Source: an uncultured Mucilaginibacter sp.
GTDB lineage: Bacteria; Bacteroidota; Bacteroidia; Sphingobacteriales; Sphingobacteriaceae
DNA length: 52,014 nucleotides
NCBI GenBank assembly: GCA_903927645.1
Contig: CAIYNX010000286.1
Coordinates: forward strand, 1-52,014
Reading direction: 5' to 3'
Shown here: positions 1-52,014 of the stretch, piece after piece
Numbering within the stretch: the first letter of the stretch is position 1
How the letters are laid out: every line of letters begins with the position of its first letter
Notes under the pieces: generated by a model
The model's database searches: none
What the model saw: the letters and a program-made list of their open reading frames with translations, nothing else
Told to the model about the DNA's origin: nothing
Made by a program: the position numbers and the translations under genes

Positions 1-71
1 AATGTGAATTGTTTATATGCAAAGGAACTGATTTGATTTGTGAATTTGGTGAGGGGTGGATAAAAAATTTG

Positions 72-122
72 GCCTCACCCCCAGCCCTCTCCATCCCGAT
101 AGCCATCGGGAGAGAGGGAGCT
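72..122. repeat. GC-rich hairpin repeat, copy 1 (GCCTCACCCCCAGCCCTCTCCATCCCGATAGCCATCGGGAGAGAGGGAGCT)
   Basis: Near-identical to 152-201 and 263-312; inverted repeat CCCGAT(95-100)/ATCGGG(105-110) plus CCCTCTC(85-91)/GAGAGGG(112-118). Confidence 0.93.
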
Positions 123-151
123 AAATTGGGGTTCTTTTAGAATGAGTTAAA

Positions 152-201
152 GCCTCACCCCCGCCCTCTCCAGCCCGAGAGCCATCGGGAGAGAGGGAGC
201 T
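152..201. repeat. GC-rich hairpin repeat, copy 2
   Basis: Same ends (GCCTCACCCC...GAGAGAGGGAGCT) and the same hairpin layout as copy 1. Confidence 0.93.
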
Positions 202-225
202 TGATTTCGTTACTTTTAAAACTTT

Positions 226-260
226 TCTCAAATCTAACATCTCAATGCTCATGTCCAATT
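226..260. repeat. Degenerate heptamer array (TCTCAAA TCTAACA TCTCAAT GCTCATG TCCAATT)
   Basis: Five consecutive 7-mers in register, related to 337-385. Confidence 0.7.
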
Positions 261-262
261 TA

Positions 263-312
263 GCCTTACCCCGGCCCTCTCCATCCCGATAGCCATCGGG
301 AGAGAGGGAGCT
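263..312. repeat. GC-rich hairpin repeat, copy 3
   Basis: Same repeat; copies 2 and 3 lie in tandemly duplicated units of about 111 bp that share flanks (TTTTAAAACTTTTCTCAAATCTA.CATCTCAAT). Confidence 0.92.
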
Positions 313-336
313 TTATTTGGTACCTTTTAAAACTTT

Positions 337-385
337 TCTCAAATCTATCATCTCAATTCTCATATCTCCATTCTCATGTCTCAAT
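337..385. repeat. Degenerate heptamer array, 7 units (TCTCAAA TCTATCA TCTCAAT TCTCATA TCTCCAT TCTCATG TCTCAAT)
   Basis: Exact 7-bp periodicity over 49 bp with consensus TCTCANN. Confidence 0.85.
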
Positions 386-407
386 TAAACTTTTGTAAAT
401 TTGTTTT

Positions 408-866
408 ATGGAGGGTATTCGTAATTATAGGGAGGTATCAAATTTATTGGCTTGTGCCGGGCAACCTACTGAGGAGCAATTGAAAAATTTGGTTTTAGCA
501 GGGTTTAAAGTAGTGATAAATTTGGGCTTGGCCGATGGTAGTTACGCGCTAAGGGATGAGGCTGCTTCTGTAAAGGCTCTGGGTGTTATTTATCACCATA
601 TTCCGGTAGTTTTTGATGCACCACAGTTGGTTGAACTTCGGGAATTTTTTGTTTTGATGGATAAGTATGCTCAAGAAAAGGTATTTGTGCATTGCGCCGC
701 AAATTTCAGGGCTACTGCTTTTGTTGGTTTGTACCTACTCAGCAAAAATAAAGTGGACGAAACCGAAATGGAGGATTTTATGGAGGATGTTTGGATGCCT
801 AATCAAATTTGGCGGGAGTTTATAGAGGAGGCCGCTCTTTTGCTAACAAAAAATGGCAAGCTATAA
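408..866 (+). CDS. DUF442/dual-specificity-phosphatase-like protein
   Basis: 152 aa; VFVHCAANFRATAF resembles the phosphatase P-loop region of DUF442/PTP-like proteins. Confidence 0.75.
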   Translation: MEGIRNYREVSNLLACAGQPTEEQLKNLVLAGFKVVINLGLADGSYALRDEAASVKALGVIYHHIPVVFDAPQLVELREFFVLMDKYAQEKVFVHCAANFRATAFVGLYLLSKNKVDETEMEDFMEDVWMPNQIWREFIEEAALLLTKNGKL

Positions 867-970
867 GCCATAAAATTTAAACCTAATTACTTGAGCATGA
901 TTGCTTAATTTAATACTACCATACTAATTTGTATTTTGTTAATTTCGCAACCTTATACGCCAAATAACAA

Positions 971-3900
971 ATGGACTATCAGTTTAAAGATATTGAAAAA
1001 AAATGGCAGCGCTTTTGGGCCGACCATCAAACATTTAAAGCAGCCGATAAAACGACCAAACCCAAATATTATGTGCTCGATATGTTCCCCTATCCATCGG
1101 GTGCGGGCTTGCATGTGGGGCATCCGCTTGGGTATATAGCTTCCGATATTTTTTCGCGTTATAAAAGGTTAAAGGGCTTTAATGTATTACACCCTATGGG
1201 CTATGATAGCTTTGGCCTACCAGCCGAGCAATATGCCATACAAACCGGTCAGCACCCTGCTATTACTACCGAGGCGAATATTGCCACCTATCGCCGTCAG
1301 CTCGACCAAATTGGCTTTTCCTTTGATTGGAGCAGGGAGGTGCGTACCAGCTCGCCCGATTATTATAAGTGGACGCAGTGGATTTTTATGCAATTGTTCA
1401 ATTCGTGGTATAATAAAGATGCTGATAAAGCGGAACCTATTAGCCAGTTGGTTGCCCATTTCGAAAAAAATGGTTCGGCTGGTATCAATGCCGTTTGCGA
1501 TGAGGAGATTTTAAGCTTTACCGCGGATGAATGGAAGGCAAAAAGCACTAACGAGCAATTGGCCGAATTGTTGAAATACCGTTTAACCTATCTGCGCGAA
1601 AGTACCGTAAATTGGTGCCCTGCCTTGGGTACAGTTTTAGCTAACGACGAAGTAAAGGATGGCTTTAGCGAGCGTGGAGGTTTCCCGGTGGAGCAGAAAA
1701 AGATGATGCAATGGAGCATGCGCATTACCGCCTATGCCGACCGCCTTTTAAAAGGTTTAGATACCATTGACTGGCCCGAGCCACTTAAAGAAATGCAACG
1801 CAACTGGATTGGTAAAAGCGTTGGAGCGTTGGTAAAGTTTAAGGTTAGTCCGCTTGAAAATGGAATTGGACAAGATGAGGTGATAGAAGTATTTACGACT
1901 CGTGCCGATACTATTTTTGGTACCACTTTTTTGGTGATTGCTCCGGAGCATGAACTGGTATCAACTTTAACCACAGCCGAGCAAAAGGCAGCTATTGAAG
2001 CCTATATCGCGCAAGCAAAAAAGAAATCGGAACTGGAGCGTATGGCCGATGCCAAAACGGTTTCGGGTGCCTTTACCGGCAGTTATGCCATTAACCCGGT
2101 AAATGGTGAGAAAGTACAGGTTTGGATAGCCGATTACGTTTTGGCAGGCTATGGAACAGGCGCGGTAATGGCCGTACCATCAGGCGATCAACGAGATTAT
2201 TTGTTTGCCAAACAATTCAATTTGCCTATCATCCCGATTATAGATATACAAAAGATTGATAACGAGGCCGACCCAACCAAGGAAGGACATTATATAAATT
2301 CGGGTTTTATAAACGGATTAACTTATAAGGAAGCCACTGCGGCGGTAATTGCCAAACTGGAAGAATTAGGAGCGGGTAAAGCCAAGGTAAACTTCAGGAT
2401 GCGGGATGCCATTTTTGGCCGTCAGCGTTATTGGGGAGAGCCGGTACCCGTATATTTTAAGGATGGTTTGCCTCATTTAATTAAAGAAAGCGAATTGCCT
2501 TTATTGTTACCTGAGGTTGATAAATACCTACCTACCGAAAGTGGCGAACCACCATTGGCACGAGCCGAGGGATGGAAGTATGAGGGAGCAAGGAATAATT
2601 CCATAGGTAATAAATCTGCAAAGCATGCTGGTGAGGAAGCTTCAAACGAGGCACATTTAACAGGTGCCTATAGGGAGACCGCTGACCCACGATATTACGA
2701 ATTATTGAAAAAATTTAGTTTGGAGAATAGAAAGAACCCAACTGAAGCTGAAAATATTTTGTGGCAACTATTAAGAAAAGACCAAACTGGCTTTAAAATT
2801 AGGAGACAACATGCAATAGGCTTATATATTGCAGATTTTGTTTGTTTACAAAAAGGGCTTGTTATTGAATTAGACGGAAATCATCATAAACTTAATAAAG
2901 AGGCTGACGATGAACGCACAGAGGCATTAAATTATTTTGGTTTTGATGTCATTCGCATTACCAATGAAGAAGTGCTATCAAATGCAAATGATGTTTTTGA
3001 AAAAATCAAAGAGAAACTTGCTATATTAGAAGATAGGGAGTTAAGCCCCACCCAACCCTCCCCGGTAGGGAGGGCTTTAAAAAAAGTCTCCCCTACCGGG
3101 GGAGATTTAGAGGGGGCTATATACGATTACGAACTTTCCACCATGCCGGGTTGGGCAGGCTCCAGTTGGTATTGGTACCGCTATATGGATGCCCAAAACC
3201 AAAATGAATTCGCATCGAAAGAGGCAATTGAGTATTGGAAAGATGTTGATTTGTACATAGGTGGTAGCGAACATGCCACCGGGCATTTATTGTATAGCCG
3301 TTTTTGGAACAAGTTTTTAAAAGACCTTGGTTTAGTGGTTGAAGAGGAACCATTTAAAAAGTTGATTAACCAGGGGATGATTCAAGGTGTTTCCCAAAAG
3401 ATACACATTTCAACTGCTGGGAAGTCGAACATGAATTTAATAGATGGTTTACCTGTTCATACACAAAATACCGAAACCTTCTTAATGAGTTCTGACAGAC
3501 GAGCGGAAATGGACTCAAATGAAAGTAACGCAACAAAAATACTTTACAACACCACTGAACATAATGTTGATATAAGGTTTGTAGACTCAAAAACAAACGA
3601 GTTGAATATTCGAGAATATATAAAATGGCGTCCAGAATACGAAAACTCAATATTTTGGTGTTCAGGAGGATATTGGCATAAAAACGAGTTTCATGAGTTT
3701 GAAAATTCAAATGGAGAAAAACGTTTTTTCACAAAACCAGAAGTCGAAAAAATGTCGAAATCAAAATTCAATGTGGTAAACCCCGATGATTTGATTGAGC
3801 GTTACGGTGCCGATACTTTGCGCATGTACGAGATGTTTTTAGGTCCGCTAGAACAAAGCAAACCTTGGAACACCAATGGCATTGAAGGGGTATTTAAATT

Positions 3901-4435
3901 TTTGCGTAAGTTTTGGCGTTTGTTTCATGATGATGCCTGGAATTTTAATGTATCAACAGCTGAGCCAACAAAAGCGGAATTAAAATCGCTCCATAAAATT
4001 ATACGCAAGGTAGAGGAAGACATTGAGCGTTTCTCGTTCAATACTTCAGTATCCAGCTTTATGATTGCCATCAATGAACTGACAGATTTAAAATGCAATA
4101 AAAAAAGCATCCTGCAAGATTTGGTAATTATCTTATCCCCTTATGCGCCGCATATTTGTGAGGAGCTTTGGGTGATGCTAGGTAACGATGCCGGGACATT
4201 ATCATATGCGCCCTACCCTAAATTCAATCCGCAATATCTAATTGAGGATGAATATGCTTATCCAATTTCTATCAACGGTAAAACAAAAATGAATTTGAAT
4301 ATTTCTTTAAGTTTAGAGCCTAAGGAGATTGAAGCCGCAGTAATGGCTAACGCCGATGTAAATAAATATTTGGATGGCAAAACGCCTAAAAAGGTAATTG
4401 TAGTAAAAGGCAGAATTGTAAATATTGTGGCCTAA
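971..4435 (+). CDS. leuS: Leucyl-tRNA synthetase with an internal DUF559 endonuclease-like insert
   Basis: 1154 aa; YPSGAGLHVGHPLGY (HIGH region), editing domain, MPGWAGSSWYWYRYMD, EKMSKSKFN (KMSKS), C-terminal anticodon-binding region. Residues 538-713 are foreign to LeuRS. Confidence 0.97.
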   Translation: MDYQFKDIEKKWQRFWADHQTFKAADKTTKPKYYVLDMFPYPSGAGLHVGHPLGYIASDIFSRYKRLKGFNVLHPMGYDSFGLPAEQYAIQTGQHPAITTEANIATYRRQLDQIGFSFDWSREVRTSSPDYYKWTQWIFMQLFNSWYNKDADKAEPISQLVAHFEKNGSAGINAVCDEEILSFTADEWKAKSTNEQLAELLKYRLTYLRESTVNWCPALGTVLANDEVKDGFSERGGFPVEQKKMMQWSMRITAYADRLLKGLDTIDWPEPLKEMQRNWIGKSVGALVKFKVSPLENGIGQDEVIEVFTTRADTIFGTTFLVIAPEHELVSTLTTAEQKAAIEAYIAQAKKKSELERMADAKTVSGAFTGSYAINPVNGEKVQVWIADYVLAGYGTGAVMAVPSGDQRDYLFAKQFNLPIIPIIDIQKIDNEADPTKEGHYINSGFINGLTYKEATAAVIAKLEELGAGKAKVNFRMRDAIFGRQRYWGEPVPVYFKDGLPHLIKESELPLLLPEVDKYLPTESGEPPLARAEGWKYEGARNNSIGNKSAKHAGEEASNEAHLTGAYRETADPRYYELLKKFSLENRKNPTEAENILWQLLRKDQTGFKIRRQHAIGLYIADFVCLQKGLVIELDGNHHKLNKEADDERTEALNYFGFDVIRITNEEVLSNANDVFEKIKEKLAILEDRELSPTQPSPVGRALKKVSPTGGDLEGAIYDYELSTMPGWAGSSWYWYRYMDAQNQNEFASKEAIEYWKDVDLYIGGSEHATGHLLYSRFWNKFLKDLGLVVEEEPFKKLINQGMIQGVSQKIHISTAGKSNMNLIDGLPVHTQNTETFLMSSDRRAEMDSNESNATKILYNTTEHNVDIRFVDSKTNELNIREYIKWRPEYENSIFWCSGGYWHKNEFHEFENSNGEKRFFTKPEVEKMSKSKFNVVNPDDLIERYGADTLRMYEMFLGPLEQSKPWNTNGIEGVFKFLRKFWRLFHDDAWNFNVSTAEPTKAELKSLHKIIRKVEEDIERFSFNTSVSSFMIAINELTDLKCNKKSILQDLVIILSPYAPHICEELWVMLGNDAGTLSYAPYPKFNPQYLIEDEYAYPISINGKTKMNLNISLSLEPKEIEAAVMANADVNKYLDGKTPKKVIVVKGRIVNIVA
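2582..3109 (+). mobile_element. In-frame insert encoding a DUF559 (Vsr-like PD-(D/E)xK) domain within leuS
   Basis: RKNPTEAENILWQLLRKDQTGFKIRRQHAIGLYIADFVCLQKGLVIELDGNHH...DDERTEALNYFGFDVIRITNEEV matches the DUF559 signature. Flanked by GAGGGAGC (2582-2589) and GAGGGGGC (3110-3117). The interval of 528 nt is 176 codons. Confidence 0.85.
3044..3118. repeat. GC-rich palindromic element at the 3' end of the DUF559 insert (AGCCCCACCC...CCCGGTAGGG...CCCTACCGGG...GAGGGGGCT)
   Basis: Perfect 10-bp inverted repeat CCCGGTAGGG(3061-3070)/CCCTACCGGG(3091-3100); termini AGCCCC/GGGGCT are inverted. Layout is similar to repeats 72-312. Confidence 0.85.
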
Positions 4436-4456
4436 ACATCCACAAAACCTGATTTA

Positions 4457-4496
4457 AACAAAAAGGGGGCGGATTTTATCTGTACCCCTTTTTTTT
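4457..4496 (+). terminator. Intrinsic terminator after leuS
   Basis: AAAAAGGGG (4460-4468)/CCCCTTTTT (4485-4493) stem followed by a T-run. Confidence 0.75.
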
Positions 4497-4561
4497 GTAA
4501 CGAATTTATTACAAATTATCAAAATGACATTTAATTGCAAAAAACATTGTAACAATAGAGG

Positions 4562-4569
4562 TACTTTCG
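4562..4569 (+). promoter_or_regulatory. Bacteroidetes-type -7 box variant (TACTTTCG)
   Basis: Resembles TAnnTTTG; 25 nt upstream of ATG 4595. Confidence 0.4.
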
Positions 4570-4594
4570 CCTCAAATTAGAAAAAAGAACAAGA

Positions 4595-7102
4595 ATGAGG
4601 CGATTTTATATATTTCTAGCAATTTTATTTAGTACAATTTCGGCAAAAGCTCAATTTGGTGGTGGTGGTTCAAGCATCGTAGGGCGAATTTCGGGCACTA
4701 TCATTGATTCCATTACAAAAAAGCCTGTGGATTATACCTCAGTAGGCTTATACCACAGCGGTGGTAAAAGCCCAATGACAGGCGTATTAACTGATACAAA
4801 GGGTGTTTTTAAATTGGATAACGTGCATCCAGGATCCTATAAAATTATTATCTCTTTTGTTGGTTATCCTCCAAAAACCATAGAAAACATTATAACCACT
4901 GATGCAAAGCCTGATAAAAATTTAGGAATTATTTTATTGCAACCAAGTTCAAAAGCTTTAAAAGAAGTGGTGATTCAAGGTCAAGCAGCTGTAGTTGAAA
5001 ATAAAATTGATAAGTTAGTTTATAATGTAGAAAAGGATTTAACCGCCGCAGGTGGTAACGCAAGTGATGTATTACAAAAAGTACCATTGGTTGCGGTAGA
5101 TTTAAATGGAAATGTGTCTATTAGGGGCGATCAGAATGTGAAGGTATTGATTAACGGTAAACCAACAGGAGCATCATCAGCAAGTTTAGCAGATGTATTA
5201 AAAACCATACCCGCCGATCAAATTAAAAGCATAGAGGTAGTTACCTCCCCATCAGCAAAATATGATGCAGAAGGATCGGCAGGTATTTTAAATATCATCA
5301 CCAAACAAAAAAACATATCAGGTATTAGCGGATCGGTAAGTGGTGGATTTGGTACACGTCAAAATAATGGAAACGCCAATTTCAATTATAATAAAAACAG
5401 ATTCAGTTTATCATTAAACGCTGGTGGAAATCTTACTTGGCCACAAACATCACTTTCTGATTTTTATCAAAATTTTCAAGGGGATACTAGTAAATATATT
5501 CAAAATGTAAACGGCACTACCTTAGTAAAACGTTACGGAACCATTAGTTCTGCAACTGCCAACTATGAGTTCAATGCCTTTAATAGTATTACATCAACTA
5601 TCAGGTATAACAAAGGTGGGTTTAATAATACAGGCAATACCATAACCGAATCTACTTTGACTGATTTACAGAACCCTAAGTATTCCTACGATTATAAATA
5701 TTCAGCAAGTTCAACCGGTCATAATTCATTTGGCGGTTTTGATTGGAGCATGGATTATACCCATAAATTTAAAAAAGAAGGCCATGAAATATCACTCTCC
5801 GGTCAATGGAGCCATAGTGATATCGTAACAGATTATTCAACACTGTATACACCTCAAAGACAAATAAATCAAAAAAATAATATCGATGGTGTAAACAATG
5901 AATACACCATACAACTTGATTACACTTTACCGGTAAGCAAGGTATTAAAAATTGAATTGGGTGGAAAAGAAATTATCAGAAGAATTAATAGTAACTCGGA
6001 TGTATTTGCACCTTATGGTACCAGCGATTTTGTTCCTGATCAATTTAATTCAAGTTTATATAATTACAACCAAGATGTAACAGCCGGATATACAGTATTT
6101 ACTTTTACATTGCCAAAAAGCTATTCAATACTTGCAGGTTCGCGCCTTGAAAATACTGCTATTCATGGCGATCCAAATAGCCCTTCAGAACCAAGTTTAA
6201 TGTCGTTTGATAATAACTATTTAACCTATATTCCAAGCTTAACCTTACAAAAGCAATTATCACCATCGCAAACAATAAAGTTAAGCTACAGCAAAAGGAT
6301 TACCAGACCAAGTTTACAGTTTTTAAATCCGTTTTTAAACAAATCGAACATATTAGCTCAAACAGAAGGTAACCCTAACCTGGCACCCGAAGTTTCACAA
6401 ACAGTTGAATTAAACTACAATACCTTTATAAAATCATCTGTAATTAATACTTCTGTTTATTACAGACATATTGATGGTTTAATTGAAGGGATATTAACAC
6501 CACAAATTGTAAACGGCCAACCGGGTACCATAAGCAATTATTATAATGCAGCAGTAAATGATGTATTAGGTGCAAGCTTTTTTGGCTCAATAAATCCTAT
6601 TAAAATATTAACTATAAGAGGTAGCATCAACGTTTATACCTTTAACCCTACACCTTATGCCCAATTTGTTAAAGACTTTACCAGCACTGGTATTTATGTT
6701 CAATATAATGCCTTTTTAAGTGGATCATTAACCTTAAAAAATGATTTTGTTGCCGAGGCATTTGCGGTCGAAAATTCACCACGCAGAACAATACAAGGTC
6801 CCAGTGCCTCCTTTAGCATTTTAGGTTTTGGCGTTAAAAAGCAATTTGCTAAAAAGAAATATTCATTAGGCATCAATGCTATCGAACCATTTTCTAAATA
6901 CAAAGAATTTAATTCAAATGTTAGTAGCCCCGGCTTTGTGCAAACAAGTACATTTAAATTCCCTTTTCGTTCTGTTGGTTTAACATTTAGCTACAGCTTT
7001 GGTAAAACAACCTTTAGCAATCCAATGGAGAAAAAGAAAGGTGTTAACAATGACGACTTAAAACAAGGCGAATCACAAGGCGGTGCAGCTGGAGGAAATT
7101 AA
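4595..7102 (+). CDS. TonB-dependent-receptor-like outer membrane beta-barrel protein
   Basis: Signal peptide, carboxypeptidase-regulatory-like domain (GRISGTIIDSITKKPVDYTSVGLY), plug-like region and C-terminal barrel. Confidence 0.85.
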   Translation: MRRFYIFLAILFSTISAKAQFGGGGSSIVGRISGTIIDSITKKPVDYTSVGLYHSGGKSPMTGVLTDTKGVFKLDNVHPGSYKIIISFVGYPPKTIENIITTDAKPDKNLGIILLQPSSKALKEVVIQGQAAVVENKIDKLVYNVEKDLTAAGGNASDVLQKVPLVAVDLNGNVSIRGDQNVKVLINGKPTGASSASLADVLKTIPADQIKSIEVVTSPSAKYDAEGSAGILNIITKQKNISGISGSVSGGFGTRQNNGNANFNYNKNRFSLSLNAGGNLTWPQTSLSDFYQNFQGDTSKYIQNVNGTTLVKRYGTISSATANYEFNAFNSITSTIRYNKGGFNNTGNTITESTLTDLQNPKYSYDYKYSASSTGHNSFGGFDWSMDYTHKFKKEGHEISLSGQWSHSDIVTDYSTLYTPQRQINQKNNIDGVNNEYTIQLDYTLPVSKVLKIELGGKEIIRRINSNSDVFAPYGTSDFVPDQFNSSLYNYNQDVTAGYTVFTFTLPKSYSILAGSRLENTAIHGDPNSPSEPSLMSFDNNYLTYIPSLTLQKQLSPSQTIKLSYSKRITRPSLQFLNPFLNKSNILAQTEGNPNLAPEVSQTVELNYNTFIKSSVINTSVYYRHIDGLIEGILTPQIVNGQPGTISNYYNAAVNDVLGASFFGSINPIKILTIRGSINVYTFNPTPYAQFVKDFTSTGIYVQYNAFLSGSLTLKNDFVAEAFAVENSPRRTIQGPSASFSILGFGVKKQFAKKKYSLGINAIEPFSKYKEFNSNVSSPGFVQTSTFKFPFRSVGLTFSYSFGKTTFSNPMEKKKGVNNDDLKQGESQGGAAGGN

Positions 7103-7127
7103 TTTTTTTAGTGAGCGGTTGAATTGG

Positions 7128-7176
7128 GTGAGTGGTGAGTAGTCAATGGTCAATAGTCATTAGTGAGTGGTGATTA
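7128..7176. repeat. Degenerate heptamer array, 7 units (GTGAGTG GTGAGTA GTCAATG GTCAATA GTCATTA GTGAGTG GTGATTA)
   Basis: All seven 7-mers fit GT[GC]A[AGT]T[AG] in perfect register. Confidence 0.92.
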
Positions 7177-7187
7177 ATTAAATTACC

Positions 7188-7227
7188 AAAAAGGTTGATA
7201 GAGATTATATTTCTATCAACCTTTTTT
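7188..7227. terminator. Bidirectional intrinsic terminator between convergent genes
   Basis: 15-bp perfect stem AAAAAGGTTGATAGA (7188-7202)/TCTATCAACCTTTTT (7212-7226). Confidence 0.9.
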
Positions 7228-7268
7228 ATTTGAAAGTCAACCTAATTCAGGCATGGACACCACACCAT

Positions 7269-7322
7269 TCACCACACCCCTCACCCCTCACAACTCACAA
7301 CTCACCATTCACCATTCACCAT
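7269..7322. repeat. Degenerate heptamer array (TCACCCC TCACAAC TCACAAC TCACCAT TCACCAT TCACCAT at 7281-7322, with partial units upstream)
   Basis: Six consecutive in-register 7-mers; reverse-complement sense of the 7128-7176 family. Confidence 0.88.
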
Positions 7323-7330
7323 ATCACTCA

Positions 7331-9133
7331 CTACTCAACCTCAATGCCAATTTGCTTCAACAACAAGGATGCATTAAACGTTTTACAGGCACCTGGCTTT
7401 ATTTTATAGTCAAACAGCATTTCGCCTTGTTTTACCTGTATATCAAAATAGAAGTTTCGGATATAATCGGGATAGCTATTTTCAAGCTCTGCAATTTGCA
7501 AGTCGTGGGTGGCTACCATACCTACACCCTTTTTCTCAATCAAATTCTTAATTACTGCTTTAGAGCCAAGGTATTTATCAACCGAATTGGTTCCGCGCAA
7601 CATTTCGTCAATTAAAAAAAATACTTTTTTATTAGTAGTAACCTCATTCAATAACATTTGCAACCTGTCCAATTCGGCCTTGAAGGTGGAGGTACTTTCG
7701 TTCAAATTATCTTTGATACGCATATAGCTAATAATGGTAATAACAGACACTTTCATTTCTTCTGCACAAACGGGTGCACCACTTAAAGCTAACACCGTGT
7801 TTATACCAACCGTGCGCAAAAACGTGCTTTTACCCGCCATATTTGACCCTGTTATGATGTCAATCTTTCGGGTATTATTTAACTCAAAATCGTTTTTTAT
7901 CCTTTTGGCACTGTTAATTAATGGATGAGCTAGGCCATTAGCAGTGAGGGTATAATCATCGCCTATAACAATCTCAGGTGTGGCCCAATTGGGGTAGTTA
8001 ATTTTTAAACTTGCTAAACTCATTAAAGCCTCAAATTCGGCAATTACATCAAAAGCAGTTTCTAAGCTTTTTTGATTGTTCCGCTTCCAATTCTCGATGG
8101 CTATGATTTGGCGAATATCCCATAAAAAAAACAAGTTCAAAATAAAACCAATAATGATATTTAAATGGTAGTTGAGTTTGTTAATTAATACCGAGAGGGA
8201 CTTAATTTTGTTAGAAGTGCCATCATTTTTCAAAAAATCGACCAAATTTTTGTTATAGAATGAATCCCATGGTTCGCTCTCAATTTTTTGAAATACCAGG
8301 GCATAATTATTTAAGACATCTCCTATTTTGCCTGCAATTAAATCGGCCTTTTTGATATACATTGCCTTCGAAGAAACAAGACCTATATTTATAATCCCAA
8401 CCAAAACAGAAAGACTGCTTATAATTGGAACAAAGTATCCGCCCATAATTAAGGCAGTTAATAAATACGGAGCAATTTTGGCATATAAATCCAACCATTT
8501 TTCGCCGGGTAGGTTTAAGGGAATGTTTAAATATTTAAACAAATTGGGTAATTGATCTTGTTTTTCTTGATTTGCAAATAATAATAAAGCCTGGGTCTCC
8601 GGCTTCCAAGCCTCTTTGTTGGCAATTTCAGCAATAGCAGCTTGTCTCAATAAAATAGCATCCTTTTTGCTAGGTTTATCAAACCAAGAGGCTAATTTAA
8701 GTTTCCCTAATGATGTTGCTGCTCTATTGGTTAATTTATACAAAGAGGCACTTCCAAAAATATCTAAATCGGCGCTATAAAAATGTTTATCGTTATTAAA
8801 CCTACTTCCATCATCATAGAGGTTCGAAATGCTTAAAATACTATCAAATTCGTTTTGGTAAACCTTAACTAAATTTGAAAAGTATAGCTTTTGTTTTTCA
8901 AATTCGCTTTGTTTACTTACCAACCATAAAAATGCTAAAATCAAGATTAAACCCGAAAGGATTAAGAAAGTAAAATCATCCCAACTAATGGCTATTCCAG
9001 TAATAAGGATGATAGCAGCAAAAATTACCAATCGTAATAAGGAATATTTATTGGCCAAGGCCTTATATCTATCAGCCTCGGTTTGTGTTTGGCTTATATT
9101 TTGTTCGTAATTATTTAATATATTTTGATCCAA
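7331..9133 (-). CDS. Membrane-associated MutS-family ATPase
   Basis: Walker A GSNMAGKSTFLR, FFLIDEMLRGTNS, ATHD; hydrophobic segments in the N-terminal half. Confidence 0.9.
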   Translation of the reverse strand: MDQNILNNYEQNISQTQTEADRYKALANKYSLLRLVIFAAIILITGIAISWDDFTFLILSGLILILAFLWLVSKQSEFEKQKLYFSNLVKVYQNEFDSILSISNLYDDGSRFNNDKHFYSADLDIFGSASLYKLTNRAATSLGKLKLASWFDKPSKKDAILLRQAAIAEIANKEAWKPETQALLLFANQEKQDQLPNLFKYLNIPLNLPGEKWLDLYAKIAPYLLTALIMGGYFVPIISSLSVLVGIINIGLVSSKAMYIKKADLIAGKIGDVLNNYALVFQKIESEPWDSFYNKNLVDFLKNDGTSNKIKSLSVLINKLNYHLNIIIGFILNLFFLWDIRQIIAIENWKRNNQKSLETAFDVIAEFEALMSLASLKINYPNWATPEIVIGDDYTLTANGLAHPLINSAKRIKNDFELNNTRKIDIITGSNMAGKSTFLRTVGINTVLALSGAPVCAEEMKVSVITIISYMRIKDNLNESTSTFKAELDRLQMLLNEVTTNKKVFFLIDEMLRGTNSVDKYLGSKAVIKNLIEKKGVGMVATHDLQIAELENSYPDYIRNFYFDIQVKQGEMLFDYKIKPGACKTFNASLLLKQIGIEVE

Positions 9134-9243
9134 TTGGTTTTTGTTGTAATGTTGAAGTTATTTTAAAATAGTGGTTGCTAAATTATAACAACATTACAAC
9201 AATTTAGTGTTATCCACCATGAATTATTAAAATCAATTTTTAT

Positions 9244-9717
9244 ATGAAAATTACTTTCATTACTGTAGGTAAAACTGAAAGCACTTATTTAAAACAAGGT
9301 ATTGAACAATATATAAACCGTTTAAAACATTATACCAAATTATTGATTATAGAAATTGACGAATTAAAAAATACCAAATCATTAACTACCGAACAGCAAA
9401 AAACAAAGGAAGCCGAACTTATATTAAAGAAAATAGCCCCAACAGACCATGTTATTTTGCTTGATGAAAATGGTACAACACTCAGCTCTGTACAATTTGC
9501 CTCCTATATTGATAAAAAAGCCCTCAGTTCGGTAAGTAACTTGGTTTTTATAGTTGGTGGACCATATGGTTTTGATGCCAGTATATACACTCGTGCTAAT
9601 GATAAAATCTCACTATCGGCCATGACTTTTTCACACCAAATGGTACGGCTTTTTTTTGTTGAACAACTTTATCGTGCTTATACTATTATAAAAGGTGAAC
9701 CCTATCATCATCAGTAA
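9244..9717 (+). CDS. rlmH: 23S rRNA (pseudouridine1915-N3)-methyltransferase
   Basis: 157 aa; FIVGGPYGF and C-terminal EQLYRAYTIIKGEPYHHQ. Confidence 0.96.
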   Translation: MKITFITVGKTESTYLKQGIEQYINRLKHYTKLLIIEIDELKNTKSLTTEQQKTKEAELILKKIAPTDHVILLDENGTTLSSVQFASYIDKKALSSVSNLVFIVGGPYGFDASIYTRANDKISLSAMTFSHQMVRLFFVEQLYRAYTIIKGEPYHHQ

Positions 9718-9732
9718 TTGATTTATTTATTA

Positions 9733-9760
9733 GCTAGTAGCAAGTAGCTAGTGGCTAGTA
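9733..9760. repeat. Heptamer array, 4 units (GCTAGTA GCAAGTA GCTAGTG GCTAGTA)
   Basis: In-register 7-mers immediately downstream of rlmH. Confidence 0.85.
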
Positions 9761-9933
9761 TTATGCCATTGAGAAGTAAATTTATATACTTATAAAATCA
9801 TATAAATTCTTTCATCGCGTAAATCCTGATTCGGGCAATTTTATTTAAAAATTTGTAAAAAAAACCCGGCTCCAGAACCTACCAACTTCCCCACTCAATC
9901 AAAACCTTAATTACCAACTCTCAGTAAAAATAA

Positions 9934-9941
9934 TATCTTTG
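9934..9941 (+). promoter_or_regulatory. Bacteroidetes -7 box TATCTTTG
   Basis: Matches TAnnTTTG; ends 4 nt before ATG 9946. Confidence 0.7.
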
Positions 9942-9945
9942 CAGC

Positions 9946-10869
9946 ATGTCAGCTGATCACGATCATTCTCATCACCACCACCATCATGACCATGCGCCTA
10001 AGCTTGATCAGGTAAATACTGCTTTTATTGTTGGTATTATTTTAAATTCTGTTTTTGTAATTATTGAAGTTATTGCCGGTTTGGCTACGCATTCATTATC
10101 CTTACTAACAGACGCCGGGCATAATTTAAGTGATGTTGCAGGTTTAGCACTTGCCTTGTTGGCATTTAAACTGACCAAGGTAAATTCAAATAATAATTAC
10201 ACTTTTGGTTATAAACGATCAACCATTATAGTTTCATTTTTTAATGCCCTAATTTTATTTGTAGCAGTTGGTTTTATAGGTTACGAGGCAATTATGCGTT
10301 TTTTAGCACCCGAGACTGTTGATGGTGGTGTAATGGCATGGGTTGCTTTTATAGGTATTGGCATCAATGCATTTACCGCCTGGCTGTTTGTGAAAGATAA
10401 GGATAAAGACCTCAATGTGAAGGGAGCCTACCTGCACATGGCGGTTGACGCCATTGTATCATTAGGGGTAGTTGTATCGGGGGTTATTATTTACTTTACC
10501 AAATGGTATTGGGTTGATAGTGTTGTTAGTTTGATAATTGCCATTGTAATTTTAAAAGGAACCTGGAGCCTGCTAATGGATAGTTTAAGGTTAGAGATGG
10601 CAGGAGTACCAAAAGCCATTGAAATTGAAAATATTAAAAACGAATTGCTAAAATGCAAAGGTGTTTTAGATGTACACCATATGCATGTTTGGGCCTTAAG
10701 CACCACCGACAATGCCATTACCGCACACGTAGTAATTGCACCTGAGTTCGTATCTACATTTGAAAACATCAAAAAAGATTTAAGACATAGGCTGGAGCAC
10801 TTAAATATACAACACAGCACGCTTGAGCCAGAATTTGCCGATGAGGATTGCAAACAACCTGATTGTTAA
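9946..10869 (+). CDS. Cation diffusion facilitator family transporter (CzcD/ZitB-like)
   Basis: His-rich N-terminus, six hydrophobic segments, SLLTDAGHNLSDVAGL motif, C-terminal CDF domain (HHMHVWAL). Confidence 0.94.
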   Translation: MSADHDHSHHHHHHDHAPKLDQVNTAFIVGIILNSVFVIIEVIAGLATHSLSLLTDAGHNLSDVAGLALALLAFKLTKVNSNNNYTFGYKRSTIIVSFFNALILFVAVGFIGYEAIMRFLAPETVDGGVMAWVAFIGIGINAFTAWLFVKDKDKDLNVKGAYLHMAVDAIVSLGVVVSGVIIYFTKWYWVDSVVSLIIAIVILKGTWSLLMDSLRLEMAGVPKAIEIENIKNELLKCKGVLDVHHMHVWALSTTDNAITAHVVIAPEFVSTFENIKKDLRHRLEHLNIQHSTLEPEFADEDCKQPDC

Positions 10870-10884
10870 TAATTTTTAAACAAT

Positions 10885-10917
10885 AAAAAAGGAGTGCAAA
10901 AATTACACTCCTTTTTT
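10885..10917. terminator. Bidirectional intrinsic terminator
   Basis: AAAAAAGGAGTG (10885-10896)/CACTCCTTTTTT (10906-10917), perfect stem. Confidence 0.92.
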
Positions 10918-10942
10918 GTTTATCCTGTTATTCTAAAATAAC

Positions 10943-11503
10943 TTACTTATCCTCAGCTTTTTTAGTAGCGACTTTTTTAGGCTTTGGAGCAGGTTTTTCT
11001 GTTAATTCGTCGGCCTTATTTTCTGCTTTAGGGGCAGATTTTTTGCTAACCTTTTTCTCTTCAGGCTTTACCTCAGGTTCAATAACCGGTTCTGTTTCAA
11101 CCGCAGGGGTTGGTGCTTCAACTACTTCGTTAAAGAAAGGGAAATCCTTTAATATTTGGAACCAGGAAATCACCTTTTTCATATCAGAAGCATAAACCTT
11201 TTCCTCATCATGATTAGGGGCAACTTCTCTAAAAAAAGCTCTTAAAATTTTACCATCCGCTTTTGCATCCGGAACATTGGTAGCCTTTTTGATAGCTTCA
11301 AAAATATCAAGCAACTTTAAATCTTCCTCCTCGCCAAAAAGCGTTATTTCATGCAAAGCGGCAATCTTGGCTGTTGATAAATTAGCTACCAATTTTGTTT
11401 TATTGGCATCTAAGCTTTCTAAAATATACCCGGTTTTATTTTGTGCTAAGGCACGCCACAAACCAGGTTTGCCCGATACGGCTACAATTCCTTGTAAATT
11501 CAT
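10943..11503 (-). CDS. DUF5606-like protein with a Lys/Ala/Pro-rich C-terminal tail
   Basis: MNLQGIVAVSGKPGLWRALAQNKTGYILESLD... resembles the DUF5606 family of Bacteroidetes; low-complexity basic tail. Confidence 0.75.
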   Translation of the reverse strand: MNLQGIVAVSGKPGLWRALAQNKTGYILESLDANKTKLVANLSTAKIAALHEITLFGEEEDLKLLDIFEAIKKATNVPDAKADGKILRAFFREVAPNHDEEKVYASDMKKVISWFQILKDFPFFNEVVEAPTPAVETEPVIEPEVKPEEKKVSKKSAPKAENKADELTEKPAPKPKKVATKKAEDK

Positions 11504-11602
11504 TTTTTAGGGTTAAATGGTAATTAGGGAGTAGTAAATTGTGCGTTTATAATATTCAAAATTAAAAACCAAATTCATTCAATACCCTCTACCGCTAGTA
11601 TA

Positions 11603-12040
11603 TTAATCTTCTAAAACTTCTATGCTTAAAATTTTGTCGCCTTTTGCAATAGCATCTACTACGTCTACATTTTCAATCACTTTGCCAAAAACGGTATGGT
11701 GTCTATCTAAATGTGCAGTATTTGCTCGGCTGTGGCAAATAAAAAATTGCGAGCCACCAGTATTCCTACCCGCATGTGCCATTGATAATACGCCACGATC
11801 ATGATATTGGTTTTCACCCGTTAATTCGCAATCAATTTTATAACCCGGACCACCGGCACCTGTACCTGTTGGATCGCCACCTTGTACCATGAAATTAGGT
11901 ATTACACGATGAAAAATTACATTGTTATAAAACCCTGATGAAGCCAGTTTTTTAAAATTGGCAACTGTATTTGGGGCATCTTTATCAAAAAATTCAACAG
12001 TCATGTCGCCCTTTTCAGTTTTAATAATCGCTTTGCTCAT
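11603..12040 (-). CDS. Cyclophilin-type peptidyl-prolyl isomerase
   Basis: [27 protein letters not shown] and GSQFFICH motifs. Confidence 0.96.
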
Positions 12041-12059
12041 TTTTAATTTTTATAGGCTG

Positions 12060-12067
12060 CAAAGGTA
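12060..12067 (-). promoter_or_regulatory. -7 box TACCTTTG (minus strand)
   Basis: CAAAGGTA on +; upstream of the PPIase start at 12040. Confidence 0.6.
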
Positions 12068-12108
12068 AAAAAAAAGGTGAAACGTGGAAATAGAGAATGT
12101 TGGAATTG

Positions 12109-12136
12109 GTGAGTGGTGAATGGTGGGCGGTGAATT
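12109..12136. repeat. Heptamer array, 4 units (GTGAGTG GTGAATG GTGGGCG GTGAATT)
   Basis: In-register 7-mers of the GTSANTR type with one diverged unit. Confidence 0.8.
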
Positions 12137-12196
12137 GATTAATAAATTTGAGTTTGTTTATAGTTTCGTATTGGCTCCGTACATTATTTGATATCG

Positions 12197-12243
12197 CGAA
12201 ATTTTATTCAAGCTGTTACTATAACAGTCCATTCAATATTTCG
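12197..12243. promoter_or_regulatory. Nested dyad-symmetric site (CGAAAT-N10-CTGTTA-CTA-TAACAG-N10-ATTTCG)
   Basis: Two perfect 6-bp inverted repeats share the same centre (12220), 30 bp upstream of the CDS at 12273. Confidence 0.5.
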
Positions 12244-12272
12244 TTATATTTACCTACTAAATAAGATATAGC

Positions 12273-13565
12273 GTGCTGTTTAAGTTTTTTTATTTACCAA
12301 AATCATTTCTGGTTTATTGTTTGGTTTTGATTTTTATGGCCTCTGCCTATAAAACAAAGGCTGCTTCTATATTAATACCGATGGATGAAGCGCAGAAAGA
12401 TCATTTAAAATCGTACGGAATCGCTTTTTGGGTGTTAAACAACGGTGAAGAGGTTGATTGGTTGTTAAATTATAGGGGGGGCAGTTTTATGACAAAATAT
12501 GCCACGAAAATTGAAGAAGAATGTAAAATTCGCGGAGTAAGCTATGAAGTATTAGCCGATGCCATGGTAGTTAATATTATTAATGAAGTTAGCGACCCGT
12601 CTGTAAATATGGACTTGGTAAAACTGGAGAAAGCACCAAAAATGGCAGTTTATTCGCCAAAAAATAAATTACCCTGGGATGATGCTGTTACCTTAGTTTT
12701 AAAATACGCAGAGATCCCCTATGATGTTTTGTATGATGAGGAAATTATCCAGGGTGAATTACCTAAATATGATTGGTTACATCTACATCATGAAGATTTT
12801 ACAGGTCAGTATAGCAAGTTCTACGGAACTTTCAGGTATTCGCAATGGTATAATGATGATGTAAAAATACAAGAGGCCACTGCTCACAGACTTGGCTACA
12901 AAAAGGTTTCGCAAATGAAGTTGGCGGTTGCCACGCGCATTCGTGATTTTTGTGCCGGTGGTGGATTTTTATTTGCCATGTGTTCGGGTACTGATACCTT
13001 TGATATTGCTTTAGCGGCAGCCAACACAGATATATGCGAAACCATGTTTGATGGCGACCCTGCCGACCCAGACTATCAAACAAAGTTGGATTATACCCAA
13101 ACTTTTGCGTTTCAAAATTTTTCTTTGGATATGAATCCTACCTCACATCAATTCAGCAATATTGATGTTACTTCAACCAGAGATAGAATTGATCGTTCGC
13201 AAGACTTTTTTACGCTATTTGATTTTTCGGCTAAATGGGATGTAGTGCCTAGCATGCTTACCCAAAATCATGATAAGGTAATTAAGGGTTTTATGGGGCT
13301 TACAACTGCCTTTAACGAAAAGATGTTAAAACCAAATGTTTTAATTTTGGGTGAAATGAAAATCAATAATGAAGCCCGCTACATTCATGGAGAATATGGA
13401 AAAGGCCAATGGACTTTTTATGGTGGTCATGACCCGGAGGATTACCAACATCAAGTTGGTGAACCCCCTACCGATTTAAAACTCCATCCTAATTCGGCCG
13501 GATATCGGTTAATATTAAATAATGTGCTTTTTCCGGCTGCTAAAAAGAAAAAGCAAAAAACCTAA
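12273..13565 (+). CDS. Secreted 'asparagine synthetase B family'/GATase-like protein of Bacteroidetes
   Basis: Signal peptide; ILIPMDEAQKDHLKSYGIAFWVL and FCAGGGFLFAMCSGTDTFDIALAA resemble proteins annotated this way. Function uncertain. Confidence 0.6.
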   Translation: MLFKFFYLPKSFLVYCLVLIFMASAYKTKAASILIPMDEAQKDHLKSYGIAFWVLNNGEEVDWLLNYRGGSFMTKYATKIEEECKIRGVSYEVLADAMVVNIINEVSDPSVNMDLVKLEKAPKMAVYSPKNKLPWDDAVTLVLKYAEIPYDVLYDEEIIQGELPKYDWLHLHHEDFTGQYSKFYGTFRYSQWYNDDVKIQEATAHRLGYKKVSQMKLAVATRIRDFCAGGGFLFAMCSGTDTFDIALAAANTDICETMFDGDPADPDYQTKLDYTQTFAFQNFSLDMNPTSHQFSNIDVTSTRDRIDRSQDFFTLFDFSAKWDVVPSMLTQNHDKVIKGFMGLTTAFNEKMLKPNVLILGEMKINNEARYIHGEYGKGQWTFYGGHDPEDYQHQVGEPPTDLKLHPNSAGYRLILNNVLFPAAKKKKQKT

Positions 13566-13581
13566 TATTAACTACCTGATA

Positions 13582-15678
13582 TTAATTATAAAAAGTCCAG
13601 GAGACTCCAAATTTTAAAAGCCTGTCCATTTGCGGATATCTGTTTACCGTGTAAAAACCAGGACTAAATAAACCTTGGTTTACATAATCGTACATGATGA
13701 AAAAGTTAGTGCGTTGTAATGTTGCTCTAAAAAACACACTTGCAATTGGGTATGATGAAAAAGTAACATTGGTGCCGTTATAAAACTGACCCAAGCCAAC
13801 CGCATATGATGGCGCAATATAGGTTGAATTGTACCGCACATCCATACCAATATTTGAGTGTAAAACCTTAAATAGTAATACTTTATAATATAAGCTACTA
13901 AAATTATAAAATTGTGGGGTACGTAGTGTAGTTTGGTAATCGCTTTTTTGATAAACTAAAAAATCATCAAACTGCCATTGGCGCCAGGTAAATGATTTAG
14001 AAATACTCAATTTTAATAAGTTTATGGGCGCTAAAACCTGAGTAGGGCTAGCATCGTTACCGTTAGGCTGGGCACTGAAATATAAATAATTATTAATCAA
14101 AAAATATTCGGCCTTAAAATCAAGTTTCAATATTGGATTTAAATAATTGAATGATAGACTATTCGTTTTTTGATTTTTAAGATTGGTATGAAATATATAA
14201 TGGTTAGAAATCCAATTACTATAAACCAATGCAGGTGTATTATTTTGGGCATAGCCTTCTAAAATAATTTTACCGGTTTTTTCATTTCCTGCGAGTGCCA
14301 CTTTGGCATCATATAAATAATCGCCTGCATTTCGTCCTTGTGCTATTTGTTGGAAATCGCCTTCCAAACCAATCTTATTACTAAATTTATAGCTAAACCT
14401 AGCCTTTAAGGTTATATTTTGAAAGGAGGCAGCTTGTACTTTTTGCTGCTGGGTAATTTTTGTACCATATTGATTTAAAGTAGTGTCATTTACGTATTGA
14501 GCATAGTTATAATAATCGTGGGTTAAGCCTAAATCGAGTTTAACTTCGTTTTTTATAATACTCACAGTCTTGCTGCGTAGGTAAAAGCTGTAAGAAAAAT
14601 CGTTTTGAAGGTGCGTAACTGTTAATGAATCTCTTCCGTAATTATACTCATAATAATAATCGGGAAATACATGGTAGTTATCCTGGTCATTTTGAATAAA
14701 ATTGTAAGAGTGGGTATTGTAGTTAATGGTATAAGCAACTCTCTGCGTTGGCAATACACTTGCACTCCCCTTTTTTGTACTATCCAAATGGCCTATATAA
14801 TAAAACTGTTTCAGGTATAAACCACTGTTTGTCCAGTTTTCGTAAGTATGCGCCAAACGTACCGGTTCTGAGGTTTTATCAATTGATCCTACTTTAAATA
14901 TTGAATCTTTTTGAATTGATCCGGTTTCCGGGGCTTTCAAATTATTATAAAGGATATTAGCCAGCAGGTTATATCTTTTATTTTTTGATTCGTACCAGGC
15001 AAAAGCACCAATATTGGTATAATTTACATTTTGCTGTAAAACACTATTGCTGCTGTAAAAACCTTTTGGTCCGGCAAAATCAAGATTAAAACCAATATTT
15101 AGGTGAGGATTGATATTTTGAGCATGTGTGGCCTTAAACATTTGTTCACTAATACCACCCGAAATAAAATAAAGGGAGGTAAAAGGTACCCTTGCCCTAT
15201 AATAGTTAACATCTTCCGGATTCAGTAAATAAGGATCGAGTGCATGTAAACCAACATCAAAACCTATAGTTTTTGACGGATTGAACAATAAATCGCGTGA
15301 TGGTGTTCCGGTATAACCCAAAGTTATTTTGGGGGTTTTAATATCAAAAATAGGACTGTAAACCTCAAAATTTGTTAAGGTAGTATCCAGCTGTTTCAAT
15401 TGAGTACTATCTCTAAGCAACTTCTCGTTGGTAATACGTATAAATTTAGCCGAAAAAATAATTGTATCACGTTTATGATCCTGTTTTTTACGCAACGAAT
15501 CTAAAAGTTGATCATCAGTAATTTGCTTAGTTGCTTTACCGGTATCCCTTAAATTTACCCTTTGTTGAATTGGGTAATTAGGGTTGTTTGGGTAATTCGG
15601 ATTACTTTGTGCAAAAACAGCCTGGGCAAATACGCAGGTAAGACAAATGAGCAGAAACTTTATTTTATTTAGCATCAA
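13582..15678 (-). CDS. Putative porin (Bacteroidetes outer membrane family)
   Basis: Signal peptide, long beta-rich sequence, aromatic C-terminal end (FGVSWTFYN). Confidence 0.75.
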   Translation of the reverse strand: MMLNKIKFLLICLTCVFAQAVFAQSNPNYPNNPNYPIQQRVNLRDTGKATKQITDDQLLDSLRKKQDHKRDTIIFSAKFIRITNEKLLRDSTQLKQLDTTLTNFEVYSPIFDIKTPKITLGYTGTPSRDLLFNPSKTIGFDVGLHALDPYLLNPEDVNYYRARVPFTSLYFISGGISEQMFKATHAQNINPHLNIGFNLDFAGPKGFYSSNSVLQQNVNYTNIGAFAWYESKNKRYNLLANILYNNLKAPETGSIQKDSIFKVGSIDKTSEPVRLAHTYENWTNSGLYLKQFYYIGHLDSTKKGSASVLPTQRVAYTINYNTHSYNFIQNDQDNYHVFPDYYYEYNYGRDSLTVTHLQNDFSYSFYLRSKTVSIIKNEVKLDLGLTHDYYNYAQYVNDTTLNQYGTKITQQQKVQAASFQNITLKARFSYKFSNKIGLEGDFQQIAQGRNAGDYLYDAKVALAGNEKTGKIILEGYAQNNTPALVYSNWISNHYIFHTNLKNQKTNSLSFNYLNPILKLDFKAEYFLINNYLYFSAQPNGNDASPTQVLAPINLLKLSISKSFTWRQWQFDDFLVYQKSDYQTTLRTPQFYNFSSLYYKVLLFKVLHSNIGMDVRYNSTYIAPSYAVGLGQFYNGTNVTFSSYPIASVFFRATLQRTNFFIMYDYVNQGLFSPGFYTVNRYPQMDRLLKFGVSWTFYN

Positions 15679-16496
15679 AAACCAGCAATCAATTCTTTAA
15701 GTATTAAGGTCATTTTGGGTTCTGCTTCACGTGCCACCTCCAAAATTTCGTCCAATGAACAAGGTAATAAAACATCATTAAAACCCTCATCAGTTAAAAC
15801 AGATATGGCAAATACCGGAAGTCCCATATGCCTTGCAACTATTACTTCAGGAACCGTACTCATACCCACTGCATCACCCCCAATTATCCGTAAATATTTA
15901 TATTCAGCTTTGGTTTCAAGGTTTGGCCCTGTTACCGCTATGTAAACTCCTTTATGACATATAATATTGTTTAAGGCTGCAATCCTCAATGCTTTTTCAA
16001 TTAATTCGCGGTGGTATGGTTCGCTCATATCCGGAAAGCGGGTGCCGAGTTCATCATCATTGCTACCAATTAAGGGGTTATCTGGTTGCAAATTAATATG
16101 ATCTTCAATAACCATTAATGCGCCTTTTTTATAGGCCGGATTTAATGAACCGCTCGCGTTTGAAACAAATAAAGTTTTAATGCCCAACATTTTCATTACC
16201 CTTACCGGTAATGTTATTTGTTGCATATTATATCCTTCATAGTAATGCAAACGTCCTTGCATGGCCACAACCTTTTTACCCGCAAGGGTACCAAATATTA
16301 ATTTGCCTGAATGAAATTCAAGTGTGGAAATAGGAAATTCAGGTATATTGGCATACATGAGTTGTTTTTCAACCTCAATTTCGTTTACTAAACCACCGAG
16401 GCCTGTTCCTAGTATTATACCTATCTCGGGTACAAAATCGCCAATGCGACTTTTAATGTATGCTGTTGCCTGTAGGATACGTTCTAACATATTCAA
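15675..16496 (-). CDS. Purine-nucleoside phosphorylase
   Basis: GIILGTGLGGLV, FHSGKLIFGTLAGKKVVAMQGRLHYYEGY, GGDAVGMSTVPEVIVARHMGL. Possible internal start at 16490. Confidence 0.95.
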   Translation of the reverse strand: MNMLERILQATAYIKSRIGDFVPEIGIILGTGLGGLVNEIEVEKQLMYANIPEFPISTLEFHSGKLIFGTLAGKKVVAMQGRLHYYEGYNMQQITLPVRVMKMLGIKTLFVSNASGSLNPAYKKGALMVIEDHINLQPDNPLIGSNDDELGTRFPDMSEPYHRELIEKALRIAALNNIICHKGVYIAVTGPNLETKAEYKYLRIIGGDAVGMSTVPEVIVARHMGLPVFAISVLTDEGFNDVLLPCSLDEILEVAREAEPKMTLILKELIAGF

Positions 16497-17634
16497 AAAT
16501 TAATTGATCAAACTCTTCGTTGCCCTTATTTAAGAAAGCAATTTCAATTGGCATGATATATATGCTTATATCTAAAACCTTATTATTCTCTTTTTTAAAC
16601 CATAATTCATTTAAACGTTGGGCATCCTTTTCTGTTGTTAAGATGACCTTTTTTTTTGCCGAACTTATAGAAAATTCGTTGGCAAGTTTAGTGATATTTT
16701 TAATGGTAAAAGGATAATGATCCGGATATTTATGATGGATAATATTATTAGTTAAGGTATTTAAATGGTTTATTAAGGGTAATGAGTTGGCTATTCCTGT
16801 TAATAAAAATACGCTTGTATCATTATCAATTGTAAAATTTGCGGGTTGCCCGTCAAATTGAAGTATAGCTTTATAAATTATGGAAGTAAAAAATAAGGAT
16901 TGGTAGGGTAATGGCTTTATTTTTTGTGCCAATGTTTCCAAATTATGATTTTTTAGATAGGAAGGACATTTTGTTATGATAATAATTTGTGCCCTCCACC
17001 TGCTACTAAAGGGTTCGCGATAATTACCTGAAGGCAATAATAAATGGGGCTGGTAAACTTTATCATAATCAAATAATAAAATACTTAAACCAGGGTTAAC
17101 TGCTCTATGTTGGTAAGCGTCATCAAGAATAATAAGATCATGGTTGGCAAGCAGATTTTGTATACCAATTACCCTCTTTTCGCAAACTGCTACAGTAAGT
17201 TGAGGAAATTTCCTTTTAAATTGTGCCGGCTCATCACCTATTTGTTGGCTAAGTGTTGGCATTAAGAAGGTTGGTAAATTCTTATTTGTTGTTTCTCTTG
17301 ATTTGGAACTCGTTGATTGGCTGATGTTTTCTATCAAATTTGAATTATTTCCATCAGTTTGCTTCAATTGTGCTATTAAAAAACCTTTGGTTTTACGGCC
17401 ATAACCACGACTTAAAGTTGCTAACCGACGATGCGGCATTAACAAACGAACAAGGTATTCAACCATTGGCGTTTTTCCTGCTCCCCCTACCTCCAGGTTG
17501 CCAATTGAAATTACCGGAACCTGAAACGTTGTGCTTTTAAGTAATCCACCGTCATAAAACCAATTGCGTATTATAACTACAAAGCCATATATAAATGAAA
17601 ATAGGATTAAAAGCCAGCGCAGATACTTTATCAT
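16453..17634 (-). CDS. lpxK: Tetraacyldisaccharide 4'-kinase
   Basis: PVISIGNLEVGGAGKTPMVEYL, LSRGYGRKT, LILDDAYQHR. ATG at 17634 preferred over the TTG at 17643, which overlaps the -7 box. Confidence 0.93.
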   Translation of the reverse strand: MIKYLRWLLILFSFIYGFVVIIRNWFYDGGLLKSTTFQVPVISIGNLEVGGAGKTPMVEYLVRLLMPHRRLATLSRGYGRKTKGFLIAQLKQTDGNNSNLIENISQSTSSKSRETTNKNLPTFLMPTLSQQIGDEPAQFKRKFPQLTVAVCEKRVIGIQNLLANHDLIILDDAYQHRAVNPGLSILLFDYDKVYQPHLLLPSGNYREPFSSRWRAQIIIITKCPSYLKNHNLETLAQKIKPLPYQSLFFTSIIYKAILQFDGQPANFTIDNDTSVFLLTGIANSLPLINHLNTLTNNIIHHKYPDHYPFTIKNITKLANEFSISSAKKKVILTTEKDAQRLNELWFKKENNKVLDISIYIMPIEIAFLNKGNEEFDQLIFEYVRTYPTGNSIH

Positions 17635-17640
17635 GTGGTA

Positions 17641-17648
17641 CAAAGATA
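17641..17648 (-). promoter_or_regulatory. -7 box TATCTTTG (minus strand)
   Basis: CAAAGATA on +; 6 nt from the lpxK ATG. Confidence 0.65.
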
Positions 17649-17704
17649 GAAAAATGGTGCCTTACCTAACTAAATAGCAATAAAACCCAAACTAATATTT
17701 ATAC

Positions 17705-18496
17705 TCACTTTATAATCTCTTCAACAGGTAACAGTTTTTCGTCAACTTTACCATCTACTACTGATACATAATAGGCATTGCTTTTATCATCAATTGCTAC
17801 AACCTTAACATATTTTTCATTTTCAAAAACAATACCTGCCTTATCATCAATGGCATACCCCGGAGCTAATTTGCCCTTTAATATGTTTTCAAAATATAAG
17901 GGTTTACGCAAGAGCTCACTATGATAATGCGGGCAATGGCTTGCCTGAATAAACCCTAAACATTTTACTATTGATAAATCGCGCGGTCGTGAATCTGTGG
18001 TTCCACCCAAAAACCAGCACAATGAACCCGCGCTACCGCCGGATAGTACAATGCCCTTGTTATAGGCCTTCCTTAAAATGGTATCAATCCCTTGCTCCTT
18101 CCAAATGGCCATCATGTTTAACGTATTTCCTCCACTCACTACAATAGCATCCATACTTAACAAATTTTCTTCGAAAGTTTTGGGTTCAGTGTAGGAGGCG
18201 ATAAATGATCTTTGAAAATAAGGCCGCATGGGCAAATCTTCACTTATAGCATACCAATTTACTATTGCATTAGGGTTATCACCTGTTGCTGTTGCTATGA
18301 AACAAATTTTAGGATTGTCCTTTTTGGTAAGTCTGATAATATAACGTAAAAACTCCTTGGTTACACTTCCACCGTAAGGAAAAAGTGTGCGGGTTGGGTT
18401 TGCAACTTGTTTAGCTTGTGCCATTGCAGAAAGGGTATAGCTTAAAAATAAAACAACAGTAAATATCCTTCTCATCATTAAAAACAAAGGGCACAA
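17705..18496 (-). CDS. Peptidase S51/cyanophycinase-like secreted protein
   Basis: VVSGGNTLNMMAIW and GIVLSGGSAGSLCWF (nucleophile elbow). Confidence 0.85.
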   Translation of the reverse strand: MCPLFLMMRRIFTVVLFLSYTLSAMAQAKQVANPTRTLFPYGGSVTKEFLRYIIRLTKKDNPKICFIATATGDNPNAIVNWYAISEDLPMRPYFQRSFIASYTEPKTFEENLLSMDAIVVSGGNTLNMMAIWKEQGIDTILRKAYNKGIVLSGGSAGSLCWFLGGTTDSRPRDLSIVKCLGFIQASHCPHYHSELLRKPLYFENILKGKLAPGYAIDDKAGIVFENEKYVKVVAIDDKSNAYYVSVVDGKVDEKLLPVEEIIK

Positions 18497-18556
18497 TATA
18501 CACTATTTACCTAAATTTATATAAAGTAAACATACAAGTATCAAATAATAATGGAT

Positions 18557-19762
18557 TTAATTAAATGATGTGTAAAAATTATTATAGTCGATTTTAAATT
18601 TTTCGAAATCACTTTTCACCTGTTGGGAATAGTTTTTTGCATAATCCAAAACCTGATGCCAATCACCATTCTGAGCAAAGTAAATAAGCTCGTCTGTTAT
18701 AGCCGAACCTTGCCTGCCGGTACTTCTCAATTGAGCCGATGCTGTAAGTTGCGCCATATCTTCAATAACAAGATGGATGTTTTGGTATTGGTACTTTATT
18801 AATTCTAAACGAATTTTATCTTCAGTAGGCTGCATTTGTTGAATAATAAAAGGTTCATCTTTAAAAACACCGGTTCCTAATAATGCAGGGTTTACATTTT
18901 GCATGCGCTGTTTTATAGCAATTGCCCTTTCAGCCTCATTGGCCCAACCAGGTTGTTTATAAATAGAATAAGGAATTATTGATGATTTAAAAGCTTGCTT
19001 CATATCCAAAAACAGGTATTTAGTTTTGTTTTTTTTACTTTCCAATAAAAAAAGATAGCGTTTTGCACCAATACTGCCAGTACCTGCTATCCGAAAAACG
19101 CTATCAATCACTTTAAAATCAAGGTTTGCATAAATGCTTGATTTCATCCAGTTTTCAACAAATGGAACCAGCTCCATTTTAAGTTCTTTATTTAATGCAA
19201 TACTTTTTATTTTATCGTTTAAAAATGCATAATGACCATTAACTTTAGTAGTCCTCTTTTTAAGTAAATCTTTTTGTTTACGCTTTTCAACGTTGGTTAA
19301 AAAATCACAAACTATTCCTTTGGCAGTACGAGGGTCAATGGCAATTGCTTTGGCCCTTTTTAAAGTTTCGGTATAGGTATGCAGATATTTATGCGCTAAA
19401 TTATAGGCCTCAGCTTCATCCAAATTCAAATTATCAAAAGCCACAAAAATACTGGTTACCATTCTCAGTAATTCCCAAATGGCTGGTGCTAAAATTGCTT
19501 CGTCAAAATCATTCAAATCAAAATAAACCTGGTGGTCATCTCCTTTAAAACTACCAAAATTTTCAAGATGCAAATCGCCACAAATCCAGGTTAGGGGTGA
19601 ATTTTGTAAATTTGACGCTTTGTATAAATCTTCATAAAATAAATGACAAGTACCTCTAAAAAAGCTAAAGCTATTGGCGCACATGGTTTTGTACTTTATC
19701 GCAAGCATTTCGGGTAAACGATTTTCATTGAAGGCGGTAATACGCTCGAAAACAGAAGGCAT
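18557..19762 (-). CDS. DUF2252 family protein
   Basis: FFRGTCHLFYEDL, WICGDLHLENFGSFKG, YFDLNDFDEA. Confidence 0.88.
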   Translation of the reverse strand: MPSVFERITAFNENRLPEMLAIKYKTMCANSFSFFRGTCHLFYEDLYKASNLQNSPLTWICGDLHLENFGSFKGDDHQVYFDLNDFDEAILAPAIWELLRMVTSIFVAFDNLNLDEAEAYNLAHKYLHTYTETLKRAKAIAIDPRTAKGIVCDFLTNVEKRKQKDLLKKRTTKVNGHYAFLNDKIKSIALNKELKMELVPFVENWMKSSIYANLDFKVIDSVFRIAGTGSIGAKRYLFLLESKKNKTKYLFLDMKQAFKSSIIPYSIYKQPGWANEAERAIAIKQRMQNVNPALLGTGVFKDEPFIIQQMQPTEDKIRLELIKYQYQNIHLVIEDMAQLTASAQLRSTGRQGSAITDELIYFAQNGDWHQVLDYAKNYSQQVKSDFEKFKIDYNNFYTSFN

Positions 19763-19981
19763 AAATATTAGGTTATAATCGCTATTTAAGTAAAATTAAA
19801 GTTAAATAAAATACCTCAATAATACTACTATACTCTTTAAACCTTATAGTAAGGAGCCCCGATTTAAAACCAATAAGAATATTTCTTTAACAATTTTACA
19901 GGTTCTCCACACAATGTGAATTATTATTCATGATATAAGTTTTGCGTTTCAGTATTTTCGCAAATTGCAAGTTTAATACCT

Positions 19982-22900
19982 ATGATAAAAATAAAATTTA
20001 GCTTGTTTTTCATTTATTTAACCATCTGTATTCCTGTTTTTGCGCAGCAAAATACTTCTATGCAGGTTAGTCAAATTTGGGATAACGCCAACGAATTATT
20101 GAATAAAGGCAAATATGTAGCTGCCGCGGAACAATTTGAGCAAATTGAAAACTGGAACTTAAAAACCAGCAACCAGCCAAAATTTGAGTCGGAATTGCCT
20201 TTAATGAGGGAAAATGCCCAGTATTATTCGGCCTTATGTTCGTTGGAATTAAAAAACGACAATGCCGAAAGTTTGTTTTTAAAATTCATATTTGAACACC
20301 CTGAAAACCCTTTAACAAGATTGGCCTTTTTTCAGCTTGGAAAAGGATCTTCAAAAAAAGAGAACTTTATTGAAGCCTTGAAATGGTTCAACAAAATAGA
20401 TGCGGAAGATTTAAGCGGAGGAATCAAAACAGAATACCAATTTAGAAAAGGCTATGCTTTTTTTATTACAAACGATTATAAAAATGCATCGGATTTATTT
20501 AGTACCGTAAAAGAAAAGAAATCGGAATTTAGTGAAGATGCCACCTATTATTATGCCTATATAGCATACTTAAATAAGGATTATAAGTTAGCACTTTCTA
20601 ACTTTGAAAGACTCAAAAATTCAAAAAAATATGAAAACAGCTACCCATACTATATAGCCGCGGTGTATTTTTTGGATAAGCGTTATTACGACGTAATTGC
20701 TTATGCAGTACCTATTTTAAAATCAACCCATCAACAAAATGAAACTGAATTGCTAAGAGTGGTGGCAGCCTCCTATTTTGCCAATGCTGATTATGATAGC
20801 GCGGCAAATTATTACACAAAATTTCAGGCAAAAGATGAGGGCAAAACACAAAACACACAGGATACCTACCAAATTGGTTATACTTTTTTTAAGGTAGGGA
20901 ATTATAAAAAAGCAGTTGAAGAACTCGTTAAATTACAAAATAAAAACGATTCCTATAGCCAAAGCGGCAATTATACGCTTGGAGATGTTTTTTTAAGAAT
21001 GAACAACAAGCAAAGCGCTCGCAATGCTTTTTTTGCGGCCTCAAGGCTTGATTTTGATAAATTATTAAAAGAAGACGCATTGTTTGAATATGCCAAATTA
21101 TCCTATGAACTTGATTTTAATACCCAAGCATTGGATGCAACCAGGTTATTCTTGAAAAGTTATCCGTCATCACCAAAGGTTCAGGATGCGAAAGTCCTTT
21201 TAGGGGAAGAATTATTAACCTCCCATAATTATAAGGAAGCCGTAGATATGCTGGAACCTATCCCCAATAAATCGGCAAGCGCGCTGGCAGCCTATCAAAA
21301 AGTTACCTATTACCGTGGACTAGAATTTTATAATGAACGAGCCTTTGAAAATGCAATAGGTATATTTCTTCGCTCATTAAAAAACCCCATCGACCCTAAA
21401 ATACAGGCTTTGGCTAATTATTGGATGGCCGAATCAATGTTTGAGGTGAGAAAATACGGTGAAGCAGTTGATAGATTTGAAAAATTTTTAAGCATGCCAA
21501 TTGCTAAAACAACCGAAGTTTACAATTTTTCAAATTATGCATTGGGCTACGCGGCGTTTAACGACGAGCAATACAAGAAAGCCGCACTTTATTTCCAAAG
21601 GTTTTTAAACGGTTTGCAAAAAGATCCTAATACCGAAAATGATGCCATTATACGCCTTGGTGATAGTTATTTTGTTTTAAAAGAGTACAGTAAAGCAATG
21701 GATAATTATAACCGTATTATTGATAACCAACTTAAAGGGGTAGATTATGCCTTGTTTCAAAGAGGAATGATACAAGGTTTAAGGGGCGTGCCAATGCAAA
21801 AAATAAACACCTTGAATGAAGTGCTTACCAGATTCCCACAATCAGATTATGCGGATGATGCCTCATTTGAAATTGCTTACACTTGGTTTTTGAATGAAGA
21901 TACCATAAAAGCTAAAAAAGGACTTCAGGATTTGATTGTAAAATATCCTACCAGCAGCTATGTGCCACGAGCATGGCTAACAATTGGTTTGATTGATTAT
22001 GATGCTGGTAATGAGGCTTTAGCAATCGAATCGTTTAAACATGTAGTGGCAGATTATGCCTCAACCAACGAAGCAAAAATATCGCTCAAACAAATTGAAA
22101 AAATTTATACTGATTTAGGCGATGCAAAAACTTTTATGGCCTATGCTGCCAATGTTCCGATAGCCAATTACACAACTGCCGATCAGGAAAGAATAATGTA
22201 CAACGCCGCCAATAACCTTTATTTAAGAGGAAACTGGCAAGGAACTACCGATGCAGTTAATGCCTATTTTGATAAATTTAGCAATAAACCAATTTATGAA
22301 AAAGAGGCAAGGTTTATTAGAGCACAAAGCTTGGTAAGTCTAAACAGACCTGATGAGGCCATTGCAGATTATAATGTGATTTTGAATGATTGGACGAGCA
22401 CCTATACAGAACAAGCGCTAATAAGTATTTCAAAACTTTATATAAGTCAGAAAAAATACAACGAGGCACTTCCATATCTTAAGAAGCTCGAATCAAACTC
22501 AGAGTTTAAAGCTGATTACTCCTTCGCAATTAATAATTTAATGATTTGTTATTCAGAAATGGATAAACCGCAAGAAACTATTGGCTATGCATCAAGAGTG
22601 AGCATGTACGAAAAAACAGCACAGGAAGACAAATTTAAAACAGGGCTTTATGCAGGTTTAGCTTATTTAAAATTAGGCGATACCGCAAATGCTATAAAAC
22701 AATTTTCGTTTACAGAAAGCAATACCAAAACAATTGCCGCTGCCGAGGCAAAATATAATATTGCCAATATTCAATGTAAAAAAGGACAATATAAAGCATC
22801 GCAAAAAACCTGCTTTGAACTCATAAAAGATCTGCCTAATTATGATTATTGGATCACCAAAACCTTTATGCTATTAGCCGACGATTATGTTGGGCTAAAG

Positions 22901-23020
22901 GATAATTTTCAGGCAAAAGCTACTTTACAAAGTATTATTGATAATTACAAGGTAGATGATGATATATTACCGGCCGCCAAACAAAAACTGGAAAAATTAA
23001 ACGCAGAACCCCAAAAGTAA
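19982..23020 (+). CDS. Large secreted tetratricopeptide-repeat protein
   Basis: 1012 aa with signal peptide and many TPR-like helical repeats. Confidence 0.85.
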   Translation: MIKIKFSLFFIYLTICIPVFAQQNTSMQVSQIWDNANELLNKGKYVAAAEQFEQIENWNLKTSNQPKFESELPLMRENAQYYSALCSLELKNDNAESLFLKFIFEHPENPLTRLAFFQLGKGSSKKENFIEALKWFNKIDAEDLSGGIKTEYQFRKGYAFFITNDYKNASDLFSTVKEKKSEFSEDATYYYAYIAYLNKDYKLALSNFERLKNSKKYENSYPYYIAAVYFLDKRYYDVIAYAVPILKSTHQQNETELLRVVAASYFANADYDSAANYYTKFQAKDEGKTQNTQDTYQIGYTFFKVGNYKKAVEELVKLQNKNDSYSQSGNYTLGDVFLRMNNKQSARNAFFAASRLDFDKLLKEDALFEYAKLSYELDFNTQALDATRLFLKSYPSSPKVQDAKVLLGEELLTSHNYKEAVDMLEPIPNKSASALAAYQKVTYYRGLEFYNERAFENAIGIFLRSLKNPIDPKIQALANYWMAESMFEVRKYGEAVDRFEKFLSMPIAKTTEVYNFSNYALGYAAFNDEQYKKAALYFQRFLNGLQKDPNTENDAIIRLGDSYFVLKEYSKAMDNYNRIIDNQLKGVDYALFQRGMIQGLRGVPMQKINTLNEVLTRFPQSDYADDASFEIAYTWFLNEDTIKAKKGLQDLIVKYPTSSYVPRAWLTIGLIDYDAGNEALAIESFKHVVADYASTNEAKISLKQIEKIYTDLGDAKTFMAYAANVPIANYTTADQERIMYNAANNLYLRGNWQGTTDAVNAYFDKFSNKPIYEKEARFIRAQSLVSLNRPDEAIADYNVILNDWTSTYTEQALISISKLYISQKKYNEALPYLKKLESNSEFKADYSFAINNLMICYSEMDKPQETIGYASRVSMYEKTAQEDKFKTGLYAGLAYLKLGDTANAIKQFSFTESNTKTIAAAEAKYNIANIQCKKGQYKASQKTCFELIKDLPNYDYWITKTFMLLADDYVGLKDNFQAKATLQSIIDNYKVDDDILPAAKQKLEKLNAEPQK

Positions 23021-23033
23021 TAGCCAATAAAGA

Positions 23034-24851
23034 ATGAAAAGAGGTCAAGCCATGAATTTGAAAAATATTACTTTACTAATAATAACTGCTTTGTTTTGTT
23101 TGCAAACATTGGCGCAAACAGGCAAAAAGCTTAATAATAAAGCTATTAAAAAAACTACGAAGACTGCTACAAAAAGTGCAAAACCCCTACACGCTTCCAA
23201 AAAAATTGCAGCAAGTAGCGTTGAGGCCGCCATGGCTAAACCAAAAACAGATACTGCAAAAAAAGCCGGACAAAGTAATAACCTATCAGAAGAAATTGTA
23301 GTAACTACCGCTTATAAACCGGTATTAGCTGATGCAGTTAAAATAAGGATAAACCCCGATTTAAATGACGAATCGGGATTTAAAGCTCCGCTAACCTATG
23401 CCCCTATAGATAAACGCTTGGAGCAAAATACCGATATAAAACAGCTGGATGCCATGAAAAGACCTGCTGAAAACGACGAGCTGATTTATAATAATTTGAT
23501 AAAAGGTGGAGTTGGTACATTAACTACCAAACTTGGGGAGCTTTATTTAAATAATGGCAGGAATGAAACCTACCAAGTAGGCGGATATGCCACCTATTTG
23601 GCAGAGGAGGGAAATATTTACCGGCAAAAAACCGAAAATGCACAAGGCGGTATATTTGGAAAAATAACAGGCAAAAGAAATACCTTATCAGGTAGGTTTG
23701 ATTATAGTTATGCCAGTAACTATTTTTATGGTTATAACCCCGACCAAATGCCTCTGCATTTACAAACAACCCAGCAAAATTTTAATATCATTAAAGGTGA
23801 GGCAGAGCTTTCAAAAAATTTTAAAGATATTCCTAATGATTTTAATTATGCTGTAAAAATTAAAGGTTATTCTTTTACCAATGCCTTTAATGGTACCGAA
23901 AGCAACATGGTGGTATCTGGTTTCTTAAATGAAACCATCCATCAATTTAATGCCGGGCTCTCTGGCTTGGTTGATTTAAGTAACCAACAAGATAGCTTGT
24001 ATCAAATTAAAAATAACGTTATCAAATTAAATCCATATTTAAAATTTCAGGGTGAAAGCTATAAATTAGACGCAGGTTTGAATTTAGTAAGCGAGTTTGG
24101 AACTACCAGCTCCTTGCATATTTTTCCGGCTGCCAAAATAGAGTTTCAAATACTACCAACTTATATCAGGTTTTTTGCCGATTTAAAAGGTGATGTTAGC
24201 AAATCAAATTTACTCGATTTTTATGCTACTAATCCATTCCTAGGTAATTTTGTGCCTATTAAAAACACCCTGCACACACTGGATTTTTCCGTTGGCCTAA
24301 AGGGAACCTTAGCTCCTCAACTTGGTTTTAAAATAACAGGCTTCCGCAATGGGGTTAAGAATATGCCTTTATTTATTAGCGATTTTAAATTTGATCAGGG
24401 TTACAATCGTTTTACAGTAATTTACGATGAGGGTACCAGTACCATAAACGGACTAATTGCTGAGTTTGATTATAAAGCTACCGAAAACCTTGATTTTTTT
24501 GTAAAAGCCGAATATGATGATTACCAAATGGCTACTGCAAAACATCCGTGGAATATCCCAACAAGTAAAATTACAGGCGGAACCATTATTCATGTTACCA
24601 AAGCACTTACTTTTAACAGCACAGTTGTTTACCGAGGCGCTACACTCGATCCATTTATTACGAGCGGAGGAACTGATCCAAGTACCATTAAATCGTTTAT
24701 TGACTTAAATGGCAGTATTGATTTTAAGGCAACCAAAAGAATAGCTATTTTTGCAAAAGCATTTAACATTTTAAATACCAATAATCAAAAATGGTTGTAC
24801 TATGCCGATTATGGATTTAACGTTTTTGGTGGGGCGAGCCTCAGTTTTTAA
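23034..24851 (+). CDS. TonB-dependent-receptor-like outer membrane beta-barrel protein
   Basis: Signal peptide; long beta-rich region; follows the TPR gene in the same orientation. Confidence 0.7.
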   Translation: MKRGQAMNLKNITLLIITALFCLQTLAQTGKKLNNKAIKKTTKTATKSAKPLHASKKIAASSVEAAMAKPKTDTAKKAGQSNNLSEEIVVTTAYKPVLADAVKIRINPDLNDESGFKAPLTYAPIDKRLEQNTDIKQLDAMKRPAENDELIYNNLIKGGVGTLTTKLGELYLNNGRNETYQVGGYATYLAEEGNIYRQKTENAQGGIFGKITGKRNTLSGRFDYSYASNYFYGYNPDQMPLHLQTTQQNFNIIKGEAELSKNFKDIPNDFNYAVKIKGYSFTNAFNGTESNMVVSGFLNETIHQFNAGLSGLVDLSNQQDSLYQIKNNVIKLNPYLKFQGESYKLDAGLNLVSEFGTTSSLHIFPAAKIEFQILPTYIRFFADLKGDVSKSNLLDFYATNPFLGNFVPIKNTLHTLDFSVGLKGTLAPQLGFKITGFRNGVKNMPLFISDFKFDQGYNRFTVIYDEGTSTINGLIAEFDYKATENLDFFVKAEYDDYQMATAKHPWNIPTSKITGGTIIHVTKALTFNSTVVYRGATLDPFITSGGTDPSTIKSFIDLNGSIDFKATKRIAIFAKAFNILNTNNQKWLYYADYGFNVFGGASLSF

Positions 24852-24881
24852 AATTTTATAATTAAGTGTACTTTTAGGGTG

Positions 24882-26516
24882 ATGTATATTGGAGATTATT
24901 TAAGGGAGCTTTTAGTACAAAATAATGAAGTTAGCATACCCGGCCTGGGTGTTTTTTATTTGGTACGTAAAAACGCGTACTTTAATGAACAAGAAGGAAA
25001 ATTCTACCCACCATACCACGAACTGCAATTTAAGCCTAAACCAAAGGACGACGATGTTTTTATAAGTTACTTGGCTGATAAAAAAAATCTGCAAAAGGCT
25101 ACAGCCATTTTTATTATCGAAAAACAAGTAAATGATTTATTAGAAAAAGCTAGGTATGCACAAACTGAGTTGCCCTATATAGGTTGGTTCAGTTTTGAAA
25201 ACGAACAACTTATTTTTAAACCGAATAACGATTCGGTTATTGATAGCTCTTTGTTTGGTTTTACACCTATAAGTTTAACGCCATCTATAAAAGAAGAAGA
25301 AGAAGTTTTTATTGAAGAAGGCGCTTTGAATTTACCAGCCGAACCTGAAATAGAACATCATCCATTAGAAAATTATTTAACAGTACAGCCTGAACAAATT
25401 ATTAATCAAGATGTTTACGCTAATACTGAAAATAGTATTGAGCCAAACGGGCATGTCATTTTCGACCAGCCTATTGAGGATGAAAGGGTAACTACCTTCC
25501 ATCAGCATGCCGATACTGAGCATATAATTGGTGAAGAATTAGCTAGTGAACCAGCATATCCATCTGAACTTATACCGCCAACAGAAGATGAAAGGGCTAC
25601 TCCGCCACTATTACATGAAGAATCGGAAAATATAGTTGGAGCCGAGCATGCGAAAGCACCCGAATATCCACAATTGCAGGAGGCCCCAATAGAGGATGAA
25701 CGCATTGATGAGGTACATGCACATGATGAATCGGAACATTTTGGAGATGAGGAATTGGCAATCAAAACTACAGAGGTAGAACATATTCCAACTAAAGTAG
25801 AAGAACCAAAATATTTTGAACCTGATATTTCTACCGAAGAGGGAAAATCGGAAATAGTTTGGAGTTTTAATGATGAAAAAGACGAAGTAATTAATTTCAT
25901 ACCTTTTGAACCAAATCAAAAAGAAATAATTGAGGAAGAAGAAGAGCAAAACACAATAATAACAGAACCACAAGAGCAGTTACCAATTGATGAGTTATAC
26001 AACGAAGATGAATATGAGGAAGCTCCTAAAAGAAGACTAGGGGCATGGGCCATTTTCTTTATTATATTTGGTATTGTTACTACGGGTTTTGCAGGATTGT
26101 ATTTTTATATTCCCTCATTTGCTGTTAATGTAAATACTACTTATAAAAATATTTTAGGCGTTGATACCCTTGATAGTACCAAAATTAAATCCAAACACAA
26201 TTTAATAAAGCGCGACACAGTTATTGATACAAGCAATAAAAAAACAGTTTTTGTGGAAGGTAGTCAGGTTAAAGTTATTTACTTCAAAATTATTGACGGT
26301 AAATACTTAAAACTTACACAGGCCAGAGCAGAGGTTAGGCGACTTGAAGACCGTGGTGTGGAAGCCGAAATTTTAAGTAATATACCAGGGATTTATTTAA
26401 ATGTATCGGTAGGAAGTTACCAAACATATGATAAAGCGTATAAAGAAATGAAAGTATTGATTGACGCCGGAAAAATAAACAAGAATTCAAAAATTATAGA
26501 AACTTTTCAAAAATGA
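24882..26516 (+). CDS. HU-CCDC81-like and SPOR domain membrane protein
   Basis: N-terminal IGDYLRELLVQNNEVSIPGLGVFYL (HU-CCDC81-like), acidic repeats, one TM segment (AWAIFFIIFGIVTTGFAGLYFYI), C-terminal SPOR-like domain. Confidence 0.85.
   Translation: MYIGDYLRELLVQNNEVSIPGLGVFYLVRKNAYFNEQEGKFYPPYHELQFKPKPKDDDVFISYLADKKNLQKATAIFIIEKQVNDLLEKARYAQTELPYIGWFSFENEQLIFKPNNDSVIDSSLFGFTPISLTPSIKEEEEVFIEEGALNLPAEPEIEHHPLENYLTVQPEQIINQDVYANTENSIEPNGHVIFDQPIEDERVTTFHQHADTEHIIGEELASEPAYPSELIPPTEDERATPPLLHEESENIVGAEHAKAPEYPQLQEAPIEDERIDEVHAHDESEHFGDEELAIKTTEVEHIPTKVEEPKYFEPDISTEEGKSEIVWSFNDEKDEVINFIPFEPNQKEIIEEEEEQNTIITEPQEQLPIDELYNEDEYEEAPKRRLGAWAIFFIIFGIVTTGFAGLYFYIPSFAVNVNTTYKNILGVDTLDSTKIKSKHNLIKRDTVIDTSNKKTVFVEGSQVKVIYFKIIDGKYLKLTQARAEVRRLEDRGVEAEILSNIPGIYLNVSVGSYQTYDKAYKEMKVLIDAGKINKNSKIIETFQK
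25470..25793 (+). repeat. Three 108-bp (36-codon) degenerate coding repeats
   Basis: PIEDER (25470), PTEDER (25578) and PIEDER (25686), exactly 108 bp apart. Confidence 0.9.
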
Positions 26517-27262
26517 TATTCCTATTTTCACAAATAGCCGATTCTACAATTAAAGGTATTACAGATTCGGCACATAAAGTTACTGATACTGTCAATCATC
26601 TTGCACAGCAGGGAGCCCAGCAATTGGCAAAAATACCCGACCAGGAATTACGCTTTGGCGATTTATTGGTTAAAGGTGGATGGGTAATGGTGCCTATTGG
26701 TATTTTGGCAGTTTTAGGGTTGGTAATATTTTTTGAGCGTTACTTTACCATCGTCAAATCATTAAAGGGAGCTAAAAATTTAATGGATAATGTAGGTGTT
26801 CATATTTTAAATGGCGATTTAGATACCGCAAAAGCGCTATGTCGTCAAAATGAATCAGCATTGAGCAGGATGGTATTAAAAGGAATATCAAGAATTGGAC
26901 GCCCAATAAAAGATATTGAAAATGCAATGGAAAATGTAGGGAAAATAGAAGTATCAAACCTTGAAAAAAACACGGGGATTTTAGGCATAGTAGCAGGTAT
27001 AGCACCCATGTTTGGCTTTTTAGGTACCATAGCGGGGGTAATTAAAATATTTTACGATATATCTAAAACAGATAATATTAGTATGGGGGTAATCTCGGGC
27101 GGTTTATATATAAAAATGGTAACCTCTGCAGCAGGTTTGATGGTGGGTATTGTTGCCTATATAGGTTATCATATTTTAAATATGATGATTGATAAAGTTA
27201 CTTTAAAACTAGAAACCAATGCAGTAGAATTTATTGATTTATTAGAAGAACCTGCAAAATGA
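26513..27262 (+). CDS. MotA/TolQ/ExbB proton channel family protein
   Basis: FGFLGTIAGVIKIF and three hydrophobic segments; ATGA overlap with the upstream gene. Confidence 0.95.
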   Translation: MIFLFSQIADSTIKGITDSAHKVTDTVNHLAQQGAQQLAKIPDQELRFGDLLVKGGWVMVPIGILAVLGLVIFFERYFTIVKSLKGAKNLMDNVGVHILNGDLDTAKALCRQNESALSRMVLKGISRIGRPIKDIENAMENVGKIEVSNLEKNTGILGIVAGIAPMFGFLGTIAGVIKIFYDISKTDNISMGVISGGLYIKMVTSAAGLMVGIVAYIGYHILNMMIDKVTLKLETNAVEFIDLLEEPAK

Positions 27263-27657
27263 ATTTAAGAAGAAGATCAAGAAGGGCTGGTGCAGAGGTA
27301 CATACCTCGGCGATGAACGACATCATGTTTTTTCTTTTGTTGTTCTTTCTGATAGCTTCCACAGTTACCAACCCAAATGTGATAAAGCTATTATTGCCAA
27401 AATCATCTTCGGGTAAATCAGTATCAAAAAAAACAATTGTAGTTTCGGTAACCAAGGATTTAAGGTACTATGTTGACCGCAAAGAGGTAAAATTGGCCGA
27501 TTTATCAAATACCTTGTCTGCCTATAAGTCGCAAGCATCTGCATTAACCATTGTTTTGTATGTTGATAAAACAATTGCCATACAAGATGTAGTAGAAATT
27601 ATGGATATATCGCAAAAATTAAACATCAAATTGGTATTGGCAACAGAGCCTAAGTGA
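27259..27657 (+). CDS. ExbD/TolR family biopolymer transport protein
   Basis: MNDIMFFLLLFFLIAS TM segment near the N-terminus; ATGA overlap with ExbB. Confidence 0.93.
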   Translation: MNLRRRSRRAGAEVHTSAMNDIMFFLLLFFLIASTVTNPNVIKLLLPKSSSGKSVSKKTIVVSVTKDLRYYVDRKEVKLADLSNTLSAYKSQASALTIVLYVDKTIAIQDVVEIMDISQKLNIKLVLATEPK

Positions 27658-27662
27658 GTTGG

Positions 27663-27710
27663 TGAGTAAGTGAGTAAGTGAGTAAGTGAGTAAGTGAGTA
27701 AGTGAGTAAG
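27663..27710. repeat. Perfect octamer tandem repeat (TGAGTAAG)x6
   Basis: Six identical 8-bp units, 6 nt after the exbD stop codon. Confidence 0.98.
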
Positions 27711-27772
27711 ATAAATTATTAAAATTAAATTAATAAAAAAAAAGAACAAATTAGTAACAACAGACCAAAGAG

Positions 27773-27822
27773 TATTGACCACTAACTATTGACCACTGAC
27801 CAAAAGACTATTGACAATTGAC
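27773..27822. repeat. Heptamer array (TATTGAC CACTAAC TATTGAC CACTGAC CAAAAGAC TATTGAC AATTGAC)
   Basis: Seven units, one of them 8 bp; reverse-complement sense of GTSANTR. Confidence 0.88.
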
Positions 27823-27832
27823 ATCTCACCAA

Positions 27833-28639
27833 ATGATTAAAAGAAAAGCAGAAAATAACTATCCGAAGGCCTTTTTAGCAACCGGTATTATACTAGCCGG
27901 ATTGTTTGCCTTGTGTTATTTTATTGTTTTTGAAGCACCGTTGGTGGTTGATCAGGGTACAGGTGGCATATTGGTAAATTATGGCACTACGGATGAAGGT
28001 GAAGGGAAGGATGTAAACAGTACCGAAGAACCATCTTCATCGCCAAAGGCAAATAAAAGTACACCCGTTAAGGTTACCGATGTGCAACCAACCGAGCAAA
28101 AATCAAAAACTGATAATGGCGATACCAAGGTAGTTACCCAAAATACAGAAGATGCTGCCGAAGTAGCTGCAAATGCCAAAAAAACAACCCATACTGTAAG
28201 TACCGAACCCGCCAATACGGTAAAAAAGCCCCAAATTAACCAAAATGCATTATATCGCGGAAGCACAAATAAAGGTCAAGGTTTAGGAGACGGAACAGGT
28301 ACAAAACCGGGAAATCAAGGCAGTTCCAGTGGCTCCACTTTGACGAATAATTACGGACCCGGAGGCTCGGGAGGTGGGTTAAACATGCCCAACTGGAGTT
28401 TTGTTACCACACCCGATGTTATCAATAAAAATCGTGTTCCGGGTAGAGTGGTGGTTGATTTTACCGTTGATCAAAATGGCAATGTGATAAATGCGCATAT
28501 TGTAAAAGGAAAATCAAAGGCAGAAATTGACCTTTTACAAGCCTGTGAAGAAGCCATCAGAAATTCTAAATTCAAATCTTCAGTTCCGGCCACCGGCAAT
28601 CAAAACGGCGAAATGACTTTTGTGTTTAAAGTTGATTAA
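27833..28639 (+). CDS. TonB/TolA-like energy transducer
   Basis: N-terminal TM, Pro/Lys/Thr-rich linker, C-terminal GRVVVDFTVDQNGNVINAHIVKGKSKAEIDLLQACEEAIRNSKF. ATG at 27833 preferred over the upstream TTG at 27818. Confidence 0.85.
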   Translation: MIKRKAENNYPKAFLATGIILAGLFALCYFIVFEAPLVVDQGTGGILVNYGTTDEGEGKDVNSTEEPSSSPKANKSTPVKVTDVQPTEQKSKTDNGDTKVVTQNTEDAAEVAANAKKTTHTVSTEPANTVKKPQINQNALYRGSTNKGQGLGDGTGTKPGNQGSSSGSTLTNNYGPGGSGGGLNMPNWSFVTTPDVINKNRVPGRVVVDFTVDQNGNVINAHIVKGKSKAEIDLLQACEEAIRNSKFKSSVPATGNQNGEMTFVFKVD

Positions 28640-28814
28640 GTACTTAAATCAGTCATCAATAAAATTTTAAATTCAGTTTTCGGTAAAATGTTACTATTAG
28701 TTTTAATTTATCAGTTAAAAAAATAAAAATTATTAGTTTTGAAATTCTGGTTTATATAGAACATATTTTAACATTAATATTTTTCCCTTCCGGTTTATGC
28801 TGGTTAATTTTTAA

Positions 28815-30191
28815 ATGACTTATCAGGAAACTATTCAATATTTATATAGTCAGCTCCCTTTGTTTACCCGCGATGGTCCTTCAGCTTATAAGGAAGATCT
28901 TACCAATACCATTGCACTTTGCCAAACCATTGGCAACCCTCAAAATAAATTTAAAGGCATACATATAGCGGGTACAAATGGAAAAGGCTCAACTTCGCAT
29001 ATGTTGGCAGCCATTCTACAAACTGCCGGGTATAAAACCGGCCTATATACATCGCCACACCTAAAGGATTTTAGAGAGCGGATACGTATAAATGGCGCAA
29101 TGATCAGAGAAACTGAGGTAATAACCTTCGTGGAGAACCATAAAGCAAGTTTTGAGAAAATAAGACCCTCGTTTTTTGAGATGACAGTGGCATTGGCTTT
29201 TGATATCTTTGCTCGCGAGCAGGTAGATATAGCAATTATTGAAGTTGGTCTGGGTGGTAAGTTAGATTCCACTAACATTATTACCCCACTCCTTTCGGTA
29301 ATTACCAATATTGGTTGGGACCATATGGATATTTTGGGCGATACCCTACCCTTAATTGCCGCGCAAAAAGCCGGTATTATTAAACACAAGGTTCCCGTTG
29401 TTATTGGCGAATACCAAAAGGATACTGCCGAAGTATTTATAAGTAAAGCCTCTGTAGAGAATGCAGCCATTTGTTTTGCATCCGAAAGATGGGAAATATT
29501 GAATTCAATGGTTTCTGGTCAGGAAACAGATGCAAAAGGAGGGAAACCCGACTTTGGTAATATAGAAGATAACCGGCAATATTTAGAAATAGCATTTGAG
29601 CGAACCAATAAGGCTTTTGATTTAAATAACACAAACGAAAACCTTATCAGCATAAACCACTTAAAGCTTGATTTAACAGGCACTTATCAGCTCAAAAACA
29701 TAAAAACAGTTTTAAGTGCTGTAGAAGAATTAAAAACACAAGGTTTTAATATTAGTGATGATACCCTAATAAAAGCTTTATCTAATGTTAAAATGCTTAC
29801 AGGTTTACACGGCAGGTGGGAAGTTTTAAGCAGAACACCCTTAACCATATGCGATACAGGGCATAACCCGGATGGGATTGAAGAAGTATTAAAAAGCATA
29901 GCCGGAATTCCATACCAACAATTACACTTCGTTATGGGTATGGTAAACGATAAGGATAGCAGTAAGATTTTACAATTATTACCCCAAAATGCTATTTATT
30001 ACTTTTGCAAGCCCAATATACCAAGAGGCTTGGATGCCCAAATATTAAAACAAAAAGCAAGAAGTTTTGGCATAATTGGCGAAGCCTACCCATCTGTTAA
30101 AGAGGCATTAATAGCAGCCCAACAAAAGGCTAATACAAACGATTTAGTTTTTGCAGGCGGCAGCACCTTTGTGGTAGCAGAGTTGGTTTAA
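28815..30191 (+). CDS. folC: Folylpolyglutamate synthase/dihydrofolate synthase
   Basis: HIAGTNGKGSTSHMLAAIL, GLYTSPHLKDFRERIRING, DTGHNPDG. Confidence 0.96.
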   Translation: MTYQETIQYLYSQLPLFTRDGPSAYKEDLTNTIALCQTIGNPQNKFKGIHIAGTNGKGSTSHMLAAILQTAGYKTGLYTSPHLKDFRERIRINGAMIRETEVITFVENHKASFEKIRPSFFEMTVALAFDIFAREQVDIAIIEVGLGGKLDSTNIITPLLSVITNIGWDHMDILGDTLPLIAAQKAGIIKHKVPVVIGEYQKDTAEVFISKASVENAAICFASERWEILNSMVSGQETDAKGGKPDFGNIEDNRQYLEIAFERTNKAFDLNNTNENLISINHLKLDLTGTYQLKNIKTVLSAVEELKTQGFNISDDTLIKALSNVKMLTGLHGRWEVLSRTPLTICDTGHNPDGIEEVLKSIAGIPYQQLHFVMGMVNDKDSSKILQLLPQNAIYYFCKPNIPRGLDAQILKQKARSFGIIGEAYPSVKEALIAAQQKANTNDLVFAGGSTFVVAELV

Positions 30192-30263
30192 AGGAATAGT
30201 GGAATATTTAAAATTAAAAAAATATCTAACTTAAATACATATTAACCCAAACAGGCGAATTGA

Positions 30264-30298
30264 TACTAAGCACTCACTACTAACTATTCACTACTCAT
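30264..30298. repeat. Heptamer array, 5 units (TACTAAG CACTCAC TACTAAC TATTCAC TACTCAT)
   Basis: In-register 7-mers; reverse-complement sense of GTSANTR; 10 bp before the ATG at 30309. Confidence 0.85.
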
Positions 30299-30308
30299 TA
30301 ATTAAAAC

Positions 30309-31286
30309 ATGGCTAAAATAAACTGGGGAATTATAGGTTGCGGCAATGTAACAGAAAAAAAAAGCGGACCGGCATTTAACAAAGTTGCCAATAGTTCGTT
30401 GGTTGCAGTAATGCGTCGTGATGCTGAAAAAGCTGCAGATTATGCACTACGGCATAAAGTTGAAAATTGGTATGGCAGTGCCGATGATTTAATGGCTAAT
30501 AAAAATATCAATGCTATTTATATTGCAACTCCGCCTGCCTCGCATAGCAGTTATGCCATTGCTGCTTTGCAAAATGGTTATAATGTTTATATAGAAAAAC
30601 CAGTTACCAGAAATGCAAAAGAGGCAAGGCAAATTGCAGAAACATTAAAGTTATACCCGCATTTAAAACTTACAGTGGCCCATTACCGAAGGGCTGTACC
30701 CATGTTTTTAAAGGTAAAAGCATTGATGGAAGCGTCAACGATTGGCGATATTAGAACGGTACAAATACGAATGTGGCAAAGCCGTAAACCCAAATTAATA
30801 GCAGAAACAAAGGAAAATTGGCGCTTAAATCCAGAATTATCAGGCGGAGGGTATTTCCACGATCTGGCACCTCATCAGCTTGATTTGATGCTGTTTTATT
30901 TTGGTGAACCTGAAAGTTATCATGGTTTTTCGCTCAATCAAGCTAAATCTTCTCCGGCAGATGACCATGTTTGCGGACAGATCCTGTTTAAAAATAATAT
31001 AGTTGTAAATGGTTCATGGTGTTTCAATGTAGCCGAAAACCAAACCACCGATACTTGCGAAATTATCGGGACTTTAGGTAGCATAACCTTTCCCTTTTTT
31101 GGAAATTATATTCATATTAAAACAGATACTGTTGATGAAACGATAACATTTACCCATCCCGAACACATTCAACAACCTATGATTGAAAAAATAGTAGCCT
31201 ATTTTAACAATGAAGCTGCTAATCCCTGCAGCATTGAAGAAGCCATTGTATTGATGGATATTATGGATGCTTTTACCGGGAAATAA
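30309..31286 (+). CDS. Gfo/Idh/MocA family oxidoreductase
   Basis: INWGIIGCGNVTEKKSGPAF, YIATPPASHSSYAIAALQNGYNVYIEKPV. Confidence 0.95.
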   Translation: MAKINWGIIGCGNVTEKKSGPAFNKVANSSLVAVMRRDAEKAADYALRHKVENWYGSADDLMANKNINAIYIATPPASHSSYAIAALQNGYNVYIEKPVTRNAKEARQIAETLKLYPHLKLTVAHYRRAVPMFLKVKALMEASTIGDIRTVQIRMWQSRKPKLIAETKENWRLNPELSGGGYFHDLAPHQLDLMLFYFGEPESYHGFSLNQAKSSPADDHVCGQILFKNNIVVNGSWCFNVAENQTTDTCEIIGTLGSITFPFFGNYIHIKTDTVDETITFTHPEHIQQPMIEKIVAYFNNEAANPCSIEEAIVLMDIMDAFTGK

Positions 31287-31344
31287 ATTATTTTAATAGT
31301 AAGTATTTCCATACTTTTTTATATTTACTGTTAAAAAAATAGAA

Positions 31345-31860
31345 ATGAAACCTATCCTATTCCTTATTTCAATTTTATTCTGCTGTCAAACCACCAAAGT
31401 TCATGGACAGGATTATCAAGTCCCTAAAAATTATGTTTTAAAACAAAAGGATGATTATCCAAAATACGAGCAGGACGTTTTAAAAACTATTGATTGGCTT
31501 GAACAAACAGCATGGAATGACCAAATTCAAAAAAGAGAAGAAGCAAAAACTTTTATTATCAAATGGATAGAAGGTAGTCCGGATATAAGTATTGAGGTAA
31601 ATTCCGAAATAATTAAGCTTTCAAAAAATAACCCCGAATTGCTTGGCTCCTATATGTATGGCTATACTAAATATGCTATATTAAATAAAAGTCAGTTTGA
31701 TTTAATAAAAGCAAAGATTGAAGGGATTAAGGCTTTGCTATCAAAGTATAAATTTGAAACAGCGCACAAAAAAAATTCAGAAGTTGAGAAATTAATAAAG
31801 TTAGATGCTGAAGGCAAATTAGAAAACTGGGTAGCAACTGATTTCGCTCAATCAAAGTAA
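31345..31860 (+). CDS. Hypothetical secreted protein
   Basis: Signal peptide-like N-terminus; no family recognised. Confidence 0.6.
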   Translation: MKPILFLISILFCCQTTKVHGQDYQVPKNYVLKQKDDYPKYEQDVLKTIDWLEQTAWNDQIQKREEAKTFIIKWIEGSPDISIEVNSEIIKLSKNNPELLGSYMYGYTKYAILNKSQFDLIKAKIEGIKALLSKYKFETAHKKNSEVEKLIKLDAEGKLENWVATDFAQSK

Positions 31861-31902
31861 AAAAAATTTTAAAGCCTGATAAATATTTAAACCTAACAAT
31901 TA

Positions 31903-34017
31903 ATGGATGCTATCACTTTTCCACCAATACCTTTGGGTGCAGATAAAAACATTTTAAAACCCTCTCAAGATTTTACGAAAGAGATTTACAAGGCCATTGG
32001 TGCCGTATTTTTATTTTTATTTACTTACCTATTTATTTTAGCCGGCAGTATAGCCTTGGCTGTAGCATTTTGTTTCCTTGGCGTAATAATAATGACTTTA
32101 AAAATTGGTTTTGTTACCCTAATATGTGGAGTTGGTTTAATAATAACAGGCTTTATGTTAATTTATTTTGTTGTAAAGTTTTTGTTTAAAAGAGACAGCA
32201 TCGACCTCTCTGGTTTAACAGAAATTAAAAAAGCCGATGAACCCATATTATTTGCCTTCATTCAACAAATAACAGAAGAAGTTGGAGCTCCTATGCCCAA
32301 AAAAGTATTTATTACTCCCGAAGTAAATGCTGCAGTATTTTACAATTCTACCAACTGGAGTATGTTTTTTCCGGCAAGAAAGAACTTAAAAATTGGACTT
32401 GGTTTAGTCAATAGCTTAAATATTTCAGAATTTAAGGCCGTAATGGGACATGAATTTGGGCATTTTTCGCAAAAAAGTATGCGTTTTGGTAGCTACTTTT
32501 ATAATTTCAATAAAATCATTTACAACATGTTATATGAAAATAAAACCTATCATAACATATTAAATAGTTATTCAAAAATCCATAAATTGTTAACCTTATT
32601 TGCTTATTTAAACCTGTATTTGGTTAAGGGGATACAAGAATTATTAAAAAAAGTACACCAAATTATTAACAGGATCAATTTAAGCTTATCTCAGCAGATG
32701 GAATTCCATGCCGATGCGGTGGCCGCATACGTTGGTGGTTCAAATCAGGCAATCAATTCTTTAAGACGTATTGAATTTGCTAATAGCTGTTACCAAATTC
32801 TATTGGATTTTTTGGATATTCAATTTAAGGATAAAAAAAGAGCGATCAATATTTATGATGAACAATTGGAGGTAATGAAATATTATGCGCAATTAAATAA
32901 AATAAATCTGGATGATAACCGCCTTCCAATAATAAATAAAGAAATTAACGAAGATGCATCAAGTCAAATTTATATCGAAGATAAATGGTCCACCCATCCA
33001 TCCAAACTCGAAAGAGAATTGAGTTTACAAGAAATAAAAGTAAATGCGGTGGCCGATAATCGATCTGCTTGGTTACTATTTTCCAACCCAAGTGAATTGC
33101 AAGTAAAAATTACCTACTCCATTTACCAACAATTAAAAATGGATGATACCAGCAGTTTAACAACAGATGAATTTACTGAGCGTTTCAATAAATTTGTTAA
33201 TCCGCATGCTTATAATAAACTATTTAAAGATTTCTACGACAATAGGGAACTCAATCTTTTTGATTTAAATAACCTATCAAATAGTATTGAGCATTCTGAT
33301 ATTAATAGTTTTGAAAATTTATTGTCGGATGAAAACTGCAAATTACCAATTATATTAAATAGGATGAAAAATGATATCAGCCTGCTTGAATCATTTATTG
33401 AATTTGGGGGAAAGACTGATAAATTTTATTATCAGGGTATTAAATACTCGAAGGATGAGGCAGAACCAATTTGCAAAGAAATTGAAAAAGAACATACCAT
33501 TTTAACTGAAAGACTTAATAAAATTGATCAGCAAATTTTTCAATTTTTTTACACAATAGCTCAAAATACTGAAGATAAAGATGAGCTTAAAAATAAATAT
33601 GCCATTTTATATAAATATCAAGAATTAACCCACGGATATTTTGATGCCTATTGGGAAATGAAAAATTTAATACAACCTCTGTACAACGTATTAATGCCTA
33701 AAGAGATTATAAGCATACTAAGTGTTGTTTATAGCAAGGAAACACAACTAAAAAACAAACTTAAAAGAATTATAAATGATGAAAGCTTTGTTTCATTTAT
33801 AACAGAAGAGGAATTAAAAGACATAGACAAATATTTAAAAAACGACTGGATATATTACCATAAACCCGATTATGATAATTTCGCGTTTGAAATACTACAA
33901 AAAGCACTAAATGCCTTTTTTTCATGCTTATGGAAATGTCAATATGAATCGAAGAATAATTTAATTGAATTTCAATCTAAATTATACCATCAAAAGTTTG
34001 TACCAACAAATTTATAA
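31903..34017 (+). CDS. M48-type membrane metalloprotease
   Basis: TM segments plus MGHEFGHFSQ (HExxH) and EFHADAVAA. Confidence 0.9.
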   Translation: MDAITFPPIPLGADKNILKPSQDFTKEIYKAIGAVFLFLFTYLFILAGSIALAVAFCFLGVIIMTLKIGFVTLICGVGLIITGFMLIYFVVKFLFKRDSIDLSGLTEIKKADEPILFAFIQQITEEVGAPMPKKVFITPEVNAAVFYNSTNWSMFFPARKNLKIGLGLVNSLNISEFKAVMGHEFGHFSQKSMRFGSYFYNFNKIIYNMLYENKTYHNILNSYSKIHKLLTLFAYLNLYLVKGIQELLKKVHQIINRINLSLSQQMEFHADAVAAYVGGSNQAINSLRRIEFANSCYQILLDFLDIQFKDKKRAINIYDEQLEVMKYYAQLNKINLDDNRLPIINKEINEDASSQIYIEDKWSTHPSKLERELSLQEIKVNAVADNRSAWLLFSNPSELQVKITYSIYQQLKMDDTSSLTTDEFTERFNKFVNPHAYNKLFKDFYDNRELNLFDLNNLSNSIEHSDINSFENLLSDENCKLPIILNRMKNDISLLESFIEFGGKTDKFYYQGIKYSKDEAEPICKEIEKEHTILTERLNKIDQQIFQFFYTIAQNTEDKDELKNKYAILYKYQELTHGYFDAYWEMKNLIQPLYNVLMPKEIISILSVVYSKETQLKNKLKRIINDESFVSFITEEELKDIDKYLKNDWIYYHKPDYDNFAFEILQKALNAFFSCLWKCQYESKNNLIEFQSKLYHQKFVPTNL

Positions 34018-34164
34018 TTATACTAAGGATTTTGATTAAGCCAATTTTAAAAATGACTACCTCAAATTATTTACACGTGTTTGTATTTTAATAATTAGTT
34101 TTGGAAGTAGTTTTCTGAATGCAATTAAATAACCATACAAATCATTAATCTTCATAACCCCATT

Positions 34165-35271
34165 ATGATAGCCGACAACAAAACAAGAGCTCCATTTTAT
34201 CAAAAATTTGCATTGGTATTAATAGGCCTTACCTTGCTGGTATATATTATAATACTTGGAAAGGATATATTAAGTCCGTTGGTTTTTGGGTTTTTGTTTG
34301 CCATTTTGCTTTTGCCGATAGCTAATTTTTTTGAGAACAAATTGCAGTTACCACGCTCAATGGCTTCCATTTTTTCTATATTTTTATTGCTGGGTTTAAT
34401 AGCAGGCGTACTTTATCTGGTTGGTTCGCAAATATCAAACTTGGCCGATGATTGGCCGATGCTAAAAAGCCAGGTTCAACAATCTGTTAAAGAGCTTTCA
34501 AGTTACATACACCATGCTTTCCATATTACCCAACGCAAACAAATGGGTTATGTTGAAGATACAGAGAAGAAAATAATAGCATCAGGGACTGACGTGATTG
34601 GTCAAACATTCGGTGCCATTTCATCGGTATTGGTATTTTATGTTTTCTCTTTAATCTTCTGCTTTTTTACATTGTTGTACAGGCATTTGCTTTTAAAATT
34701 TTTGGTATGGGTTTTCCATGAAGGCCATACCCATATTGTGCATGACATTGTTGAAAACGTACAACGTATATTAAGACAATACATACTTGGTTTATTGTTA
34801 GAAATGATCGTTGTTGCAACTATTGCCTGTACTGCTTTCTTTTTTATAGGCGTAAAATATGCCGTACTCTTGGGTATTTTGATAGGCCTTTTTAACCTTA
34901 TCCCCTATTTAGGTATTTTCAGTGCATTGCTATTAAGTTGCCTAATTACCTTTGCAACCGGTAGCATTAAAGATACCTCACTGGTAGCTATTTGTGTGTT
35001 GGGAATACATCTAGTCGATTCGAACTTTTTGTTGCCTACTATCGTAGGCTCAAAAGTAAAATTGAATGCTTTTGTTACTTTTTTAGGCTTATTATTAGGC
35101 GAAATGATTTGGGGCCTTTCCGGTATGTTTTTGTCAATCCCTATAATGGCCATCCTAAAAATTATTTTTGACCGTGTGGATGATTTAAAACCATGGGGAT
35201 ATTTGTTGGGTACAGGCAAGGAAATTAAAATTAAAAAACAACCAATTGTAAATGAGGATGTTGATGAATAA
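34165..35271 (+). CDS. AI-2E family transporter
   Basis: Multiple TM segments, GLFNLIPYLGIF motif, C-terminal WGLSGMFLSIPIMAILKIIFDR. Confidence 0.92.
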   Translation: MIADNKTRAPFYQKFALVLIGLTLLVYIIILGKDILSPLVFGFLFAILLLPIANFFENKLQLPRSMASIFSIFLLLGLIAGVLYLVGSQISNLADDWPMLKSQVQQSVKELSSYIHHAFHITQRKQMGYVEDTEKKIIASGTDVIGQTFGAISSVLVFYVFSLIFCFFTLLYRHLLLKFLVWVFHEGHTHIVHDIVENVQRILRQYILGLLLEMIVVATIACTAFFFIGVKYAVLLGILIGLFNLIPYLGIFSALLLSCLITFATGSIKDTSLVAICVLGIHLVDSNFLLPTIVGSKVKLNAFVTFLGLLLGEMIWGLSGMFLSIPIMAILKIIFDRVDDLKPWGYLLGTGKEIKIKKQPIVNEDVDE

Positions 35272-35308
35272 CCTTATTTAAAAATATTAATGCCCAATTA
35301 ATAAAAAC

Positions 35309-35902
35309 TTAGTCGGGTAAAAGGTCAAGGCAGTGTTGTTTTAATAAATTCAAACGCGCGTCCAATGATTTTAATCCTTTGTGGTCTTTAATATTTTTAT
35401 ATAATAAAATTATTATACTGCGTGTATTGGTATCAGGTTCGCAGGCTTCAGCTTTCTCTAAAAAAGGCAAGGCTTTTACGGCAGCCACCTTATATTGATA
35501 AAACAATTCCTTGTTATGGTCCCAATCCTTTTTCTCGGTATTGAATTTTGCCTCAACATCTTTAAGTCTATCATAATATATATAACCCAAGCCTCTTTGT
35601 ACTACATAATAATCAGGTTGTAATTGAGCTACCTTAAGGTAATAAATTTCGGCATTGTTATAATCCTTTTGGTCTTCATAAATTTTACCCATAACGTAAT
35701 AAAAATTGGTACGTGCATTTTCAGGAAGTTTATCAGCGTTAAGTATTAGTTTGGCAATTAAGGCTGGCCATTTTTCTTTTTCACCTTGAAATCTGGCGAG
35801 GTTAAAATTTAAATAATCGTCGTATACAGCATCTGGAGTTTGTGCTTTAACAACAACTACAAAACAAATAAAACAAAAAATAAAAAAGAATTGCCTCAAC
35901 AT
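35309..35902 (-). CDS. TPR-like secreted protein
   Basis: Signal peptide and TPR-like helices (AEIYYLKVAQLQPDYYVVQRGLGYIYYD). Confidence 0.7.
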   Translation of the reverse strand: MLRQFFFIFCFICFVVVVKAQTPDAVYDDYLNFNLARFQGEKEKWPALIAKLILNADKLPENARTNFYYVMGKIYEDQKDYNNAEIYYLKVAQLQPDYYVVQRGLGYIYYDRLKDVEAKFNTEKKDWDHNKELFYQYKVAAVKALPFLEKAEACEPDTNTRSIIILLYKNIKDHKGLKSLDARLNLLKQHCLDLLPD

Positions 35903-35947
35903 AATTTAATAGATTGTTTAAAATTAGCGGTAATACTTAGTTTAATC

Positions 35948-36205
35948 TTATTTATTTTTCCATTTAAAATATTCCAATCTTAAGCAATTTCCACAGGGTC
36001 TGTAACCCAAATTAATTGCCTCCTCGGCTGATTGAAAGAATACACGATTTTCTATCTTCATTTTCTTACCAGCAGAACATTGCAAAGTGCCATAAATTTT
36101 AAATTTTTGGTTACCAGCCAGGTTTACCCCACCCATGTAAATCAACTCTTTTAACTTTCGGCTTCGTTTAAAAGGTTGGCTGCTTAATAAAATATGTTTT
36201 ATCAT
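35948..36205 (-). CDS. Ada metal-binding-domain-like small protein
   Basis: IYGTLQCSAGKKM...NRVFFQSAEEAINLGYRPCGNCLR resembles the Ada Zn/methylphosphotriester domain. Confidence 0.8.
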   Translation of the reverse strand: MIKHILLSSQPFKRSRKLKELIYMGGVNLAGNQKFKIYGTLQCSAGKKMKIENRVFFQSAEEAINLGYRPCGNCLRLEYFKWKNK

Positions 36206-36239
36206 TTCGCCTCAAAGAGTATACTTAATCCTAATAAAA

Positions 36240-37082
36240 TTAACTGTTTACCCTCGCCGCTTCCCAACCAATAATAGCCGATTTGCGATTAGCCCCCCAA
36301 TGGTATTGCCCAAACTCACCGGTTGATTTAATTACCCTATGGCATGGAATTAAAAAAGCAACCGGATTATCACCAACCGCGCTTCCAACTGCCCGGTTCG
36401 CTGCAGGATTATTAATTGTTTTTGCAATGCCTGCATACGTTGATAAACTACCCATTGGTATATTGATCAAAGCTTCCCAAACTTTTAATTGAAAATCAGT
36501 TCCTTTTAAGTGTAATTTGATATTGCTCAATTGCGACCAATCTTTGGTGAAGATGAATAAGGCATTTTGCTGCATAGTGTCAACTATTGCATTAAAGGTG
36601 CCATTTGGAAACTGATTTACAAGGCTTTTATAAGCCTCTTCCTTATCATCAGCAAAAGCCAAATAACAAATTCCTTTGGGAGTTGAAGCTACAATTATAT
36701 CGCCAAACGGACTTTCGGCAAAGCTATAGTTTATGGTTAAAAACTGACCACCATTTTTATATTCAGCAGGTGTCATACCTTCAATATTCATAAACAAATC
36801 ATGTAACCTACTAGTTCCTGATAAACCGGCTTCAAAAGCAGTATCGAACAAAGTGGCTTGTTTTTCTTTAAGTACACTTTTGGCATATTCAATTGTAAGG
36901 TATTGCAAAAACTTTTTAGGGCTTATACCTGCCCATTCAGTAAACAATCGTTGAAAATGAAAAGGACTGAGGTTTACTTTCTCGGCAACATCATCCAAGT
37001 TAGGCTGCGATTTAAAATTTTGCTTGATATAATTTATGGCATCCTCTACACGTTTATAATTTAATTGGGTTTGAGAAATCAT
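36240..37082 (-). CDS. AraC-type HTH + methylated-DNA-[protein]-cysteine S-methyltransferase
   Basis: N-terminal AraC HTH (DVAEKVNLSPFHFQRLFTEWAGISPKKFL); active site IPCHRVI. Confidence 0.95.
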   Translation of the reverse strand: MISQTQLNYKRVEDAINYIKQNFKSQPNLDDVAEKVNLSPFHFQRLFTEWAGISPKKFLQYLTIEYAKSVLKEKQATLFDTAFEAGLSGTSRLHDLFMNIEGMTPAEYKNGGQFLTINYSFAESPFGDIIVASTPKGICYLAFADDKEEAYKSLVNQFPNGTFNAIVDTMQQNALFIFTKDWSQLSNIKLHLKGTDFQLKVWEALINIPMGSLSTYAGIAKTINNPAANRAVGSAVGDNPVAFLIPCHRVIKSTGEFGQYHWGANRKSAIIGWEAARVNS

Positions 37083-37252
37083 TGTATTAAAATATATTTT
37101 TCAAATATACCCTTACAAGCTAACTGTTTACAACCCGAAACTTGCGAATCAAAATTGATCGACTATTAAATTAACTGTAACAATTCATCAATTTTTCATT
37201 TTTATTGATTATTTTTATTATTTAAATTTGTATTAACTTAAAACTCTTGCTC

Positions 37253-37864
37253 ATGAAAAAATATTACATCCTCCTTTTTATTTTATTAGGAACAATAAAC
37301 TTGGCTAGTGCCCAAAAAGCTGGCAGTATTGAATATGGCCTTGACTTTGGGTTAAATAGCAGTTATGTACAATCAGGTTCAAACAATACTGTTCAGAGTG
37401 ATGTAATACAAGGAGTAAATTTAGGTCTATCTGCCGAATACTATTTTTCAAAATTTTGGGGAATTAAGGCAAAAGTTATATATGATCAAAAAGGCTGGGG
37501 TAATGGTTACCTTACCCTTGGTGATCAAAGTTATGATCATGTTGATTACCAATTAAACTACATTACTGTACCAATAATGGCAAATTGGCATTTTGGGTAT
37601 AATAGAAATTGGTATCTTAATTTTGGAATTTATGAAGGTTTTTTATTAAATGCCACAGCTGGTGGTTACGATGTTAAAAGCGTATTAAATTCAAATGATA
37701 CTGGCTTGGCTTATGGTTTAGGCGTAAAGTTTCCTTTATCCAGAAAATCAGCGTTCTTTGTTGAGATTGATGCTCAGTCTGGCTTTTCAGGTATATCCAA
37801 TAATCCTGGGGATGATTCTTTGCTAAGCGAAAGAGCAAGTTTAAATATTGGCTTTAATTTTTAA
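37253..37864 (+). CDS. Outer membrane beta-barrel protein (PorT-like)
   Basis: Signal peptide; SIEYGLDFGLNSSY..., YQLNYITVPIMANWHFG. Confidence 0.75.
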   Translation: MKKYYILLFILLGTINLASAQKAGSIEYGLDFGLNSSYVQSGSNNTVQSDVIQGVNLGLSAEYYFSKFWGIKAKVIYDQKGWGNGYLTLGDQSYDHVDYQLNYITVPIMANWHFGYNRNWYLNFGIYEGFLLNATAGGYDVKSVLNSNDTGLAYGLGVKFPLSRKSAFFVEIDAQSGFSGISNNPGDDSLLSERASLNIGFNF

Positions 37865-37904
37865 GGTAATACAATATATATTTAAAAAACTAGGTAGGCA
37901 ATAA

Positions 37905-38441
37905 TTAAATTACCTTTTTACTCATTTTTACAATTTCTAAAATTTCGCCATCAGGTAAAGGTTGTTTAATGAGTTCAATTTTATGGTAGCCCATTGCCAA
38001 ATAAAGCGATACGCCTGGCAATGTAGCACCTAATTCAAACTTTTTGAACCCACTTTCAATGCCGGCCGTTTCGCATACCTTAATAAGATGTTTGCCTACT
38101 CCTTTGCGCGCATAATCTGGATGAACAAAAAAAGCACGGATGCGGGCAGCATCTGTTTCGGGGTTAAGCAAAGGGTCGGCAATATCTTTATGCTGGTCTC
38201 CACCATACAAGGTATTTCTTTTGCTCCATCCACCACAACCAATGGTTAACCCATCAGCTTCAGCTATGTAATAAGTACCATCCTTTACTAATTGGCTGTC
38301 AACTCCAAAAACATATTTTATGGCACTCTCAATTTGGTTTGGGGTATAAAAGCCCAAACTTAGCCCTCTAACCGATAAATCGATTAAATGGTTTAACGAT
38401 TGAATATCAGCTAAAGTAGCCAGGCGGATGGTAATTTGCAT
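37905..38441 (-). CDS. GNAT family N-acetyltransferase
   Basis: FFVHPDYARKGVGKHLIKVCE (acetyl-CoA binding motif). Confidence 0.9.
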   Translation of the reverse strand: MQITIRLATLADIQSLNHLIDLSVRGLSLGFYTPNQIESAIKYVFGVDSQLVKDGTYYIAEADGLTIGCGGWSKRNTLYGGDQHKDIADPLLNPETDAARIRAFFVHPDYARKGVGKHLIKVCETAGIESGFKKFELGATLPGVSLYLAMGYHKIELIKQPLPDGEILEIVKMSKKVI

Positions 38442-38660
38442 TTTTTTTAATTTATTAGTTGCGAAAGTTAAAAATATCCACCCAAATCAGGTACTTAATG
38501 GATAACAAAAGCTTCAATCACTGTTTTTTTATCAACTAACAATGGTAATTTTTGTATTTTTTAGCTTTTTTAAATTATCTATCAATTGCAAATAGTATTG
38601 ATATAAGGTAAGCAAATTTTAATTTCACAAATCCCTTACTTACATCTCAAATCAAAAAAC

Positions 38661-38668
38661 TATCTTTG
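38661..38668 (+). promoter_or_regulatory. -7 box TATCTTTG upstream of guaA
   Basis: Matches TAnnTTTG; 3 nt before ATG 38672. Confidence 0.7.
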
Positions 38669-38671
38669 CCC

Positions 38672-40201
38672 ATGCAAGAAAAAATCCTTATTCTTGACTT
38701 TGGCTCGCAGTTTACCCAATTAATAGCGCGCCGCGTCAGGGAGCTCAATATCTACTGTGAAATTCACCCATTTAATAATTTTCCTGAACCTGATGTACAG
38801 GTAAAGGGTATCATTCTTTCAGGTAGCCCCTACTCTGTCAGACAGGAGGATGCTCCCCATTTCCACTTTGAAAAATTTCATGGCAAGTTGCCAATTTTAG
38901 GAGTATGCTATGGAGCCCAACATATTGCCCATTTTAATGGTGGCGAGGTGCTACCATCTAGTACGCGCGAATATGGCCGGGCTAATTTACAATACATTAC
39001 AGCAGGTAGCCCCTTGTTCAAATCAATAAGTGTTGGATCGCAAGTGTGGATGTCGCATGCTGATACAATTGACCGAATTGCCGATAATTTTGAAATTATA
39101 GCCAGTACTGACACTGTTAAAGTAGCAGCCTTCCATATAAAAAACACAAACACCTACGGTATACAATTTCACCCTGAGGTTACCCATAGTGTTGACGGCA
39201 AGCAATTACTTCAAAACTTTTTAGTTGATATTTGTGGTTGCAAACAAGACTGGACACCCGATTCATTTATAGAAACCACGATAGCAAACCTGAAACAAAA
39301 ATTAGGGAACGACAAAGTAGTACTAGGGCTATCTGGTGGAGTTGACTCATCAGTTGCTGCCGTACTTTTACACCAGGCAATTGGAAAAAACTTGCATTGT
39401 ATATTTGTTGATAACGGGCTTTTGCGAAAAGATGAATTTCAATCAGTACTTGATTCATACAAACACATGGGCCTAAACATAAAAGGAGTTGATGCCAAAC
39501 AACGTTTTTATGACGCCTTGTCAGAATTAACAGATCCTGAAAAGAAACGAAAAGCAATTGGTCGTGTTTTTATAGAAGTGTTTGATGATGAGGCCCACCA
39601 AGTGCAAGATGTGAAGTGGCTAGGCCAGGGTACTATTTACCCCGATGTAATTGAATCAGTTTCGGTTAAGGGTCCTTCGGCCACCATAAAATCGCACCAT
39701 AATGTTGGAGGCTTGCCTGATTTTATGAAACTCAAAGTTGTAGAGCCCTTAAATACCTTATTTAAGGATGAGGTGCGAAAAGTAGGAAAAGCTTTAGGCA
39801 TTGACCCTAACATATTAGGTCGTCACCCTTTCCCGGGCCCTGGCTTAGCCATCAGGATTTTAGGTGAAGTTACACCGCAAAAAGTAGCTATTTTGCAAGA
39901 GGCCGATGCAATTTATATAAACAATTTACGTGAAGCCGGTGTTTATGATCATGTATGGCAAGCCGGATCTATATTTCTTCCGGTACAATCTGTAGGGGTT
40001 ATGGGTGATGAGCGAACCTATGAAAACGTTATTTGCTTAAGAGCAGTAGAATCATTGGACGGAATGACCGCAGACTGGTGTCATTTACCATATAATCTGC
40101 TAGCAAAAATAAGTAATGAAATTATAAACAATGTAAAAGGAATAAACCGGGTTGTATATGATATCAGTTCCAAACCGCCCGCTACCATTGAATGGGAATA
40201 G
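38672..40201 (+). CDS. guaA: GMP synthase (glutamine-hydrolysing)
   Basis: [57 protein letters not shown] 38672 preferred over the TTG at 38666. Confidence 0.97.
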
Positions 40202-41378
40202 GGTAATTGCAATTATTTTTATTTGCTTAATTTATGGTTTTGCATGCCCTAATTTAAGTTATGCTGCAGTTAAATTATTAAATAGTAGCAAAAACAAGAT
40301 ATTTGATACTTCAAAAGTATCAACCATCTCTTTATTGCTTCCCTTTGGTACCGACCATTTACAAGCTTCATCACCATTTACTCCTGGTCGACTTAAAGAA
40401 ACATCTATTGCGGTTGATTATTATAACGGATTTAAATTAGCTCTCGACTCAATAACCAGCTTAGGTTATAATTTCAAATTACAAGTATTTGATACCAAAG
40501 ATCAGGTGGTAACTACCAAATTATTAGCCCAAAATGCCAATATAAAATCCGGAAATTTAGTTGTTGGTCCGGTTTTTCCGGATGGTATCAAATCCTTTAC
40601 CTCCAATTTTATGAAGATTTCGAGCCCAAGGGTAGTGTCGCCATTATCAGCCTCATCACCCACAAATTATAAATATTCGGGCTTAATTACAGTTATACCA
40701 CCACTTGAATACCATGCTGTTGCATCAGCAAAATATATAAATGATAAACTAAAACCCACTAAAATTTATATTTTAAAATCAGGTTCAACGGATGAGATAG
40801 ATTATATAAAACCATTTTCAAAGGCAGTAGATAGTTTGAGCGGTAAACAAACCCAAATTATTGCATTAACTGTAATTAATGGACAACTAAATTCATTGTT
40901 GCCTCAATTATCAAAAACCGACCAAAATATATTTGTTGTACCCAGCATTGACCATCATTTTTTAAATGTTACGCTCAATGCGCTCGACTCATTAAACCTA
41001 GTTTATCCGGTGGCAGTAATAGGGCATCCAAGTTGGGTAAACCTTGATTTTTTAAGAGGTGAACAGTTACAAAGGATAAACACGCTCATTACGTCGACAG
41101 ATTTGGTTGATTATAAAGCCTTAAATACAATAAACTTTTTAAAACTTTATAAAAAAACCTACAAGTTGGAAGCAACTCCCTACGCCATTAAAGGGTATGA
41201 TGAAGGCCTTTATTTTGGCAAATTATTGGCTACAAGGGGTTTGGATAATATAGGTGAAATTGATTTTACGGGATTACATAATAGCTTTCACTTTCAAAAA
41301 ATAGAGGGATACGGATGGGTAAATACCCATGTAGAAATATTGAAATATGTTAATTTTGAGCTTAAAAAAGTAGAATGA
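40158..41378 (+). CDS. Periplasmic-binding-protein-like (amino-acid ABC substrate-binding-type) protein
   Basis: Signal peptide; [14 protein letters not shown]...[15 protein letters not shown] resembles type I periplasmic binding proteins. Start overlaps the 3' end of guaA. Confidence 0.7.
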
Positions 41379-42535
41379 AGGCAATAAACCAGCTTAAAAC
41401 GTTTCAGCGAATATTGGATGAGTATCCGGCAGAAACGCCATTAAGCAAATTCCTTCCCGGCTTTTACCGCCAAAATAAACAAATGGGTTCAACAGACAGG
41501 CGAATAGCCAGTAGGTTAATTTATAACTATTTCCGTTTGGGAAAAGCCTTATCAAGATTAACCAATGAAGAACGGCTTTTTGTTGCCGAGTTTTTATGCA
41601 ATACCCAAAGTAATTCATTTTTACAGCATTTTAAACCCGATTGGACTTCCTGTATTGACTTTGATTTTGATGACAAAATCAATATTATAAAAACTACCTA
41701 TCCAGATTTTAATTTGGAGGACGTTTTTCCATTTACCGACAGATTATCAAATGAAATTGATAAAATCAGCTTTTTAAAATCATTTTTTGTACAACCAGAT
41801 TTATACATAAGGGTAAATAAGGGTTTTGAAAGCCAAATAAAGGCTGCTTTAACTGCAGCCAATATCCTATTTAAAGACGAGGGCTATAATTGCCTTGCAT
41901 TACCCAATGGTACCCGATTAGAATCCGTTATTTCAAACAGTAATTGGTACCAAGTACAGGACCTTTCTTCGCAACAAACTGCCAAGTTTTTTAAACCCCA
42001 AAAATGGGAAAACTGGTGGGATGCCTGTGCTGCCTCAGGAGGTAAATCATTGCTATTGTATGAACTGGAACCAACCATTAAACTGGTTGTATCAGATATC
42101 AGAGAATCAATACTCAGTAATTTAGATGATCGTTTTCAACAGGCCGGACTTAAAAAATATCAAATAAAATTACTTGATCTTACCCAAAATCCAGATTTTG
42201 TAATGCACAACTACTCCTTTGATGGTATTATTATTGATGCTCCTTGCAGCGGTTCAGGAACATGGGGGCGTACACCCGAAATGATAAGTCAGTTTGATGC
42301 CGGTAAAATTGATTTTTTTCATCGTTTGCAACAAGATATTTTGCGCAATGTGGTAAAATACCTCAAACCCGGTAAGCCACTTATCTATATCACCTGTTCC
42401 GCCTTTAGAGCAGAGAATGAGGCCATCATAAGTTTTATGACTTATGAACTAGGATTAAAACTTGAGGATTCACAAATTTTGAAAGGATATGAAACCAAGG
42501 CTGATACTATGTTTGTAAGCCGTTTAACATTTTAA
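41375..42535 (+). CDS. RsmB/NOP-family RNA (cytosine-C5) methyltransferase
   Basis: IIIDAPCSGSGTWGRTPE and YITCSAFRAENE; ATGA overlap with the upstream CDS. Confidence 0.92.
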   Translation: MKAINQLKTFQRILDEYPAETPLSKFLPGFYRQNKQMGSTDRRIASRLIYNYFRLGKALSRLTNEERLFVAEFLCNTQSNSFLQHFKPDWTSCIDFDFDDKINIIKTTYPDFNLEDVFPFTDRLSNEIDKISFLKSFFVQPDLYIRVNKGFESQIKAALTAANILFKDEGYNCLALPNGTRLESVISNSNWYQVQDLSSQQTAKFFKPQKWENWWDACAASGGKSLLLYELEPTIKLVVSDIRESILSNLDDRFQQAGLKKYQIKLLDLTQNPDFVMHNYSFDGIIIDAPCSGSGTWGRTPEMISQFDAGKIDFFHRLQQDILRNVVKYLKPGKPLIYITCSAFRAENEAIISFMTYELGLKLEDSQILKGYETKADTMFVSRLTF

Positions 42536-42836
42536 ATAAAGAAATTAGGTATTAATACGTACTTATACGCATTAAATTAGGTACTTACACGCTGGAAAAA
42601 TTTAAGAATAAAATTGATATTTGTTACATATCTAAACCTTATCACTTTTTCTGATCGGTGAAAGGTTAATAACCAATAAAGTTATTATATTTTAAATTTT
42701 GAAGTGCTACAAGCAGTAAACGTTCAAAAGCCAATCAAATTATACAGCCCTACATTTACCATTTTGATTTAAGAAAAAATTAATACCCTTAACAGGATAT
42801 TAATTTTCTATCCTTAGAATTTTTGAAAATATAAAA

Positions 42837-43862
42837 CTATCGTTTTTCTACCTTATCATAAAAGCCACCAAATGTATTTGTACGCACTGCTTCTTCCTTA
42901 AAAAAATCTCCCGGGAAACCCAATTCAATTTTGCTTACTTCATGCAATTTACTCAAATGTTCGGTAGTTAAGGTAATATCAATGGTCTTCATATTATCAA
43001 TCAGTTGATCAACCTTGGTAGCACCTACCACGGGTATCGAAGAAAAACCTTGTTGCATAGTCCAGGCCAAAGCCACATTACCCGGAGAAGCGCCTAATTC
43101 TTCGGCAATTTCTATCACAACTTTAGTAATGCTTGTACTGCGTTCATTGCGGCGGTTACTTTCAGGTTTAATTCTGCCATTTTCGCCACGCAGGTATTTA
43201 CCTGTAAGGGCTCCTCCACCAAGTGGGGCCCAAGGGGTAACAGTCATGCCAAAATGCTTGGCCATGGGGATAAGTTCGCGCTCCGGCGTTCGTGCTAATA
43301 AGCTATATTCAACCTGTAAGGCAATTAGCTGACTCCATCCCATTAACTCTGCTAAAGTATTACCCTTGGCAACAACCCAAGCGGGAGTATCGCTAATGGC
43401 AGCATAGTTTACTTTACCCTGCCTGATCAGGTCATCCAATCCGCGAAGTACTTCGTCTATTGGTGTAATATCATCCCAAATATGTAAGTACAGCAAATCA
43501 ATAAAATCTGTTTTTAACCGTTTTAAGCTTTCTTCAACACTACGCATCATGTTTTTGCGGTTATTACCCGAAGCATTAGGGTTTGTTATATTATCCTTCA
43601 GGGTGTATTTGGTAGCCACTACAAAATAATCACGGTCATGATTGCTCAAATACTCGCCAATAATTTTTTCACTGGTGCCCAATTTATAAATATTGGCAGT
43701 ATCGATAAAATTACCACCCGCATTGGCAAAAGCATCCATAAGGGCAAAGCTGGTTGCACTATCCGCACCCCAACCAGCCTCTGTACCAAAGCCCATAGTA
43801 CCCAAACATAACGCTGAAACTTTAAGGCCCGACCGGCCTAATAATTTATACTTCATAACCAA
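42837..43862 (-). CDS. Aldo/keto reductase
   Basis: MKYKLLGRSGLKVSALCLGTMGFG, FIDTANIYKLGTSE, DLLYLHIWD. Confidence 0.95.
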   Translation of the reverse strand: MVMKYKLLGRSGLKVSALCLGTMGFGTEAGWGADSATSFALMDAFANAGGNFIDTANIYKLGTSEKIIGEYLSNHDRDYFVVATKYTLKDNITNPNASGNNRKNMMRSVEESLKRLKTDFIDLLYLHIWDDITPIDEVLRGLDDLIRQGKVNYAAISDTPAWVVAKGNTLAELMGWSQLIALQVEYSLLARTPERELIPMAKHFGMTVTPWAPLGGGALTGKYLRGENGRIKPESNRRNERSTSITKVVIEIAEELGASPGNVALAWTMQQGFSSIPVVGATKVDQLIDNMKTIDITLTTEHLSKLHEVSKIELGFPGDFFKEEAVRTNTFGGFYDKVEKR

Positions 43863-43887
43863 TAATATATAAAATTTTTAACCGTAT

Positions 43888-44751
43888 TTAATGCCGATGT
43901 TTTGATTTTTTTTTAACCAAACCACCCGTTATATCCTCTACCCTATGCTGCACAATAAAGGCCGATGGATCAATTTCAAGTATTTCTCGCTTGATGGACG
44001 GAATCTCCAACCTTGTAGCCACTGTATAAACAATATCGCGGGGGGCATTGATATGCCCATCTTTGCCATAACCACCCTTTCCTTGGTATACAGTTACCCC
44101 GCGTCCTCGGTTGGTAATAGCCAATCTTATTTTATCGCCTTTTGCCGAAATAACAGTAAGGCCTGAAAATTGTTCGATGCCATTTAAAATAAACTCAACC
44201 ATTTTAGAGGCACTTAAATAGGTTAATATGGAATACAAGGCCGACTCTATACCTAAAAAAAATACCGCACTTGAAAATATAATCAGATTGCTCAATAAAA
44301 TCACATCGCTTACTTTTAAAAGCGGTAGTTTTTTGCTAATGGATAAGGCAACAATCTCGGTTCCATCAAGCACAACATCGCCCCTTAGGGCTAAGCCTAC
44401 ACCAGTTCCTAAAAATATACCACCAAAAACCGAAGCAAGTGATTTATCATGTGTAACCTCCGGGAAAGTTAAAAATTCCAAACAAATTGATAAACAAGCT
44501 ATTGCAAGCGCACTTCGCAAGGCAAAAGCTTTACCCAACTGTTTGTATCCAAGAAAAAGAAAAGGAACATTGATAACAAAAATAAGGATGGATACCGGCC
44601 AATTGGTAATTCGAGATACCAGCATGGAAGTGCCTGTTACCCCACCATCAATTAATTTATTGGTGAGCAAAAACCCCTTTATACCCATACCGGCAAATAA
44701 AATACCTGCTATTGTAAACAAATAATTTTTTACACGATCCAATAAATTCAT
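43888..44751 (-). CDS. YitT family membrane protein
   Basis: N-terminal TM segments, VLDGTEIVALSISKK, C-terminal DUF2179-like domain. Confidence 0.9.
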   Translation of the reverse strand: MNLLDRVKNYLFTIAGILFAGMGIKGFLLTNKLIDGGVTGTSMLVSRITNWPVSILIFVINVPFLFLGYKQLGKAFALRSALAIACLSICLEFLTFPEVTHDKSLASVFGGIFLGTGVGLALRGDVVLDGTEIVALSISKKLPLLKVSDVILLSNLIIFSSAVFFLGIESALYSILTYLSASKMVEFILNGIEQFSGLTVISAKGDKIRLAITNRGRGVTVYQGKGGYGKDGHINAPRDIVYTVATRLEIPSIKREILEIDPSAFIVQHRVEDITGGLVKKKSKHRH

Positions 44752-44849
44752 GTATAAAGGTAAACAACCGCCTGATAAATAATAACACTATTTTAAAGAA
44801 TAAAATATCAATATTCAAAATAGTATTAAAAAACAATGTATATAAAAAA

Positions 44850-44866
44850 AGCCCTTAAAAAGGGCT
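44850..44866 (-). terminator. Intrinsic terminator downstream of the desaturase gene
   Basis: AGCCCTT/AAGGGCT stem; A-run on + (T-run on -) adjacent. Confidence 0.7.
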
Positions 44867-44887
44867 AAATTTTATACTAATTTGGAA

Positions 44888-45868
44888 TTACCCGTTTATC
44901 CAGCTAAACTTATATTCAAGCATTGGGTTCTTCATTCGTTCGGCAACCCTTAATAACCTTGCGGGTAGGTTCATGATATAGTCTCTGGCCTTTTCGCCTT
45001 GTTCATTTAAATCAACCGCGCTTTCTATATGCCAATCCTCAATCAATTCTTTTAAAATATCAACATAATCAATGGCGGTATATATACCCAAACGTTGGGC
45101 TGCATCTGTAAAGTGCCCAAAAGTTTGCCCAATTTTTAAGCCCACTTCTCTTAAAAAGTGTGCCGGCATTACTATTTTCTTGCGCATCATATCCTCAAAA
45201 GCCAACATGGCTTCGTTCGGATCGACTTCAAAAATTTTCTCGATAAAATATTTGTATGCCTTGGCATGCCTGGCTTCTTCGGCGGCTATTACACCGCACA
45301 TTTTGGATAATTGGGTATCGCCATCTTTTTTAGCCTGCGATGCCACCCTACGATGCGATACATTGGTAGCCAATTCCTGAAACGAGGTATAAATAAAGTT
45401 ACGATAAGGATCGTTCCCGGTACCTATATCAAAACCATCCGAAATAAGGTATTGTGTGCTTATTTCCATCATGCGCATATTTACCCTGCCCGATAGGTAA
45501 AGATATTTGTTTAATAAATCACCGTGGCGGTTTTCTTCGCCTGTCCACCTACGCGTCCACTTCATCCAGCCGCCTTCTTCATCATTGCTTACGCCTTTTA
45601 CCATCGATAACCACGACTCATAAGTAGGCAGCGCCTCCTCGGTAATGGTATCACCTATCAATACAGCAATCAAATCATATGATAATCCACCGGCACTTTC
45701 CTGAAGTTCCTTAATTTCAGAAAAAAAAGTATCGCGCGAAGCATCAGGCAAAAAATCAGCAGGTTGCCAAATGGTGTCGATGGGCTTTAAAAATTCGTCC
45801 ATTTTTTCTAACATAAATTTCTCTATGTGCACCATTACTTCGCTTCTTTTGTCTTCAAAAAACTTCAT
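44888..45868 (-). CDS. Acyl-ACP desaturase
   Basis: WTGEENRHGDLL and AAEEARHAKAY di-iron motifs. Confidence 0.94.
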   Translation of the reverse strand: MKFFEDKRSEVMVHIEKFMLEKMDEFLKPIDTIWQPADFLPDASRDTFFSEIKELQESAGGLSYDLIAVLIGDTITEEALPTYESWLSMVKGVSNDEEGGWMKWTRRWTGEENRHGDLLNKYLYLSGRVNMRMMEISTQYLISDGFDIGTGNDPYRNFIYTSFQELATNVSHRRVASQAKKDGDTQLSKMCGVIAAEEARHAKAYKYFIEKIFEVDPNEAMLAFEDMMRKKIVMPAHFLREVGLKIGQTFGHFTDAAQRLGIYTAIDYVDILKELIEDWHIESAVDLNEQGEKARDYIMNLPARLLRVAERMKNPMLEYKFSWING

Positions 45869-46129
45869 CTAAATAGGATTTTGGGATAAAGTTACTCAAT
45901 ATATATTACAACCCTTGTAATATTATTATTAGGTACAATATCAATTAAAATGGGTGCAAAAGTAATTGATTTATTGATATGTTTTTGAAATACTGCAAGT
46001 TTATAATCTTTCTTAATTTATTTATTTTTTTCAACCTTAGTAAACCCCCACATTAAGAGCCAGAGACCTTTAAACTATTGAATAGTGATGGTCAAAAAGA
46101 TACACGTCATTTTTAATTTAATTTGTAAT

Positions 46130-46146
46130 TGCTAATATTTTTAGCA
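46130..46146. promoter_or_regulatory. Candidate operator palindrome TGCTAA-TATTT-TTAGCA upstream of dinB
   Basis: Perfect 6-bp inverted repeat between a TTTG (46122-46125) and a -7 box TATATTTG (46148-46155); an extra TTAGCA half-site lies at 46165-46170. Confidence 0.6.
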
Positions 46147-46147
46147 T

Positions 46148-46155
46148 TATATTTG
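46148..46155 (+). promoter_or_regulatory. -7 box TATATTTG of dinB
   Basis: Matches TAnnTTTG; upstream TTTG at 46122-46125. Confidence 0.6.
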
Positions 46156-46188
46156 TATTGTTATTTAGCAATTTGATTTTAACAGGTG

Positions 46189-47340
46189 ATGGACAAGCAA
46201 GTGATACATATTGATTTAGATTGCTTTTTTGTGGCTGTTGAGGTTTTAAAAAACAGCAGTCTTAAAGGTTTGCCTGTGGCAGTGGGTGGTAACTCAGATC
46301 GTGGGGTGGTTACTTCTATTAGTTATGAGGCAAAAAAACTTGGCATCCACGGCGGCATGCCAACACGCATGGCCAAACAACTTTGTCCGCAGCTTACCAT
46401 TATTAAGGGCAATATGGACGATTACAGCAAATACTCGCACATGGTTACCGAGATTATAAAGGAGCAAGCACCCGTTGTTGAAAAAGCCAGTATTGATGAG
46501 CATTATATTGACATGACCGGGATGGACAAATACTTTGGCACCATGAAATTTGCCAAAGGGCTGCGCAGCAAAATAATTAATGAAACAGGCTTGCCCATTT
46601 CGCTTGGCCTATCGGTAAATAAAACGGTGAGCAAAATTGCTACCAACGAGTGCAAACCCAATGGCGAACTGCAAGTAGTGCAAACAGAGGTTCAACCTTT
46701 TTTAAACCCCCTATCAATCAAAAAAATACCCGGCGTGGGCGATGCTACCTTTATTAAACTAAGCGAAATGGGCGTGCGCAAAATACATACCCTGGTAGAA
46801 ATTCCGCGCGAAATGATGTTCAGGATTATGGGGCAAAATGGTATAACGCTATGGCAAAAAGCAAACGGCATTGACAATAGCCCCGTAATACCCTATCGCG
46901 AAAGCAAATCAATTGGTACACAAAGCACCTTCGAGGCCGACTCCATCAATATCGAGATGATTCGTAACCTCATAGCGGGTATGGTAACCGAGCTGGCTTA
47001 TGAATTGCGTAAACAACGTAGGCTCACGGCTTGCATTACCGTTACCATACGCTATGCTAATTTTGAAACCATTACCCAACAAGCCAAAATTGGTTATACC
47101 TCGCTCGACTTCTTTTTGATACGAAAAGCCCTTGAACTTTTTGACAAGGCTTACGACCGTCGCATGCTGCTACGTCTGGTAGGTGTACGACTATCGCACC
47201 TGGTAAGTGGTTTTGAGCAGATTGACCTGTACAGTACCAACGAAGAGCGGTATAGCCTATACCAGGCAATGGACAAAATACGCAACCGCTTTGGTCCAAA
47301 GTCCATCAGTTTGGCATCGTCAATGAAAATTAAACTATGA
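46189..47340 (+). CDS. dinB: DNA polymerase IV (Y-family)
   Basis: IHIDLDCFFVAVE, SIDEHYIDMTGMDKYFG, KIPGVGDATFIKL. Confidence 0.95.
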   Translation: MDKQVIHIDLDCFFVAVEVLKNSSLKGLPVAVGGNSDRGVVTSISYEAKKLGIHGGMPTRMAKQLCPQLTIIKGNMDDYSKYSHMVTEIIKEQAPVVEKASIDEHYIDMTGMDKYFGTMKFAKGLRSKIINETGLPISLGLSVNKTVSKIATNECKPNGELQVVQTEVQPFLNPLSIKKIPGVGDATFIKLSEMGVRKIHTLVEIPREMMFRIMGQNGITLWQKANGIDNSPVIPYRESKSIGTQSTFEADSINIEMIRNLIAGMVTELAYELRKQRRLTACITVTIRYANFETITQQAKIGYTSLDFFLIRKALELFDKAYDRRMLLRLVGVRLSHLVSGFEQIDLYSTNEERYSLYQAMDKIRNRFGPKSISLASSMKIKL

Positions 47341-47391
47341 AATTATCAAATCAAGCATTATTAATTATTTCTCATTTTAAGTACCTTTGTT

Positions 47392-47631
47392 ATGAACATT
47401 AACCACTCAAAATCAATGACTACGTTAACTATTACCCTACCCGACGATAAGATTGACGTAATTACTGCCATTTCAACCATTATTAAAAACGCGGGCGGAT
47501 CCATCAATATTGACGATGATAGCTTAACACCCGCGGAGTTTACTTTATTACAAGAAGCATACAAAGAAGCTTTAATGATAAAGGATGGTTTAAAAACAGG
47601 CATGCCTGCAACAGAATTGTGGAATGACTAA
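47392..47631 (+). CDS. Putative antitoxin-like small protein
   Basis: 79 aa; LQEAYKEALMIKDGLKTGMPATELWND resembles antitoxin C-termini; directly upstream of a toxin remnant. Confidence 0.6.
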   Translation: MNINHSKSMTTLTITLPDDKIDVITAISTIIKNAGGSINIDDDSLTPAEFTLLQEAYKEALMIKDGLKTGMPATELWND

Positions 47632-47813
47632 TGTTGTACTGGTTTCAGTTACTTTTAAAAGTAATGTACTATCATTTAAACAAAACCGAAGATGGCATAA
47701 GTATTCTATTAATGTCTATCTATGATAAATCTGAACAGGGCACCATTAAAAAAGCTGAAGCTATATCCAAACTAAAGGAGATACTGAAGGAACACAACAA
47801 TCAAAAAGGTTGA
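47625..47813 (+). pseudogene. RelE/ParE-like toxin remnant (internal deletion and frameshift)
   Basis: ATG 47625 frame gives MTNVVLVSVTFKSNV (toxin N-terminus-like). The other frame gives YYHLNKTEDGISILLMSIYDKSEQGTIKKAEAISKLKEILKE (toxin C-terminus-like). The middle is missing. Confidence 0.6.
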
Positions 47814-47930
47814 CAATAGCAAACAGTTATTGTTTAATTAGCTAACCCATCAGGATACAAATTCAATAAATTTTTTATTGCAACAATGCCCCCTTTCAAC
47901 GGGGAAACAGGTATGCCTATCTCATGCTGT

Positions 47931-50876
47931 ATGTATCTTAATACCCATTCTCAATATAGTTTACGGTATGGCACTATGTGTGTTAAAACCATTATTGAGC
48001 TGGCCAAAGCCAATGGAATAGAAAGGTTGGCTTTAACCGATATCAATAACTCCACCGGTATTATGGAATTTGTACGCCTGGCTAATAAGGCGGGTATTAC
48101 GCCTATTGCCGGTATGGAATTCCGCCGCAATCAGCAACTGTTATATATTGGTATCGCGCTTAACCGCGATGGTATGAAAGAGCTGAATGATTTTTTAACT
48201 TTTCATAACCTAAACAACCAGCCACTGCCCGATGTGCCCTGGCATTTTCAAAACGCGGCCATTATTTATCCTTTTACCGGCGATACCGAAATTGCGTTAC
48301 GCGAAAATGAATATATAGGAATCCGCTACAACCAGCTAAACCGCCTTTTCGGGAAGCCATTGGCCGCTATAAAAGATAAATTGCTTGCCCTGCATCCGGT
48401 AACGGTAAGCAGTAAAATAACCTACCGCCTGCACGAATACCTGCGTGGCATTGACCTGAACACCCTGCTTACTAAAGTGACCGACGAGTACAAATGCCAA
48501 CCCGATGAGGTATTTTACCCAATTGATAAGCTGCGCGAAAAGTTTGAAGGGCATCCCTATATCATCAGCAATACCGAAAAACTGATGAATAGCTGCTCCA
48601 TGCATATACCTGATGAGAAATCAAGAAACCGGAAAACTTTTACAGGTAACAAGCAGGATGATTTTGCCCTGCTGCAAAAACTGGCTTTGGAGGGCATGCT
48701 ATTCCGCTTTGGCAAAAACAACAAAAAGGCATTGAGGAAGGTAAAAGAAGAGCTACAGGTGATTGATGATTTGGGCTTTGCGGCCTATTTTTTAATTACC
48801 TGGGATATTGTTCGCTACTCGATGGCGAGGGGGTATTACCATGTAGGGCGTGGCTCGGGGGCAAACAGTACGGTGGCTTATTGTTTGCGTATTACCGATG
48901 TGGATCCGTTGGAGCTTGATTTGTACTTTGAACGTTTTTTAAACAAATCGCGCACCTCGCCACCCGATTTTGATGTTGATTATAGCTGGGACGAACGCGA
49001 AGATGTACAGGATTATATTTTTAAACGCTATGGCAGCAAACATACCGCCTTGCTGGGTACCATGAGTACGTTTAAAGATAGATCGGTGATACGCGAAATA
49101 AGCAAGGTAATGGGTTTACCCCGATTGGAGATTGACAGCTTTACCGATCGTACCAAAAACAGCGATAACGCAACCAATCCTACTTTTAAAAAAATACTGG
49201 CCATACATGAACTGATGCAGGATATGCCCAATCAGCGGTCGATACATGCCGGAGGGGTATTGATATCCGAAGAGCCCCTTACCTACTATACCGCACTCGA
49301 CCTGCCGCCTAAAGGCATGCCAACCGTACAATGGGATATGTACGAAGCCGAGGCCATTGGCTTTGAGAAGTTTGATATATTGAGTCAGCGTGGTATTGGG
49401 CATATAAAAGAGGCCGCCCAGCTAATTGGCGAAAACCAGGGCAAAAAGGTGGATGTATATGCCATTAAAAAATTCAAGGAAGACCCCGTTATTAATCAGC
49501 AACTTAAAACCAGCGATACCATTGGCTGTTTTTATATCGAATCGCCGGCTATGCGGCAATTGTTGAGCAAGCTTCGCTGTGCCGATTACCTGACACTGGT
49601 GGCGGCCAGCTCCATCATCAGACCGGGGGTAGCGCAATCGGGCATGATGCAGGCTTATATACGCAACTTCCACGCGCCCGATAAGGTGGTTTACCTGCAT
49701 CCGGTAATGGAAGAACAGTTGAAAGAGACCTACGGCGTAATGGTTTACCAGGAAGACGTGATAAAAATATGCATACACTTTGCCGGCATGGATGGCACCG
49801 ATGCCGATATATTGCGGCGTGGCATGAGTGGCAAGTATCGGTCGAAGATTGAATTTGACCGCTTGGTTGATAAGTTTTTTGCAGGAGCCATCGCCCTGGG
49901 CAGACCAAAAGAGGTGGTTGCTGAAGTATGGCGACAAGTATCCAGCTTTGCCGGCTATAGTTTCTCGAAGGCGCACTCGGCCAGTTTCGCGGTAGAGAGC
50001 TACCAAAGCCTGTTCCTGAAAACCTATTACCCCATGGAGTTTATGGTGGCCGTGCTTAATAATTACGGGGGCTTTTACTCGCGTTGGTTGTATGTGCACG
50101 AGCTGAAAAAAGCCGGAGCCAAAGTACACCTCCCTTGCATTAACAGTAGCGATGCCAAGGTAAAGATAAATGGCACCGAGGTGTTTTTGGGCTTTATAGG
50201 CATACAAGGCTTGGAAGACAAATACATGACCAGCATCCCGCTTGAACGGCAATTAAACGGGCCGTTTTTGGGTATGGAAGATTTTATAAAACGCACCGGC
50301 ATTACCCTAGAGCAATGTATTGTGCTGATTAGGGTAGGCGCGTTGCGTTTTACCGGGCAAAGTAAAAAACAATTGCTTTGGGAAGTGCATAACTACCTGG
50401 GCACTAAACCTGCCGAAAAACCCGTAAACGAGCTATTTGCCATACCTGCCAAGGCTTACAAACTACCCCAATTGATAAATACTAGCTTGGAAGATGCTTA
50501 TAATGAATTGGAGCTGCTGGGCTATCCGCTTTCCCTGTCCATGTTTGATATGTTGCAGACCGATTACCGGGGCGATGTAATGGCTAAAAGCATGAAAGCA
50601 ATGCTAGGCAAAACCGTGCGCATGGTTGGCAACTACGTATGCGAAAAAACGGTACGCACCAAAAACAATAAGCTAATGTGGTTTGGCACTTTTTTAGATG
50701 CCGAAGGGAACTTTTTTGATACCACCCATTTCCCCAACAATACGCCCAGCTACCCCTTTAGGGGCAAAGGCTGTTACCTTATTGAAGGTAAAATAGTGCA
50801 GGATTTTGACTTCCCGAGCATAGAAGTACAACGTTTTGCCAAACTGGATATTATGCCAAACCCGGTGGTGGGGTGA
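47931..50876 (+). CDS. DnaE-like DNA polymerase III alpha subunit (short, second-copy type)
   Basis: PHP region MYLNTHSQYSLRYGT, GRGSGANSTVAYCLRITDVDPLELDLYFERFLN, PPDFDVDYSWDERE, SFAGYSFSKAHSASFA. ATG 47931 preferred over the ATG at 47886 because it directly precedes the PHP motif. Confidence 0.92.
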   Translation: MYLNTHSQYSLRYGTMCVKTIIELAKANGIERLALTDINNSTGIMEFVRLANKAGITPIAGMEFRRNQQLLYIGIALNRDGMKELNDFLTFHNLNNQPLPDVPWHFQNAAIIYPFTGDTEIALRENEYIGIRYNQLNRLFGKPLAAIKDKLLALHPVTVSSKITYRLHEYLRGIDLNTLLTKVTDEYKCQPDEVFYPIDKLREKFEGHPYIISNTEKLMNSCSMHIPDEKSRNRKTFTGNKQDDFALLQKLALEGMLFRFGKNNKKALRKVKEELQVIDDLGFAAYFLITWDIVRYSMARGYYHVGRGSGANSTVAYCLRITDVDPLELDLYFERFLNKSRTSPPDFDVDYSWDEREDVQDYIFKRYGSKHTALLGTMSTFKDRSVIREISKVMGLPRLEIDSFTDRTKNSDNATNPTFKKILAIHELMQDMPNQRSIHAGGVLISEEPLTYYTALDLPPKGMPTVQWDMYEAEAIGFEKFDILSQRGIGHIKEAAQLIGENQGKKVDVYAIKKFKEDPVINQQLKTSDTIGCFYIESPAMRQLLSKLRCADYLTLVAASSIIRPGVAQSGMMQAYIRNFHAPDKVVYLHPVMEEQLKETYGVMVYQEDVIKICIHFAGMDGTDADILRRGMSGKYRSKIEFDRLVDKFFAGAIALGRPKEVVAEVWRQVSSFAGYSFSKAHSASFAVESYQSLFLKTYYPMEFMVAVLNNYGGFYSRWLYVHELKKAGAKVHLPCINSSDAKVKINGTEVFLGFIGIQGLEDKYMTSIPLERQLNGPFLGMEDFIKRTGITLEQCIVLIRVGALRFTGQSKKQLLWEVHNYLGTKPAEKPVNELFAIPAKAYKLPQLINTSLEDAYNELELLGYPLSLSMFDMLQTDYRGDVMAKSMKAMLGKTVRMVGNYVCEKTVRTKNNKLMWFGTFLDAEGNFFDTTHFPNNTPSYPFRGKGCYLIEGKIVQDFDFPSIEVQRFAKLDIMPNPVVG

Positions 50877-50981
50877 TTGCTGTATATTTGCTAAAGAGTT
50901 TATGCTATTTTATTAAAAATTCACAACACGCTACGGTTACCTTTTCAATAATTATGGTATTAATTAAAAACCTAAAACACC

Positions 50982-51323
50982 ATGAAGTTTTTCTTATTTG
51001 CAATCCTTCCATTAATTTTAATTAGTACCGCGCCAACTTTACAACTAAAATTAATATCATTAAAAAATAGGGATAAAATAAATTTATCCATCGGGGCAAT
51101 AACGCTCATTAGCTTTTTGGTGGGTATCATATTTTCGATATTGTCGCCATTTATTTCAATGATGGGCTTGTCGCCTGATATTAGATGCGCTACCGGATGC
51201 TTTGGTTTTTGGGGATTGGGATTATTGATTACGTTTATACCAGTGCCTATTATTGGTTTATTTAGCTATGAAATCTATCATAAAAAACAGAAAAATACTA
51301 TTGCAATTGAAAATACTAAATAA
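50982..51323 (+). CDS. Hypothetical membrane protein
   Basis: Three hydrophobic segments; no family recognised. Confidence 0.55.
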   Translation: MKFFLFAILPLILISTAPTLQLKLISLKNRDKINLSIGAITLISFLVGIIFSILSPFISMMGLSPDIRCATGCFGFWGLGLLITFIPVPIIGLFSYEIYHKKQKNTIAIENTK

Positions 51324-51385
51324 ACCACTCCTAATCGTACCACATTTAATTCAATTTTTAATTAATTGCCCTTCATAAATTTGTA

Positions 51386-51895
51386 ATGATAGAAACAATA
51401 CAAGGCGACATTACCAAAATAAAAGTCGATGCCATAGTAAATGCCGCCAATACTTCATTGCTTGGTGGTGGCGGTGTTGATGGTGCGATACACAGAGCAG
51501 GAGGTGGGTCAATATTGGCCGAATGTGAAAAAATTAGAAGTAAGCAAGGTGGCTGTAAGGTAGGTGAAGCAGTTATAACTACTGCCGGAAAGCTTCCTTC
51601 CAATTATGTTATACATACGGTTGGCCCTGTTTGGAACAATGGTAAAAACAACGAAGAAGGTTTATTAGCTTGCGCCTATTTAAATAGTTTAAATCTTGCT
51701 GTTAATCATCAAGTTAAATCAATTGCTTTTCCAAATATTAGTACTGGCATTTATCATTTTCCAAAACAAAAGGCAGCCGAAATTGCCATTAAAACCGTAA
51801 GCGATTTTTTAGCTACCAATAGGCAAATAGAAAAGGTAATTTTTGTTTGTTTTGATGACGAAAACTATAAAATTTATACGGAACTGTTAAAATAG
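51386..51895 (+). CDS. Macro domain protein (O-acetyl-ADP-ribose deacetylase-like)
   Basis: [46 protein letters not shown]. Confidence 0.95.
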
Positions 51896-52014
51896 CAAAC
51901 GATGAATTATACTTAGCCCTTGTATAACTTAATTAGCAGATTTACGCATCGATACAAATTTTAGCAGCTGTATTGCTATTTATTCCCTTTAGTATCCCTG
52001 AAGATTTTGACCAG

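Follow-up and report, generated by a model that had tools for sequence, protein, structure and literature searches.

To our knowledge, heptamer repeats have long been noted in bacteria with no accepted function, and the locus described here, an intergenic junction in a MAG of the soil-bacterium genus Mucilaginibacter, raises the question of what such an array is and what determines where it survives. Seven units, GTGAGTG GTGAGTA GTCAATG GTCAATA GTCATTA GTGAGTG GTGATTA, are present letter for letter at positions 7128-7176 of the plus strand of the window, the whole 52,014-nucleotide stretch of DNA that was analysed. A preliminary description had reported these seven units as an array, and this is borne out: the 49-base pattern GT[CG]A[AGT]T[AG] x7 has one match in the window, with no mismatches, and none in 100 dinucleotide shuffles even when three mismatches are allowed. 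Degenerate units extend beyond the limits originally given, starting at about 7111. The Tandem Repeats Finder score of the 7128-7176 array is weak (31) because its units are degenerate.

Architecture of the junction

The array lies just downstream of the stop codon of a receptor-like gene (7102) and forms the left arm of an inverted pair (Table 1). Both arms of the 7102-7331 gap follow stop codons, and the distal arm is a C-rich run of about 80 bases that is almost G-free. Between the arms lies a terminator-like stem-loop, the A and T tracts of which join the stem; a simple consensus terminator scan reports no terminator there. When compared with shuffled sequences, the RNA folds of the gap have z scores of -7.0 (7100-7345, plus strand) and -6.5 (7090-7333, minus strand), and a search of Rfam with 6900-7500 returned no match at gathering score. 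At the matching junction of the nearest relative, locus L031, both arms are kept and the stem-loop is conserved.

Table 1. Arrays, genes and structural elements located in the window.
Feature	Position	Strand	Basis or remark
Outer-membrane beta-barrel / TonB-dependent-receptor-like gene	4595..7102	+	PF14905, PF00593, PF07715
Left arm, GT-strand heptamer array, 7 exact units	7128..7176	+	degenerate flanks ~7111 to 7180
Terminator-like stem-loop with A and T tracts, in loop between arms	7188..7227	.	RNA folds
Inverted partner array, right arm, ~11 units (GTGAATG, GTGAGTT, GTGAGGG...)	7256..7338	-	Tandem Repeats Finder 7263-7337, 11.3 copies
MutS domain V protein gene, convergent with receptor gene	7331..9133	-	PF00488
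Stop codon TAG of MutS-domain gene, formed by right array (GTT GAG TAG TGA GTG)	7331..7333	-	
TAGCTAG-like heptamer array, directly after stop codon	9717..9765	+	longer relative at matching L031 site
Short degenerate array, grammar of 7128-7176	12102..12135	+	array at matching L031 site
Octamer array TAAGTGAG x7.5, after stop codon, left arm of inverted pair	27639..27727	+	
Heptamer array GTCAATA/GTCAGTG, right arm of pair starting 27639	27773..27829	-	
Heptamer array, AC strand on plus, just before start of gene at 30309	30264..30298	-	

Unit grammar and distribution

Fixed and variable positions were assessed from heptamers that lie between two grammar units and were themselves left unconstrained by the pattern. 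Among these unselected middle units, the information content in every set is 1.7-2.0 bits at positions 1, 4 and 6; at position 2 it is 1.1-2.0 bits, lowest in the host genome, and at positions 3, 5 and 7 it is 0.5-1.5 bits. Genome G331, which belongs to another family, departs from the last of these ranges, as only position 7 varies there. The resulting profile (1, 4 and 6 near-invariant, 2 largely constant, 3, 5 and 7 variable) is found in the host genome, in G434 (the genome to which L031 belongs), at the related loci and in genome G020. The division into fixed (1, 2, 4, 6) and variable (3, 5, 7) positions that had been drawn from the seven units alone is thereby seen to recur at other loci and in related genomes. 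Between the host genome and G434, substitutions number 2/98 and 9/146 at the fixed positions and 17/74 and 25/109 at the variable positions, against a background of 16.5% in other alignable intergenic DNA, a contrast that the alignment of non-orthologous units may inflate. This contrast shows that the core persists through selection or homogenisation, between which it does not separate.

With three units and at most two mismatches, the grammar has 13 matches in the window, where 0.06 are expected; further match sites are 7292-7319 (minus), 12102-12129 (plus), 27773-27800 (minus) and 30271-30298 (minus). In the 3.74-Mb genome there are 39 exact three-unit matches, versus five for the backward pattern. 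Four array sites of the window fall within the region covered by L031, and all four have an array at the matching place. The nearest relatives of the host that bear a name belong to Mucilaginibacter. A genus search of 41 genomes (the host's own, 24 of the same genus and 16 of the same class) revealed four-unit arrays in 14, every one of them within the genus, with per-genome totals well above the backward control; several genomes within the genus have no arrays. In a phylum-wide sample, the grammar is present in 44 of 396 genomes and the backward control, which includes TAACTGA-like units, likewise in 44 (counted from the table). A special status of the grammar based on phylum-wide spread was consequently rejected: heptamer arrays are common in Bacteroidota, and GT[CG]A[AGT]T[AG] is not special at the level of the phylum. 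A query of PLSDB with a GTCATTR array gave no plasmid match, a search in which low-complexity filtering may hide matches.

The preliminary description had further proposed that lag-7 signals be sought in intergenic DNA and set against shuffled sequence. When a local array is taken to require 24 or more matches out of 35 at the lag, the excess is evident in an unbiased sample of the host's own intergenic DNA (4 arrays vs 0.3 in shuffles), in G331 (26 vs 0), in G020 (13 vs 0) and in 68 orthologous loci of 13.8 kb (26 vs 0.1); in the latter set, lag 8 (36) and lag 9 (20) also exceed chance. The outcome that the preliminary description had named as refuting, lag-7 signals no more frequent than in shuffled intergenic sequence, was therefore not obtained. 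In autocorrelation, lags 14 and 21 follow lag 7. The global lag-7 autocorrelation of the host's unbiased sample is modest (z=3.8) and not above lags 4, 8 and 9, local array counts being the better measure.

Several observations concern unit families other than that of the 7128-7176 array. The pair at 27639-27829 combines an octamer left arm (TAAGTGAG x7.5) with a heptamer right arm, so the period can differ between arms; locus L225 retains both arms of this pair with more octamer copies. G331 (loci L187-L206) is packed with mirror-image heptamer arrays of several other families (GATGACG/GATGTTG, CGTGAGA, GTTAGCT) and has a nonamer family, CCTTCGTGT, as well.

Inverted pairing, polarity and codon content

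Inverted pairing is the rule, involving roughly half to two thirds of arrays, which is several times the control. Specifically, when compared with expectations from swapped flanks, an inverted partner within 300 bases accompanies 22 of 45 arrays in the host genome (~9 expected), 58 of 84 in G331 (~10), 32 of 53 in G020 (~6) and 70 of 147 in the orthologous set (~9). Adjacent grammar clusters on opposite strands run from a GT arm to an AC arm in 20 cases and in the reverse order in none and, when all unit families are taken together, the GT-then-AC polarity is seen in 8/8 convergent, 10/10 divergent and 23/27 tandem gaps. Read in gene sense, with gene calls that are heuristic throughout these polarity counts, paired arms after stop codons comprise 76 GT and 15 AC, while those before start codons comprise 37 GT and 85 AC (stop versus start, p=4.6e-15), and single arrays have the same gene-sense polarity as paired arms (p=5e-3). 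Polarity is alike for unrelated unit families of periods 7, 8 and 9. The arms abut genes, at a median distance of -1 base to the stop and +2 bases to the start, and enclose a loop of 31-278 bases whose content varies. Left- and right-arm compositions correlate with rho=0.66 (p=0.002) at position 7 and rho=0.39 (p=0.09) at position 3; tight co-evolution of the two arms was set aside as weak.

The two orientations differ in codon content. After stop codons, 62% of period-7 arrays have stops in three frames in gene sense, versus 20% if reversed, and arrays before start codons contain 0.26 start codons per 10 bases, versus 0.81 if reversed. Before starts, the AC orientation is found in 83/95 arrays whose GT strand has many start codons and in 36/78 of those whose GT strand does not; after stops, the GT orientation is found in 62/71 where the GT strand has three-frame stops and in 18/26 where no more than one frame has them. 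Polarity thus peaks where reversal would introduce start codons or forfeit stops, and before starts it is absent where reversal would bring in no start codons; from this dependence, we infer that translation filters which array orientation survives, with the confound that families with more start and stop codons are also the more skewed. Background gene borders lean slightly toward the polarity of the arrays; on the start side, a simple count gives 31% GT, the same figure as for GT-rich leaders in the background (31%), and polarity rises above background only once the arrays are split by start-codon content. Bacteroidetes have no Shine-Dalgarno sites; structure close to the start affects them strongly, and AUG is avoided in its vicinity (PMC6847099). 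Under such a filter the G/T-rich strand would be kept after stop codons, supplying stops in all three frames, and the A/C-rich strand before start codons, where a strand nearly free of G would hence be nearly free of false start codons. The GT-then-AC polarity and its dependence on start and stop codons would provide a quantitative, testable reason for where heptamer repeats survive.

Variation in array length and units

Two contigs of the MAG, C44 at its end and C79 at its start, overlap by 298 bases and differ by the insertion of one 7-base unit, the kind of step by which unit number differs in bacterial intergenic heptamer repeats; one substitution at variable position 7 and one in the flank are the further differences between them. 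At the junction matching that of the window, L031 falls short by 8 bases in the left arm and by about 34 in the right. Identical unit pairs make up 0.65 of those within an array, versus 0.13 when pooled units are dealt at random, and position 5 alternates with a two-unit rhythm (lag-1 z=-3.4, lag-2 z=+3.8). Change by unit steps, alternation and likeness within arrays are as predicted by multi-unit slippage or by unequal exchange with homogenisation. The preliminary description had argued against slippage on the ground that it would give near-identical units, and these same three observations undercut that argument. Its account of the array, the structured variability and a cyanobacterial analogy hold. 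It mentioned neither the partner array on the opposite strand nor the terminator-like hairpin that the two arms enclose, nor the polarity, nor the families of periods 8 and 9.

For the route of unit change we infer slippage rather than unequal recombination, and we regard it as roughly an even bet that the array is a degenerate heptamer satellite grown by slippage, with arms homogenised individually and orientation filtered by translation. Arrays would grow and shrink by 7-base steps, frequently by two units at once, and each arm would be homogenised separately, the core GT.A.T being retained everywhere. In the convergent 7102-7331 gap, the two arms stand outside a putatively bidirectional, terminator-like hairpin and can pair as one long stem around it. 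Against slippage stand the absence of a neighbour correlation between units at lag 1 and the fact that a position-blind process does not predict identical fixed positions at unrelated loci and between species. The orthologous junctions across the genus offer a system in which the birth, homogenisation and family replacement of arrays could be followed.

Alternative explanations

Pairing itself might be what the arms exist for, in which case they would constitute a functional RNA hairpin that extends a terminator, protects 3' ends or shields convergent neighbours from read-through. The strongly negative z scores of both folds and the retention of both arms in L031 accord with this proposal, as does a survey of the same junction across Mucilaginibacter, where an outer inverted repeat beats all 12 shuffles in 30 of 48 convergent loci and is present in none of nine orthologous loci with a non-convergent neighbour; moreover, the outer repeats at the orthologous junction stem from several unrelated sequence families. 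The frequency of inverted pairs, however, is equal in convergent (11.4%), tandem (12.5%) and divergent (12.3%) gaps, and termination therefore cannot be the general role of the arrays; a terminator-only role was rejected as a general explanation on this ground. In addition, the arms often disagree at position 3, as at L208, where the left arm is all GTG and the right all GTC, a mismatch that breaks pairing once per unit. We judge this explanation somewhat unlikely overall, and the hairpin at the 7102-7331 junction may matter locally even if it is not why the arrays exist in general.

The recurrence of the same fixed positions across loci and species would also be expected if the GT.A.T core were read by a DNA- or RNA-binding protein, with, for example, the A/C arms serving as Rho loading sites or as regulator sites in 5' leaders, a role that has been suggested for TAACTGA. 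The almost G-free, C-rich distal arm fits this idea, and TAACTGA repeats adjoin start codons on the upstream side (PMC4679880). A single specificity would not, however, explain why polarity is equal in unrelated families of periods 7, 8 and 9, and several genomes within the genus manage without arrays; a binding array is improbable.

A further proposal is that the arrays act as a punctuation system at the gene borders of some Bacteroidota, with GT arrays after stops and AC arrays before starts silencing translation from read-through RNA, a role that we consider quite improbable. The arrays on the two sides would be complementary and drawn from interchangeable unit families of period 7-9. The arms would lie on different RNAs in correctly initiated and terminated transcripts, and only read-through RNA would hold both, fold them together and so silence translation of the next gene.

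The mirror-image relationship of the arms, and the presence in relatives of further dispersed inverted repeats (CGTCATTGCGAGGTACGAAG, TTTGTCTGAACTCGAAT) at the corresponding junction, could point to decayed mobile hairpin elements, either REP/BIME-like or the ends of small transposons, whose arms later became repetitive. Beyond the shared grammar, however, the arms are not copies of one another, the length and content of the loop vary, and gene borders, not a target site, mark where the arms start, all of which makes this origin very unlikely. An assembly artefact of a fragmented MAG is scarcely credible: several arrays do lie at contig ends (C5, C26, C44, C79, C148), but the junction with both arms is present in an independent assembly (L031), the grammar occurs in other Mucilaginibacter genomes and the paired architecture is found within a 3.15-Mb contig of G331.

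Comparison with known heptamer repeats

The array is real, above chance and ordinary in kind, as bacterial heptamer repeats are already known; consisting of tandem 7-base units above chance in intergenic DNA, it falls within the broad class of bacterial intergenic heptamers. Cyanobacterial STRRs are similarly tandem degenerate heptamers between genes, and the STRR2 unit, TTGGTCA, is GTCATTG in register. The lineage here is a different one, and the host, a Mucilaginibacter and not a cyanobacterium, places the array outside the STRRs. We know of no mirror-image pairing or gene polarity in cyanobacterial STRRs. Three heptanucleotides in Calothrix are cited in PMC4692102.

The analogy with cyanobacteria made in the preliminary description is sound and can be sharpened, since GTGAGTR is the class II repeat of trnL P6b, NNTGAGT, in another register (PMC4476775). 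These repeats occupy the P6b stem-loop of the trnL group I intron in Nostoc (PMC4476775, PMC3488679), where they pair into a stem that changes length by 7-base steps (PMC4476775). Both systems consist of degenerate heptamers with fixed and variable positions, the two sides of which pair, or here can pair, as a stem, and in both, length changes in 7-base steps and an alternative repeat class can substitute. Unlike P6b, a single site within a self-splicing intron of cyanobacteria, the arrays described here are found in Bacteroidota at numerous intergenic sites flanked by protein genes, and the 7128-7176 array itself lies between protein genes and not in a tRNA-Leu group I intron. Only the GTGAGTR units fit NNTGAGT in the rotated register; GTGAATR and the GTC-type units (GTCAATR, GTCATTA), as well as GTGATTA, do not, and families of periods 8 and 9 are present here.

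TAACTGA direct repeats have been described from Beggiatoaceae, Cyanobacteria and five Bacteroidetes (MacGregor, 2015, PMC4679880). Like the present arrays, they are intergenic heptamers, found among others in Bacteroidetes, that lie near gene borders in an orientation tied to the gene and have one strand with stops in all frames. They are described mainly as forward arrays before starts, the type genome having just one indirect repeat, whereas mirror-image pairs are the rule here; the array at 7128-7176 is not a TAACTGA repeat, its unit being GT[CG]A[AGT]T[AG] and the copy following a stop rather than preceding a start. GGGNATC heptamer repeats are known from Xanthomonas and Nostoc (PMC4692102) and share with these arrays a genome-wide intergenic distribution, a variable unit number and closeness to gene ends. 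Their GGG runs form G-quadruplexes, whereas no unit here has GGG. A GTGATTA repeat in Helicobacter pylori, likewise cited in PMC4692102, fits the GT[GC]A[AGT]T[AG] grammar. In the open-access literature searched, no account was found of mirror-image pairs whose polarity is fixed, nor of the period-8 and period-9 families, and the combination of mirror-image pairing with strict gene orientation appears to be undescribed.

Additional observations

At the junction that follows the MutS-domain gene in other Mucilaginibacter (L034, L052, L051 and L045), unrelated inverted repeats are present (AAGAATCAAG, ATGTGCAG, TTTGTCTGAACTCGAAT and CGTCATTGCGAGGTACGAAG). Elsewhere in the MAG, loci L174 and L175 (contigs C180 and C5) have in common a 524-base stretch (94% identity) that ends in an array, which suggests a strain mixture or a duplicated locus.

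Within the leucyl-tRNA synthetase gene of the window (971-4435), about 520 bases are inserted in frame; they encode a DUF559 (PF04480) endonuclease-like domain at residues 581-683. This is the only DUF559 in the host genome, and the gene in the nearest relative, L031, is without the insertion. Upstream of leuS, at 72-363, lie tandem 79- and 111-base repeats with CCTCACCCCC(A)GCCCTCTCC...GGGAGAGAGGGAGC palindromes.
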